The notes beneath the pieces were generated by a model. It searched no databases. It had not been told where the DNA came from and was given only the letters and a program-made list of their open reading frames with translations. DNA of 64,000 nucleotides from Carallia brachiata. Its lineage: Eukaryota > Streptophyta > Magnoliopsida > Malpighiales > Rhizophoraceae. The stretch lies in contig JADCRB010000046.1 of NCBI GenBank assembly GCA_021464245.1, positions 3,297,214 through 3,361,213 on the forward strand, written 5' to 3'. The position numbers and the translations under genes are program-made. Below, one piece after another: positions 1-64,000 of the stretch (positions are counted from its first letter, which is position 1; every line of letters starts with the position of its first letter).

Positions 1-797
1 TATCTCTTTTGGTCGTGAAAAAGGGGGTGACAGCCACATAAAGAATAGAATAGACGAAGAGTACGTCAAAAATAAAATTTTTATTCATTATAATAAGACA
101 CACGTATGATTATAATGGAGGCAGGCCCCACAACAAGTGGATTTATCTGACCAAGAAAGATGATGCTCGCAAATTAATGGAGGCCATAAAATTCTTCGAA
201 GTACCTAGTCAAATGTAAACTAATCTCTCTCCATTAATGCAGAGATCAAATTGATGTCCTCCTCCTGTTTGTCCAGTTCTAAATTCAGGGGGGTGCCTTT
301 TGTCGTCTAAGATTTTTTTCGCTAGTTGATAATTTCCATTATTGATTGTCGTTACCGATTGTCTTGTTTTTGGACAAAAAAAAAACGTGACAATTAAGTG
401 GTGCAAACGTTGAACGTTGTTTTATGATAAAGAACCAATGACAGACAAGGAACTGCCATCTACAAGGACCCTGGATAACTAAAGTTGTATGCACAATGAA
501 ATAAAGACAAACAAAACTATTATTAGATCAGAAATTATGCCCAAAATTATGGGAAGAACATGAATCAGCCGACTTCAAGATTTCTAAAGTATCATCAAAA
601 GTTTCTGTGATGGACCTGCGACTGTAAAAGTGAACTAGTCTTCTGTTTCTGTACAAGTCCTGGCTGTAAAAATCAACTCTTAAACGAATGCCTGTCCTCC
701 TTTAACATGAAACAAATTGGAGCAAAACCTGAGCTAAAAAATCCTGTTTCAATCTTTTCAGATAAGTTTGTCAACCGTCGATTTCTTCATCCTTGCT
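1..797. other. 3' flank of the trehalose-phosphate synthase-like gene
   Basis: This stretch lies downstream of the minus-strand stop codon at 798-800 and should hold that gene's 3' UTR and terminator region. It is AT-rich with several poly-A/T runs. I see no conserved coding segment; the short open frames have no recognisable motif. Confidence 0.5.
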
Positions 798-3700
798 TTA
801 GACATCCTGTTCTTCCAGATCATAAGAATATGTCAGGCCTGCAAGGCCATGAAGCAACCTAATGACATCAACAGTATCATCAAGATAGTATTTTGCCATG
901 CTTGGCTTCTGACCAACAGTGCAGGCAAACACTTCTGCTATGGCTGGCAATGAAGGATTGTGAACATGATTTTCAATACTCTCAAACATATCTTCATCCG
1001 AACGATCGTCCCCAATGCACAGCAGAAAATCTGGCGATTTGCCAGCAGTTCGCATGGTTGAAATAAGCTTTTCCACTGCCATGCCTTTGCTAACTCCCTG
1101 AAATTCACCAGAAAATACATGAACATTTTGCTCTAGGAAAACTTTGCAATCCATGAAAATATGGATAAAACAATTTGCCTGACGTATGCACATATAAAAA
1201 CCATAATTAAAACATCAGTAAACATATTACAACCTAAAATTTACATAATAAAGGACTTATGGAAGCATGCTTCTGTCACTCCTCAAAGAAATTCCATTGG
1301 TTTTACTTCTTCACATGCTCAAGAATGTTTTTCGAATTGAGAAGGCTTCAACTATAAAGCTATCAATTGACCTCCGTGCCAGATTTCAACTATCATTTTT
1401 TGGACTATCCATAAAAATCAAACAAAGCATGACCGGATATAACTGCAAAATGTATGATATTTCCCCTACCTGTGGTTTAACCTCAACAATGTGACTGCCC
1501 CTTTTAACAACCACAGGCTCATTAGCAAGCACATTCTCTAAGTGATCAAGAAGCTCCTTAGCCTGGCAGGAACCGAAGTGAGGGTCAGCTTCTTGATGAT
1601 GCCACACCATTGCACATTCTTTGTGCTCTATGAATGACCCATCAGTTGTTTCGGTATAAAGCTTCATTACAGGCTCCACTATCTTTTTCCATTGGCAATC
1701 TCTGGCCACCGAGCAGGTCTCCCATGCAGAATCCCTCGTCCACCTAAAATTTGGAAAACAAGAAACTGATGAATGAAACAAGATTACAACTAAAAGTCTT
1801 GAGTTACAAAGGCATCTTTTACCTAGTAAAGTAGCCGTGCTCAGCTGAGATACCCAATTTCTCGCATGGAGAGAACCACGTAGTCAAAGGATCCTTTCCT
1901 CTGCCACTAACAACAAAAACGACGTTCTTTGGATCACTACACAAGTGGTTTAATACCGAAATAACTTCGTTGCTAGGCGCTCTGTCAACAGATGCCTGTG
2001 GCATCACGGTGCCATCATAATCCAAAAGGATCAACCGGCTGTTTGTTTTGTTGTAAGCAGCAACGATCGGTTCCACTTCAAGTTTCCTGAAATTTGATCC
2101 CAAGGCAACAATTCTGAATCCCAAACCGAATCCAACATGCCAATACCTTTTGAGATAATGCTCTCCACAAGCCCTCTCGAGGTCTTGATCAAAACTCTTT
2201 GCCCAATAAGCAACATCATGGGAGCTAACATACTTATAATGCTTCTCATGCCGTAAATGTTTCTCTTCTTCCTTCATCACAATAGCCTTATACATGGCTT
2301 CAGCCACTGCATCTGTGTTCCACGGATTAACGCGAATTGCCCCACTGAGAGACGGCGAGCATCCAATGAATTCAGACACAATCAGAACGCTATTCTTCCG
2401 ATCCGAGTTCTCATTAGTCCCCAATGCGTTGTCTAAAACAGGGCTTCCCTGTCTGCATACGGTATACTTATAAGAGACCAAATTCATTCCATCCCTTACA
2501 GGAGTAACCACACAACATTCGGAAATAGCATAATATGCTGCTTTCTCTAGAGTACTAACCGGGCCATTGATAAAAACAATCGGATCATACCCTTCTTTAC
2601 CGTACTTTCGATTGATCTCTTCAGCAATAAGATTGCTCTCATCTTGAACGTCTTGCACATCCTTACCCCTACTCCTTGCAGGGTTCACAATCTGGACTAA
2701 TACCACTTTTCCTCTCAAATGCTGGTGTTCTTCCAAAAGCCTGCCCATTGCCATGAACTTCAAACTGATACCTTTAAACAAATCAAGATCATCCACTCCA
2801 ACCATGACGATTTTCCCCGCGAATTTCTCCTTCAATTCCTTGGCCTTATTAGCAGTCTCCTCCATTCTTAGAACAGATTCGAGCTGCCCCATGTGAATTC
2901 CCCCTGGCAATATCTTGATACTGACAGTTCTACCAAAATAATCCAGACCAATGTAACCCCTCTTGGACTCATAATCAAGACCCAACATCCTACTACAGCA
3001 AGACAAGAAATGCCTGGCGTAATCAAATGTATGGAACCCAACAAGATCACAATTCAAAAAGGCCCTCAAAATCTCCTCGCGCACCGGTATTGTCCTGTAA
3101 ATCTCGGATGAAGGAAAGGGACTGTGCAGAAAGAAACCGAGTTTGACCCTGTGATACCTTTTCCTCAAGAAAGTAGGCAAGATCATGAGATGATAGTCGT
3201 GCACCCAGACCGAATCCTCATCTGGGTTCAACACCTCGACAACCTTGTCCGCGAATTTCTTGTTGGCCGACACGTAGGCCTGCCACTGTGCCCGATCAAA
3301 CCGAGCAGAATTGCTCGGCGAAAAAGGCATCATGTAGTGAAACAATGGCCAGAGATAGTGCTTGCAGAATCCATGATAGAACATGTTCTGCAGATCAGCC
3401 GACAAGAAAACCGGCACGCATCTGAACTTATCGAACAACTCCTGGGAAACCTCCTGCCTGTCCTTCTCTTCAACGTCGGCCATTAAAGACCCGACGTACC
3501 AGACCTCCGTGCCGGAAGGGAACCCATCTTTCAGCTGCAAGTAAAGGTTGTCTTGGTCCAGCTCGAAGCACCACTTGCCGTCCTTCCACGACGCCCGTAT
3601 CGGAAGCTGGTTGGCCACGATGATCCGCCGTTCCTGCGAGGGAGGCGCCGCCCCGTCGTTGGACTCGGCGCTGCTGCTTCCACGAAAATCGCCGTCTTGG

Positions 3701-3807
3701 AATTCGGATATCACTCCACCAGGTGGCACTTTCATGACGCGGTTCAAGACGCGGAAATCGTCGACCGAGATCAGATTCAAGCACTCCATGCAAGAACTCG
3801 CTATCAT
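798..3807 (-). CDS. Class II trehalose-6-phosphate synthase/phosphatase-like protein (TPS8-11 type)
   Basis: Three coding exons are read on the minus strand: 3807-1823, 1743-1470 and 1097-798. The introns are 79 and 372 bp with GT-AG ends, giving 852 aa. The start is the ATG at 3807-3805; the in-frame codon further upstream is TTG. The protein has the class II layout. A GT20 glucosyltransferase domain runs from about residue 61 (RRIIVANQLP) to 545. A trehalose-phosphatase (HAD) domain follows, with LLDYDGT near 594-600, SGRGKDPL near 634 and GDDRSDEDMF near 782-791. Length and exon phases fit the family. Arabidopsis class II members (TPS5-11) are mostly regarded as regulatory trehalose-6-phosphate/SnRK1-linked proteins with weak or no synthase activity; that role is inferred here. 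No frameshift or premature stop is seen once the introns are removed. The start sequence resembles TPS8-10 (MxSxSC...LxL) and the GT domain resembles TPS11, so I do not assign a paralogue number. Confidence 0.96.
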
Positions 3808-3948
3808 GCTGAACAAGAAAGATTCTTTCTTTCTTTTATTTATTTATTTATTTATTACAAAGAAAGAATAAAAAAAGATCTATGTTTTACAAAACAAAGA
3901 AAATAACGGAAATCTAACAATGGGGATGTGATTGTACTGTTCTGAGGA

Positions 3949-4047
3949 TTAGTAGACAGATGTTTGGGAGATTTTGGAGTTTGGTCTTAAGAAGACAAAC
4001 GGATGCGTTGCAGTAATGAGAATCAAATCTACTGATACACCTGCCAT
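3949..4047 (-). other. Upstream ORF in the TPS leader (32 codons)
   Basis: An ATG at 4047-4045 opens a 32-codon frame ending in TAA at 3951-3949. It lies between the TATA-like element and the main start codon. If the leader is not spliced here, scanning ribosomes would meet it before the TPS start, so it could lower or condition translation. Whether the peptide is conserved in other TPS leaders cannot be judged from this window, and an intron in the leader would remove it. Confidence 0.35.
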
Positions 4048-4090
4048 GTTAGAGAGAGCGTTTTCCCTCAACGCCCCTGTAAGGAAGGGA

Positions 4091-4103
4091 ATTTATATAT
4101 ATA
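4091..4103 (-). promoter_or_regulatory. TATA-like element of the TPS gene
   Basis: Read on the minus strand this is TATATATAAAT, about 285 bp upstream of the TPS start codon. A pyrimidine-rich stretch with CTCTCTC follows it in the transcript direction. Position and composition fit a plant core promoter with transcription starting near 4060. Confidence 0.55.
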
Positions 4104-4107
4104 ATGC

Positions 4108-7100
4108 AGAGGAAACACGCTACGGATAAGCACGAAACTTTAATTGTAAGAGAGAGTCAGACGGACCGACTTTTGTTAGTATTTTTACATTTTTTGGTAC
4201 TTGATTAGTTCGAATTGATTAGGTTCCATCCCGTCAAAGCAGATTTAAGTTAAAGACGTTAATATGAAATAAGTTAACATAAATTTAAAAGGATTTGAGT
4301 GGTAAGTTTTTTTTGTATAAAAAAATTAAATAAGTATATCAGCTAATGATATTTGACCTTAATTTATATATACGATAAATAACATACAAGCAATGTATTT
4401 TCTTTTTGGTAAAAAAAAATGATTGAATCGGTTAATTTTACCAAAATGTCGAAATGATCACTTTGCTACAATTGTATAATTATATTTATTAGGAATAATT
4501 TTTACATTTTTATGTATGATAATTAATAATTAAAATTGAATAAATATGATAGATATTCGAATTGTGTTTATTTCTTCTATTTTCGTTACAAAATTAAGGT
4601 TAACATGATGTGTTACAAAACGATCATATTATACTAATGTTTGAATGTAAATTTTTTGTCTCATTGTTTACTATAATCATACGTAATTGACTAAATTTGT
4701 GTATTCAAATAATTGTCTATTTGCGTGTCTGATTGTTGTTTTTCTTTGAATTGAAAAGAGGGAAAGTTCTCGTTACTGATTTGGAGATTGGATTCAACGG
4801 TCATGATTGATTTCTACTTCTGTATGTTTTTTTTTTTTTTTTACAAGGGTCATTTATCAAGCATTATGTAATATAAAACAGGGTGATGTACATGTGGAGT
4901 TAAAACAGAATTGGTCCAGTTTGATTCATCAAATAAATGATTGTCTCATAAATCTTGTTCACTTAATAATTTATTTTTCTTCTTGTTATTATATGGACTA
5001 TCTACTATCCTCGTAAATTAAGGTTTGAGTTAATCAATTTTATTATCAAATAATAACTACACAAGAAAATTGATATCTAATCTTGTTTACACTTATTATG
5101 AGAGCATTTATGGAAAAAAGGATGACAACCACCGTTGTGTAGCCAAATACCTCTTACGAGTCTAATAAATATGTATAAGAAACTAGCTAGGATGTAACGG
5201 CACTCTTTCTTTTTTCCGTTTGTTCTTTTTTTTTTTTGTCTCGTTTTTGACATTTGAAGTGTTTTCATTCTAGAATATTCTTTAAAACATTATGTGAACA
5301 ATTTGACCTTCATTTACCACAATTCCAACGAAAGCTATCAACCTTAGGATATTAGAAAATTTCCACCCCCAAAAAGTTTGTTGCAGCATTAGAACATTTT
5401 TCGTAAAAGGTCAAAACTATAGACTAGCAAGATTTCAAGTGCAGCACTTGTGCAAGTTTTTTTGCTTAACTAGCTAGTTCTAAGACTTGTATTTAAAATA
5501 TCGAATAATCATTTATATTAGGCTATGTTCTGTTATAATTTTTTTTATATAGTTAATTAAATGAAAAAATATAGGTGGTATCTCACAAAATTGTCAAAAA
5601 AGATTACAATAGGCTCATTGCAAGATGAGTTATACCATTACACTGAATTATGAGCGAGCAAATTTTGTGTTGCTTAACAAGTGTTACCGACAACTCATTA
5701 ATTCTGTATAATTAGATGTATATTTAAATTTATCGAAAGTCTTGAAGAAAATTCGAATCCATGAGATTCTGATAGGAATGGAATCCTCTATCAAAACTTG
5801 CATATATTGACCATTAGTTAATGATAGTTAGATTGTTAGAATACAGACTAGGTTCCACTTGAGATGAGTTTACCTAAAAGAGGAATTTACACAGAAGATA
5901 ATGGAGTTTCATGGTTAGATTCCGTAAATCAAGGGCAAAAAAGGGGTACCGATTTTTTAAATTTCCTTTGCAAGTAAAGTGTTGTATTTTGTATGATACG
6001 TGATGATAAGTCTTTTTTCTTTTAAGAATTTTATTCTTGTGACAAATTAAAATAAAATTCGTTGGTTACGAAAGTATTGCTTTAACGTTTTTTTTTTTTA
6101 ATATATGCATTAATTGAACATGTTACAATTTTAAAATACACGACCTTAATAAATTAAGGAAATATGTTATGTTTTTAAAATTCGGCACCATTGTTCTAAA
6201 CTTCTAACTATTGATAATTATGCATGTGGCTCTCAACCAAATATAGATCTCTTGTTAGTGAACAAAAAAAACAAAAACCAAAAATCTTAGATAACTTAAT
6301 TTTAAGGAATACATAAACAATTAAAAAAAAGAAACCTCCGCGTGTGCCTTTACAGCTGTGCGTCAGTACGAGTTCATGAACTTGAACTGCAGAACTAGCC
6401 GAGAACTTGAGATACAAACATAATTGTACTAAAACCACGTGTTTCTGGTTGGTACACTGTAAGGCTAATTTACATCAAGCAAATTACATAATTAATTCTA
6501 AAATCAAATGAGTGTCTTTTTTTGGTGTTCCTTTGCATGAAAGGATGACATAAAGAATTGATGATTAACTGTCCAAAATGAGGTAAAAATACATGTATTT
6601 TAACAAAATTTAGAATTCAAAGGCTATAAACTAATGTGCAAGACAGAACTGAGAATATCTAAAAGCAATTAGAACTGAAAAAAATTTAGTCCTACTAGTA
6701 TTCTAACAATTTGATTTTTTTTAACACTTTCTTTTTTAGTTCCAATGAATTTTTCAAGCAAACTTGTTAACACGAAAAACGCTTAAAATTTCTATCTTTG
6801 TGTCTCTCAATTTGAAGAAAGTCAGAGCCAGTGAGGACAAAATGCAGATAAGATTGTCATATTAGAAATTTTAGAGAGCGCTCAAGAGCGTGATCCAATT
6901 ATACTTTTTTTTTTCATTTAAAATGTATCATATTTCTAAATTCAAAAAATGTATTGTATTTTTAAAATATATAAAAAAATATATTATTATCTAAAAAATG
7001 TGTGACATTATATTTAGAATGTACTCTCTCTCTAGGTACCAAAAAAAAAAAAAAAAAAACAGACTCTCTTGTGACTACTGAATATTGTTGTAAATATAGT

Positions 7101-8800
7101 AAGTAAATATATTATTACATATGTATATGGTAGGTAGATATAATTACTTAATTAGAAGACTTGATTCTAGGGTCAAGATTGATCTTCTACTTGTGCTTAT
7201 ATATATATTGACATCCCATACTCTACAACATATATAAGAATCAAAATATTTTATCCCACCGTCTCCCTTTCTTACATGACTTAATTTTACGTTTTTTAAA
7301 TATAAATATAAATTACATAATAATTTTTTATTATTTACATATTTTTAAAATTTTAATTAAAATTACAAATGTACGCTATGTTTGGAAATTTAAAATGATT
7401 TTTGTTGCCAGTTCCGATAATGGACCTCTTCCAACAAATTAATACTCGTGTGTTGGAATACGAGTGGACGGATTTCTCTAGACCAATGAACTTACGGTAT
7501 TTAATAAAAATAACTGGTCTGCTGCGGATTGTAAAGGGCATGTCACTGCTTAGTCACATATTTTACATTTAAATTTTAATAATACAGTTATGTTAAATTT
7601 TTTTTTAAAATTTTTATTATTCTTTAAAATTTTATTCAGGTTAATATAAATTAGTCAGATTAATAAATTAAATATTAAATAATTATAAATAAAAAAAATA
7701 ATTGATCTTTTTTAGAATTATATAGAATAAAACTAACTAGAATAGTCAGACTAATCAGATACACATTTATTCTTGCTCGACATCTTACGGCAAATTTAAA
7801 CTCATAACTCCTGAAAACGAAATCCTCCCACTATTAGGTACGTTTCACTTCTTTACTATACTTTTCATCTTCATCAAACAGAGGGTGCAAACGTAGTACC
7901 CACGTTTCGAAATATGAGTGGACCCTACTTCTTCTGAAAATGTCAGGCGCATTACTTTTTCCTTAGTTTTGATTTTTCTCCAAGGAAAAAAAGAACCGGA
8001 AAAAAAACAGGGTGGGCTGATTGGCTAGCGTTAAATCGTTATCAACACAAATCAACCACGTGGCTCAACTTTCAATTATGGGACCCACATTATCTGCTGT
8101 GAGCCTAATAAGGCCCCACCCACCCGCATTCAGCCCTCAATAATCCAAACAAATTATTAGCTATGGTCTGAGGTTGAGCGGAGGCGCTGAGGATTTTATT
8201 GGCAAGTGGGCACTGGCATTTTTGTCATTAAAATAGTAAAAAATATTTAAAAAATAACAATTACTTACACATTCATGCACGTTTTATCATAGAATTTATT
8301 GTTTTTTTGTGGAGAATTATCACAGAATTTATTGTCTTTTTTTTTTTTTCTTTTTGACATGATCACAGAATTTATTGTCGAACGTTCTGGATCACGCTAA
8401 AATCATTATCATTATCACCATGCTTGTATTGTTATTTTATGGATCGGAGTCGAATTTATTTAAATTTTTTATAACTCTTACAGTAGATAATTTTGGAAAA
8501 AAAATGTACACTATCTTTTATAATTATCTACTTCGTGGAGATATTTTACTTGAGAGATTCAGAGATGCATGTATGTTTTCCGAAACTTTGAGTGCGTGCC
8601 ATGTAGAGGACAAATGCGAGGAAAGGAAGACCAATTCTACAAGTTTACACTTTTGACAGAATTTTCTTTTTTGGGATTTTTGTCTCTTTTTTGTTTTTTT
8701 TTTGTGCTTCTTTGTCATTGAGCGAGGAAGTTTCTTAAGTAGAGTCTTCCGTTCCAATCCAAATCTCGCCGTTTTTTTTTTTTCAAATAAGATTCCCAAC
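4108..8800. other. AT-rich intergenic region without recognisable genes
   Basis: About 4.7 kb of AT-rich sequence with many homopolymer runs (for example near 4830, 6900 and 7041). Open frames are short, low in complexity and carry no family motif on either strand. The stretch near 8010-8120 is less AT-rich but has no coding pattern I can support. Confidence 0.5.
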
Positions 8801-8805
8801 TCGAA

Positions 8806-9085
8806 TATGGTAGCAGAGCTACTTGGCGTCAGATGCGGACTTGAGTTGGTGTGGGAATGGGTCATCGACGAGTCCTTCTTGAAACTGATTTCATAGAAGC
8901 CCTACAGCTGATTACTACCGGTGCAACTTCGGCTCATCCCTTTACCCCACTACTTGAGGATATTAAAAGTTTGTGTGGACGATGTTGGGAGGTTCAGTTG
9001 ACTCATATTTTGAGGGAATAAAATATTTGTACTGATTAGCTCGCTAAATTGGTGTTCATGTCACTAGCGAGGAAGTGTTTTACCT
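8806..9085 (+). pseudogene. Decayed RNase H-like domain, probably from a LINE
   Basis: Translation in two adjoining frames gives a pattern typical of the RNase H domain of plant non-LTR retrotransposons: AELLGVRCGLELVWEWV, then ETDFIEALQLI, HPFTPLLEDIKSLC, and VQLTHILRE followed by NICTD-LAKL. The conserved E-T-D and H-x-x-R-E-x-N-x-x-x-D-x-L-A landmarks are visible. A frameshift near 8880 and in-frame stops after LRE and after CTD show it is dead. No reverse transcriptase lies beside it, so this is an isolated 3' remnant. Confidence 0.6.
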
Positions 9086-11440
9086 CATTCTCTTTCAGGT
9101 TTACGGTTGCTTCTGAAAGACGACAGATATAAGGTTTTTACCCGTCACTAATTAGTTTCCTATTTATTTTTACTTTTTTTAATATTCTCTGATGTGCTTA
9201 AAAAAAAAACAATTCCTAACTCGATGGTCAATGAATTAAAATTTGTTTTATTTTTTCTTTTTTGATGTGATGCTGCTTTGGACCGCCAGCATCATCAGCA
9301 TGTAAATTAGATTGAAAATGGTGGCCGACATGACCATGAGTTGCACCCTTGAAACGAACGGCCGAAATAAAAGGAAACATGCAAATTCCCTTGGAAGGGT
9401 ATCGAGTTCGTCCATTGCTGCCGTTGAACAAAACAACATAATATGCTTTTTGAATTTTGACGGAGTTGTTGGTTAGTATGTCACCACCTGTGCCTACTCT
9501 ACCATGTCATTAAAAAATTGGTTAACCTAAACAAACTTAGGCCGAATACATAAATTATTCTCAACGACCAAAATTACACTTCTCTTAGCAACTTAGCAAT
9601 TTGCAAGTTTACTAATAAGCTTATTTTGTTATAGGACAATTCACAATCACTATGTACACCCAAAAAAAAAAAAGGACAATTACTACCTTTTGGTGCATTT
9701 AGGATAACTACCACAGTTAAATGTGCTCGTATGTTAAAAGAGTAACGTTAGTTATGAGTAGTTACATAATCTCATTAATAATTTTAATAATTTATCTGTC
9801 TTTTTATTTTTTTGATAAATTTAATCATCCAATAACTTATAATAATTTATAGTTAATTTGAAAATATCTAACTGAGGGCACCAAGTTTTTTTCATATTTC
9901 TTCAACGTTATTGTGCTGCTGGTATTGGTAAGAATCGCACAACTGTCCTGATAATTTGGACAAAGTCTACATGTGGCAAATACTAATGAATGGCTCACAA
10001 TCTAAAAGAGAGAAATTTCGTGGTGACTCAACAGAATCAATACTCCAATTTTGTGACCCTCTCCTTTTTTTTTTTGGACAATTGAACGTTTGTAACTTTC
10101 TTACGACCAATTCCAAATCACACGCAAAGGCAAACAGAACTTGCAAAGATTATTCCTTGAGCCTTCTTCGCTTTAAAAATTAAATTAGTATTAGTAAAAC
10201 TTGGAAACTTGGTTCAAATTTTAATTCCAATTTTTAGACGACATATTTGACTTTCAAGTGGGGTTGACCACACCCATGTATATCCCTTCTGGTTAGGCGA
10301 CGTAGAGAACACTAGCTGTCCTCAACAAAACAACGTTAGTCTTTTTGTGCGTAATCTGATCGAAAGATGACAGGAGCCCACCAAGATCTTTCCTACGATA
10401 ATTAAGGATCTAAAAGAAAACGAAACATCATAGATAATGTGTATGAACCAAATGGACTTTTGGTTGGCCACGTCTGCAGGTTGTGTTTGTGGGGTTGGTG
10501 GTTTTTCCGTGAAAGTTTTAAATGTCTGATGGATACCTTTTTTCTTTCTTTATTAGTTGTTTTTCTAACATTTTAGGATTTTTCTATGGACAATCGTACT
10601 TTATCCATTTTTTTATCCTAATTTAATATCCTACCCAAGAAAAGAATTGAACATGTGGACTTGAACTGGTTAGGCTAGAAAATTGGTGGGGTTTTGAATT
10701 TGATGAGTTGAAGTATTTGATCGTTGTAATAAAGGGGAAAAGGGTAATTAAGATTAAATTAAATGTGGATGATTAGGGATTTTCTTTTTAGGTTTTGCTA
10801 TAGCATCATAGGTTACCAACCATTTTGGTGCCAACCCTATGGCCCTAGACAGGCAGATCAGGAACCCGTTTGATTTTAGGATCAAAAAGTCCATGGCTTG
10901 TTATCCTGCCATCTACTTGTAAATTTTACTTCATCAAGCAATTGAAAATGAAAGCATAAAGCCTTCTCTCTTGTTCTCTCTTGTCAAGGCTATGTATGTG
11001 GGCAAACATATGCAATTCGCCTTATTAGGGCTAAAACCAATCATTATAACTCATTGGTCTCATTATAAATTATGAGTCCAATCATTGATTACAACTTAAA
11101 ATTCTGGAAAAGACAAAAGGAGTTGATAATGCTGTGGCTCCAAATTTAACTAAAAAAATCCTAAATAACAATATTTATGTAGTAATAAATAAAAATAAAG
11201 TAATATAAGTTATTCGATAATCAAAATTTAAAAAAAATAAACTGTCAAATATTATTAAATAAATTATGTAAATATTTTATTATTATTTAAAATTAAACTG
11301 TATAATAAAATTTAACCCTAAGTGCCTTTTCCTTTTAGATGGACAAGGGCCTTATTTACTTTTGGGGTCTTTTATTCATTTCAATTACTTTGAAAATGAC
11401 ATTGCCCTTCTCTTGCAGGAGACCAAAAGAAGCACGCATT
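9086..11440. other. Intergenic region, no gene recognised
   Basis: This is AT-rich spacer. Two overlapping minus-strand frames around 9228-9439 and a plus-strand frame at 9956-10183 are open but have no recognisable domain or splice context, and I treat them as chance. I see no RNA gene. Confidence 0.45.
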
Positions 11441-11446
11441 TGCTTA

Positions 11447-11705
11447 CGTTTGAAATGGGGCTTGTCCTCTTTGTGAAGTGCTCATTGAATCTAGACTGCG
11501 TAGCCAATAAAACCAATCTAAAACTAATAAATTTCCTACAAATCCAACCTTACTAGACAAAGAGAGCTGAATGCAAGCAGCTAAAAGAGTGTTGCAATTC
11601 CTTGGCACCTTAAAAATGAGCAATCGTGACCATTTTAGTATCTCCAACCGCTTCTTGCCATGGGCAACCATTGGGTTCTTTTGAACCACGAGTTTCAGTT
11701 GTTTA
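11447..11705 (-). pseudogene. RNase H-like C-terminal relic (retroelement-derived)
   Basis: The minus-strand frame contains LEILKWSRLLIFKVPRNCNT followed by LLAACIQLSLSSKVGFVGNL. This resembles the end of the RNase H-like domain found in plant LINEs and in host RVT_3 proteins (VPR-x-C/A-N-x-x-AH-x-LA...). The normal AH-LA signature is altered and no upstream domain is present. It is best read as a short fossil; the assignment rests on pattern similarity only. Confidence 0.35.
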
Positions 11706-12054
11706 ACTAGCGTGTCTCCAAGCATCAAGAAGAGAAACAATGTTTTTCTTCAGATCACTCATAAAATCTTATTTGTGGGAGTTGAGGATTTTTCCTATTT
11801 TTGGAGTCCCGCATGTTGGGTCTAGGTTGAGAATTGGACTAGCATTATCCAGAACATATAATTAGATTACAGAATGAACGTGATTTGATCATTTGATTTT
11901 TGGAATAGTTGAGGATCATTCAGGGCCTTTGATTTTTATCCCATCTTTGGGCCAATTGGATTTGAAGGCCCAATCCCCCGTGGCCCACCTCCATTATACT
12001 TGTGTCAAACTAGAATTGAAGAAAAAAGAATTGAAGTTGGACAAAAAAAGAATT

Positions 12055-12495
12055 GAAGAATTTTCTTCAATGTCATTTACATTGTATTTAGATAAAATTT
12101 TCGAGAAAGAGAAAAGTGAAGGAGAGAAAGAGTATAGAAAAGAATCATTACAGGAGAAAAATATTTTCTATCTTTTTTTGTATTTAAAAAGATGTGATAG
12201 GAGAGAAAAAAATTATAAATTTTTTTGTTTGAGAAAATGTGGAAAGTAAGAAGGAATAAAATAAAATATATTAGAATAACAATTTTTACCCATTATAATA
12301 AATTCTATTTAAATGCTTTGTTTAGGTAAAATCGTAATTTTCAAATTATGTGCGAGGTAATTAAGTCATTTAATAAATTTAATAGAGAAACTAACAACTT
12401 TCTTGCCATTTTGGTGATGATTGGTTTTGGTGTGTCGGAGACGATTAAAAAAATTAAAAACTAGTCTCTTCACCACTTTTCAAACTTTTTCTAAA
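12055..12495. repeat. MITE-like repeat, relative of 28862-29490
   Basis: The left part (CATTTACATTGTATTTAGAT, then GAGAAAG-rich sequence and AAAAAGATGTGATAGGAGAG) matches 28862-29060 over about 200 bp. The right end is rich in CTCTC with AAATACAATA, roughly an inverted version of the left end. Two dispersed copies with inverted ends point to a non-autonomous DNA element. Termini and target duplication are not resolved. Confidence 0.4.
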
Positions 12496-15077
12496 TACAA
12501 TAATTTATTTTAATTCTCTCATTTTTCTCTCCCTCTCCCTCTCCCTCTCCCCTTTTCTCCCCTCCCAATCACAATATTCCTTTTAAGGGACACTTAATAG
12601 TTGCAGCTCCAACTTTTATTCTAGAGTTGTTGATTTCAAATCTAAAGAAAAAAAAAGTGAAATTTATAGAACAAGAAAAACTACTTTATTATATACTTCA
12701 TAGTTTAATAGATCTCATAATGAATTAAAAATTTTTTTTTTTCATCAACGACGACTAGTTTAAGACTAGTAATCATCAAATTAAAAATTTGTGGCCGAGA
12801 CGGGTTTGGATCTAAATTCCTCGCTCTCAATTCAAGTAGACCAAAAAAAAAAAAAGCAAAAAAAAACAGATTTATCTTTTGCATAGGAGCCATGTAGTAC
12901 TAGTAGAAGTAGAAGTGCCAAGCTTCACTTATAGCTGACAATCGGCCATGATGCTTAAATCTAACCACTTTAACAATTTTCTGACATGAAAGTTAAAATT
13001 TTAATATTGACTTATAGTTGACAATTAGGCATGATTCTCACATTCTCATCATGGTTTCATAGTCGGGATCAAATTATATGATGCAAATTCTTTGCAGATG
13101 AGCCGTTGCTGGAAGTTGATACTCCCTGCCACTCCATGCGCGATTTTTAATACCGAAATGGAGAAAAATAATTCATTGCTTCTTTTGACGGTTTGAAAGC
13201 AGTTCATCCGCAAAATCACACAGCATTCTTTACATCCATGTCCCAAAGCCATATCTTTACATTGTCAGTCAATTCAGAAGCATCTAATGGGCATCCAAAT
13301 ATCACCATCTTCATGACTCCAGCCAATGCACTCTCCATTCTCTGTCAGACTTCCCGTCACCCGGAAACCAAGATACTGAACTCCTATTCCCTCTGATTAA
13401 TGGCCCCTGAATGCTGCAAAAACGTTGCCTAACTTTCCTTTCAGCGAAATTCAATGCAACCAATTGCTGCAAAAGTACTCCAAGCATACCCCTTTTTTAC
13501 TTGATTAACCAAAGCATACCTTTCAGTAGATGACTGAAACCAATTCCCATCCTACTATGAACCAAAAAGGGTTCCACCCCATTTGTGTATTCTCACACTC
13601 GGGACTCGGGAGTTAGGTAAAGCAGAAAAGCAGGCAGTGGAGAAGGGTTGCTCTCCTTATAAGAGCATAACTGAGCCAATGAGCAAGTTATGTGCCAGAA
13701 AGACCGCTACTTTGGAGGCTTGCTGGTCGAGCTATTGCCATAGACGTTAGCCTGCTACTCCACCATTCAGATACTTTCCTTTTGGTGCATTTTATAATTG
13801 TTCACCTTTGCCTCCCGGACAAGATATTGACCACAAAATTTGTCATAAGCAGATAAAGCAGCAACTTATCAGCAAAACAAAGCTAGTCCAGAATTTTAGA
13901 CTTAACTAGCTCACCAGCAAATGGATCTCGATGAGCCTTCAGAACATATTCGATAAAGCTGGACCCTCAACTACTTGAAGCAGCAAATCGATGAAAAATT
14001 CTTAACATTCTTAACTCATGGACCTTTCCATCTCAAAACTATGCATCTAACAGGGTCCCAGGCATCCAGTATCTTCATGCAGAGTTTTGTATTGCAATAC
14101 GGAAATGTTTCAAAAACAGCTTGAATATAAGGACAAGAATTTCTTGGGTTAAGAAACTAATGAAAGAATAAAACTGGGACAAAAATAACTGCATATGCAA
14201 AGTCTCAAACTACATATGCATGTTATAGTCAAGCGATTACAACAGAGAGCATACAGCATCAAACATAATCACATCATGGAAGCTATTTGAGAGAGCCGGA
14301 ATTGCAACAATTATGACATAATTGGCCACCCATTTTCAGATTCTTTCATTTCTCGTCCCTAAGAGTAGGAATCTTTGTTTATTTGTAAACCAAGTAGTGT
14401 TAACTTCTACGAATTTACCAAAGGAGTTTAGTTTCTGAATATGAATGTCGACTGTGTGCCCATGATGATCGAATCCACATTTGGGGAAGGCAAAAGCCAC
14501 TGAAACCAACAAACAAAAAAGGTTCTTCCATTTCTTTTGCAGTACTTGCACCACTACATTGATCATCTAAGAATGCCAAACACAACTTCAAATGGGATAT
14601 TGCTACCTGAGATTCTGAAGAGATGATACCACAGCACATTAAATACCATTCATTCAGCATCATATCATGTTTGATTGCCGCAAAGTATCTGGATGAAAAC
14701 AAAAGCAAGAAACTTTTCAAGTCTTTTGAAATAAGCGAGTCAATTTTTGTGGAAGCGGCCTTTAATTTGTTTGGGTGTGTGTTGATAGGTGATCAGAAAT
14801 CCCAATTCGACCTAAACACAGATCTGTTATATTATCCTAATAATCCCACATGATAGCCAATCAAATAATCTAAAAACTAAAATCCCAATTTCACTTCCAT
14901 GAGAACAAATAATTTGCTGATGAAGAAGGATGATATTTAACAAAACAACCATTCAGCAATTCCCAGGAAAAACGTGAAAACATTCACTCATTAGCTTGAA
15001 CTCTAACTTACAGGTATAATACAAAAAAAAAAAAAACATTATAGACAGCCTACCAAACAAAGAAGGACTTTCACAAT
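12496..15077. other. Region downstream of the RING gene, no gene recognised
   Basis: This part is less AT-rich than the spacer to its left, especially 13050-14800, and holds open frames of up to about 100 codons on both strands (for example minus 14415-14720). None has a domain I recognise. It could include long 3' UTR or non-coding transcript of the minus-strand RING gene, but nothing in the sequence proves that. A CT-rich run lies at 12525-12560. Confidence 0.4.
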
Positions 15078-15602
15078 CTACCATGTCCCAAATTCGTTTC
15101 TCCAGGCGGAACCCCATAATGGCCTATCCTCTAGCAGAGCTTCCACCTGCGGCCGAACTGGGGTCCTGCAAATGGGACAAGCAGGCACCTTTACGAGCCA
15201 CGGATCCACACATCTCCTGTGGAAAAGGTGGCCGCACCTTGAAAGCTTCCTGCACCATTGGCCCTGCCTAACTCCTTCTAAACAGACAACACAATCAGCG
15301 TCACCATCAGGTCTCAATCTCCTAGAATACCTGAATTGCGGCAGCTTCTTGAGGTCCTTGAAACAGAAGTCGTTAGGGGTAGTAAAACAGGCTGAGCGGC
15401 GGCGGTGGTGGAGGGCGGCGGTGGCGAGGATGAGGAGGATGGCGGCCACGCCGAGTAAAAGGAAGAAAAGGGTGGTTATAAAGGTCATTATCATGGCTTT
15501 TAGGATCAAAGATAGGAACTTTTGATTGGGTTTTGGCGGTGATCCACGGCCGCCATGTTGGCGGTGGTGGCGGTGGTGGTTAGGATCATCGTAAGAAGGC
15601 AT
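15078..15602 (-). CDS. RING-H2 finger protein, ATL family (ATL56-like)
   Basis: A single-exon frame encodes 174 aa. A His-rich N-terminus (residues 1-20) is followed by one hydrophobic membrane segment at about 33-64. A RING-H2 finger lies at 104-145 with ligands C104, C107, C123, H125, H128, C131, C142 and C145; the spacing is Cx2Cx15CxHx2Hx2Cx10Cx2C. W135 sits in the DPWL motif usual for ATL ligases. ATL proteins are membrane-anchored E3 ubiquitin ligases, often intronless and quickly induced by stress or elicitors. The stretch before and within the membrane segment (KPNQKFLSLILKAMIMT) reminds me of ATL56, but I have not verified this. The frame is clean and the start is the first ATG. A GA microsatellite about 125 bp upstream may lie in the promoter or leader. 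Confidence 0.93.
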   Translation of the reverse strand: MPSYDDPNHHRHHRQHGGRGSPPKPNQKFLSLILKAMIMTFITTLFFLLLGVAAILLILATAALHHRRRSACFTTPNDFCFKDLKKLPQFRYSRRLRPDGDADCVVCLEGVRQGQWCRKLSRCGHLFHRRCVDPWLVKVPACPICRTPVRPQVEALLEDRPLWGSAWRNEFGTW

Positions 15603-15724
15603 CTTTCCCTTAAGATCTCTAAGTCCACTGGGCCGGCTGTAGTTTTATACTTTTATTTTTATGTAGAAATGAAATATTTAAGCGAGGCGACGGAGACCGA
15701 TGATAAATTTATCATGGGAATAAT

Positions 15725-15726
<2 letters not shown>

Positions 15727-15759
<33 letters not shown>

Positions 15760-15769
15760 AGAGAGAGAT
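15727..15769. repeat. GA microsatellite
   Basis: About 43 bp of nearly pure (AG)n with one interruption, just upstream of the RING-H2 gene start. GA tracts in plant promoters can bind BBR/BPC factors; that role here is only a possibility. Confidence 0.85.
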
Positions 15770-16919
15770 TTGTCAGCATTAACGTCAGTTTTTCTGTCTT
15801 CGAAAAAAAACAGAAAAGGTCAGTTTGTTTGGCTTTGGGATGTGGACAGTAGGTCTTCGGTATTCGGATCCCGTTGTTTTTCACGGCCAAAAAAAAGTCA
15901 TCTGTATTAATTTGGTTGAAATTATTTTATAAGAAAATTTTTTGTTCAGCATTTATTTTACATAAATTATTTTATAATAAAAAATTTAAAAAAATTTGAA
16001 AAAAATTTTAAAATTTTTTTAAAAAAATAATTTTTCTTTTTTCAGAACTGATATAATTTTTTTAAAAAAATACAAACTGTACTATAAATAACTGATAAAA
16101 AAAAATTATTATTTTTATTATAAATATTTTTTCTTACAAATATTTTACAATAATAAATTATTTTGTCAGCAAATAAAACGGACCTAAGTTATAAATTTTT
16201 TGACCAACAGGATTTTAATTATAAATCTTAAATCGTTATTCGTTAAATTGACAAACTTTAAACTTGCTTAAAAAAGGAACAAATTCTGCTTCCTGGTTTG
16301 TTTTGGTACCGAAAATTCTTCTACTTACCTTATGTTGGTTGTTTGCTCTTTAATCTCGTTTTTTATGAAGCCCCTTTGAATAATATTCATAGCGTTGTTC
16401 AAAAAAAAAAAAGAATAATATCTATAGCATTATTCTCTCCTTTCTTTATTAAAATGAAAAAAGAATGTTAGTATTTCACGATCTCAAAAAAAAAAAAAAA
16501 GATAATACTGTATAATAGATTAGATTGTTATACTAAATATTATAATACTAATAATATACAGTAAAAATTATTAATTTTTCTTATAATTATACAAAATTAG
16601 ACTCTATTAAAAGTACAAAGAGATAGGGAATATTTAACCACAGAACATTTTGGCGAGGATTAAAAAAGGAAATCTCTACGTACTCAATTAATGGAAATAA
16701 GTTTCTATGAGGAAATATATTTATAAAAAAAAAAAAAAGACAAGCGTTCGTACTCGTACTCAGAACTAGAGACTGGCGTTTTTCGGTCCCCAAGACACGC
16801 AAGCGCAAGGAAAAGGATAAGTATTGCGGGCTTCCAAATCAAATAATAAACAACCGGCACCCACGGATTCCTAAACCAGACGGTGCCAAGGTGGGTCCCT
16901 TCAAGTCTGCAACCACTTG
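15770..16919. other. AT-rich spacer upstream of the duplicated block
   Basis: AT-rich sequence with repeated poly-A/T runs. The part at 15930-16180 (AAATTATTTTATAATAAAAA and similar) recurs in altered form near 23740-23990, so some of it is dispersed repeat. No gene is seen. Confidence 0.45.
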
Positions 16920-17365
16920 CGTACTTATTTCAGGGCGTTGGGGTTGGGTCAATATATGTTTATATTTTTACTTGCTCTGTTTAGCATTACCTTCAAATCA
17001 CGAAATAACTTCTCAAGATTTATTTTTACCGACTCAAAGACAAATCATTTACTTAAGAAACTTGCAAAAAATTGATTTCAGAATTGTGTTTTTTTTTTTT
17101 TTTTTTTTGTATGTTTAGGAGGTTGGGGGAGGGGGGAGAGAAAGAAAGAAAAAAGTAGATTATTGGTGTGGAGATTTTTATACCGAATAATATTGTGTCA
17201 TATATATTTTTTTTTTGTCCTTTGTTTGATTGTTCATATTTATTATCCAATTTGTCCTTAAAGTTAACAGAAATATATTTTCAGCCCAAACTTCCTAGTG
17301 CAGTTTAAACATCATCTGCACAGAATGAGATGCAGGCTTTTGGAGGTTCATTGATGGACCCTTGA

Positions 17366-18550
17366 ACCTCACTGGCTCACTCTCTGTTTTTTTTTTTTTT
17401 TTTTTGACAAAAAAGCTGGATAGATATTACACTAAGTAGGAAGATCTCAACCTAAAATCAATATTTTAAAAACTGAATCAGTTATTAAATCGAAAAATTT
17501 AGTAATTTAACGTTCGATCAGTATAATCGTGGTTGAATTGGTAAAAACCGGTATTTAATATTAAATATATAAAAATTAAATTTTTATATATCTTATATAA
17601 TTATATAAAATGTTATATTATATAAAAATGATAATAAATATTTAAAATAAAGTATATTTTAAGAATTATGTTAATATTTACATACATTAAAGATATTACA
17701 ATTAGTATATTTAACAAAATACAATTTATAATTAAAAAAATTATAAAACTAAAAAAATAACTAAATTAATATAATAATAAATGTCAATAATTTATGTTAA
17801 ATATTTGTAAAAATAATATATTTTAAATAAAAATATATATTTTTATTTAGATTAATTTAGTTTTTTAAAAAATAATTTAACACAATTGTTAATTTATTAT
17901 TTATAAAAAGTAGAATGAAAAAGTAAAAATAACTCTAAATCTTATTAGTAAAACAATAAGTTAAAAAAAAAAAAAAAAAAAAAGAACAAGCCACTAGTTG
18001 GTCTGGTGGTGAGAGCTTGTCTAATATAAATGGGGGTTATAGATTCAAGACCCACCTTGCGCACTACACCACATATGCTACAATTTTTTAGCAAATATGG
18101 TGGGCGACGTGACACTTTGTGATTGCTCAGAATTTTTATTAATCAAACTGATTGACTTGTGAAAATCGTGACCGGTTTACTGATTTCTAGTTGAACCGAC
18201 CAGTTCACTAATTTTATACCCGGTTCTCAAAACATCTAGTTTAAAAAGAGAATTGAATCAATCAGCTGAATGGTTCTCAAATTTTTCAATTCAACTGACC
18301 AATTCGATTCAGTCTTACACCATTACCTAAAACTCGAAGTAGCACAGGATTGCTAACTTAGTGAGACTCTCTTTAAATTGTTTAGTCAGAGAGTTTGCAG
18401 CTCTAAGAATATATGCCAACAGACAGTGGCTTACAACATACGAAAAGAAACTCAATATCATTTAAAATAGGGACAATATTACACGGTTTTTTTTTTTTCA
18501 ATCCTTATATCCCGGGGCTTTCCTTGTCCCTCGGCTGGGAAAACACACTT
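17366..18550. repeat. Copy-1-specific insertion flanked by a 13-bp direct repeat
   Basis: GATGGACCCTTGA occurs at 17353-17365 and again at 18551-18563, but only once in copy 2 (around 25845). The 1185 bp between the two are absent from copy 2. The insert starts close to a T20 run, is very AT-rich, and contains a tRNA-like SINE promoter at 17995-18053. Either retroelements inserted here in copy 1, or copy 2 lost the segment by recombination between the short repeats. Confidence 0.6.
17984..18130 (+). mobile_element. SINE-like element with tRNA-type A and B boxes
   Basis: An A-like box (TAGTTGGTCTGGTGGTGAGAG, 17995-18015) is followed about 20 bp later by a B-like box (GGTTATAGATTCAAGACCC, 18035-18053). 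This is the layout of tRNA-derived RNA polymerase III promoters in plant SINEs. An A-rich run precedes it. It does not fold as a complete tRNA, so I call it a SINE head rather than a tRNA gene. Confidence 0.5.
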
Positions 18551-19543
18551 GATGGACCCTTGACTAGGCCCAAAGATTCTAGACTTGATATTTCCATTAA
18601 GGCCAACTCTGGACGTCAACCCATAAATCTAGATCGTAGATGCAGGGTCAATGGGCCGAACACAAGTTTAATTCAAAAATTGTTTGGTCGTGCTGAATTC
18701 GGCCCAAGTTTAATTCAAAAATTTTAGGTCGTGCTTAGTTTTGCTCAGGTATATAGAGCAAGCTGCATCCCATGACTAATTGACCGAATTTTAATCATCA
18801 TTAAACTTTATCTCACGTCCACGCTAGTTAAATTTCAACAATATTTAAGTGATAAGTCTTTTTATTAGAAAATGTTAAATTAGAATGTCAATAGAGTGAT
18901 TCTCAGTTGTTAACACACAAATACAATAACTCACGTACTTGTGGTACTCCTTTTTCCTCTCATAAAACAAAAAGAATATTCTTCATAAATTCAAATTTTC
19001 CATAGGTGCCAGTTAGAGCAAAATAATAATAAAAATAAAAAAATGGCTTTCTTCTGATTGAAGTCTTGTTACTTTTACCCTAGAATCAAAAAGGAAAGCG
19101 TAATAGATAAATAAATTAAAAGTTAATATTTAGACAAAAGAACTACTTTTTTTTTTTTTTTTTTTTTTGAGCAAGAGAAAACAATTTATAAACAAGACCA
19201 TACTTTTTCTTCTCATATTATAATTTGAGATGAATTTAGAAAAAACATTTTTATGTTTTTTTTATTCAATATTTGGTCTTAGAAAAATTCAAACTCATTC
19301 TTACATATTTTAAGAGATAATTCTCAGCAACATTGCATTAATTGATTGGCAGGGACATTATCATTCAGGTTACACATTACAGTTGCTTTCGTGTGTTAAA
19401 GTTTTGAATTTTCTTTTCCTTAATTTCCACGCGTAGTTGCGTTACCCAAAGGAAAATTAAAAAAAAAAGGAGGACGGGCGTGAAGGGGCGGCGCGACTGA
19501 CTGGCTAGTGACTGACTTCTAAACTGAAGCACCCCGTTGCTTC

Positions 19544-19550
19544 TATAAAT
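19544..19550 (+). promoter_or_regulatory. TATA box of the EG45-like gene (copy 1)
   Basis: TATAAAT lies 109 bp upstream of the start codon, in a stretch (CCGTTGCTTCTATAAAT) conserved in the paralogue at 26940-26955. Conservation between the two copies supports a real promoter. Confidence 0.65.
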
Positions 19551-19652
19551 TAGAGTTATGAGCCATCTAGTTTTGCACCAGCAAAAAGGGAAACAAATTT
19601 TCGAGAAATTTTAATTATTATTAGTTATCTACATACAACAAGAAGCAGGAAG

Positions 19653-20207
19653 ATGAGAGCCCTTGCAATCACCGCTGTTGGCTGCATAATGTTATGCCTT
19701 GCCACTGTTTCACATTCTGCAGAAACGCTAGCCATTTTTTTCGATATTCCTTCTCCTTGTACGAACCACCCCTTAACCCTCAATTCTTTTATATTTCATT
19801 GTTTCTCGATAATTATTTCCGTATTTTTTATCAGAATTTAATATATGATCTATACTTAAATTATACAGAATAGTTTGAACTTTTATTTTTCCTCATGTTG
19901 TTTCATGGACTTTGTACATGCAGATAAATCAGCCTGCTATGGTTCTCAAGATTATGGGCCGTGGGTCACCGGAGTGAGCGATGCCCTATGGGACGGCAAG
20001 AGTGTCTGTGGCAGGAAGTACAGAGTGAGATGCATAAAAGGTGCAAACTTAGCTCCACACCCTTGCAAACCAGGAAATTCCGTGGACGTCACAGTTGTGG
20101 ATTACTGTCAGTCGCAGTGCAATGGAACTCTTAGCCTCTCTCGACAAGCTTTCAACCAAATTGCCGATCCTGATGCGGGCAAAGTCTTTGTTGATTATCA
20201 GCAGTAA
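19653..20207 (+). CDS. Plant natriuretic peptide / EG45-like domain protein, intact copy
   Basis: Two exons, 19653-19758 and 19924-20207, are split by a 165-bp GT-AG intron and encode 129 aa. Residues 1-23 are a signal peptide (hydrophobic core CIMLCLATVS, then HSA). The mature part is a small double-psi beta-barrel of the EG45/barwin-expansin type without an expansin C-terminal domain. Family landmarks are AIFFDIPSPY before SACYG, VSDALWDG, CGRKYRVRC, VDVTVVDYC and AFNQIADPDAGKVFVDY. Six cysteines (40, 64, 72, 83, 97, 101) and D95 are in place, and N102-G-T is an N-glycosylation sequon. Relatives are secreted apoplastic proteins linked to water and ion balance and stress (PNP-A; citrus blight-associated p12). 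The splice join restores the PSPY-SACYG motif, which supports the model. A second, broken copy lies about 7.4 kb downstream. Confidence 0.92.
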
Positions 20208-22837
20208 ACTTAACACATATCACAATCCTTACTATTCATTAATTGTCATGGACTAAGTGGAATTGTTGGGATATCACTATTACTCTCCTTTTTTTCTCTT
20301 ACTGAAAAAACAAAAAATTGCCATGGGCTTGCACAAGGGCTAAAATATACTTAATTTTGGGTGCAGGATTTAAAGCTTCAATTAATGATCGATGGAAGGT
20401 GGACTCTGGACAAATGCCATGCTATATTATATTATCTGTATTATAATAAGAAGCAGATTAAATAAAATCAATGTCTAAATAGTATATGGTAGTGATCACT
20501 CTAAATAATGGCTGGGATGAAACTTGATTTGTCCTAGTGTGTGCTTGTGTATTTCTGTGCATCTGTACGGTTTGTTGACTCTTCAATTCTCATAGATTGG
20601 CATGAATATTGTAACAACTTAGCTTCCACGTGAAGGGAAACATGAATGTGAAACTTTTTTCCTGGGGAGCGCAAAGTCGAAAATAAAGGAAAATGACCAC
20701 CGAGTTTCGTTTTGGAATAATATTTTTTCTAGCTCATTTTCCTGTTCTTAGTCCAATTGCGTGTTAGTCGAAGTGTTTCTACGGACATATATATGTGAAA
20801 CTGAATTTTATTGATGAAATTCATTAAAAGGAATGCTTAGTCAAACTCAATTAAGGGCAAAAACGATACTGAAAATTAAAGGTGTTTGCAAATGATTTTT
20901 TGGTGCAAAAAAAGTCGGATACAAAGAAAACTAACTACTTGCAAACGAAAATGACACCGAACCGATCACCATCAAGGCTTGGCAAGATTTCCATCGGAGG
21001 ATTGTGAAGGAAAAAACATCATCCACGCCTTAATCTGTCACAGTTTTAGCAAAATATGAACACACAAATTACCTTTTTGCAACATGTGCTACAGATTCAC
21101 AACTACGGTGTTTGCAAAAGGTACCCACCAAAAAAAAAAAAAAAAAAGAGAGAGAGAGGGAAAAGAGTTTCTCCAAAAATTGACTTGATGAACAAATTGA
21201 CCAAGACTCGACCAAGAGCAACCTCCGACAGGAGACTCAAAAATTGACTCGATGAACAAATTACTGATGAACGAGCTTTTCTAAAGTAACATTGGAGTAA
21301 ATCAGCTAGACTTAGTCTAATTCATTATTAAGAGTAAAATTTTGGAGAAACCGAGATTCAAATTTATTTCTTTTATATTCTTACAAAATGTAATTTTAGT
21401 TTTGATGTGTACAAGTAACATTGGAATACTATATTTTTTATTTTTCCCAAAGATTCGTCCAATTTTAATTAAACAAAGGTGAAATTTACCATTGCCTCAT
21501 GTTATCCTAAGAACCCATCAATAAATTGATGACATTTGACAGATGGGGATGCTTAATATATTAATCAGTAACTTTGTGTTGAATGGTGAATCTTTCTTCT
21601 CTCCACAATCAGAAAATAAAGAAATAGTTAATCTGAAAATATTTGGTGGGCGTAGGTTAGGTAAAATCAAAGTAATATAAGTTATTAGATAATTAAATTT
21701 AAAAAAATAAAAAAGTAGATAAATTATTAAATATTATTAAATAAACTGTATATTCACTTTTTTTTTAACCTATACACATAAAGTGATGCTCTAATCCATC
21801 TTACACTTAGGTAACGATACTCAAATTAATATATTCAAAGAATTGCATATATACAAAATGGGCACCACTGCATGGCCAAACTATTTGGGCATACATGGCT
21901 ATACTCTCATTTTTTTTTATCTTTGTGTTATTATAAACTAAATTTTAAATATAATTAGTATTATTTTAAATATATTTAGTATTATTTTGAAATTTTTAAA
22001 ATTTTTTTAATTTTTTTTACTAATACAGTATGGCTCTTATTTGGCCCATTAGTTTGACTTCTGACTTTTTCTAATACAAAATAACATCTCAATTCATCGA
22101 ACTTTATCAGACTAGAAAGGCAATTAGTGTCACTAGTTTTTCTTGTGTGGGATTTGAACTAACTAATATATTTAAACGAATTGCACATTTACGAAATATT
22201 ATCTCAACGATAAAAGTTTGTCTGGACACTCCTTATAATTGCAACTAGTTTCATTTTTAATATAATTGGGTAAATATTTTTAGGGGGTTTAATACATAAG
22301 ATATAAAATTTATACTTTAAATTTTATAATAATAATCATCTAATTTTAAATTTTAATTTATAATTTTTTTTCAAAATTTTTCAATAAAATTAACAAAAAA
22401 AGATGAATAATTATACTTTTTAATAATATCCAGACAATTTGTCCAAATACTACCAACGTATGCGGTATCTTCACTCTTATCTCAATACATCCTATTTTAT
22501 TAGACTAAGAAGTCATTCCGTGTCACAAATTTTTCTTGCGTGGGATTTGGGCAGTTTGTTTCAGCAGAAGTAATAAATTATGAGAAAAGAGGAGTGGATG
22601 TATACAAGTAAGAACATGATAAGTAGGTAAAAATTTATATTATTAAATTATAAAAAATATGTTAAATTTAAAATAAATAAATAAATTATTAAATATTATT
22701 AAATTAATTATATATTCTTTTACGTATTTATCTTACGTTACTATGTAATGGTCCTTATAAATTATTAACACTTTTCCATTAGTTAGACCAATGGGAAAGA
22801 CCTGCCTGCTTGTCTTAGCCTACCTGCACGACTGACA

Positions 22838-23620
22838 GGTTGTTTAAAGTGCTAAGAAATAGGGAGAAAGAATCGATGGAAAAAGAAAGCACAAACATAA
22901 ATTTTTTTTCTACTTTTAGAACAACATGGGGAAGAAAACAAAAGAAAATAAAGTTGAACAGGTGTGTATAATATAGAATGTAACCTTTTTATTAAATTAG
23001 TGAGAAAGTGAGAAAAAATTAAATATGAATAGGGTTATAATTACAAAAATATGAAATTGTTCTTATCATGAACGAATTGTCAACTAGTCACTAGATAGAC
23101 ATTTTGTCAGTGTAACTATTTATGACTTTGGTTGATTTTTTTCTTTTATTTTCGACTTATCTAGTTCTCAATCAGTTTTAATTCTTTTATTTTGAGTTTT
23201 TTAAACCTAAAATAAAAAATAAATTAAATAATTTTTATATAAGAATAATAATATAATTTCATACATATAAATTTTTTTTCTATTTATTTTTTTTAATTTT
23301 GATTTGTAGATATAATTTCTTCTAACTATACAATTTCTTTTAACTATCGGTGTTTATATATAAATTTTTTTGGTTTGGTTGACCAAAAATATATAAGTTC
23401 TTCTAATTATAAATTAATTTAGTTTGGGGTATAATAGTTATTTTTAAATAAAAAAATTTTTTTCTCTCAAATTTTTCTTCATATGTAAATAAATCATTCT
23501 TTTCTCATTACTTTTTTTTCTCGTATTTCTCTTATCACTCTAAATAATATAAAAAAATTAAATTCTCTCTCTTTATTTTTTTTTTTTATTTTCTATCTCC
23601 TCACTTTCTCTATACACTTC
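22838..23620. repeat. Copy-1-specific AT-rich insertion
   Basis: Compared with copy 2 (around 31440-31490), copy 1 holds about 0.8 kb extra between the AAGACCTGC and GGTGGTTCTAGGC anchors. The left edge is rich in GGGAGAAAG and the right edge in CTCACTTTCTC, a loose inverted arrangement suggesting a MITE-like element. I could not fix exact ends or a target duplication. Confidence 0.4.
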
Positions 23621-24084
23621 ATTTGCACTCCCTGGTGGTTCTAGGCTAGTAGGCTTCTAGATGATCATTGTGGGGTGATTGGGCTATCCTATTATAACTA
23701 ACAGGTGACTTTGGGTATTGAGTATGTTTGTCTGTAATAAAATATTTTATAATTTTTTTTTAATTTTTAACTTTTATTTTATATAAAATATTTTACAACG
23801 AAAAATTTTGAAAAAATTTGAGAAAAATTTTGAAATTTTCAAAAAAAAATAATTTATATTTTTTCTGAACTGAAATTATTTTCAAGAAAAAAACAAAATA
23901 TATTTTAAGTGAATAATAAAAAAAATTATTATTTTTACTAAAAATATTTTTTCACATAACTATTTTATAAAAATAAATTATTTTTTAACAAACAAATGTG
24001 CTTATTTGTTGCCGGCTCTTTTTTTTTTTTTTTTTTGAGCGATTTGTTGACGGCCCTTCGCTAATGATTGTTTTGTTTTGTTTT

Positions 24085-24205
24085 GTTTTTCCTTCCTCGT
24101 GTATTCCAATTTCCACACCAAAACTTCTTATTATTCAACTTCCACACCAAAACGTCTTTTTTTTCCTCGTGTATCCCAATTTCCACACCAAAACTTCTTA
24201 TTAGA
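24085..24205. repeat. Short tandem repeat around TTTCCACACCAAAACTTC
   Basis: TTCCACACCAAAA occurs three times here, at about 24111, 24142 and 24181. CCTCGTGTAT, followed by a TCCCAATT-type stretch, occurs twice. The matching site in copy 2 (about 31580-31620) has a single unit, so the expansion took place in copy 1 after duplication. Confidence 0.6.
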
Positions 24206-24800
24206 TCTTTGAAAAAGTTGGTAGGTAAACAGTAATAAATATAAAATTGATACGTTAGATTTGAGTTGTTAAATAGTAAAAAATATATTAAATTTTTTAA
24301 AAATAAATTATTAATTAATTATGTATATTCTACATACTATAAATTATATGTTTACATAATCGTACCATAAATCTTAACATGACAGCACGTCATTTGAAAG
24401 CACATTGAATCAGATTTTTTTTTTTCTCTTTTTCCACTGGAGCCGCATATCCATATAAAAGAAGGAAGAATGGAGAAAGTAGGAACTCCTGACTCATTCT
24501 TTTAACACAGCGTCGATAGAAATTGTGAATCAGATTTTTTTTTTTTGGTCCAAAATTATTCTTTTTCTTTTTTGGGTCCTAGGTCCATAATTATTCTTAT
24601 TCGTAGGACTCGTGAGGATATCATCTACGTCGGGCTTCATATTGGGCTAAACCTAGATCCAAGAATACAAGAAAATTGAGATGGCTTATACTTCGGTGGA
24701 ACCAGACCCATTAACGGTAAAAGAAGGCTTGGTCTTATAGACAGTTTCAAGTCGCGCGTTTCAAGGCTTCAATTCAATTTTCCCCCGAAGTTTTAATTCC

Positions 24801-25445
24801 AGCTTAATTGAAAATTTTCAGGTGCAGTAATCGTAATTTTTTCTTTAAATTCTTCAAAATTTGGAGAATATTATAGTATACTATGAATTTCTTTTTTAAA
24901 GTATCGAAATATAGAAAAATTGAGGGTATAGAAAAAGCTTAGTTGTGTGTTTAAAGCATGCGAACATCTACCGAGCGGTAGACTGCTATTTTCTTTTAAC
25001 AGCAGACTTTTTTTTTTTTTAATTATAAGGGAGGCCTAAATTAAATAAGAAACCAGGAGTTTCTAACAAGTGAGTTCTAATTATAGATGAATCCATCGAT
25101 AATTGTTATTAAGTATAAAATGATCCAAATAATTTATTGTCTCATGGAGCTCTAAATATAGGATTAGGTATAAAACGATACATTTTTTTGACCTCATAAA
25201 ACGATACTTAGTGACATCATTCATGTAATTTATTGTCTTGAGGACATCCTATATTTAAGAACTTAAACTTTTATCAAAAGTTAGAATCTTGAAAAACGGT
25301 GTAAAATTGATAAGAATGAGAAAGAAATATTTTTATTATATAACTTAAAATCCAACTACTTTCTTAAAAAAAAAAAAAAGAAAGACAAATTTAACCAAAC
25401 ATAATTTTGGGACGAGACAATTAAATTTGACCAGTTACCACCAAC
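24801..25445. other. Spacer between the two duplicated copies
   Basis: AT-rich sequence with poly-T and poly-A runs at 25010 and 25365. No gene, RNA or element with clear ends is seen. Confidence 0.45.
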
Positions 25446-26948
25446 CACTCAGACATGCGTTGGGTTTGGGCCGACACATATATATTTTTTTATTTTCCCT
25501 GTTCAGCGTTACATAAAAATCACGGAACAACTCTTTAAATTTATTTTTACCGACTTGAAGACAAGTCATTTACCTAAGAAACTTGCAAATTTTGATTTTA
25601 GAATTTTTTTTTTTTGGGTATTTTTAGGTGGTGGGAGCAGAGAGAGAGAAAGAAGGAAGTAGATTTTTCTTTTTAATTTCCCTGTTCATCATATTTATTT
25701 GTTTTTTTTTTTTGGTCCTTTGTGTCATATTTGTTATCCAATTTGTCCTTGAAGTTGACCGAAATATATTTTCAGACCAAACTTCCTAGTTCAGTTTAAA
25801 TATTATCTCTACAGGATGAGATGCAGGCTTTTGGAGGTTCGCTGATGGACCCTTGACGAGGCCCAAAGATTATAGACTTGATATTTCCATTAGCGCCCAC
25901 TCTGGATATCAACCTATAAAACTAGATCATCGATGCAGAGTCAATGGCCCGAACACAAGCTTCATTCAAAAATTTTTGGGTCGTGCTGAATTCGGCCCAA
26001 GTAAAACTCAAACATTTTGGGATCGTGCTGAGGTTTGTGCAGGTGCGCATAGCAAGCCGTATCCCATGACTATGACCGACTATTAATTATCAATAAACTT
26101 TATCTTAGGTCCACGTTGGTCAAACAGCGTGGTGAGTTTTCCTTACGTGAGATAACGTTAAATAAGAATATCAATAAGTAACCATCAATTTAGTTTATAA
26201 ATTTGATAATTTATGTACATGTGATGCTTCTTTTTCTCTCAAAAAAATATAAAAAGAATGGTCTTCATGAATTCAAATTTTCCATAGGTTCAAGTTAGAG
26301 CTAAATAATAAAAAATATGGCTTATTTCTGTTTAAAGTCTTGTCGCTTTTATCCTAGGATCAGAAGGGAAAGCGTGATAGATAAATAGATTAAAAGTTAC
26401 TGCTTAGACAAAAGAATGTTTTTTGGTTGGGGCAAGAGAAAACAACTTATAAACAAAACTATACTTTTTCCTCATATTATATTTGAGATGAATTTGGATG
26501 AGACATTTTTATTTATTTATTTATTTTAGATACTTGGCCTATAATACTAAGATTTGAACTCATTTTTACATGTCTTAAAAGACAATTCTCAGTACCTTTC
26601 CAACATATGATTGGTAGGGACATTAGTCATACTGCAGAATGGTTTGCCTCCCATGCTCATAGCCTTAGACCGAAACTCTCTATTTTAGAGGGGCCTCTTC
26701 ATGAATTATTACTGATCCTGTTAGAAGATACTATTAGAGTTTCATAACACTATAGCTTCTTAAATTGAGAATTGCCGTCCTTTTTGGCAAAAAGGAAAAA
26801 AAAAGATTGCAGTTGCTTTCTTGTGTTAATGTTTTGAATTTTCCTTTCCTTAATTTCCTCGCGTAGCCGCGTTATCCAAAGAAAAAAAAAAAAAAAAAAA
26901 CAAGACGTGCGTGAAGGGGCTGCGCGACTGACTTCACCCCGTTGCTTC

Positions 26949-26955
26949 TATAAAT
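26949..26955 (+). promoter_or_regulatory. TATA box of the copy-2 EG45-like pseudogene
   Basis: TATAAAT sits in the same context as the TATA box of copy 1, 110 bp before the ATG that corresponds to the copy 1 start (27059). The promoter may therefore still work although the reading frame is broken. Confidence 0.55.
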
Positions 26956-27052
26956 GGGAGTTCTGAGTCATCTAGTTTTGCACCAGCAAAAAGAAAAACA
27001 AATTTTGATAAAATTTAATTATTATTAGTTACATCTAGTTACAAGAAGAAGC

Positions 27053-27618
27053 ATGGAGATGAGAGCCCTTGCAATCACCACTGTTGGCTGCATAATGTTA
27101 TGCCTTGCCACTGTTTCACATTCTGCAGAAACGCAGCCGTTTTTTTCGATATTCCTCCTTCTCGTACGAACAACCCCTCCTCACCAACTCTTTATGCATA
27201 TTTTATTGTTTCTCGATAACCCTTTTCAGATCGTAATTTTTTATTGAAATTTATTTTATGATCTATACTTAAGTTTTACAAAATAGTATAAACTTTTATT
27301 TTTCCTCCTTTTTTTTATGGATTTTGTGCATACAGATAGATCAGCTTGCTACGGTTTTCGAGATAACGGGCCGTGGATCGCTGGAGTGAGCGATGCCTTG
27401 TGGGACGGTGGGAGGGCCTGTGGGAGGAGGTACAGAGTGAGATGCGTAAAGGGTGCAAACTTAGCTCCACACCCTTGCAAACCAGGAAATTACGTGGATG
27501 TCACAGTTGTGGATTACTGTCGGCAGTATGCAATGGAAGTATTAACCTCTCTCGACAGGCTTTCAACAAAATTGCCGATCCTGAAGCTGGCAAAGTCGTT
27601 GTTGATTATCAGCAGTAA
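27053..27618 (+). pseudogene. EG45-like/PNP gene, broken second copy
   Basis: Exon 1 ends at 27163, before GTACGAA. Exon 2 starts at 27335 after a CAG and would end at the TAA at 27616-27618. Two single-base deletions relative to copy 1 break the frame. One lies in exon 1 just after GCAGAAACGC (TAGCCA in copy 1, AGCCG here). The other lies in exon 2 after GATTACTGTC, where 17 bases in copy 1 correspond to 16 here. With the copy 1 splice pattern the join runs out of frame and soon meets a TGA. The segments SACYGFRDNGPW, VDVTVVDYC and AFNKIADPEAGKVVVDYQQ are still readable in separate frames, so decay is recent. The two ATGs at 27053 and 27059 are in frame with each other. Confidence 0.85.
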
Positions 27619-27839
27619 GTCTAACACATTTCACAATCATTAGCATTCATTAATTACCTTATGTAAACGTATACCTTGTCTAGTGTTTTATATCATAACT
27701 ATTCAAATTAGACACACTTTCTTAAACACTGACATAATTTTTTTTGTTGAGACTATTAAACTATCACTATTGCTCTCCTGTTTTTTTTTTCCAAAAAAAA
27801 AAAAAATTGCCATGAGCTGGCATAAGGGCTAAAATGTAC

Positions 27840-28065
27840 GAGCACTGTTACATTTCCGGACAAAAATATGCCTGAAATGCTGCCCGAATGCAACTGATTG
27901 CATTTGGTTTGCAACTGCCTGTATTTCAAGTGCAACAAAAAATAAGAAGAAAAAATCACTGACATTTCTTTGCACATGAAATTCAACTGGTTGCACATCA
28001 AATCCATTTGATTGCATTCGGGCAACATTTCGGACATTATTTTCTCTGGAAATCTAACTTTTTCC
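27840..28065. mobile_element. 226-bp MITE with 9-bp target duplication (Mutator-like)
   Basis: AAAATGTAC flanks the element at 27831-27839 and 28066-28074. The corresponding site in copy 1 (20342-20350, AAAATATAC) is empty. The ends form an imperfect inverted repeat of about 75 bp that includes GCCCGAATGCAA and GAAATG.TGCCCGAATG on opposite strands. A 9-bp duplication with long inverted ends and no coding capacity is typical of Mutator-type MITEs. Confidence 0.8.
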
Positions 28066-28861
28066 AAAATGTACATAATTTTGGTTGCAGGATTTGAAGC
28101 ATCAATTAATGATCGATGGATGGCGGACCCTTAAGAAGGCCACGCTATATATATATATATATTATCTGTATTCTAATAAGAAGCAGATCAAATGAAATCA
28201 ATGTCCAAATATTATATGGTAGTGATCACTTTAAATAATGGCTGGGTTGAAACTTGATTTGTCCTAGTCTGCGCTTGTGTATTTCTGTGCCTCTGTACGG
28301 TTTCTTGGCACTTCAATTCTCATAGATTGGCATGAATATTGTAACGACTTAGCTTCCACGCGAAGGGAAACATGACGGATGAAACTTTTTTCCTGGGGAG
28401 CATAAAGTCGAAAATAAAGGAAAATGACCACCGATTTCCGTTTTGGAATAATATTTTCTAGCCCATTTTCCTGTTCTTAGTCCAATTGCGTGTTAGTCGA
28501 AGTGATTCCAAGGACATATACATGTGAAACTGAATTTTATTGATGAAATTCATTAGAAGGAATGCTTAGTCAAAGTCAATTAAGGGCAAAAACGATACTG
28601 AAAATTAAAGTTGTTTGCAATACAAAGAAAACGAACAACTTGCAACATCAAGCCGGTCACCATCAAGACTAGGCAAGATTCTCACCGGAGGACTGTTAAG
28701 AAAAAAATATCATCCATACCACAATATGTCTCAATTTTAGTAAGATAGCCGGTACACAAATTACTTTCTTATAATATTTGCTGCAAATTTATAGATCAAT
28801 TTCACAGTGTTTGCAAATGTACATACACAAGAGAGAGAGAGAGAGATAAGAGTTTCTCCAA

Positions 28862-29490
28862 AGACATTTACACTGTATTTGAATAAAATTTTAGAGAGAG
28901 ACAAAAGTAGAGGAGAGAAAAGTGAGGAGGAAGATTACCATAGCAGAGAAAAATTTTTCGTCCTCTCCAATGTTTGAGAAGATGTGATAAAAGGGACAAG
29001 AACTACAAATTTTTTATTTAAGAAAGGGTGGAAAGTGAGGGAGAAGAAAATAATATGTACATAAATTCTAATTTTACCCTCTAAAGAAAAAAAATATTAT
29101 ATATTATATGAAAAATATTTAATTTATAAATTATATATAAAATACTTGAATAAATTCAGTTTAATAAATTTATAATATTTATACAACTTTTCATTAAAAA
29201 TTATAATAAAATTTTAGAAAATATAGAAATATTGTTTTTGTTCTAAGTAAAATGAAAGTTATTAATACATAAAAAGAGTAATACAGTTTTTTTAATAAAA
29301 GTGTAGAGAAATCAATAATTTTTCTCTCAAATTCCCTCAAGTTTGGGAAAACTAGTTTTGATAGACCAAGGCTTTCTCACTTTCTTCTCTCCCAAAAACA
29401 TTTTTCAAATATGAGTATTTATTTTTTTCTTTCAACTTTCCTCTTGCTCCCCCTCTTTTGCTCTCCCAAATACGATGTTAGTGATTAGGC
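28862..29490. repeat. MITE-like repeat, relative of 12055-12495
   Basis: Absent from copy 1. It starts ACATTTACACTGTATTTGAA with GAGAG-rich sequence and ends with CTCTTTTGCTCTCCCAAATACGAT, a loose inversion of the start. It shares about 200 bp with 12055-12260. Non-coding. Confidence 0.5.
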
Positions 29491-29514
29491 TACAGATACC
29501 ACAAAAGCGTTATA

Positions 29515-29655
29515 TTTGAGGTTGAGCATTTACTCAACCGGTTGAGACGAGTGCCTCTTAACCAGTAGGTGGAAGATTCAAATCTCATTTAATATTATTT
29601 CTTCTTCTTCAAATACTCAATAAAATTCCTTGTAAACTAAAAAAATAAAAAAAAA
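29515..29655 (+). mobile_element. SINE-like element (tRNA-derived A and B boxes)
   Basis: CAACCGGTTGAGACGAGTG (29535-29553) resembles box A and GGAAGATTCAAATCTC (29571-29586) resembles box B. The spacer GCCTCTTAACCAGTAGGT is typical of plant SINE heads. The element ends in an A-rich run near 29639-29656. It is absent from the other copy of the duplication. Confidence 0.55.
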
Positions 29656-30218
29656 ACGTTGGACTTGACCAAGACTCGATCAAGAGCACCCTCAGACAGG
29701 AGACTCAAAAATTGGCTTGAACAAATTAGACTTAGTTTAATTCATTATTAAGAGTAAAATTTTGGTGAAACCAAGATTCCAACTTATTTCTTTTATATTC
29801 TTACAAAACGTAATTTTTAGTTTTGATAACATTGGAATACTATATATTTTTTTTCCCAAAGATTTTTCCGATTTTACTTAAACTAAGGGGAAATTTATCA
29901 TTACCTTATGTTATCCTATCAGAACCCATGCATCAAGAAATTGATGACATTTGACAAATGGGGATGCTTAATGTATTAATCACTAACTCGGAGTTGATTG
30001 TGGAATCTTCCTTTGTCCGCAGTCAAAAAATAAAGAAGTGGTTAATATATAAATGTTTCCTACGTATAAGTTAAGTATATGATCAATATAATATAAATTA
30101 ACGAATAATTAAATTTTAAAAAATAAAAATAATATTATATACCGTCAAATAAGTTGTGTATCCCCAATATTTTTTTTAACCCATTTGTCATGTTCTAATT
30201 CATCTTACACTAGGGATA

Positions 30219-30702
30219 GGGGATAAAGATTTTTTTAGTCCTAAACCTTTAGGTTTTTTTACGTTTGAGTCCTAAAAACCTTTTTGACATTTCATTGAGT
30301 CTAAACTTTTGATTTTCTACCAATTAGGTCCCTCTGTTTAACAAAAGTGATCAATCTATTAAAAAATAATTTTAACTTTACAAACTATTTAAAAAGATTA
30401 AATATATGAATTGAATGTCTTTTTTATAAAATTATGTATGGCCTATTTAATTCGTATATTTGTTGATGAAAAAAATATTTAATATACATATTTTGTTGAT
30501 GAAAAAATATTTAACTCATGTATTTAAGCTTTTTAAATGATTTTATTATTAAACTCACTTATTAATAGATTGACTTTTCGTAATTTAAGGACCGATATAG
30601 TAAAAAATTAAAAGATTTAGGACTCAAATGAAATGTTAAAAAGGTTTAGGATTCAAACGTAAAAAAATCTAAAGGTTTAGGACTTTAAAAATATTTATCC
30701 CC
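30219..30702. mobile_element. 484-bp MITE with 8-bp target duplication (hAT-like)
   Basis: TAGGGATA is duplicated at 30211-30218 and 30703-30710. The ends (GGGGATAAA ... TTTATCCCC) start an inverted repeat that can be followed for about 170 bp, including AGTCCTAAACCTTTAG, TTTTTTTACGTTTGA and AAGTTTAG-type blocks on both arms. The corresponding place in copy 1 (about 21810) has TTAGGTAA and no insert. An 8-bp duplication and lack of coding sequence suggest a hAT-type MITE, although the long arms could form a hairpin RNA. Confidence 0.85.
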
Positions 30703-31792
30703 TAGGGATAGTGCTCTAATTAATATATTCTAAAGAATTGTGTATTTATAAAAGAGTAAGCTAGGATAAAATATCTCAGATTTTGTATTGGGATAAATTG
30801 TGTCTATTATTTTTAAAATTGTAATTAATATTTTTGAAATATAAAAATAATAAGTGTTACAAAAGTATCAATTTTAATTTAAAAAATAACAATTTTAATT
30901 CTATTCAAAATAAAAATCAACATACCAAATATCGATACATATACATTTTCTCTTCACAAAATACTCCCTCAATTCATTTTACTTTCCCGGTCCAAAAAAG
31001 TACATAGTGCGCCAGCCGGGAAATCCTACTTTATTATGCCAGCAAGTCATTCCCTGTCACCAATTTTTCTCGCGTGGTATTTGGACTAATTAATATAGTC
31101 AAAAGAATTTTGTGTTTATAAAAATAATTTTATTATGTAATTTAATTTTAAATAAGATAAAATAATATCATTTATTTAATATTATTAAATATTTTATTTA
31201 TTTTTTATTTTTTTAAATTTTAATTATTTAATAATTTATATTATTTTATTATTATTTTATTAATACAAAAATATTACTATTTAATATTTTCATTTACAAA
31301 ATACCGTCTCAATTTAAAACCAGACTAAAAAGTCATTCCGTGTCACGAATTTTTCGTGGATGGGATTTGGACAGTTTTTTTTTTCAGCAGAAGTGAGATC
31401 TTATTATTTAAATCAAGAGACTTTTTCGGTAGTTAGACCAATAGGAAGGACCTGCGGGTTTGTGTGAATCCGAAAGTGGTTCTAGGCTTCAAGGTGATCA
31501 TTGTGATTGGACTACATTAAAAGTGGTATTTTATTTGTTGACGGCTCTTCGCTAATGTGATTGTTTTTTTCTGTTTTTGCCTCATGTATTCCAATTTCCA
31601 CACCAAGATTTGTAGTTAAATGTTGACCTGACAGCATTTAGTGTGAAAGCACACCGAATCGGATTTTTTTTTCTTCCACTAGAGCGGAATATCCATATAA
31701 AAGAAGAAAAATGAAAGGAGTGGGAGTTGCACTTTTGACTGTCGCCTTCGCCTTGACATAATGTCCACAAACCAGGTAAATCAGATATTCTT

Positions 31793-32035
31793 GTTGAGAA
31801 AAAAAGAAAAAGTAAATTAGATATACTCCCTTTTTTTTTTTTTTTTTTTGATAAAAAAAAAGTTTAGATAAAGAGATGCTGTCTCAATCTAAGGTCAGAG
31901 AAAGCCGCATATCTCAAAGAAAATTTATATTGGACTTACATATCATCTGTCAAGAAGGACCGCTAGTAAGATTCAAATTTTAAACCTTTTAGGTAAAAGT
32001 CTAAAATTTTACCAATTCAACTAATTTTCGTTGGT
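31793..32035 (-). mobile_element. SINE-like element with 16-bp flanking repeat
   Basis: Read on the minus strand there is an A-like box (TTAGTTGAATTGGTAAAA) and a B-like box (GGTTTAAAATTTGAATCTTA), and the element ends in poly-A (T-run at 31831-31850 on the plus strand). TAAATCAGATATTCTT flanks it at 31777-31792 and 32036-32051, as expected for target-primed retrotransposition. The same 16 bp occur a third time at 32170-32185. Confidence 0.65.
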
Positions 32036-32185
32036 TAAATCAGATATTCTTACTCGTAGGGCTTGAGGACTTACATATCATCTGTCAAAAAGGACCGCTA
32101 GTAAGATTCAAATTTTAAACCTTTTAGGTAAAAATCTAAAATTTTACCAATTCAACTAATTTTTGTGGTTAAATCAGATATTCTT
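31939..32185. repeat. Tandem duplication of a SINE end plus flank (about 130 bp)
   Basis: GGACTTACATATCATCTGTC at 31934 recurs at 32068, with near-identity through the SINE head and the flank up to TAGGGCTTGA. It looks like a local duplication, after insertion, of the SINE 5' part with its target sequence. Confidence 0.7.
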
Positions 32186-32390
32186 ACTCGTAGGGCTTGA
32201 GAAGATTTCATCTATATGCCAGGCTTCATATGAGGCTTCATGTTTGGGCAAACCTTGATCCAAAATTGAGATGGCTTACAGATCGGTGGAACCGGGCCCA
32301 TTAATGATAAAAGAAGGCTTGGTCCCATGTTGACAGTTTCCCGTCATGCGTTTCAATACTTTAATTCAATTTTCCCGCGTAGTTAATGAA

Positions 32391-32959
32391 TTGCCACGGC
32401 TATCCTATCAACGGTGCCAATACTGAAAAAGATGGCCATGTTTTAATCGCCAGTATCCATAATCGTGCAAATGATTTAATACACAGAGACAGAGCGAGAG
32501 AGAGAGAGAATTGATTAATAAACTATGCAAGATGGAAATAAGTCAATGGCTAAGGTATAGACATAATTGCTTACAACTAAATGGAGAGGTTTCAAAGAAA
32601 AAAAAAAAAACTACGTAGTAAAGTGATTACTCAATTTAATTAATAATATCTAAGTATTTATTTATTTATTTTTTAAAATTTAACTATTTAATGATCTATA
32701 TTATTTTGATTCCACTTAAAAACTTCCGCTAATTATTTTTAAGAAGAGAAAGGAGCTATACACAGCAACAATGAAAATAGTCATACCTTTGACATGTTAA
32801 TATTTCTCATCAAGCCTTCTTGCATAATAGCATTACAACAAGCTTCAAGTAAAGCATCCCACTAATTATGCTGAGCGTCTCGCTTAGCAACTAAATCTAT
32901 AAAGGAAAGAACAAGAACCATAAAATTTGGTTAAGGTATTACTCTGCACATGAACGTGG
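32391..32959. other. Spacer between the duplication and block A
   Basis: AT-rich non-coding sequence with a GAGAGAGAG run near 32495. No gene recognised. Confidence 0.45.
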
Positions 32960-33016
32960 AGGACCAAAATTGCCTGTTGCAACAATCACTATCATGAGAA
33001 GTACTTCAATCAATTA

Positions 33017-33826
33017 GAGTGTTGGTGTTGAGAAGTTTCTATCGTGCACCAGAACTCTCTATCCGGCGTCAGGAGCTTCTCTGCGGCTTCCGTCCGATTT
33101 ATTCGGTTTCTCTAGCCTTTGGTGTCGGTTGGTGCTCCTCTATGAGCTTAGTCAGTCCTTAATGGTTGTTTTGTTGCAGGTTTTGTAGTCGCTTGAGTTT
33201 TTGTTTGGGGTGGGTGGCTGTTGTCGCTACTGGTGATCTCCATTTGCGGCCATCGCTTGTTGTCCGTTTTGGATCCTTCGCTGGCGGGTGCCTCCCCTAC
33301 TTCTCCTGGTCCCGTTGCCGGCGACGGCGGCAAGAGGGGCCCTCTGTTCTTTTTGGCTACGATCAGGCCTTGTACAATTGGGAGCTCAGGTTTTGCTGGC
33401 TTTGACGATCGATGGCTTGGCGGAAGGATTATCCAGTGTGGGTGCACTTGGGCTTGGTTCTTTCCAACTGTCTCTCTCCTATTTCTAGGTGGGTCGGCGG
33501 TTGTTTCGGCTAGTGCTTGTTGTCGTTTGTAGCCATTGTGGCGAGTTGCTACCTCTTTGGTGGCATTGTCCTCATCGCCGGCGCCGGCCCCTTCCGGTCT
33601 AGTGACAGGTGGGAGCTGTGGAGGGTTGTGTGTTGGGCCTATGGGCCTTTTCTTCCTGGGCTTTGGACCCGAGTTTTTTTCAGGCTAGACTTTGCTGATC
33701 TTCTTCCTATGGGCTTTGTAATTGTTTGGGCTTTCTGGCCCTATTGTATGTATGCCTGGTCTTTTTGACCTGATTGTACTGTTTGGCTAGTCTAATAATA
33801 TCTACTTTGCTATTTGTCCAAAAAAG
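33017..33826 (+). mobile_element. LINE-like 810-bp non-LTR insertion, non-coding
   Basis: The insert is markedly GC-richer than its surroundings. It ends TAATAATATCTACTTTGCTA, TTTGTCC and an A-run, a tail style common in plant LINEs, with several GGGCCT/GGGCTT blocks just before it. A near-perfect flanking repeat (GAAGTACTTCAATCAATTA at 32998-33016; GAAGAACTTCAATTATTTA at 33827-33845) and the empty paralogous site at 58362-58380 show it is an insertion. Open frames here lack reverse transcriptase motifs. It is a truncated or internally deleted element, or an unrelated transcript mobilised by one. Confidence 0.6.
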
Positions 33827-34917
33827 GAAGAACTTCAATTATTTAACCAGTATGCTACTGGATGCACAATGTAGTAATTCTGATACGGAAGAAACATGCC
33901 GTCAATTTCAAGAATAAAAAATTCTAAATTGATTGCCCGATTCGGGACAAGGCACCTAAGAGTTGTGCACAAGTCCAGAGAAAGATCAACCAATGAGGGG
34001 TGCTCCACCTGGCTTACGACCCGGATGCAACAATAATCAGCAGGTGAATAGAGATAATAAGCATTAGCCAAAAAAAAAAAAAAAAAAAGAATAAAGATAG
34101 TAAACCTGAGATAACTTGAGGTTTTATATAACATTAGCTAAATGACTGATTTAACACATCACCTTAAGAGAAACATGTTTAGTTCATAAGCATGAGAAGC
34201 ATGAGAAAATAAGCAAGAGATAACTTGAGGTTTTATAAAGGGAAAAAAATGATTGGAGAACGAAAATCCGTTCAAACTAACCACAATGCTTCATAATATC
34301 ACCAGTTAGGGAAACGTCGCATGCCGGCTTCTGAATACCCCACTGACCTGGGGCCAACTGATCTCTGTTTCAGTAAAGGAAGAGCTACTGTGCTAAACAA
34401 AGATTTGATCTTTCAATTAAACTAGAGATCTAAACTAAAACTAGAAAATCTTAGAAGTTATCATTCGTGGGTATATAGAATTACAGATCTATACTTACGT
34501 TCTAAAACTGTCCAGAACTTAGAGAAATTCACTATTGAAAAGTCCATTTAATAACAATTAAGCAGTCTTCAGCCATAAAACAATCCCAGCAGCTATCCGC
34601 ACTGACCCATTGAAAAATATGCAAGAATACATCTCAGAAAGACTTAGTAGCCATTATAAATTATAATCGCCCGATGACATTTTTAAATCTTTGAAGACAT
34701 TTTTTTAGAAGACCAATCAAAGGCAAAAGCCATGATTTGTCCTGCCTTTATTTTAATTTCACTCTATCATCTCCGCAACATTGCTCTCCGGAGCCTCGCT
34801 AAACCATGCGCTATTCCCACCAAATAAACGAGATTCTGCATTATCTCATCTTAACCAATCGCCAGACTTGGGAATTGAGTTGAGTAGTGCAAAGCATGCA
34901 AAATTTGAGATCAGTTA

Positions 34918-34922
34918 CCATT
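34918..34922. repeat. Target-site duplication, left (CCATT)
   Basis: CCATT immediately before the 5' LTR equals CCATT at 44788-44792 immediately after the 3' LTR. A single CCATT is present at the empty paralogous site 60243-60247. Confidence 0.95.
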
Positions 34923-35617
34923 TGTAAACAAATAAATAAAAATAATAATAATAATAATAATAATGGTTGGCAGCTGCCAACCTTCAACCTTGAAGGTTGG
35001 CAGCTGCCAACCTTTGCCTTTAATGCCACCAACTAATTGGTTGGTGGTAGGCATGGGGGAGGCCTATAAATGGCCTCCCCCCAATTAGAAAGAGGCAGAA
35101 GCAGAGAGGAGCAGAAGAAGAAAAAGAAAAAAAAAAAAAAAGAGAAGCCAGCAGCGAAGCGCACAAGAAAAAAAAAAAAAGAGAAAAAAAAAAGAAAAAA
35201 AAAAAAGAGAGAGATAGTAAAAAAAAAAAAAATTGAAATATTACAAATCCGGCTGGGATTAAGCCTTATACGGCCCTCAGCAAAATCCAGGCAACTCATC
35301 CGAGAACAAGTCCATTCGACCCTCGGTGAAATTAAGTCAGATCAGCTCAGATCGACTCTCTACGGTTCCTAAACGTAGTCAAAACATCCAAATCAGACAC
35401 AGTTTCCAGTCTATCCAGTTCAAGAAAAAGCGGTGAAAATTATTTCTGTCCAGATCAAGCTCGTGCAGCCCTTGACGGAGTCAAAACAGGAACATTAATC
35501 GGAGGATCTACGGAGATCAACCCCACGTAAATTTTCTTTTACTTTACAATTTTTATTTGTAATTTATTTTTGTATTTTCGAGTTTAATTATTTTAGACTC
35601 GAAATTTACGCTTTACA
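34923..35617 (+). repeat. 5' LTR (695 bp)
   Basis: Starts TGTAAACA and ends GCTTTACA. A TATA box (CTATAAATGG, about 35064-35073) drives the element; a purine-rich leader with long A and GA runs follows. Compared with the 3' LTR it carries about 30 bp extra near 34975-35010, a doubled palindrome. Over the last 390 bp I count about seven substitutions and one 1-bp indel against the 3' LTR. Confidence 0.95.
34965..35012. repeat. Doubled 18-bp perfect palindrome in the 5' LTR
   Basis: GGTTGGCAGCTGCCAACC is its own reverse complement and occurs at 34965-34982 and 34995-35012, separated by 12 bp. The 3' LTR has only the left part of one unit (44164-44177). Close by, CCACCAACTAATTGGTTGGTGG (35020s-35040s) is another near-palindrome present in both LTRs. 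Confidence 0.9.
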
Positions 35618-35622
35618 AATTT

Positions 35623-35641
35623 TTGGCACGCTCGGTGGGAC
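35623..35641 (+). promoter_or_regulatory. Putative primer-binding site
   Basis: TTGGCACGCTCGGTGGGAC lies 5 bp inside the 5' LTR, where the tRNA primer anneals in LTR retrotransposons. It starts with TGG, complementary to the CCA end of a tRNA, after one T. I did not identify which tRNA. Confidence 0.7.
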
Positions 35642-35740
35642 AACTTCACCTCCCATCTCTTGTTCCTAAAAAAAAAAAAGAGGTAAAAGGGGAGCCGAGA
35701 AAAAAAAAAAAAAAAATTTACAGGTGTTCAGCACATCAAA

Positions 35741-36334
35741 TGGCACCGAAAAGGAGTACAACTGCTACCACAAAAAAGAAGGCAACGGCTCCATTGCCTG
35801 CATCAACTACCCTACCTGGGTACGCAGGTCCAGAAACCCGGGGACGGACACAATTTCTTGCCGTCCAAACCCGACAAAATGTCGAAATGGAGAGTCCACA
35901 GCTCGCACAACAGGATCTCTCCCCCTGACTCTCTTGCCGCATGGAGGAGTCGATCACCCACCCTGATCGAAATCGGGGGCAACACGACGAAGCCTGCTCA
36001 ACAAAATCCGACTCACACAGAAGAATCAGAAGAGTTTTCTCCACCAGTCTTTCCCGGAGCCTCATCTGTTGCCGTCATGATGACCAACACAACCAGCACA
36101 GAGGAAAGGATTTCAGAATTGGAGAACAAAATTTTACAGCTGATCAGAGTCGTGGAGGAAAAAGATCAACAGATCACAGCTCTCAAAGGAAAAGCCCCGA
36201 TTCAAGTTGATCCCGAAATCCGCGAGGAGCAACCATATCCACCCGGTTTCACTCCAGAAGCCACACCAGCCGACGTCTTCCCTGCAGAAAAGCGACCAGG
36301 TAGTTCTACACAGCTGCCACCCTCAATTCTATAG
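35741..36334 (+). pseudogene. Gag N-terminal region, frameshifted
   Basis: A frame opens at ATG 35741 (MAPKRSTTATTKKKATAPLP...) and stops at 35926-35928. The reading continues in another frame (35858-36334) with a heptad-like coiled-coil stretch, EERISELENKILQLIRVVEE, and a proline-rich part, then stops. The downstream gag frame starts at 36461. At least two frame breaks therefore separate the N-terminus from the main gag domain. The assignment rests on position and on resemblance to the N-terminal part of Tat-type gag. Confidence 0.6.
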
Positions 36335-36460
36335 CTTCGCTATCTGTTCAACAATTGCAGGAAATGATAGCCAATACGATCCGACTGCAACAAGCTACAT
36401 CCTTCCAAGGATCGCAGATGTACGTCAAAACCGTACACCAGACGGATCGAAAGTCTCAAC

Positions 36461-37834
36461 ATGCCCTTGGGCTACCAGCCGCCCAAATTTCAACAATTCG
36501 ACGGACGAGGCGATCCCAAACAGCACATCGCCCACTTCGTTGAAACCTGCAACAACGCAGGGACTTACGGAGATCTCTTGGTGAAACAGTTTGTTCGTTC
36601 ACTCAGGGAGACTGCCTTCACCTGGTTCATAAATCTTGAACCAGAATCGATCGACAGTTGGGAACAGCTACAACGAGAGTTCCTCAACAGATTTTTCAGC
36701 ACTCGAAGGACGGTAAGTATGATGGAGCTTACCAGCACCAAACAAAGAAAAGGAGAGCCCGTTGTCGAATACATCAACAGATGGCGTGCCCTCAGCTTGG
36801 ATTGCAAAGATCGTCTGACAGAGACTTCTGCCGTAGAGATGTGCATCCAGGGAATGCATTGGGAGCTGTTATACATCCTGCAGGGTGTCAAACCCCGAAC
36901 TTTCGAAGAACTGGCGACCCGCGCACATGATATGGAGATAAGCATCCAGACTTCCGGAGGCACGGTTCCCATCCAGTTGGACCAGCAAGGGGGCAGAAGG
37001 GAGATTAAGAAACCCAACAGCTCTGGAAAAGGGAAAGAAGTGATGACTGTTGAAGCCGCACCAGTAAAAGTGGGCGCCAAAGCTAAGGTAAATCCTCCGA
37101 CCCAAATAACTCAGCCAAAACAACAGGAAAGGCGGAAGGTGACATTGCGAGAGCTGGAGCAGAAGCAGTATCCATTCCCCGACTCAGACGTCCCCGACAT
37201 TCTTGAACAGCTCTTGGAGGCAAAGCTGATCGAACTCCCAGAGTGCAAGCGGCCGAATGAAAAGGATCGAGTCAGCGATCCGAGGTTCTGCAAATATCAC
37301 CGGATAGTAAGTCATCCGACGGAGAAGTGTTTCGTCTTGAAGGAGCTAATCATGAAGCTCAAGAGCCAGAATAAAATCATTCTGGACCAAGAAGGCGTAA
37401 CCTCGGCAAACCAAACCACCATCACTTCAAAACCATCAGAAGAAGTGACACACCATAAGGAGGAGCCGCTCGACAACAAAAAGTCGACAACGGAGAAGGT
37501 ATATGAAGCTCTCCAAACCCTTCTCGCTAACCCTCAGCTGTTTATAGCTCTGCAACCAACAGAAGTGTGGCAAAATCAAGTCAGCAATACTCTTCAGACC
37601 TCAGCTGAATCACAGCCATCAAATGAGTCTAACTCAGCGGAGCAACAGGCGGACCAAAATCACGTCGGATGTTACTCTGCTATCTCATTTTCAGATGAGG
37701 ATCTCCTGCTGGGGTCCAAACCCCACAATCGGCCGCTGTATGTATTAGGCTATGTGAAAGAACAGAAGGTTCGACGTATTCTGATCGACGATGGCTCGGC
37801 ATCGGCATTGATGAATTATCAGACAGCCGCTTGA
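36461..37834 (+). CDS. Retrotransposon gag, into protease
   Basis: A 457-codon open frame. Residues about 1-160 form the gag domain (YQPPKFQQFDGRGDPKQHIA, FVRSLRETAFTWFINLEP, LQREFLNRFF, RWRALSLDCKDRL). Around 260-290 is the nucleocapsid-like segment FCKYHRIVSHPTEKCFVLKE with a C-x2-H...H-x4-C arrangement. The frame ends in the start of the aspartic protease, RRILIDDGSASALMN, then breaks. Gag packages the element's RNA in virus-like particles in the cytoplasm. Its frame is open over 1.37 kb but joined to neither the N-terminal gag part nor pol. Confidence 0.85.
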   Translation: MPLGYQPPKFQQFDGRGDPKQHIAHFVETCNNAGTYGDLLVKQFVRSLRETAFTWFINLEPESIDSWEQLQREFLNRFFSTRRTVSMMELTSTKQRKGEPVVEYINRWRALSLDCKDRLTETSAVEMCIQGMHWELLYILQGVKPRTFEELATRAHDMEISIQTSGGTVPIQLDQQGGRREIKKPNSSGKGKEVMTVEAAPVKVGAKAKVNPPTQITQPKQQERRKVTLRELEQKQYPFPDSDVPDILEQLLEAKLIELPECKRPNEKDRVSDPRFCKYHRIVSHPTEKCFVLKELIMKLKSQNKIILDQEGVTSANQTTITSKPSEEVTHHKEEPLDNKKSTTEKVYEALQTLLANPQLFIALQPTEVWQNQVSNTLQTSAESQPSNESNSAEQQADQNHVGCYSAISFSDEDLLLGSKPHNRPLYVLGYVKEQKVRRILIDDGSASALMNYQTAA

Positions 37835-38409
37835 TGATTCATGGTTTTAATCAAGGTGGACAGAAAGCAATTGGGATGATTCGCTTGGAGCTATCTAGTA
37901 ATCTCAATTCTAGCACTCTATTTCACGTGATTGATGCACGTACCACATATAAGATGTTGCTAGGACGACCGTGGATTCATGGAAATGGAGTTGTGCTCTC
38001 AAGCTTACATCAGTGTTTCAAGTACTACAATGGTGGCGTTCAAAAGGTCAATGCTGACTTAAAGCCGTTCGATGATGCTGAATCACATTTGGCGGATGCA
38101 GTCTTCTACACTGACACAGACAATCCGGAGATCATTCCGTCAAAAGCTACTTGGACTGGGGGCATCCACAAAAAGGGAAAAGCTGTCGAAGAACCTGCCA
38201 ATGCCCAACCCCAGGCTCCAACAAATGAAAAGCTGCCACAGCCTGCTGAACTTCGTCCGAAGGATGTTGCATCTTCAAGCTCCACTCCAGTCCTACGCTA
38301 TGTGCCAAGTCACGACGCTCAGAAGGTCAACCCCCTTTCTCTTATTGTATTGATCTTAAACAGGAGCAAGGTCATAGCCAACCCAAAACAAAGGAGCTGC
38401 ACAACCTGA
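37770..38409 (+). pseudogene. Aspartic protease region, frameshifted
   Basis: The active-site segment ILIDDGSA (near 37777-37800) is followed by a frame change. The next frame (37831-38409) continues with LMIHGFNQGGQKAIGMIRLE, DARTTYKMLLGRPWIHG and HQCFKYYNGG, the usual flap and C-terminal parts of Tat-type proteases. Some residues normally between the active site and the flap are missing. The protease would cut the gag-pol precursor; here it cannot be made in one piece. Confidence 0.75.
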
Positions 38410-38450
38410 AGGAGACTTACACTCTGCCGATACCAAAGATTGAGCCGGTT

Positions 38451-40340
38451 TTGTCTTCAAAACCATTAAAAGGCTTCGTCAAACCACACACGGGGGCAGT
38501 CGAAGGCGGCTCACTTCCAGAAAGAAGAACAAAGGAAGGATTCGATCCTAATGCATACAAGCTTTTGGCAAAGGCGGGCTATGACTTTTCAAACCCGAGC
38601 ACAATGGGTACGCTGCCGTCCACACATGGCGCCGCTTCTCAAACATCACAGTCCCGACCTGGCTTAGGCTATCAGGAGAAGTCACCTGTGCGGATCACGC
38701 TAAAGAGCCGAAGCCGAGCAGCTGATGCACGTGCCATCACCACCACCACCAAACAGGACAGGCTTATCCAGTCAAACAAAGAAGGTGAAGTCAGAGGTTC
38801 CACATTTCATGTCACAATTAGCGAGGAGGCTGAGTCTGACTCATCAGATGGTGAAGTGAAGGAGGCTCCCCCGGAACTTGAAGATGGTGGCCAAGCAACT
38901 GTTGATGAACTCAAGGAGGTCAATCTTGGCTCTCCGGAAGATCCTCGACCTACATTTGTAAGTGCTTTACTTACTGCAGAAGAAGAGCAAGAATATGTTC
39001 AGGTATTAAGTCAATACAGGGACGTGTTCGCATGGAGTTACAAAGAAATGCCTGGACTTGACCCGAAAATTGCGGTGCATCGTCTAGCAGTAAAGAAGGG
39101 TGTCCGTTCTGTCAAGCAGCCACAACGACGGTTCCGCCCGGAACTCATTCCACAAATCGAGGAGGAGGTGAACAAGCTGATCAATGCCGGCTTCATCCGA
39201 GAGGTCACCTACCCAACGTGGATTGCCAACATTGTCCCAGTAAGAAGAAGAATGGACAGTTGAGGGTATGTGTTGATTTTCGAGATCTTAACAAGGCCTG
39301 CCCGAAAGATGACTTTCCATTGCCCATAACGGAGATCACAGTCGATGCAACAACGGGTCACGAAGCATTGTCTTCATGGATGGTTCTTCAGGCTATAACC
39401 AAATCAGAATGGCACCAGAAGACGAGGAGTTGACAGCATTCCGCACCCCAAAAGGTATATACTGCTACAAAGTTATGCCGTTTGGATTGAAAAATGCTGG
39501 CGCCACTTATCAACGTGCTATGCAAAAAATTTTTGATGACATGCTGCACAAGATTGTAGAATGTTATGTTGATGACTTAGTTGTAAAGACTAAGAAGCGC
39601 AAAGACCACCTCGAGGATCTCAAGACAGTGTTCGAAAGACTTCGGAGGCATCAGCTCAAAATGAACCCTCTCAAGTGCGCATTCGGTGTCACATCAGGAA
39701 AGTTTCTTGGGTTCGTGGTGCGCCATCGTGGAATCGAAGTTGATCAGTCAAAGGTTGAGGCAATTCAAAAGATGCCTGAACCTAAAAACCTGCACGAGCT
39801 GCGAAGTCTACAAGGAAAGCTAGCCTACATTCGCCGTTTCATCTCCAATTTAGCGGGAGATTCAACCTTTCCATCGGTTGATGAAGAAGGATGTCAACTT
39901 CGAGTGGGACGAAGCTTGCAGCAAAGCCTTTGAGAGCATAAAGAAGTACCTTTCAAATCCACCAGTCCTGGGAGCTCCAATTCAAGGAAAGTCGTTGATT
40001 CTCTACATTGCAGCGCAGGAAAGATCTTTGGGAGCCTTGCTTGCACAGGAAAATGAGCAGGGAAAGGAAGTTGCTCTGTACTACTTGAGCAGAACACTAA
40101 ATGGTCCGGAAGCTGAGTTATTCACCCATTAAAAAGACATGTCTAGCATTGTTCTTTGCCATTGACAAACTGAGGCACTACATGCAAGCTCACACGGTAC
40201 GTCTCATTGCCAGAGCTGATCCTGTCAAATATATCTTATCCAGACCAATCTTGTCAGGACGACTTGCCAAGTGGGCAGTAATCCTACAAAGCTACGACAT
40301 TGTCACGTGCCTCAAAAAGCAGTCAAAGGACAAGCTCTAG
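38451..40340 (+). pseudogene. Reverse transcriptase and RNase H, several frameshifts
   Basis: Frames 38451-39263, 39218-39433, 39376-39933, 39878-40132 and 40101-40340 together cover reverse transcriptase and its RNase H. Landmarks are PELIPQIEEEVNKLINAGFI, RVCVDFRDLNKACPKDDFPL, SSGYNQIRMAPEDEELTAFR, MPFGLKNAGATYQRAM and the catalytic YVDD in ECYVDDLVVKTK (about 39560). GKFLGFVVRHRGIEVD and a connection/RNase H part (ALYYLSRTLNGPEAEL, LRHYMQAHTVRLIARADP) follow. Each join needs a frame change, at least four in 1.9 kb. The domain order fits Ty3/gypsy. Confidence 0.88.
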
Positions 40341-42070
40341 CAGACTTCCTTGCAGATCACCTTGTTCCGTCCGATTGGGAGTTCACAGATGATCTTCCAG
40401 ATGAAGAGGTCTTTTACATTGAGACACTGCCACCATGGACGATGTTCTTTGATGGTGCAGCAAGGCGTGATGGTGCTGGTGCCGGTATAGTGTTTGTCAC
40501 CCCTCAACGACAAATACTACCATATGCTATCATTCTCGGTGAGTTATGTTCAAATAATGTTGCTGAATACCAGGCTTTGATCATTGGTCTTCAAATGGCT
40601 GTCGATATGAAGATTCCAACTATAGAAGTCCATGGAGATTCCCAGCTCGTCATCAACCAACTTACAGGATTGTATGACGTGAAGAAAGAGGACCTTGCGC
40701 CTTACCATCAACGTGCTCGACAGCTAATGGATGAATTTGAAAGCATCACCTTGGAGCATGTGCCTCGACGAGAAAACACTCAGGCAGACGCGTTGGCTAA
40801 CCTGGCTACTTCTCTTGCAAAGTCAGAAATCCAGACTACAGTTGTTGCTGTATGTCAGAAATGGATAGTTCCGCAGAAGGATGATGAAGAAATTACAGCA
40901 GCCAACGCTGTATCTATACGTCTCGCGGAGGACGAAGATTGGCGCCAACCAATCATTGACTATCTACAGCACGGGAAGCTGCCTGAAGATCGTCGTCATA
41001 AGACAGAAATTCAACGACGAGCTCCCCGGTTCATATACCTCAAGAATGCTCTGTATCGAAGGTCTTTTGATGGAGTTCTACTTCGCTGCCTAGCCAATGA
41101 AGAAGCAAAACAGGCTCTCACTGAAGCACATTCTGAGTTTGCTAAAACTTGTCAAGCTTGTCAATTTCATGCCAATTACATACATCAACCACCGGAGCCA
41201 CTGCATCCAACTGTCTCATCATGGCCCTTTGAAGCTTGGGGTCTCGACTTAGTGGGGCCCTTGCCAAAGTCATCCCTGGGTCACCTGTACATCCTTGCAG
41301 CAACCGACTACTTCTCAAAATGGGCTGAAGCCATTCCACTTAGAGAGGTAAAGAAGGAGCATGTTGCCAATTTCATCCGGACTCAGCTGATCTATCGCTA
41401 TGGAGTCCCTCGATTCATCATCACTGATAATGGTAAGCAGTTCTACAACAGCTTAATCGACAAGCTCTGCGAGAAGTTCAAGTTCAAGCAGTACAAGTCA
41501 TCCATGTACAATGCCCCAGCAAATGGCTTGGCCGAAGCATTCAACAAGACCTTATGCAACCTGTTGCGGAAGGTAGTCTCTAAATCCAAAAGAGATTGGC
41601 ATGACAGAATTCCGGAGGCATTATGGGCGTATCGTACAACTTACCGGACTCCAACACAGGCGACGCCATACTCACTTGTCTACGGTGTCGAAGCAATACT
41701 GCCGTTGGAAACACAGATTCCATCCCTGCGCATGGCTGTTCTGGAAGGACTCACACAGGAGGAGAATGCTCGCCTACGTCTGGATGAGTTAGAAGCCCTT
41801 GATGAAAGGAGGCTCGAAGCACAACAACAACTTGAGTGCTACCAAGCCCGGCTCACCAACACATTCAACCGCAGGGTCCGCCCTCGATCTTTTCAAGTTG
41901 GAGACCTTGTTCTTGCAGTGCGACGGCCCATCAACATGAAGCATCGGCCTGGTGACAAGCTTACTTCCAAATGGGACGGGCCATACCTAGTGCAGGAGGC
42001 CTACTCACAACGCTTACATGCTGTCAGACCAAGAAGGTCCGAATCGGCCCAATCAATGGTAAATTTCTGA
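40271..42070 (+). CDS. Second (plant-type) RNase H and integrase, single open frame
   Basis: A 599-codon frame. Residues about 55-190 form an additional RNase H of the archaeal/plant type (MFFDGAARRDGAGAGIVF, NNVAEYQALIIGLQMAVDM, IEVHGDSQLVINQLTG, NTQADALANLAT), a hallmark of Tat-like elements. The integrase follows. EAHSEFAKTCQACQFHAN retains the CC half of the HHCC zinc finger, but the HH half and the linker before it are deleted. The core has DLVGPLPKSSLGHLYILAA, ITDNGKQF and a downstream E in NGLAEAFNKT for the DDE triad. The C-terminal part shows KWDGPYLVQEAY. Integrase inserts the cDNA into chromosomes. The missing zinc-finger half probably disables it although the frame is open. Confidence 0.88.
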   Translation: MGSNPTKLRHCHVPQKAVKGQALADFLADHLVPSDWEFTDDLPDEEVFYIETLPPWTMFFDGAARRDGAGAGIVFVTPQRQILPYAIILGELCSNNVAEYQALIIGLQMAVDMKIPTIEVHGDSQLVINQLTGLYDVKKEDLAPYHQRARQLMDEFESITLEHVPRRENTQADALANLATSLAKSEIQTTVVAVCQKWIVPQKDDEEITAANAVSIRLAEDEDWRQPIIDYLQHGKLPEDRRHKTEIQRRAPRFIYLKNALYRRSFDGVLLRCLANEEAKQALTEAHSEFAKTCQACQFHANYIHQPPEPLHPTVSSWPFEAWGLDLVGPLPKSSLGHLYILAATDYFSKWAEAIPLREVKKEHVANFIRTQLIYRYGVPRFIITDNGKQFYNSLIDKLCEKFKFKQYKSSMYNAPANGLAEAFNKTLCNLLRKVVSKSKRDWHDRIPEALWAYRTTYRTPTQATPYSLVYGVEAILPLETQIPSLRMAVLEGLTQEENARLRLDELEALDERRLEAQQQLECYQARLTNTFNRRVRPRSFQVGDLVLAVRRPINMKHRPGDKLTSKWDGPYLVQEAYSQRLHAVRPRRSESAQSMVNF

Positions 42071-42087
42071 AACAATTATGTGTAAAT

Positions 42088-42460
42088 ATGTTTAAAAAAA
42101 AAAATAAAAAAAAAATCAAAAAAAAAAAGAAAAAAAATCAAAAAAAAATCAAAAAAAAAATCAAAAAAAAAAAAAAAAGTTCGGAAGTCCCGATCTGAAA
42201 GTCCAAGCGAAAACCCAAATCCAAAAGTCCAAGTTCAAAACCCAAACACTTGAGCCCAAACTCAAAACCCAACTCAAAAGCCTGAAAACCAAATCCAAAA
42301 GTCCAAGTCCAAAGCCCAAACACTCGACCCAAGTCCAAAAATCCAAGTCTAGAAGCCCAAACACTCGACCCAAATCCAATCCAAAGCCCAAAACCCAAAA
42401 ATTCCAAGTTCCAAACACAGTCCAGAACCCAAGTTCAAAATCCAATCCAACTCCTGGCCC
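42088..42460. repeat. A-rich tract and degenerate AAGTCCAAA-type tandem repeat
   Basis: 42088-42178 is almost only A with a few T, C and G. 42190-42450 consists of irregular repeats around CAAAAGTCCAAGT, AAGCCCAAACACT and CGACCCAAGTCC. Open frames here on the minus strand are low-complexity shadows. Function unknown; it forms the boundary between pol and the accessory ORF. Confidence 0.8.
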
Positions 42461-42491
42461 GCATGAGTATAAACTGTGAACGGCCCAAAAA

Positions 42492-42498
42492 TATAAAA
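42492..42498 (+). promoter_or_regulatory. TATA-like element before the WOX ORF
   Basis: TATAAAA lies 96 bp upstream of the WOX start codon, outside the LTRs. It could allow transcription independent of the LTR. A short upstream ATG at 42463 in another frame lies before it. The call rests on a single short motif. Confidence 0.3.
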
Positions 42499-42587
42499 CA
42501 GACGGAGGGTTTGATTCTGAAAGTCAGCATCAGTCTCAACCGATCTTCACCACATACCAAGACCTTTGCTCCTCTGCCGCAAGAAAG

Positions 42588-43232
42588 ATGGAACCAGTTG
42601 CAGAACCTCAAGACAAGGGAGAAGAAAGGTCACCTCGCACAAGGTGGCAACCGACCATGGCACAACTGCAAATTTTGGAGGAAGTCTTCTACAACGATGG
42701 AGGTATTGTCCCTAACTCTACACAGATTCTCCAACTTGTCTCACGACTTCGCCCGCTAGGGGCAGTCGAAGGAAAAAATGTATATTTTTGGTTCCAGAAT
42801 CGGAGACATAGGGAAACAGTGGCGCTGAGAGATGGTATTTCCAAAGCACAGCCTGTTGTTCCTATAGTAGATCTCACCAGTACAGCTTCACCCTCAAATG
42901 AAGCCGGCCCAAGTTCTACCACTGCAATGGTCTCTCCACGGTACGTTCATCAAAGCCGTAGCCTATGGGAGCATACATACTGGTCCTGGTGGTTTCACGG
43001 AGTCAGCCAAGGGTTCATCCCTCCTAGATACTTAAGTCTAGGAGGAATTTTTCTAGCACACAGGAGTCATTCCGGCGAAATTTTGCCTCTCTTTCCAGAA
43101 TATTCCGGCAGCATCAACCAGCCGGAAAGCGACGTCAACATCATCGGCCCACCAGACGAGGTCGAGCTTGACTTGGAGTGCACCTCGGGCCCCGCTAGGA
43201 CGGCCGACAAGATAAGGTGCAACGACTTCTGA
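42588..43232 (+). CDS. WUSCHEL-related homeobox (WOX) protein encoded inside the retrotransposon
   Basis: An uninterrupted 214-codon frame with a good start context (AAGAAAGATGG). Residues 18-77 align without gaps to the 60-residue core of the WUS-type homeodomain. Positions include R19-W20, P22-T23, Q26, I29-L30, Y35-N36, P42, Q46-I47, R53-L54-R55, G58, the WOX signature E61-G62-K63-N64-V65 and the invariant W68-F69-Q70-N71. Residues 165-170 read ILPLFP, matching the WUS-box (TLxLFP) of the WUS clade. A weak ELDLE motif at 193-197 could be an EAR-like remnant. WOX proteins are nuclear DNA-binding regulators of stem cells and organ formation. The recognition helix differs from host WUS (NRRHRE instead of the usual NHKARE), so target choice may differ. 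No intron is needed. The ORF sits 518 bp after the integrase stop. It could be a captured host gene or a lineage-specific element gene. Confidence 0.9.
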   Translation: MEPVAEPQDKGEERSPRTRWQPTMAQLQILEEVFYNDGGIVPNSTQILQLVSRLRPLGAVEGKNVYFWFQNRRHRETVALRDGISKAQPVVPIVDLTSTASPSNEAGPSSTTAMVSPRYVHQSRSLWEHTYWSWWFHGVSQGFIPPRYLSLGGIFLAHRSHSGEILPLFPEYSGSINQPESDVNIIGPPDEVELDLECTSGPARTADKIRCNDF

Positions 43233-43304
43233 GCAACGCGGCAACGACTTCCGCAGCACACGGCAACGACTTCTGCCACACGGTAACGACTTTCGTGACA
43301 CGCG
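43219..43304. repeat. Tandem repeat of GCAACGACTTC units (20-22 bp)
   Basis: Units begin at 43219, 43241, 43263 and 43283 (periods 22, 22 and 20). The first unit encodes the last residues and stop of the WOX ORF (CNDF), so the array overlaps the ORF end and extends into its 3' side. Confidence 0.85.
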
Positions 43305-43387
43305 TCAGCCGCTGCCTCTTTTGTCTCTTATGCAGGAAAGGGACGTGGATGGCCCTACCCGATTCTGCATACCTTTTTTGACTTTTC

Positions 43388-43409
43388 AAAAAAAAAAAAA
43401 AAAAAAAAA
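43388..43409 (+). repeat. A22 tract downstream of the WOX ORF
   Basis: 22 consecutive A lie 155 bp after the WOX stop codon, on the coding strand. This is where the poly(A) tail of a captured mRNA would sit. A-runs are common elsewhere in this element, so chance is also possible. Confidence 0.6.
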
Positions 43410-44106
43410 CTCTTTATTATTTGTATATATATCCTGCATGCCCGAGTTGTAATATTCACCCCTCAGCTCTTCTTTCTCAAAAGAAAATGGCTAGTCTCTG
43501 CACTTGTCTCAGGAAGTTCTTCGATCAAGAAGTTGGAGGCGCGAGCTAGAAAAGAAGGAGTAGTCTTCCTCGAGGGATCCCTAACACCATCGGTGTCATG
43601 GAGTTCCAACTACTCTCCTTAGTTCACATCTACTACAGAGGGATGAGACGCTGCAATTATCCTAATCTTCCTTTGGATGCGGCGATGTACGGGGAAGTTC
43701 CAACTACTCTCCTTACGTCGAAGCAGACTTAGGAATCATCACTACAGTCAGTCTCTCTGTGTGCCGGTCTTGAGTTCCAAGGTCCTGGGCCTTCCTCTTG
43801 GGGAGGTTCAAGTTCTTTGCCTACTGGATCATACTCACCAGAGCTTTGGAACTTCAAAGAACCTTTGCCAGCCTTTGCCAGCCTGGAAGCTCGAACGCAC
43901 CTGGAGTCAAGACTTCAATTTCTATATTGGCTGGCGCTTGCTAACCTTCTTCAATATCATATCGGTTTCTATTGCGATCCAACAACAGCGACATGGTCAA
44001 AGATAGAAGACTCCAAGATTCAATGTTCATCAGGACTTTCCAAATTTCAAACTGGACTTCAAGACTCGGTTCGAATTATCTCTGTAAAAAATTTTCTTAC
44101 CGACCT
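43410..44106 (+). other. 3' untranslated region of the retrotransposon
   Basis: About 0.7 kb between the A22 tract and the polypurine tract. A TATATATAT-type motif lies at 43425-43434. Open frames up to 109 codons (43677-44006, 43817-44128) have no recognised motif. GTTCCAACTACTCTCCTTA occurs twice, at about 43604 and 43698, a small internal repeat. Confidence 0.5.
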
Positions 44107-44121
44107 GAAGTTGGGGGGGCA
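44107..44121 (+). promoter_or_regulatory. Polypurine tract
   Basis: GAAGTTGGGGGGGCA directly precedes the 3' LTR, the standard place and composition for the plus-strand DNA primer of LTR retrotransposons. Confidence 0.8.
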
Positions 44122-44123
44122 TT

Positions 44124-44787
44124 TGTAAACAAAAAATAAAAATACTAATATAATAATTAATAATGGTTGGCAGCTGCCCCTTTGCCTTAATGCCACCAAC
44201 CAATTGGTTGGTGCAGGCATGGGGGAGGCCTATAAATGACCTCCCCCCAATTTAGAAAGAGGCAGAAGAGAGAGGAGGAGCCAGAGAAGAAGAAAAAGAA
44301 AAAAAAAAAAAAAGAGAAGCCAGCAGCGAAGCGCACAAGAAAAAAAAAAAAAGAGAAAGAAAAAAGAAAAAAAAAAGAGGAGAGATAGTAAAAAAAAAAA
44401 AAATTGAAATATTACAAATCCGGCTGGGATTAAGCCTTATACGGCCCTCAGCAAAATCCAGGCAACTCATCCGAGAACAAGTCCATTCGACCCTCGGTGA
44501 AATTAAGTCAGATCAGCTCAGATCGACTCTCTACGGTTCCTAAACGTAGTCAAAACATCCAAATCAGACACAGTTTCAGTCTATCCAGTTCAAGAAAAAG
44601 CGGTGGAAATTATTTCTGTCCAGATCAAGCTCGTGCAGCCCTTGACGGAGTCAAAACAGGAACACTAATCGGAGGATCTACGAAAATCGACCTCACGTAA
44701 ATTTTCTTTTACTTTACAATTTTTATTTGTAATTTATTTTTGTATTTTCGAGTTTAATTGTTTTAGACTCGAAATTTACGCTTTACA
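44124..44787 (+). repeat. 3' LTR (664 bp)
   Basis: Matches the 5' LTR from TGTAAAC to CTTTACA. It has its own TATA box in GGCCTATAAATGACC (about 44228-44242). It lacks the second palindrome unit of the 5' LTR and differs by only a few substitutions otherwise, which indicates a fairly recent insertion. Confidence 0.95.
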
Positions 44788-45567
44788 CCATTCAAAGATT
44801 GATCCTCCTTGACACTCACCCTATTAAGTTCTTCAATAAGTTTCTACGCAATATTCGAGCATACATGCCAAAAAAGCAAACATTACTGCAAAGGAGAAAA
44901 ATACATAGATGCACAAAAATTAGATGTAGGAGTCGACACATTACAACTAATATTTTTTTTTTTCAACAAGATACTTTTTACAACAAAAAATGATAGTAAT
45001 TTTCATCTTTTTTTTTTTTATAAAAATTAAGTGTCTTATTGTAAAAACAAAGTTATTGGCTATAATATGTCTGTTTCGCATTCTACTTTTACACTCTATG
45101 TAATTAAACCCTACTGCAAGTCAGAATTAACCCATCTCTCTCTCTCTCTTTTAAAAAAAACAAAAGAACAATAAAGAAAAAAAGAAAAAAACTGAAACAA
45201 CTAGCTAGCTAAATGCTGAAGATTTGATCTAAAATCAAGAAATAAAATAATAGAAAAAAATAAAGTCGTTAAAAGGTAAAAAAAAAAAAAAGCGAGAAAC
45301 AGAAAATAGTACAGAGAGAAAAATGAAAGAGCGAAGTAACGACCGACCTAAGCTTGAACGGTTTCGATGCAGCGTCTAGAAAGAGGGACAAACAAACCTT
45401 TGCGGAAGCACATCAACGATAACCTTCGCATCGCTTCCTACTTTCATATTCTTGAATTGCAATTAAAACCCACCTCCGAGCGGTCAAAAAAATAATAATA
45501 AAGAAAGCAAGAAACTCACTTGGTTCCTAATAGGTTAGGATAGGGATTGCCAATTTAATTATTTAAG
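44788..45567. repeat. Block A, right part, starting with the right CCATT target duplication
   Basis: 44788-44792 is the right target duplication. The sequence then matches 60243-60695 (GATCCTCCTTGACACTCACC, AATATTCGAGCAT, GCAATTAAAACCCAC, GGTTCCTAAT, CCAATTTAATTATTTA). About 200 bp around 44900-45100 are specific to this copy. Non-coding. Confidence 0.75.
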
Positions 45568-45830
45568 GTTAAAAAAAACACAGAAAGATGAATAAAAAAG
45601 AAAATACAATACAAGAACATGTATCATGAAAATCAATATTGAACCTGCGTAGAAATTCTTCCTCTCGCTGCACCTCTGCAGGACTCGTGCCACTTTGACC
45701 CTTCCGCTTGCCGTTATTTTTGAAACTGAGAACGACATAGGAAAACACATCGCATTGCGGAAGAGGAAGAGAGACGAAAAGAGACGTCGGGTTTTCCTCG
45801 GAGAAGGAAATTTATATATAAAAAATAACC
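45568..45830 (-). other. Promoter/first-exon-like module on the minus strand, unidentified
   Basis: Read on the minus strand, TATATATAAATTTCC at about 45805-45819 is followed by a CT-rich leader and an ATG at 45750 that opens a 63-codon frame. In an overlapping frame, the segment EVQREEEFLRRFN at about 45655-45695 closely resembles IKAQREEKFLRRFKG encoded near 63380-63430 on the plus strand. The frame that carries the similarity has no ATG here. It looks like a decayed first exon of an unrecognised gene that recurs in this locus. Confidence 0.35.
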
Positions 45831-47439
45831 TTTTCTTTTCCTTCGACGATAAGTATCCACGGGAGAAAAAATATTTGTGTGTTAAATTTTAATATTTTAA
45901 TTGATATTTTAATTATAATTAAAATTAATAATTTTTAAATAAGATTAATAATTTTTAAAATAAAAATTAATAATTATTATTTTTATATTTTAAAAATTAT
46001 CAATTTTATTTCAAAATTATAAATTTTAATTTTAACCAAAATACTAAAATTTCAGTGCTTTTAAATAGAATTACACAACTGCCATTTTTCTTCCCTATTT
46101 AGGTTTTATGAGAATTTAAAACCTCTCACTATTAAATTTACATAAATAAGCTCAATGTTTTGAAAAAAAATACGCAAGGACAACCTGCCTCCGCTGTCTT
46201 AAAAAAAAAAAAAAAAAAAAATCTCTGTAGATTGCCTCGGAGCTGGGTCAAGCTTCGCATTATGCATTAATCTAGCCTACTGCCTGGATCGAACTGAACT
46301 ACGGACTTAATTATAATAATTGACGCATGGTCGGCCTAAATTCAAAGATTTTAGAGCAGGCTGTCCGGGTTTTTTAGGGTTCAAATTAATAAAAGCTACA
46401 AGAAAAGACTGAGTGTGAGGCTTACCTTACCATAGTTGTCTGGTTGATGATTTGGAATATTACGGTGCGCCTTAACCGGTCCGGACACAAAAAAGTTGAT
46501 GATGTGAAGTAAAGGCGCCATTTTGTGATTGATAGCCATAGGTGAAGATTGAAGAATGTGTGATTCTCAAAACCTGTCAAGTGAACAGCACCAACCCTGC
46601 CACCATGTGCGTTAAGTCCTGCGAGGGATGATCAGGAAACAGAAAAAAAAGAGTGAATCAGTGAACTATTGGGTTTATCACACTCAACATATAAAAGAAA
46701 TTGAACATAACTGTTAACTAAAAAAAAAAGGAAAAATCATATATGCTGAGTCATCGCCAAACTCTTTTTTTTTCTTTTCGACTCCTCCACCAAAAAACTA
46801 ATTCAAATCCAAAGAAGAAAAACCACCACAACAGCACTTAACCAGATATGATCAAACTGCTGGTTGCTGTGAAAAGAGTTTGCTAAGAATTCTGCTTGGA
46901 TAACACTTAACCAATCACCCCATTTGTTGGATCAGCAACACTTTGAACTGTCTCAATCCTCTTGCTTCTTGAATTCACAACTGGGAAATTTTGGTTAGTG
47001 CTGCCGTTGCAAAGAACTGGGGAAAGGAAAAGTAAATATGAGAAAACAAATAATAATGGCGACACTAAGAGGAAATAAAACAGAGAATGAGAAGAAAATA
47101 AATTTAGTTCATCTTGACAAACCCCATCACAAGATGTGGGAAGAGCTCAGTATAGTAGAGAATTCTTATCAGATTCCCCATTCCTGATCACATTCCCGCA
47201 AAAATTGGTCCAAAGCTTGAAGCTGCATCTCCAAAACTAAAGACACCATGAAAAAAAAAAAAAAAAGAACAGAACCCAATTACATCAACTAGTAAACTTC
47301 AAGCATTCATGGGCCAGCCTTGCAACAATATTCCTCTCCAGGTTTTTCCTTGTTTAACAAATAGTTCATACAAAGATTTTTTGTTTCAAAAAATTCATTT
47401 AGCATACAAAGTATCAGATTAAGGAAACAACGAAACAAA
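45831..47439. other. Spacer 3' of the MCM4 relic
   Basis: AT-rich to 46200, then less so. On the minus strand, about 47010-46910 could be a terminal exon: CTTTCCCCAG-like acceptor, NFPVVNSRSKRIETVQSVAD and a TAA after GVIG. I could not assign it to a family. A minus-strand stretch near 47345-47300 (NIVARLAHECL) may be a worn match to the MCM4 C-terminal helical region. Neither is firm. Confidence 0.3.
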
Positions 47440-48914
47440 CAAACTATAGTCATCCATTTTTGCTACTTCCTGGAAAATATTTTCTCCTCCCCCTCTCCAC
47501 ATAAGCTCGAGTCAACTCTTCTGCAGCTTCATCTCATAACTTACAGCAATTATGTCTACAAGCATAGCTAACATATGCATCTAATTTAGCAAGGTCGAAG
47601 GCATCTAGATCTGCACTTTGCAAATAAGCAAAATTGTTATGGACCAACATTGTTATGGAACCAACATGCTTGGCAAGATCCCTATCTCTGCCCATCAGCT
47701 TTATCAAGGATCAAGTATCAAGTCAAACCTAAGAAACCATAATGATCAGAGTTATTCCAGTAACAGCAGCCATCTATTATGTTATTTCGTGTATTGTCAT
47801 CATACCTCATCTAAGCAGTCTAGTCTAACCTATTATGGCTAAAATTAAGAAACCATAAAAGAAATTTCTACACACTTTTTCCTTGCTGCAAACTTTCATT
47901 CCTGCTAGACCAGAGCCATATAGTAATGTACAGAATTGTTCAAGCTGCAATTGCATGGCTAGCGATCATAACTTACCTTGATAACAAGGCAGGTGAAAGG
48001 TGTATGGATGTCAATCATAGGTAACTTAGGATTATACCGTGAACAAAAAGGGTTGGCAGAAACCAACAATGATGTCTAAGCATTAGGGGAACCAATAATG
48101 TCAGCCTATTCACAAGAAATAGCTTTATTGTCCCATCACCTGTGCAAGGATAAGCAACATTGAGCTCATTCAACAGATAATACAAGATAATGTGAGATAA
48201 TTATCCAGAGAACTTAATTTGCTTGTTAACAAGGAATGAATAATGCAGAATAAAAAACACATACTGCAGCAAAATTCTAAGGAAACGAGAATTTATCCAC
48301 CTATGTTATATAGTCCTTGCATTTATACATTTTCTCAAATTCATTGATGCTACAAATGCCTCTGTCACTTAGAAGAAGTGCTCCACTTTCCAGAACCTAC
48401 ATATATACATTTCCTCAAATTCATTGGTCAAATTCATGTCTCAGCCACGGAAGGATAAAAAACTTTTCTTACCGTTCCACCTGTTTTAAAATATTTGCTG
48501 CATAAGCTGTCAAGCCAAGAGCTGAGCTACTCTCCCAACGGTGCATATAGCAAAACGAGAGTGTTTGTGACGAAATGGAGCAGCCAAGTCTTGCTGATTC
48601 AGATTTTGATATCACCATGGAAGCTAGCACTAGATGGCAAATTCAAGGCATTCCCACCAAAGAGCTAAAATTTGGGCATCAAACAACCAACACTGTCACG
48701 TCATAAGATAATCAAAATATAACAAAATTCTATCAAAACTACTTAATGAATCACTGTGGTCAAACTTCTGCAATTAACTGCAAAGAAGTTCACTCTTCAT
48801 GTCATCCAGCTCCCAGATATTTGTACCAAAGATCCGGATACTCTATCTGCAGTTTCAAGCCAGCACAAGATGTAAGCAAAAAACAAAAAAAAGTTGTGAA
48901 AAACAATCACAAAC

Positions 48915-49022
48915 CAGAATCTCTTCGTTAATTCTGCATGAGCCGGTATCAACTTTAATGGGGTCTTCTGCCAGCATCCTTGACTTGTTCTTTTCCTGTG
49001 TATGGAGGATATCCATGTAAGT
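48915..49022 (-). pseudogene. Intact MCM4-like exon within relic unit 1
   Basis: 36 codons bounded by AG at 49024-49023 and GT at 48914-48913, without stop. TYMDILHT and SRMLAEDPIKVD match the plant MCM4 segment TYIDCLHI...RMSAEDPMDVD that follows the OB-fold. The same exon in unit 2 (52407-52301) has lost one base and gained a stop. It is the best single piece of evidence for MCM4 ancestry. Confidence 0.82.
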
Positions 49023-50214
49023 CTGCAATCAAAATGGGAAAAGGCCATTGTAATGGGTAAACTAAACTATTGGAGGCCCATAAGATAAAGCCTTAAAGCA
49101 GAAAAATTAGTCTTGTAGGTTTCGGCTTCTCATGAATCAAGTAATCAGCCTATATAAGCGTAAACCTCTAAAAAGTGAAAAAGAAAAAAAAAAAAGTGAA
49201 AATCCAACAGATTTCTCTTTCTAATTGTCACTAAGGCATGTCACAATATTAAATAAAATTACCAAAGAAAGCAGAGCATCTAAGATGAAAAAAAAAAAGT
49301 ATCTATGATGAGACCCAAGGCAGATTGAAGATATGTATATAAATTACAATGTAACCACTCTCTTGGACCCACGGTTTTATCTAAAGTACTGAGAATCAGT
49401 TGAAGCTATGGAACACTAACATCTTCAAGGATTTTTCATGAACCAGTAATTGGATTACCTCATCATCTTCAGGTGTGTCCAACTGTTTTTCAAGTGCCAG
49501 CCTTTGCAGTGCCATCTCATTCCTGTTTGGGTCCAGCCTCTCAATTTTGTAAACCCTGTTCTCTTCTTCACAACTCAAACACCTCCTTCCCACAAAAAAA
49601 AAAAAAAAAAGAAAACCCAAAAAGAACAGAGGAGTAATGTTAAAACATAGACAACAAGGAAAAAAACTTCACGTGCAAAAAATATGTAAGCATAGTCAAA
49701 CTTGCCTTCTGCAATGTCAACAAGGTTTAAACACAAGCCTTGAAATCCAGATCCTCAGCTAAAAACAGGCCCAAAAGAAAGGGAAAAAGGAGAGACAGAG
49801 AGGGGTATATCAGCATCAACATTATCCAAACTGAAGAGAGGAGAGTGAATGACCTATGAGCTATTTGCTTTTGTCAAAGAGAATAAAGTAATCACTCACC
49901 TGGGCTGGCAGATTGAAGATGCAAGTAATAATTAAGTAATCACCGACAACAGTTGAAGGCTACAGAAGTTACAACCACAAGAACTTCAAAGCATAAGTGT
50001 TCGGCTTCCAAGGTAACAGTATAATTTTCATGGCATTATTCCTTGCATAATCAGAAGACACTTTTCAAATCTAAACTTATATTTTCATCATAAATTATAA
50101 ATGGCTTCCACTGTTGCTTGAATGACAAACAAAACGAGATGTCTCCCCACACCACCATAGGACATTCTATCTATCCTCATGAAGATTTTCTGCACCTATA
50201 ATTGATGATCAAAC

Positions 50215-50426
50215 ATAAACTCTTAGAGACATCACAAATGCATGCCACAAGTGTCTGCATGACAAATATCAAATCATCAAATGGAGCTACTCCAGAATAA
50301 CTTAATTAAAAGGTCCATACATAAACTCTTAGAGACATCACAAACGCATGCCACAAGTGTCTGCATGACAAATATCAAAGCATCTAATGGAGCTACTCCA
50401 GAATAACTTAATTAAAAGGTCCATAC
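50215..50426. repeat. 106-bp tandem duplication
   Basis: ATAAACTCTTAGAGACATCA at 50215 recurs at 50321, and the following sequence up to GGTCCATAC repeats almost exactly. It lies in non-coding sequence of relic unit 1; unit 2 has a single version near 53500-53610. Confidence 0.9.
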
Positions 50427-51784
50427 TAAAATATATGATAACAAGCCTACCCATAAACCCATGCTCAGTAAGGCAAGGAAAATTCTGAACAAACTCATTC
50501 AGAAATTTTAAAACCTAATGAACAGGGTAATAAACATCATCATGCACTCATTATTCTTATCAGAGACGGAATTTTAGATCAAAAGACCAGCCTTACCTCC
50601 ATTTCCATGCCCCAATCATCGGAACCTTCAGATTGCACTGGCTGCTCTAAGATAATAGAGAACTGATCTGACCATTATTTAAGCATTTGTGACACCAAGG
50701 CAGCAGTTTCTGTCTGAACACAAACGAAGTGGCTAATCCAAAATAACAGCAGAATGAGCTTAATAGAACCAAACCACAAAATAAAAGAGAGACAAGGTAA
50801 GGTGCTGATCATATACGACAAGGTAAGGTGCTGATCATATACTACCTTACATGCACCACTCATGATCAAGCACAGTTGTGCATGAATAAATTGTTGAAGG
50901 GCCTTTGCACAGAGATCATTGTCACATGTCTGCCAAGAGGATCCCAGTGAAATAGGTAAAAGTAGAAATCGAAGAATACTTATTTTTGCATCAAAAACAA
51001 AAAAAAAAGAAAAGAAAAAGGCCTATCTAACAGGATTCAACATGACGTAAAGCCCACTAAACCACAAAGCATTTTCCAGCAGCATGGAGGTGAGAAGAAT
51101 TAAACAATAGCTAAGCTGAGGAGAATATAAATTTATGTGCAAGCATAAGCATAGGAACAAAAGCATATATGGAAATAAAATTAACACCAGAATGATTACA
51201 ACCCTGGATTTTGATCAAATTTGAAACCTGGGCTCCACGTAGCTGTAGTTGCAAACTCAAGATAAACCACTGAAGATTAAATTATAGTAAAATACTGAAC
51301 AATGGAGATATGGAATTACTAATATGAAAATCAGAATAGGAACAAGATCACCTTAATCCATTCAATTAACCTTCAAGAAAGCAAGATTAGCACTCACAGC
51401 ACCCATTTGGCTGAGACAAACAAAGCATGATTAGCATAATTTCACATGACAAGAGTTGGTAATGGAAGAAATCTACGTATCCAAACAAGATTTCCTTCAA
51501 GAAAGAAAGAATTTGGACAAACAAACAAAGGAAAAAAAATAGAAAGAAAGAAAAATAGAAAGAGAAGCCAAGATTGAAGAATAAGGCAACATTACTAATT
51601 AGTTACGTGAAAAGAATTGGAAACGGATAAGAATTAGTGGTTAACCATAACCTCTGTACCAGGGGGTTAACTATAACCTGTGTTCTCAGCCAATAGAAGA
51701 AGCCCACAGTAACTGTAAAGAAAAATGACAAAAGATTAGCAGAGGAATTGAAGATTCAAAAACTTTTCTTACTGTTTCACCATT

Positions 51785-54087
51785 TTAAGATATTTGCTAG
51801 ATAAGCTGTGAAGCCAAGAGCTAAGCTACTCTCCAACCGGTGCATATAGCATGAGGAAATTGTTTGCGTACAAAATGGAGCAACCAAGTCTTGCTGGTCT
51901 GGATTTCGATATGTCATCGTGGAAGATAGCACCAGATGGCAAATTCAAGGCATTCCAGCCAAAGAGCTAAAATTTGGTCATCAAAGAACCAGATTTGTCA
52001 CAGCATAAGATTAAAAAAAAAAATCACGAAATTTTATTGTATCTATTCAGTGAATCACTGTGTCAAACTTCTGCAATTACCTGGCAAAGAAATTCACTCT
52101 TCATGTCATCCAGCTCGCAGCTATTCTGTGCCAAAGATCTAGTTAGTCTGTCATAAATATCAGGTTTCCTTGACAGCACTTTAATTGTCCTTTGCAGCTT
52201 CAAGCCAGCATAAACAGTAAGCCAAAAAAAAAAAATGTTGTGAAAAACAATTACATACCAGTATATCTCTCTTTCTTTTTTAAAATTTTTGAGAAACTAC
52301 CAGCATATCTTCCTTAATTCTGCACAAACCAGTGTCAACTTCAATACGGTCTTTTGCAACATCCGTGGCTCGTTCATTTCCTATGTATGAACGATATCTA
52401 TGTAAGTCTGCATTCAAAATGGGAAAAGGCCATTGTAATGGGTAAACTAAGCTATTGGAGGCCCGTAAGATAAAACGAAAAAGCAGAAAAGTTAGTACTG
52501 TAGGTCTTGGCTTCTCATGAATCAAGAAATCAGCCTATATGAGAGTAAAACTCTAAAAAGTGAAAGTCCAACGGAACTCTATTTCTAATTGTCACTAAGG
52601 CATGTCCCAATATGAAACAAAATTCCCAAAGAAAGCAAAGCATCTAAGATGGGAAAAAAAGCATTTTTTGACCCAAACAAAAAAAAGAAATCTAAAATGG
52701 GACCCCAGGTAGATCGAAGATTTTATAATTACAATGTAACCACTCGCCTCGACCCACAGTTTTATCTAAAGCAACGAGAAGCAGTTGAAGATATAGAACA
52801 ATAACAGCTTCAAGGACTTTTAACGCACCAGTAATTACTTACCTCATTGTCTTTAGGAGGGTCCAACTGTTTTTCAAGTGCCAGCCTTTGCAGTGCCATC
52901 TGATTCCTGTTTGGCTTCAGCCTCCAAATTTTGTAAACCTCATTCTCTTCTTCACAACTCAAATACCCCCTTCACAAAAAAACACAAAAAGAACGGAGGA
53001 CTAATGTTAAAGCATAGACCACAACATTATACAGATCCCCAGCTAAAAACAGGCCAAAAAGAATGGGAGGGAGAGGGTGAGAGGGGTATGTTAGCATCAA
53101 CATTATACAAACTGACGAGATGAGAGTGAAAGATATATGAGCTATTTGCTTTTGTCAGAAAGAATAAAGTAATCACTCACCTGGGCTGGCAGATTGAAGA
53201 TACAAATACTAATTAAGTAATCACCCAAAACAGTTGAAGCTACAGAATTCACAACCACAAGAACTTCACGCTTAAGTAATTGGCTTCCAATGTAACAGTA
53301 TAATTTTTTTTGGCATTATTCTTGTATAATAAGAAAACCTTTTCAAATCTAAATTTATATTTTCATCATAATATATAAATGGTTTCCACTGTTACTTGAA
53401 TGACAAACAAATCTAGATGTCTTCCCACAATATCAGATGTTCTATCTATCCTCATGAAGATTTTCTGCACCTATAATTTATGATCAACTCAAAATAAACT
53501 CTAAGCAAAATCACAAATGTATGCCACAAGCATTCGCATGATGAATGTCAAATCATCAAAGAGTGCATCTCCAGAATAACTTAATTAAAAGGTCCATACT
53601 AGAATATGTGATGACAAGCTCACCCATAAACTCCTGCTCAGTAATGCAAGAAAAATTCTAAACAAATCATTTAGAAATTTTAAGACCTAATGAACAAGGT
53701 AATAAACATCAAAATGCACTCATTATTCTGATCCAAGACAGAATTTTAGATCAAAAGACCAGCCTCACCTCCATTTTCATTCTCCGATCATCATAATGAC
53801 CAACCTTGAGGTTGCACTGGCCTACTCTAAGATAATAGAGAACTGATCTGACCATGATTTAAGCGGTTATGACACCAAGGCAGCAGTTTCTATCTGAATA
53901 TAAACATGGTGGCTAATTCAAATTAGCAGCAGAATGAGCTTAATAGAACCATACCACAAAATAAAAGAGAGACAAGCTAAGGTGCTGATCACATGTACCT
54001 TCTATGCACCACTCACTCATGATCAAAGCACAGTTGTGCAGGAACAAATTTTTGAAGGGCTTTTACATATAGATCATTGTCACATGT
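51785..54087 (-). pseudogene. MCM4-derived relic, unit 2 (tandem copy)
   Basis: The same exon-like pieces as unit 1, with the same order and matching spacer sequence. 54087-54001: TCDNDLYVKALQKF, then stop. About 52960-52850: the recurrent NRNxxALQ-type piece. 52407-52301: TYID exon with an in-frame TAG and a 1-base deletion. 52195-52081: LSRKPDIYDRLTRSLA then ELDDMK, CQ and a GT donor, the clearest MCM helicase match in the window. 51975-51785: Walker A exon with FGWNALNLPSGAIFHDDI but no GDPGTSKS loop, ending near TGGTGAAACAGTAAG where the host exon ends. No promoter or first exon of its own is evident. Confidence 0.8.
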
Positions 54088-54639
54088 CTGCCAAGAAAAT
54101 CCCAATGACAAAAGGTAAAAAGTAGAAATAGAAGAACACTCAACTTTAGCATTAAAAAAAAAAAAAAAAACAAGACCTATCTATCAGAATTTCACATAAT
54201 GTAAAAAACAGTCAATCAAAAAGCATTCTCAAGCAGCATGGAGGTAAAAGAATTAAACAACAGCTAAGCTGGTATCCATGCAAATTTGTGTGCAAGCATA
54301 GGAACAAGGCATGTATGGAAATAAAAATTAACCCCAGAATAATTACAGCCCCGATTTTGATCAATTTTGCAAACCTGGGATCCACGTAGCTGTTGTTTTG
54401 AACTCAAGATAAAACCACTGCAGATTAAATTATAGTAAAATACTGAACAATAGAGAGGTATCAAATTACTAATATGAAAATCAGAATAGGAACAAAATCA
54501 CCTTAATCCATCGAATTAACCTTCAAGAAAGCCAGAAAAGAATTCATAGCCCCATCTGACTGAGACAAATAAAGTAGGATTAGCACAATTTCACACAACA
54601 AGAAAAGGTAAAGAAGTGGTTGAAGCATCTAACATAAAA

Positions 54640-55870
54640 AAACAAAAAAGTACCTAAAGGCAGATCGAAGATACGATGTAAATTACAATGTAACCAATCA
54701 CTTGGACCCGCAGTTCTATCTAAAGCACCTAGAAGTGGTCGAAGCCATAGAACAATAGTATCTACAAGGACTTTTCACTGCACCAGTAATTGACTTACCT
54801 CATAGCCTCCAGGTAGGTCCAACTGTAATTCAAATGGCAGGCTTTGCAATGTCATCTCATTCCTGTTAGGCCCCAGCCTCCCAATTTTGTAAACTCCATT
54901 CTCTTCATCACAACTCAAACACCCCCTTCCCAAAAAAACACAAAAGGAGCAGAGAACAAATGCTAGAACACAGACAACAAGGAAAAGGCTTCGCATGCAC
55001 AAAATATTCAAGCAAAGCCAAACTTGCCTTCTGTAATGTCAACAGGGTTTAAACACCACCCTTGTAATCCAGATCCTCAGCGAAAAAGGAGCCAAAAAGA
55101 AAGGGGAAGAGAGAGAGATCAGCATCAACATTATACAAACTGAATAGGGTGAGAATGAATGATATATGAGCTATATGCTTTCATCAAAAAAATAATAAAG
55201 CAATCATTCACATGAGCCCACAATTTTATGTGAAGAACCAAGAAACAAATGAAGCAACAGATTTAAAAACTACAAGAACTTTCACGCATGAGTAATGGGC
55301 TTACCTCAATGTCTTCAGGTGGGTCAACTGCTTTTGGAGTTTCAACGATTGCATTGCCATCTCCTTCCCTATTGGTTTTGCCTCTGGTTATTTTCTTTTA
55401 AAAGTAAATTTGAAAAATGATGATAAACTATAATGTGAAAGCAACAAAGGCAAAGGTAGAAAATAAATTATCTGTTAGGTTAAAGATCAATCTTTGCACC
55501 ATCGTAGTCAGAATCTCTCAGACGAATCAAGAAGCGAGGCCAGAATTCCAAAATTCACGCCTGCTGCTCTCTGTCTTCAAATCTTGCCACTATTGTCCCT
55601 GGCATATCCTCGTTTTTAATCCGGCAAGATTACTTTATGGTTACAGATGTCCTACGACAAGAAAATCAATAAAGAACAATCCCTAATCACACAGGAAAAA
55701 AAAAAAAAAAAACACAAGCTAGCAAACAGAAAGAAGAATGAAAAAGAAAACATGTACAATCAAATAAAAACGGAAGATAAAAAGAACTTTCCTTACTGTT
55801 CCACCAGTTTCGCCACATAAGCTAGCACGAGGAGATTGCTAAACTATAGCACCGAAATTTCGTTCTCAGT
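54640..55870 (-). pseudogene. MCM4-derived relic, unit 3 (partial)
   Basis: Two further copies of the recurrent exon-like piece occur at about 54910-54800 (NRNEMTLQSLPFELQLDLPG) and 55375-55308 (TNREGDGNAIVETPKAVDPP, then GT donor). About 55830-55790 reads AYVAKLVEQ before GTAAGG, a worn version of the end of the Walker A exon. Surrounding spacers match units 1 and 2 in part (for example 54650-54790 with 49290-49450). No long frame survives. Confidence 0.6.
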
Positions 55871-56298
55871 TCTGTGTCTTCAAAGCACTAACAGCTTAGC
55901 CACCATCTCATGGCGATGAGATGCCTGCCAACAGTGGCCGCTTCCAACGAGTTGGGATGCAGTTTCCATTACGGAAAGAGAAAAAGAAAACAGTAAAGAA
56001 TTATCAATAGACGGAAAAGAATTTCTATAAAGAATCATATAAAAGAAAACAAGTGAAAAGACACAAGAACGAAAGAAACGTCAACAAAATTCGAGGATTA
56101 CCGTTGCAATAACGATTATAGAAAAGGAAGAAAGAATATACTGTAAAAGAGAGCATCGCTTGAAGAAAGAAACTGGCCACGGAGGATATCAGAGAGAGAG
56201 AGAGAAAGAGAGAAGGCTGGAGAAGGGGGAGAGATGTAGAGGAAGTTGGACGGAAAATGGCAAGTTATTGATTTGATATGAGAGAGGCAGCAGGGGGT

Positions 56299-56311
56299 GT
56301 TTATATAGACG
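56299..56311 (-). promoter_or_regulatory. Recurrent promoter module (minus-strand copy)
   Basis: Minus-strand reading gives AACGTCTATATAAACA followed by CCCCCTGCTGCCTCTCTC, a CT-rich leader, and GTGGCCAGTTTCTTTCTTCA. The same order (AACGTCTATATAA, C-rich run, CTCTCTCTGAT, TGGCCAGT/TGGCGAGT) occurs on the plus strand near 61009 and 63150. Conservation of TATA plus leader suggests a once functional promoter, duplicated with the relics. Confidence 0.6.
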
Positions 56312-56819
56312 TTAAGTACTTTATTTTTAAAATAAAATAATATACAAATCTTCATTATGGGAGGATTACCTTAAAGAATACAGTTTTGTGACCGTTATAT
56401 ATTTGAAAATTGAAATGGAAAAAAAAAAAACTAAGTAATTAAAAGTATTGGCAGTCATCCACATTGTAATAGGATTAGTATAACTGTGGTCAATTATTTA
56501 ACATATAAAAAGAAAATAATAAAATAGAGTGAAAGAAAATATTCATATTTATGTGTTTTACATTATTGAATAGGGCTTGATTACATGTTCAGACAAATTT
56601 ATTGAAAAAAATTTTCATAATACAATTATATAAATTCACTATGTAACTACATTAATTATAATTGTAATGAAAAAAAGAAAAAATAATCAATACTTTATTT
56701 GTTACATAATGAATTCGTATAATTACAAAAAAAATTTAACTCATTATATTACGAAAATTTTTTCGATAACTTTTTATCGGGATGTATACTTTTTTTCCTA
56801 TTGAATAAGTGATTGGCTT

Positions 56820-57730
56820 ACCTCAATTTGATTTCGGTGTGTTAGCCTTTGCAGCATCATCTCCTTCCTTCCTGTTCGAGAAGGATATCAAATCATCAAA
56901 GTCAAATAGAGCAACTCAAGAATAACTTAATTAACCATATTAGAATATATGATGCAAGCAAATTATCAATGAACTCATGCTCAATAACACAAGGAAAATT
57001 CTGAACAAACTGATCTGGAAATGTTTTAACCTTATGAACTGATCTGACAATAATTTCACATAATGTGAAAACATCAGTCATACAGCATTCTCAATCAGCA
57101 TGGAATTGAGAAGAATTATTAAACAATAACCACGCTGAGGAGAAAGATAAATTTGTGCGTAAGCATTGGAACAAACCATGTATGGAAATAAAAATTAACC
57201 CCAGGGTAATTACAGCCCTAAAGTTTGATCAATTTTACAGTCCTGGACTCCAGATAAAACCCTGTAGATTAAATTATATAAAAATCCTGAACAATAAAGA
57301 GATATCGAATTATTAATATGTAAATCAGAATAGGAACAAGGTCCACCTTAATCTATTCAATTAACCTTCAAGAAAGCCAGAAAACACTCATAGCACCCAT
57401 CTAGGCGAGACAAACAGAATAGGATTAGTGTAATTTCACACAACAAAAATTGGTGATGGAAGACATCTACGTTTCCGAAAACAAATTTCCTTCAAGAACA
57501 ATAAAATTTGGGCAAACAAACAGAGGAAAAAAAGAAAGAAAGGAAGAAAAATAGGAAGAGAAGCCAAGATCGAACAATAAAGCAACATTAGTAAATAATT
57601 ATGCAAAGAGAATTGGAAACGGACAAGAAATAGTGGTTAACTACTAAAATCTCTGTTCTCAGCCCGTAGGAGAAGCTCGCATTTACTGTCAAGAAAAATG
57701 ACAAGATGTTAGCAGAGGAATTGAAGATTC
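56820..57730 (-). pseudogene. MCM4-cluster relic, unit 4 (fragment)
   Basis: About 56880-56825 carries another copy of the recurrent exon-like piece (RKEGDDAAKANTPKSNE before a GT donor). 57070-57730 matches spacer of units 1 and 2 (51080-51740 and 54230-54620). No MCM motif is readable here; assignment is by shared spacer and order. Confidence 0.45.
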
Positions 57731-58032
57731 AGAAAAGAAAGAAATAGGTAGAAAATAGAAAGATTATGCCGTTGTCAAAATCCGCGTGATGGCCCTCCTG
57801 ATCTGCGTGCTCGATGAACTGAAAAGCCTCACTTCCATTGCCGAACTCCACGGCATTCCATTGCCGCCATTCCATCGCCGGAGTCCATGCCGTTGGCGGC
57901 CAATTTAGAGTCACAAAGAAGACCGTTTTCTTGGAAGGGAGAAAACATCTTTGCAGATGAAGACAGAGGAAAAAGAGACGTTGGGATGGGTTTGTGAGGT
58001 GAAGAACAAGTACATCTATAGGCAGAGGGCAT
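57729..58032 (-). pseudogene. Unidentified first-exon-like ORF at the edge of the minus cluster
   Basis: Two overlapping minus-strand frames (58032-57829 and 57914-57729) read through a GC-richer stretch. The first begins MPSAYRCTCSSPHKPIPTS and contains LAANGMDSGDGMA. That piece resembles LAAIDMDSETTPKIAK encoded at about 61203-61250 on the plus strand. I do not recognise the family. It may be the first exon of the gene whose promoter module recurs in the locus. Confidence 0.3.
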
Positions 58033-58334
58033 TTGTAAATTTACATAGATGTCCTTTTCCTCTTCTCGTGTGGATTCACGAATTTACATTGGATTGACAT
58101 TTTCCCTTCCTCAAGTCACAGGGACGTGTTAATTTATCACATAGATTTGTTAATTTATAACAATGACCTTTTCCTTGTCTCATGCGGTTTTCTGTTTCCT
58201 CACTTTTGAAAATCCAGCGGATCCACAGGCGAATCTTTATTTTAGGTCTTTTTCTATTTTTTATTTACTAAACATGTTTAAAAGTGGGCTTAATTGGAAA
58301 AAAAAGAAAAAAATCCTTCAATCATTTAACCGAA

Positions 58335-60695
58335 AATGCCTGTTACAACAATCACAATCATGGAAATTACTTCAATCATTTAACCAGTACGCTTTTTTGG
58401 GTTTATTTATTTATTTTTTACAAGTATGATACTGGATTCACAATGTAGTAATTCTGATACAAAAGAAACACGCCATCAATTTCAAGAAAAAATATTTTCT
58501 AAATTGATTGCCTGATATGGGACAAGGCACCTAAGGGTAGAGCATAAGTCCAGAAGCAAAGATCAACCAAAGAGGGATACTCCACCTGGCTTACGACCAG
58601 GAAGCAACAATATTCAGCTGAGCTGGTCATTAGAGATAATAAGCATGTCGCATGATATAACTTGAGGTTTTATGTAACATTAGCTAAATGACCGATTTAA
58701 GACATCACCTTAAAAGAAACATATTTAGTTCATGATATTTTCACTACACGTTTCAACGTAACTCAAGGGTGCCTCAGGCTAGATTAAAGTAATAGAAGGC
58801 AAAACAGGCAGCTTAACAGTCAACAACAGATTCATATCTAAATGTTAGGAATACAGTTCTGATTGTTATGTGTGAATTGCCGCTAATGGTGTTGAACCAT
58901 CCAATAAAAGCCTGTAAAAAGTACTAAAAGCTAAAATTGCGATAATTGGGTACACTCTCATGAGATGTACCAATTGACAAATCATCTAACTTTCACATGT
59001 TTCAAGCAAAGCAAACAAGCCATCGGATTTGTGTAGAAGTTCCTAATCTATCAGTGGCAGCCTTAACTATCAGCATTAATCAGTCAGTCAAAAACAAAAT
59101 TTTCAAACCCAGACCGCAGCTTCTCTGCAATGAAAACATCTCATTTTACTTGAATGTATGGATACAAATGCCAACAGAAAAGAAACATAGTACCATTATA
59201 AACAAACCAGTAAGTCCTTCCTGTGGACAGCACCCCACAACCAGATACGTGCAAAGCAAAAAATGCACTCCACGGCATGCTGACCCAAATAATAAAAAAA
59301 GGCATTAAACTCCAAATCAAAACCCCTATTTAATTGCTCTTGAGTGCAATTTAGCACTTCTCAACAAACAGTCATTTCCCAATACAAAAAAAGGACCAGA
59401 GCCATTCTCCGGGGGCAAAGATAACATTGAATTTTTAATCTTCTTTGTCCAAAACTAAATAAAACTTTCCATGTAATGAACTACATTTCCAAATATGGTA
59501 ACACATCAAAAACTTTTTTTTTTTCCTGGTGGGCTAGGGGGCAGGTGAAGATAGTAAGCAATTCATTAGTCCCCTCTGAGATTCAAACATTTCATCAACG
59601 TAAAGTTTATGACGATAATGACAACTCATAAATCAAGATCCAAGCCATTTACAAACTTGTATATTTAGTGCTCAGAGATTTCTGCAAAAAAAGTCAACCC
59701 AACAAACCATCCAAATGTGTCAAATGAGGCACAACTCCTCACGGAAAAAACAGGACTAATAATGAGCACTTGCAGCATAATTTTCTCTGGTATATTTACA
59801 AAAACCATGTAAAAAGAACCCTACAGTGGAATATCCTCTTTCACAATAAAGAACTTTGATTTGTTAACTGTTGACATGTATTTGGTCCATATATAAAACA
59901 ATCCCAGCAGGTATCCGCATTGACCCATTGAAAAATATGCAAGCATACATCTCAGAAAGACTTAGCATCACTTATTATAAATTATAATCCCCCTATACCA
60001 TTTTTAAATCTTTGATGACATTTTTTTTGAAAAGACCAATCAAAGGCAAAAGCCAAGATTTGTCCTTCCTTTATTTTAATTTCACTCTACCATCTCCTCA
60101 ACATTCCTCTCTCGAGCCAGGCTAAACCATGCGCTATTCCCATCCAATAAAAAGGTGATTCTGCATTATCTCATCTTAACCAATCGTCAGAATTGGGAAT
60201 TGAGTTGAGAAGTGCAAAGAATGACAAATTTGCGACCAGTTACCATTCCAAGATCGATCCTCCTTGACACTCACCCTATTAAGTTCTTCATGATGTTTCT
60301 ACTCAATATTCGAGCATTATCTACGCCAAATACATGCCAAAAAAGCAAATATTACTGTAAATCAGAATCAACCCACTCTCTCTCTCTCTCTCTCTCTTTT
60401 TTTATTTAGAAAAAGAACAGTAACTGAAGAATTGAGCTAAAATCAAGAAATAAAATAATAGAAAAAAAAAATTAAGAGACAAAATAAAGAAGTTAAAAGG
60501 TTAAAAAAAAAAGCCCACTTTCACATTCTTAGGCTAGGAAATAAATTAAATTAGCTAAATGCTTTCATATTCTTGAATTGCAATTAAAACCCACTTTCTA
60601 ACGGTCAAAAAAAAAAAAACAAAATCAATAAAGCAAGAAACCCAATTGGTTCCTAATTCTATTAGGATAAGGATTACCAATTTAATTATTTATTT
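58335..60695. repeat. Block B, paralogue of block A and holder of two empty insertion sites
   Basis: It matches 32960-34922 plus 44788-45567 in the same orientation. Position 58362-58380 is the uninterrupted counterpart of the LINE-like insertion. 60233-60260 (CAGTTACCATTCCAAGATC) is the uninterrupted counterpart of the LTR retrotransposon, with one CCATT. The segment 58750-59890 is longer than in block A. Non-coding. Confidence 0.8.
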
Positions 60696-61020
60696 CTCTA
60701 ATTTCACCTATGTTTTAATATAGAGCACCAATACATATTTTAAAATTTTATATCTCAATTAATGTTTCGATTGAAATTAAGATTAATATTTTTAAAACAA
60801 AATTGATAGATTTTAAAAATATAAAAATAACAAATATTTCAAAAATTATAAATTTTATTTCAAAAATATCAATCTTAATTTCAATTAAAATATCAACCAA
60901 AATAATAAATTTTACTACATTCTGCATTTTCTCTTAAATATATTACCGGTTATAAATCCTCCTAGGATGTGGATCCTTATATTATTTTAATGAAAAATAA
61001 GTCACGTAACGTCTATATAA
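60696..61020 (+). promoter_or_regulatory. AT-rich flank and recurrent promoter module (plus-strand copy 1)
   Basis: 60700-60990 is AT-rich with no gene. TAACGTCTATATAA at about 61007-61020 is followed by C-rich and CT-rich leader sequence and an ATG at 61136. It is the counterpart of the minus-strand module at 56299-56311 and the plus-strand module at 63149. Confidence 0.5.
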
Positions 61021-61074
61021 ACAAACAACCCCCCTCTCCTCTCAGATCAAATTAGTATCTTTCTATTTTTCCCT

Positions 61075-62010
61075 CTTTAACTTCCTCAAATTCCCTCTTC
61101 TTCTCCAGCGTCCTCTCTCTCTCTCTCTGATCTCCATGGCCAGTCCCTTAATTTCTTCAAGATGCTCTGTTTTCCAGCATCTTCTTTCTTGCTTTCTAGC
61201 ATCGTTATTGGCTGCAATCGATATGGACTCCGAAACCACCCCAAAGATCGCCAAGATTCGGTGCTACTGCGATTTGCACTGCTCCACTGGCTCCATTTTA
61301 TGCAACGGTAATCATGGGATTTTGTTTAAGATTCTTTCGTTCCTGTGTTCGTTTACTTGTTTTCTTTTTTATTGTTCTTTATAGAAATCTTTTTTTTTTT
61401 TTCTCTATTGATAATAATTTTTTTTTTATAAGGAAAGTACATCTGGGTCTTGAAGACCCAAGGTTGAAAGAAGGGAAGTCACCGCCAGAAGATGGTGGCT
61501 AAGATTTTGGGTTTTGAAGACACAGAGTGGAGCACCAAAGTACGGTGATTTATCGTTAATCTGTTAATGTTTTTCTCTAACTTCCTCTATTTCCCTCTTC
61601 TCCTCCGGCCTCCTCTCTCTCTCTGATCTCCGTGACCAGTTCTTAATTTCTTCAAGATGCTCTGTTTTTGAGTATCTTCTTTCTTCCTTTCTTTCTAGCA
61701 TTGTTATTGTCTGCAATCGATATGGACTCCGAAACCACCCCAAAGATCGCCAAGTTTCGATGCATTTTATGCTTATTCTTGCGGTTTGCACTGCTTCACT
61801 GCCTTCTTTTTTTATGCAATGGTAATTATCGGATTTTGTTTAAGATTCTTTCGTTCTCGTGTTCGTGTACTTGTTTTCTTTTCTATTGTTCTTTACATAA
61901 ATCTTCTTTTTCCGTCTATTGATAATTCCTTTTTTTTTTTTTGCCAAAACAGTAACTACATATGGGTTTTGAAGACAGAGAGCGGAGCACCAAATTTCGG
62001 TGATTTAACT
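61075..62010 (+). repeat. Two tandem first-exon-like units of about 480 bp, unidentified
   Basis: Unit 1 (about 61075-61560) and unit 2 (about 61561-62010) share CTTCAAGATGCTCTGTTTT, CAATCGATATGGACTCCGAA, ACCACCCCAAAGATCGCCAA and GGATTTTGTTTAAGATTCTT. In unit 1 the ATG at 61136 opens MASPLISSRC and continues through AIDMDSETTPKIAKI to ILCNG before GTAATC, an exon with a plausible donor. Unit 2 has lost the ATG context and the frame. I do not recognise the protein. A further partial unit lies at 63740-64000. Confidence 0.55.
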
Positions 62011-62094
62011 TTAATCTGCTAGTTTTTTAATTTCTACCTTTCCACTGAGTTGCCTTCATACTATAGTTTATAATACTCTTTTTTATTTTTTGAT

Positions 62095-62234
62095 TTGTTT
62101 TGGGAATGCCCTAAAAATTGTGCATCTGGTGCCAACTTCAGTGGAGATATCGGTGTCCCTGTTGGTTTTTCTGGAAACAACGAGTGCGCAAGCAATCTAC
62201 ACAGCTTATGTAGCGAAACTGGTGGACAACAGTA
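62095..62234 (+). pseudogene. MCM4 Walker A exon relic on the plus strand, internally deleted
   Basis: Read across frames: FGNALK, then ASGANFSGDIG, matching MCM4 FGGNALxLASGANFRGDIN. The P-loop GDPGTSKS is degraded to GFSGNNEC. AYVAK then follows, with TGGTGGACAACAGTAAG matching the exon end DPETGET plus donor. The segment normally between them (YIHKLSPRGIYTSGRGSS) is mostly missing. It lies on the strand opposite to units 1-3, so the MCM4-derived clusters point away from each other across block B. Confidence 0.7.
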
Positions 62235-62639
62235 AGAAAAGTTCTTTCTATCCTTCTGTTTCTATTCAGTTATACATTGAGTCAATCTTCTTGATATTGT
62301 CTTGGAAGATTCTGAGTAACAATGGTGCAGTGATTGATCATTAATCTAACAGATAATTTTAACTGATGATTTTGTCTCAGAAGATTCTGAGTCCAAAAGG
62401 GTCTACTGATGATGTGCTGCATGACTTGATGATTCTTTTTTTTTTTTTGGGTCCTATTTCAGCTGTGGGTCTGGATTACAAGGTGGCATTTAAAACTTGT
62501 TGACATTATGGAAGGCAAGTTCGACTTTGTTTGCATACTCTGAATGTGAAACTTTTTCTCTTGCTGTATATGTTCTAACTTTATTAGTCCTCTGTTCCTT
62601 TGTTCTTTTTTTTTTTTTTTTTTTTTGGTGGGAGGTTGG

Positions 62640-62806
62640 GGTGTTTGAGAGGTGAAGATCTTTATCTGATCCTAACAGAGAATGAGGTTTACAAGATTGG
62701 GAGGAAAGCCAAGCAAGAAGAAGATGGCACTGCAAAGGCTGACAATGAGGACAGTCGATCGCTTGTGGATGAAAAATCATTGAAGATGTTCAAGGCCCAA
62801 ACCTAG
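62640..62806 (+). pseudogene. Plus-strand copy of the recurrent exon-like piece
   Basis: After a T24 run, the frame reads GCLRGEDLYLILTENEVYKIG, then GTAKADNEDSRSLVDEKSLK, and stops. The minus-strand copies have CLSCEEENRVYKIERLDPN and CLSCDEENGVYKIGRLGPN plus VHEKSLK. The plus copy is four codons longer at the start and lacks the NRNEM part. Possible origin is the zinc-finger/OB region of MCM4 because of its place before the TYID exon, but the match is too weak to assert. Confidence 0.4.
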
Positions 62807-63148
62807 AAGACCAACTGTTTTGCTTTAAACTTTGTTTCTTATAGGCCTTTAAAAGATTAGTTTACCAATTTGAAGAATTAAAAAGATTTACTTTCTTTTT
62901 TGCTCAATTCCTCTTTTTGAGCCCAATAATAATTTATTATTATTATAATTATTATTATTTGTTGGATCTTTTTTTTTTTTAGTGATTATCATATCCCTTT
63001 AATACTATTACAATAGAGTTAAAGTTTTTTTCCTAATATAAATAAATAGACTGATTTAAGAGATGCAACGGTTATAAAAAAAACTTTTAAAGCAATCCTC
63101 TTACAAGTTGAATTTGTCTGTTAATTTATTTTTTAAAAAATAAATTAT

Positions 63149-64000
63149 GTAACGTCTATATAACTCGCCCCCTCCCTCTCTTACCGGCTCTGATCATCAA
63201 AACAGGAAATTTTGCTTTTTTCCTCTCAACTTTCTATTTCGCTCCTTTTCAAGCCTGTTTCCATCTCTCTCTGACGGACCTCCATGGCGAGTTTTCTTTC
63301 TTCAAGATGCCCGTACAGAAGTTCTGGTTCGCCTCCTCGAGCACGCGAAATGGTGAAAGCTGGCCCCAATACACTATTACTATAAAAGCGCAGCGGGAGG
63401 AAAAATTTCTACGCAGGTTCAAAGGCAACGATGATACAGGTTCTTGTAATGCATGTTCTTTTATTTTGTTCAATTTTTTTATATTTTATATTTCGGCTTC
63501 TTTATTGGTTAATTTTTCTTACTCTCTGATTTCCAAGAATCAATGAACATTCAACGATCTTGAGAGTTTAGCGAAAAGGGTCCGACTGAGGAATCAAATA
63601 ACGGTTGAATTCCGTCGTTTGCATTTTTGGTAAAGGTTTGTGGGAAAGATTTTCCTTTTTTTTTTTTTTTTTTGTTCTATTTCTTTTATAAAATTTGACT
63701 TGTGGGTTAATGTTGTGGCAAACTTACTCTTGTTCTTTCTGTCTTGCAGAATGCACATACAGACGCATTGATGGTGATGTTCAAATAAGAGATTTGAGAA
63801 TTACATATTATAACCAATCAAGCACAATAGATTCGATGCTTTTTATGCTTATTCTTGTTTACTCACTGCAGTTTGCGCTGCTTCACTGCCTTCCTTTTTT
63901 ATGCAATGGTAATTATCGGATTTTGTGTAAGATTCTTTCGTTCCTGTGTTTGTTTACTTGTCTTCTTTTTCATGGTTGTTTATAGAAATCTTCTTTTCCG
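63149..64000 (+). pseudogene. Third plus-strand promoter/first-exon module, running off the window
   Basis: TAACGTCTATATAA at 63149-63162 is followed by a CT-rich leader and ATGGCGAGTTTTCTTTCTTC at about 63282. Frames here give MASFLSSRCPYRSSGSPP (then stop) and, overlapping it, IKAQREEKFLRRFKG. After a probable intron with a T20 run, 63745-64000 reads ECTYRRIDGDVQIRDL and then repeats the ATGCTTATTCTTG...TGCAATGGTAATTATCGG part of unit 2 at 61765-61830. It is cut by the window end. Family unknown. Confidence 0.4.

Follow-up and report, generated by a model that had tools for sequence, protein, structure and literature searches.

We propose, with moderate confidence, that the open reading frame (ORF) at positions 42588–43232 of the window, the 64,000-nt stretch of Carallia brachiata DNA analysed here, is one copy of a WUSCHEL (WUS)-type gene resident in a family of Ty3/gypsy retrotransposons. 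The gene was likely captured from a spliced transcript, its homeodomain is under purifying selection, and its product, predicted to be a DNA-binding repressor, likely acts as an accessory regulator for the element.

The element that carries the ORF

The ORF lies within an element at 34923–44787, delimited by two LTRs on the + strand, at 34923–35617 (TGTAAACA...CTTTACA) and at 44124–44787, with a pairwise K2P of 0.0216. A 5-bp target-site duplication, CCATT, bounds it on both sides (34918–34922 and 44788–44792). All the features of a Ty3/gypsy element are present, in the gypsy order and on the + strand. A gag frame (36371–37834; Retrotrans_gag, PF03732, E 5.8e-15) is followed by one of the several frames among which the broken pol of this copy is divided, that of the reverse transcriptase (39313–39933; PF00078, E 6.8e-29 on 39376–39933), by a first RNase H divided between two frames (39854–40340; PF17919, E 9.5e-15; PF17917, E 2.5e-12), and by a second RNase H, of RVT_3 type, in a single frame with the integrase (40220–42070; PF13456, E 9.8e-25; PF00665, E 1.7e-10, on 40271–42070). 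Two RNase H domains, here of the PF17917/PF17919 and then the PF13456 type, are a mark of the Tat lineage. Downstream of the ORF, a polypurine tract region (44108–44123, +) precedes the 3′ LTR, the U3 of which belongs to a type that we label U1, the commonest among copies of ORF type A (see below). The sequence-only reading had placed the ORF between the integrase and the 3′ LTR of such an element, and this setting was borne out.

The element interrupts a repeat (34575–34922 and 44787–44898). The boundaries of the insertion are confirmed by an uninterrupted paralog of this repeat in the same window, at 59893–60367, with an empty site at about 60226–60265. The gag-pol of the window copy is broken and distributed over several frames; in other copies of the element, the open frame around the integrase match reaches 1,064 residues at most. 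Eight antisense ORFs of the window copy were scanned, and no Pfam match was found up to an E value of 0.1.

Repeats were seen on both sides of the ORF. Imperfect CCCAAGTCCAAA-type repeats, preceded by A-rich runs, occupy 42211–42389, between integrase and ORF, and a short GG[CT]AACGACTT-containing unit is found three times directly after the ORF, at 43240–43293 (starting at 43240, 43262 and 43282), in a number that apparently varies between copies. Elsewhere in the window, a RING-H2 gene of the host at 15078–15602 (− strand) shares 80% identity with a protein of Rhizophora mucronata and 63–67% with its next matches, from Hevea and Erythroxylum; it is ATL56-like by the names of its matches. Together with the grouping of host WUS (see below), this makes the host probably a member of the Rhizophoraceae. 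A long open frame at 1819–3816 (− strand) is presumably a host gene for trehalose-phosphate synthase. The segment 48450–57735 contains several consecutive kilobase-scale paralogous blocks, mostly 75–86% identical.

The ORF encodes a WUS-type homeodomain and a WUS box

Translation of 42588–43232 (+ strand) gives 214 residues, and none of 2000 single-base shuffles had a frame open as long. The Pfam Homeodomain profile matches residues 17–76 (E 2.9e-9; 37.1 bits, for a cut-off of 22.9). The homeodomain of Arabidopsis WUS aligns without gap over residues 16–78 (E 7.1e-16), and that of STENOFOLIA matches with an E value of 1.3e-13. From these alignments and the structural model, we place the homeodomain at residues 18–78 (42639–42821, +). 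In the AlphaFold model three helices lie within residues 24–81, with block pLDDT values of 85–95 at residues 21–80 and low values elsewhere, and the 11 top Foldseek matches of this model are all homeodomain chains of WUS or STENOFOLIA. A WUS-box-like ILPLFP is found at residues 165–170 (43080–43097, +). The open 214-codon frame, the gap-free WOX homeodomain and the WUS-box-like motif, all claimed from the letters of the sequence, are thus present. The claim on the frame needs one correction: the final ~17 residues of the window copy (43179–43229, +) are read in a shifted frame when compared with sibling copies, many of which have at this place an EAR-like motif that is absent from the window copy.

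The ORF is a family gene

The host genome (337.5 Mb, 164 contigs) was searched with the ORF and with the WUS homeodomain. From 2808 first-look candidates, at least 150 ORF matches were scored, at 76–100% identity. A stop was present inside the matched stretch in 125 of the 150, mostly a single TAG, and the other 25 had none. The homeodomain query returned nine host WOX loci, two WUS and seven other WOX (66–84% identity, measured to the Arabidopsis WUS homeodomain), and at least 141 further places at 52–58%. When both lists are combined, at least 261 distinct places are found besides the nine host loci, the extra ones being homeodomain matches only. Four such homeodomain-only places were opened (L058–L061), and each held an element-type ORF, broken in three of them. 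The ORF is therefore not restricted to the window copy, as the sequence-only reading had allowed it might be.

The setting of the ORF was inspected in 41 copies, namely the window copy and 40 fetched by ORF similarity; 24 of the 40 had been picked for having no listed stop, so that this set is uninformative on the share of intact copies. An integrase lies upstream, on the same strand, in 36 of the 41 copies, and no upstream integrase match was found in the other five. Downstream of the ORF, a pattern search detected a polypurine tract and LTR start in 40 of 41 copies. Starting from the integrase, 45 of 131 places had, within 1.5–1.7 kb on the downstream side, a listed match to the ORF or to the homeodomain (strand not compared). 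Twenty of the remaining 86 places, every fourth on the list, were opened, and in all 20 the ORF, or what frame shifts have left of it, begins 490–664 bases downstream. This integrase-selected sample comprised four A-like copies and 16 B-like or older ones, with the same ORF pattern as in the ORF-selected set; among the 12 of its copies that were read, most had stops or shifts inside the ORF. In seven copies other than that of the window, LTR K2P was 0.0033–0.0181 (measured on fetched LTR stretches, some partial). Given these low values, the family has been active recently.

The protein motifs recur across copies. ORF length was 203–209 aa in all 16 fetched copies listed with a TAG, most of which end in ...GPPDEVELDLELHLGPR, or close to it, an EAR-like motif. 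Similarly, DLEL[HR][LI]GPR ends 9 of the 10 copies chosen as canonical. By a strict pattern, the EAR-like end was found in 18 of the 41 copies, a sample rich in shifted tails. In the window copy and some others, the frame is shifted over the last residues of the ORF. The motif [TI]LPLFP was present in 38 of the 41, as TLPLFP in 19 and as the window's ILPLFP in 19, whereas three copies had neither form.

The homeodomain is under purifying selection

Two types of ORF were distinguished, A (GKNVYFWFQ, the window's type) and B (GKNVFYWFQ). Calculation of dN/dS between element copies had been suggested by the sequence-only reading; for the homeodomain, the pairs that were compared gave ratios well below 1. 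Integrase ratios are excluded, as frame shifts had spoiled the alignments. Pooled over 374 A×B pairs of 39 copies (two frame-shifted copies being excluded), dS was 0.41 and dN 0.13 in the homeodomain, a ratio of 0.32, compared to 0.59 for residues 79–160 and to 1.69 for the WUS-box stretch, where changes are few. Within type A, the ratios for the homeodomain and for residues 79–160 were 0.38 and 1.35, respectively, and within type B 0.13 and 0.68. Eight single pairs, which share copies and are non-independent, gave 0.04–0.43 for the homeodomain, with Fisher p<0.05 in seven of the eight, and 0.51–0.66 for residues 79–160, significant in none. This analysis shows purifying selection on the homeodomain of the element.

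Such values sit badly with passenger capture, in which a WUS-type retrogene would hitchhike with no benefit to the element and would be open mainly because the copies are young. Little time has been available for decay, as LTR K2P is only 0.0033–0.0216 in eight copies, older copies do carry stops and frame shifts, and residues 79–160 are without significant constraint. All this would suit a passenger, and yet a pooled homeodomain dS of 0.41 for a dN of 0.13, six synonymous changes to one non-synonymous in one within-B homeodomain pair, and the presence of the ORF or its remains at 20 of 20 integrase places make it, in our view, unlikely.

Origin of the gene

The two host WUS genes (C90 and C65) have three exons, read from open frames, which encode the homeodomain, the middle part, and the WUS box with the EAR motif, respectively. 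The element ORF, in contrast, consists of a single exon. Its lack of introns makes capture from a spliced transcript of the host probable.

A single-sequence search of 5.8 billion proteins with the ORF returned five matches: three proteins named WOX2, a hypothetical protein of Pistacia and an unnamed one. A profile made of ten element ORFs returned 443, of which the best 120 are of WUS type, named WUSCHEL or similar, or nameless. None of these best 120 is more than 51% identical to the query, and no close element-borne relative from another species is among them. No match was found in plasmids, phages and viral contigs. The distance between W and WF in the homeodomain was 48 residues in all 12 element copies tested, as it is in Arabidopsis WUS, in both host WUS and in each of the best 120 of the 443 profile matches, whereas it is 47 in the seven other host WOX, STENOFOLIA and the three WOX2.

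In a tree of homeodomains, the element copies form one clade (100/100) on a long stem. Its placement with WUS (p-AU 0.593), WOX1 (0.547), WOX2 (0.495), WOX4 (0.263) or WOX5 (0.139) was rejected in no case; WOX numbers other than WOX1 and WOX2 were assigned by us from sequence features. Host WUS groups with Erythroxylum (93/89, not a starred branch). The best tree puts the element clade beside a WOX3-like gene, with a support of 46/52, and the B-type homeodomain shares 59% amino-acid identity with the host WOX3-like gene, versus 53% with host WUS. The donor might thus have been another WUS-clade gene, such as WOX3, rather than WUS itself. We hold this to be improbable, as the homeodomain spacing is WUS-type, the best 120 of the 443 profile matches are WUS-type proteins, and the EAR-like end follows the WUS box as in host WUS; on the same three grounds we favour WUS as the donor. 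The WUS type attributed to the ORF by the sequence-only reading is thus upheld by the homeodomain match, the spacing and the WUS box, but the tree neither rejects a grouping with WUS nor favours it over other WOX.

Homeodomain types and LTR types

Differences between types A and B are unevenly distributed along the element. Compared to the window copy, 14 B-type copies were ~94–100% identical in the integrase bins and 93–98% in the leader, but only 77–93% over the ORF as far as two thirds of its length, and in U3 they align poorly. Fst between A and B peaked at 0.88–0.95 at 42700–42999, was 0.07–0.19 at 43100–43899 and rose again to 0.30–0.54 at 43900–44599, this second rise beginning ~200 bases before the 3′ LTR and running through U3. 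Diversities upstream of about 42400 are inflated by copies without that region. The pattern suggests that elements have exchanged modules, for which template switching may be the route.

Homeodomain type and U3 type were associated: 17 A copies had U1 and five another U3, whereas none of the B copies had U1 and 16 had another (Fisher p 1.0e-6; two recombinants and a copy in which no LTR was found are excluded). The pairing is not obligate, since each homeodomain type occurs on several U3 types, A on four and B on five. WUS motif patterns were sought in six U3 representatives of the LTR and no enrichment was found.

It is tempting to read the association as self-regulation, the protein binding the U3 of its own LTR and the two types co-evolving like a transposon anti-silencing factor and its target. 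The two regions where A and B differ, most in the ORF (42600–43050) and again from ~43900 through the LTR, with little in between, would fit such a pair, as would the Fisher test. We are nevertheless doubtful of it: the copies are non-independent and were chosen by ORF similarity, each homeodomain type tolerates several U3 types, the second rise starts ~200 bases before the LTR, and no WUS-type motif is enriched in U3.

Two further observations were made on these modules. At least six unlike U3 types are seen at the 3′ LTR starts (L009–L048) despite near-identical integrases, several with palindromes and most with CTATAAAT; such U3 diversity within one family looks as if promoters were swapped. 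When 42639–43070 was compared to the integrase-selected copies (L064–L083), four A-like copies had nearly the window's ORF sequence with different flanks, as if the module had spread recently.

Proposed role of the protein

The likely beneficiary of the protein is the element and not the plant. The protein would bind DNA by its homeodomain and, by analogy with WUS, would recruit TOPLESS-type corepressors through the WUS box and the EAR motif; passages of PMC4901127 on WUS biology and on these two motifs are the basis for predicting a TOPLESS-recruiting repressor. Made wherever the element is transcribed, it could repress host genes or tune the element's own LTR, and thereby bring about expression of the element in cells of the meristem or germ lineage; accessory proteins of retroviruses serve their virus in a comparable way. 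Between these two modes of action, we slightly prefer repression of host genes, in cells leading to the germ line, given that U3 shows no enrichment of WUS sites.

A bolder version, which we regard as possible though rather speculative, is that a retrotransposon lineage owns a stem-cell master regulator, acting on host genes or on its own LTR for access to the meristem and germ line, while elements would exchange homeodomain alleles and LTR promoter modules among themselves. If true, it would be a plant counterpart of the regulators captured by retroviruses. At the other extreme, it is most improbable that the gene works for the plant, either as a WOX gene of the host or as a gene domesticated from an element, in an element context that is incidental. 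The homeodomain is indeed of bona fide WOX type, but copies are many and dispersed, with integrase upstream (36/41) and polypurine tract and LTR start downstream (40/41), and the host has its own two WUS and seven other WOX loci, 66–84% identical to the Arabidopsis WUS homeodomain.

The family matters in two ways. Extra genes in plant retrotransposons are known, and the roles of most of them are not; as WUSCHEL biochemistry is well studied, the role of an accessory gene becomes testable. The family also illustrates a route by which a developmental regulator is multiplied many times within one genome.

Comparison with known systems

The element protein resembles WUSCHEL and the WOX family by its WUS-type spacing, its WUS box, the EAR-like end of sibling copies and the fold matches to WUS homeodomains, and it starts with MEP, as one host WUS does. 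It differs in that its homeodomain is only ~46–53% identical, with different residues around WFQN in helix 3, and in that the gene is intronless, multi-copy and inside an LTR element.

Among plant elements with extra genes, Retand elements have an antisense ORF, TRP28, between pol and the 3′ LTR, the product of which may bind DNA, according to the passages of PMC11963269 that describe it. The likeness lies in a Ty3/gypsy element with an extra, possibly DNA-binding ORF at the same place. In contrast, the homeodomain ORF found here is in sense orientation, and the region that holds it is ~2.05 kb in the window element, versus 2.9–6.6 kb in that report. An orchid Ty3/gypsy element with a functional AlkB demethylase ORF, and a B3 DNA-binding domain in Aegilops elements, are described in parts of PMC9289625, a survey of 121 genomes. 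The orchid element is likewise of gypsy type and has retained a captured host-type gene as an additional ORF, but this gene is an RNA demethylase and not a homeodomain protein. No word starting with homeo or WUS occurs in the main text of PMC9289625, and homeo-, WUS- or WOX- words are likewise absent from the main texts of three articles dealing with gene capture by plant elements or with their extra ORFs (PMC11963269, PMC7264820, PMC13317346).

From the literature searches on WOX genes in LTR elements, the one directly relevant text found was PMC10714607, a 2023 meeting report. In its passages on Vigna marina and V. riukiuensis, many WOX copies are reported, more than 1000 in V. riukiuensis, mostly between identical LTRs and with target-site duplications; what these copies contribute is described there as unknown. 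The resemblance is one of description: many WOX copies, LTR-flanked, with target duplications, in legumes instead of Malpighiales, and in passages silent on gag-pol and on which WOX gene is involved. The sequence-only reading had stated that it knew of no standard Tat/Retand gene of this kind, but LTR-flanked WOX amplification, as related in the passages on Vigna, is a precedent in kind. In the survey of PMC11963269, sense ORFs of the pol–3′ LTR region were without known domain. The capture of host-type regulators by plant LTR elements is already known in kind, and what is new here is a gag-pol element, three WUS-type motifs and measured selection. Taken with the passages on Vigna, it is a hint that WOX genes may be captured repeatedly.
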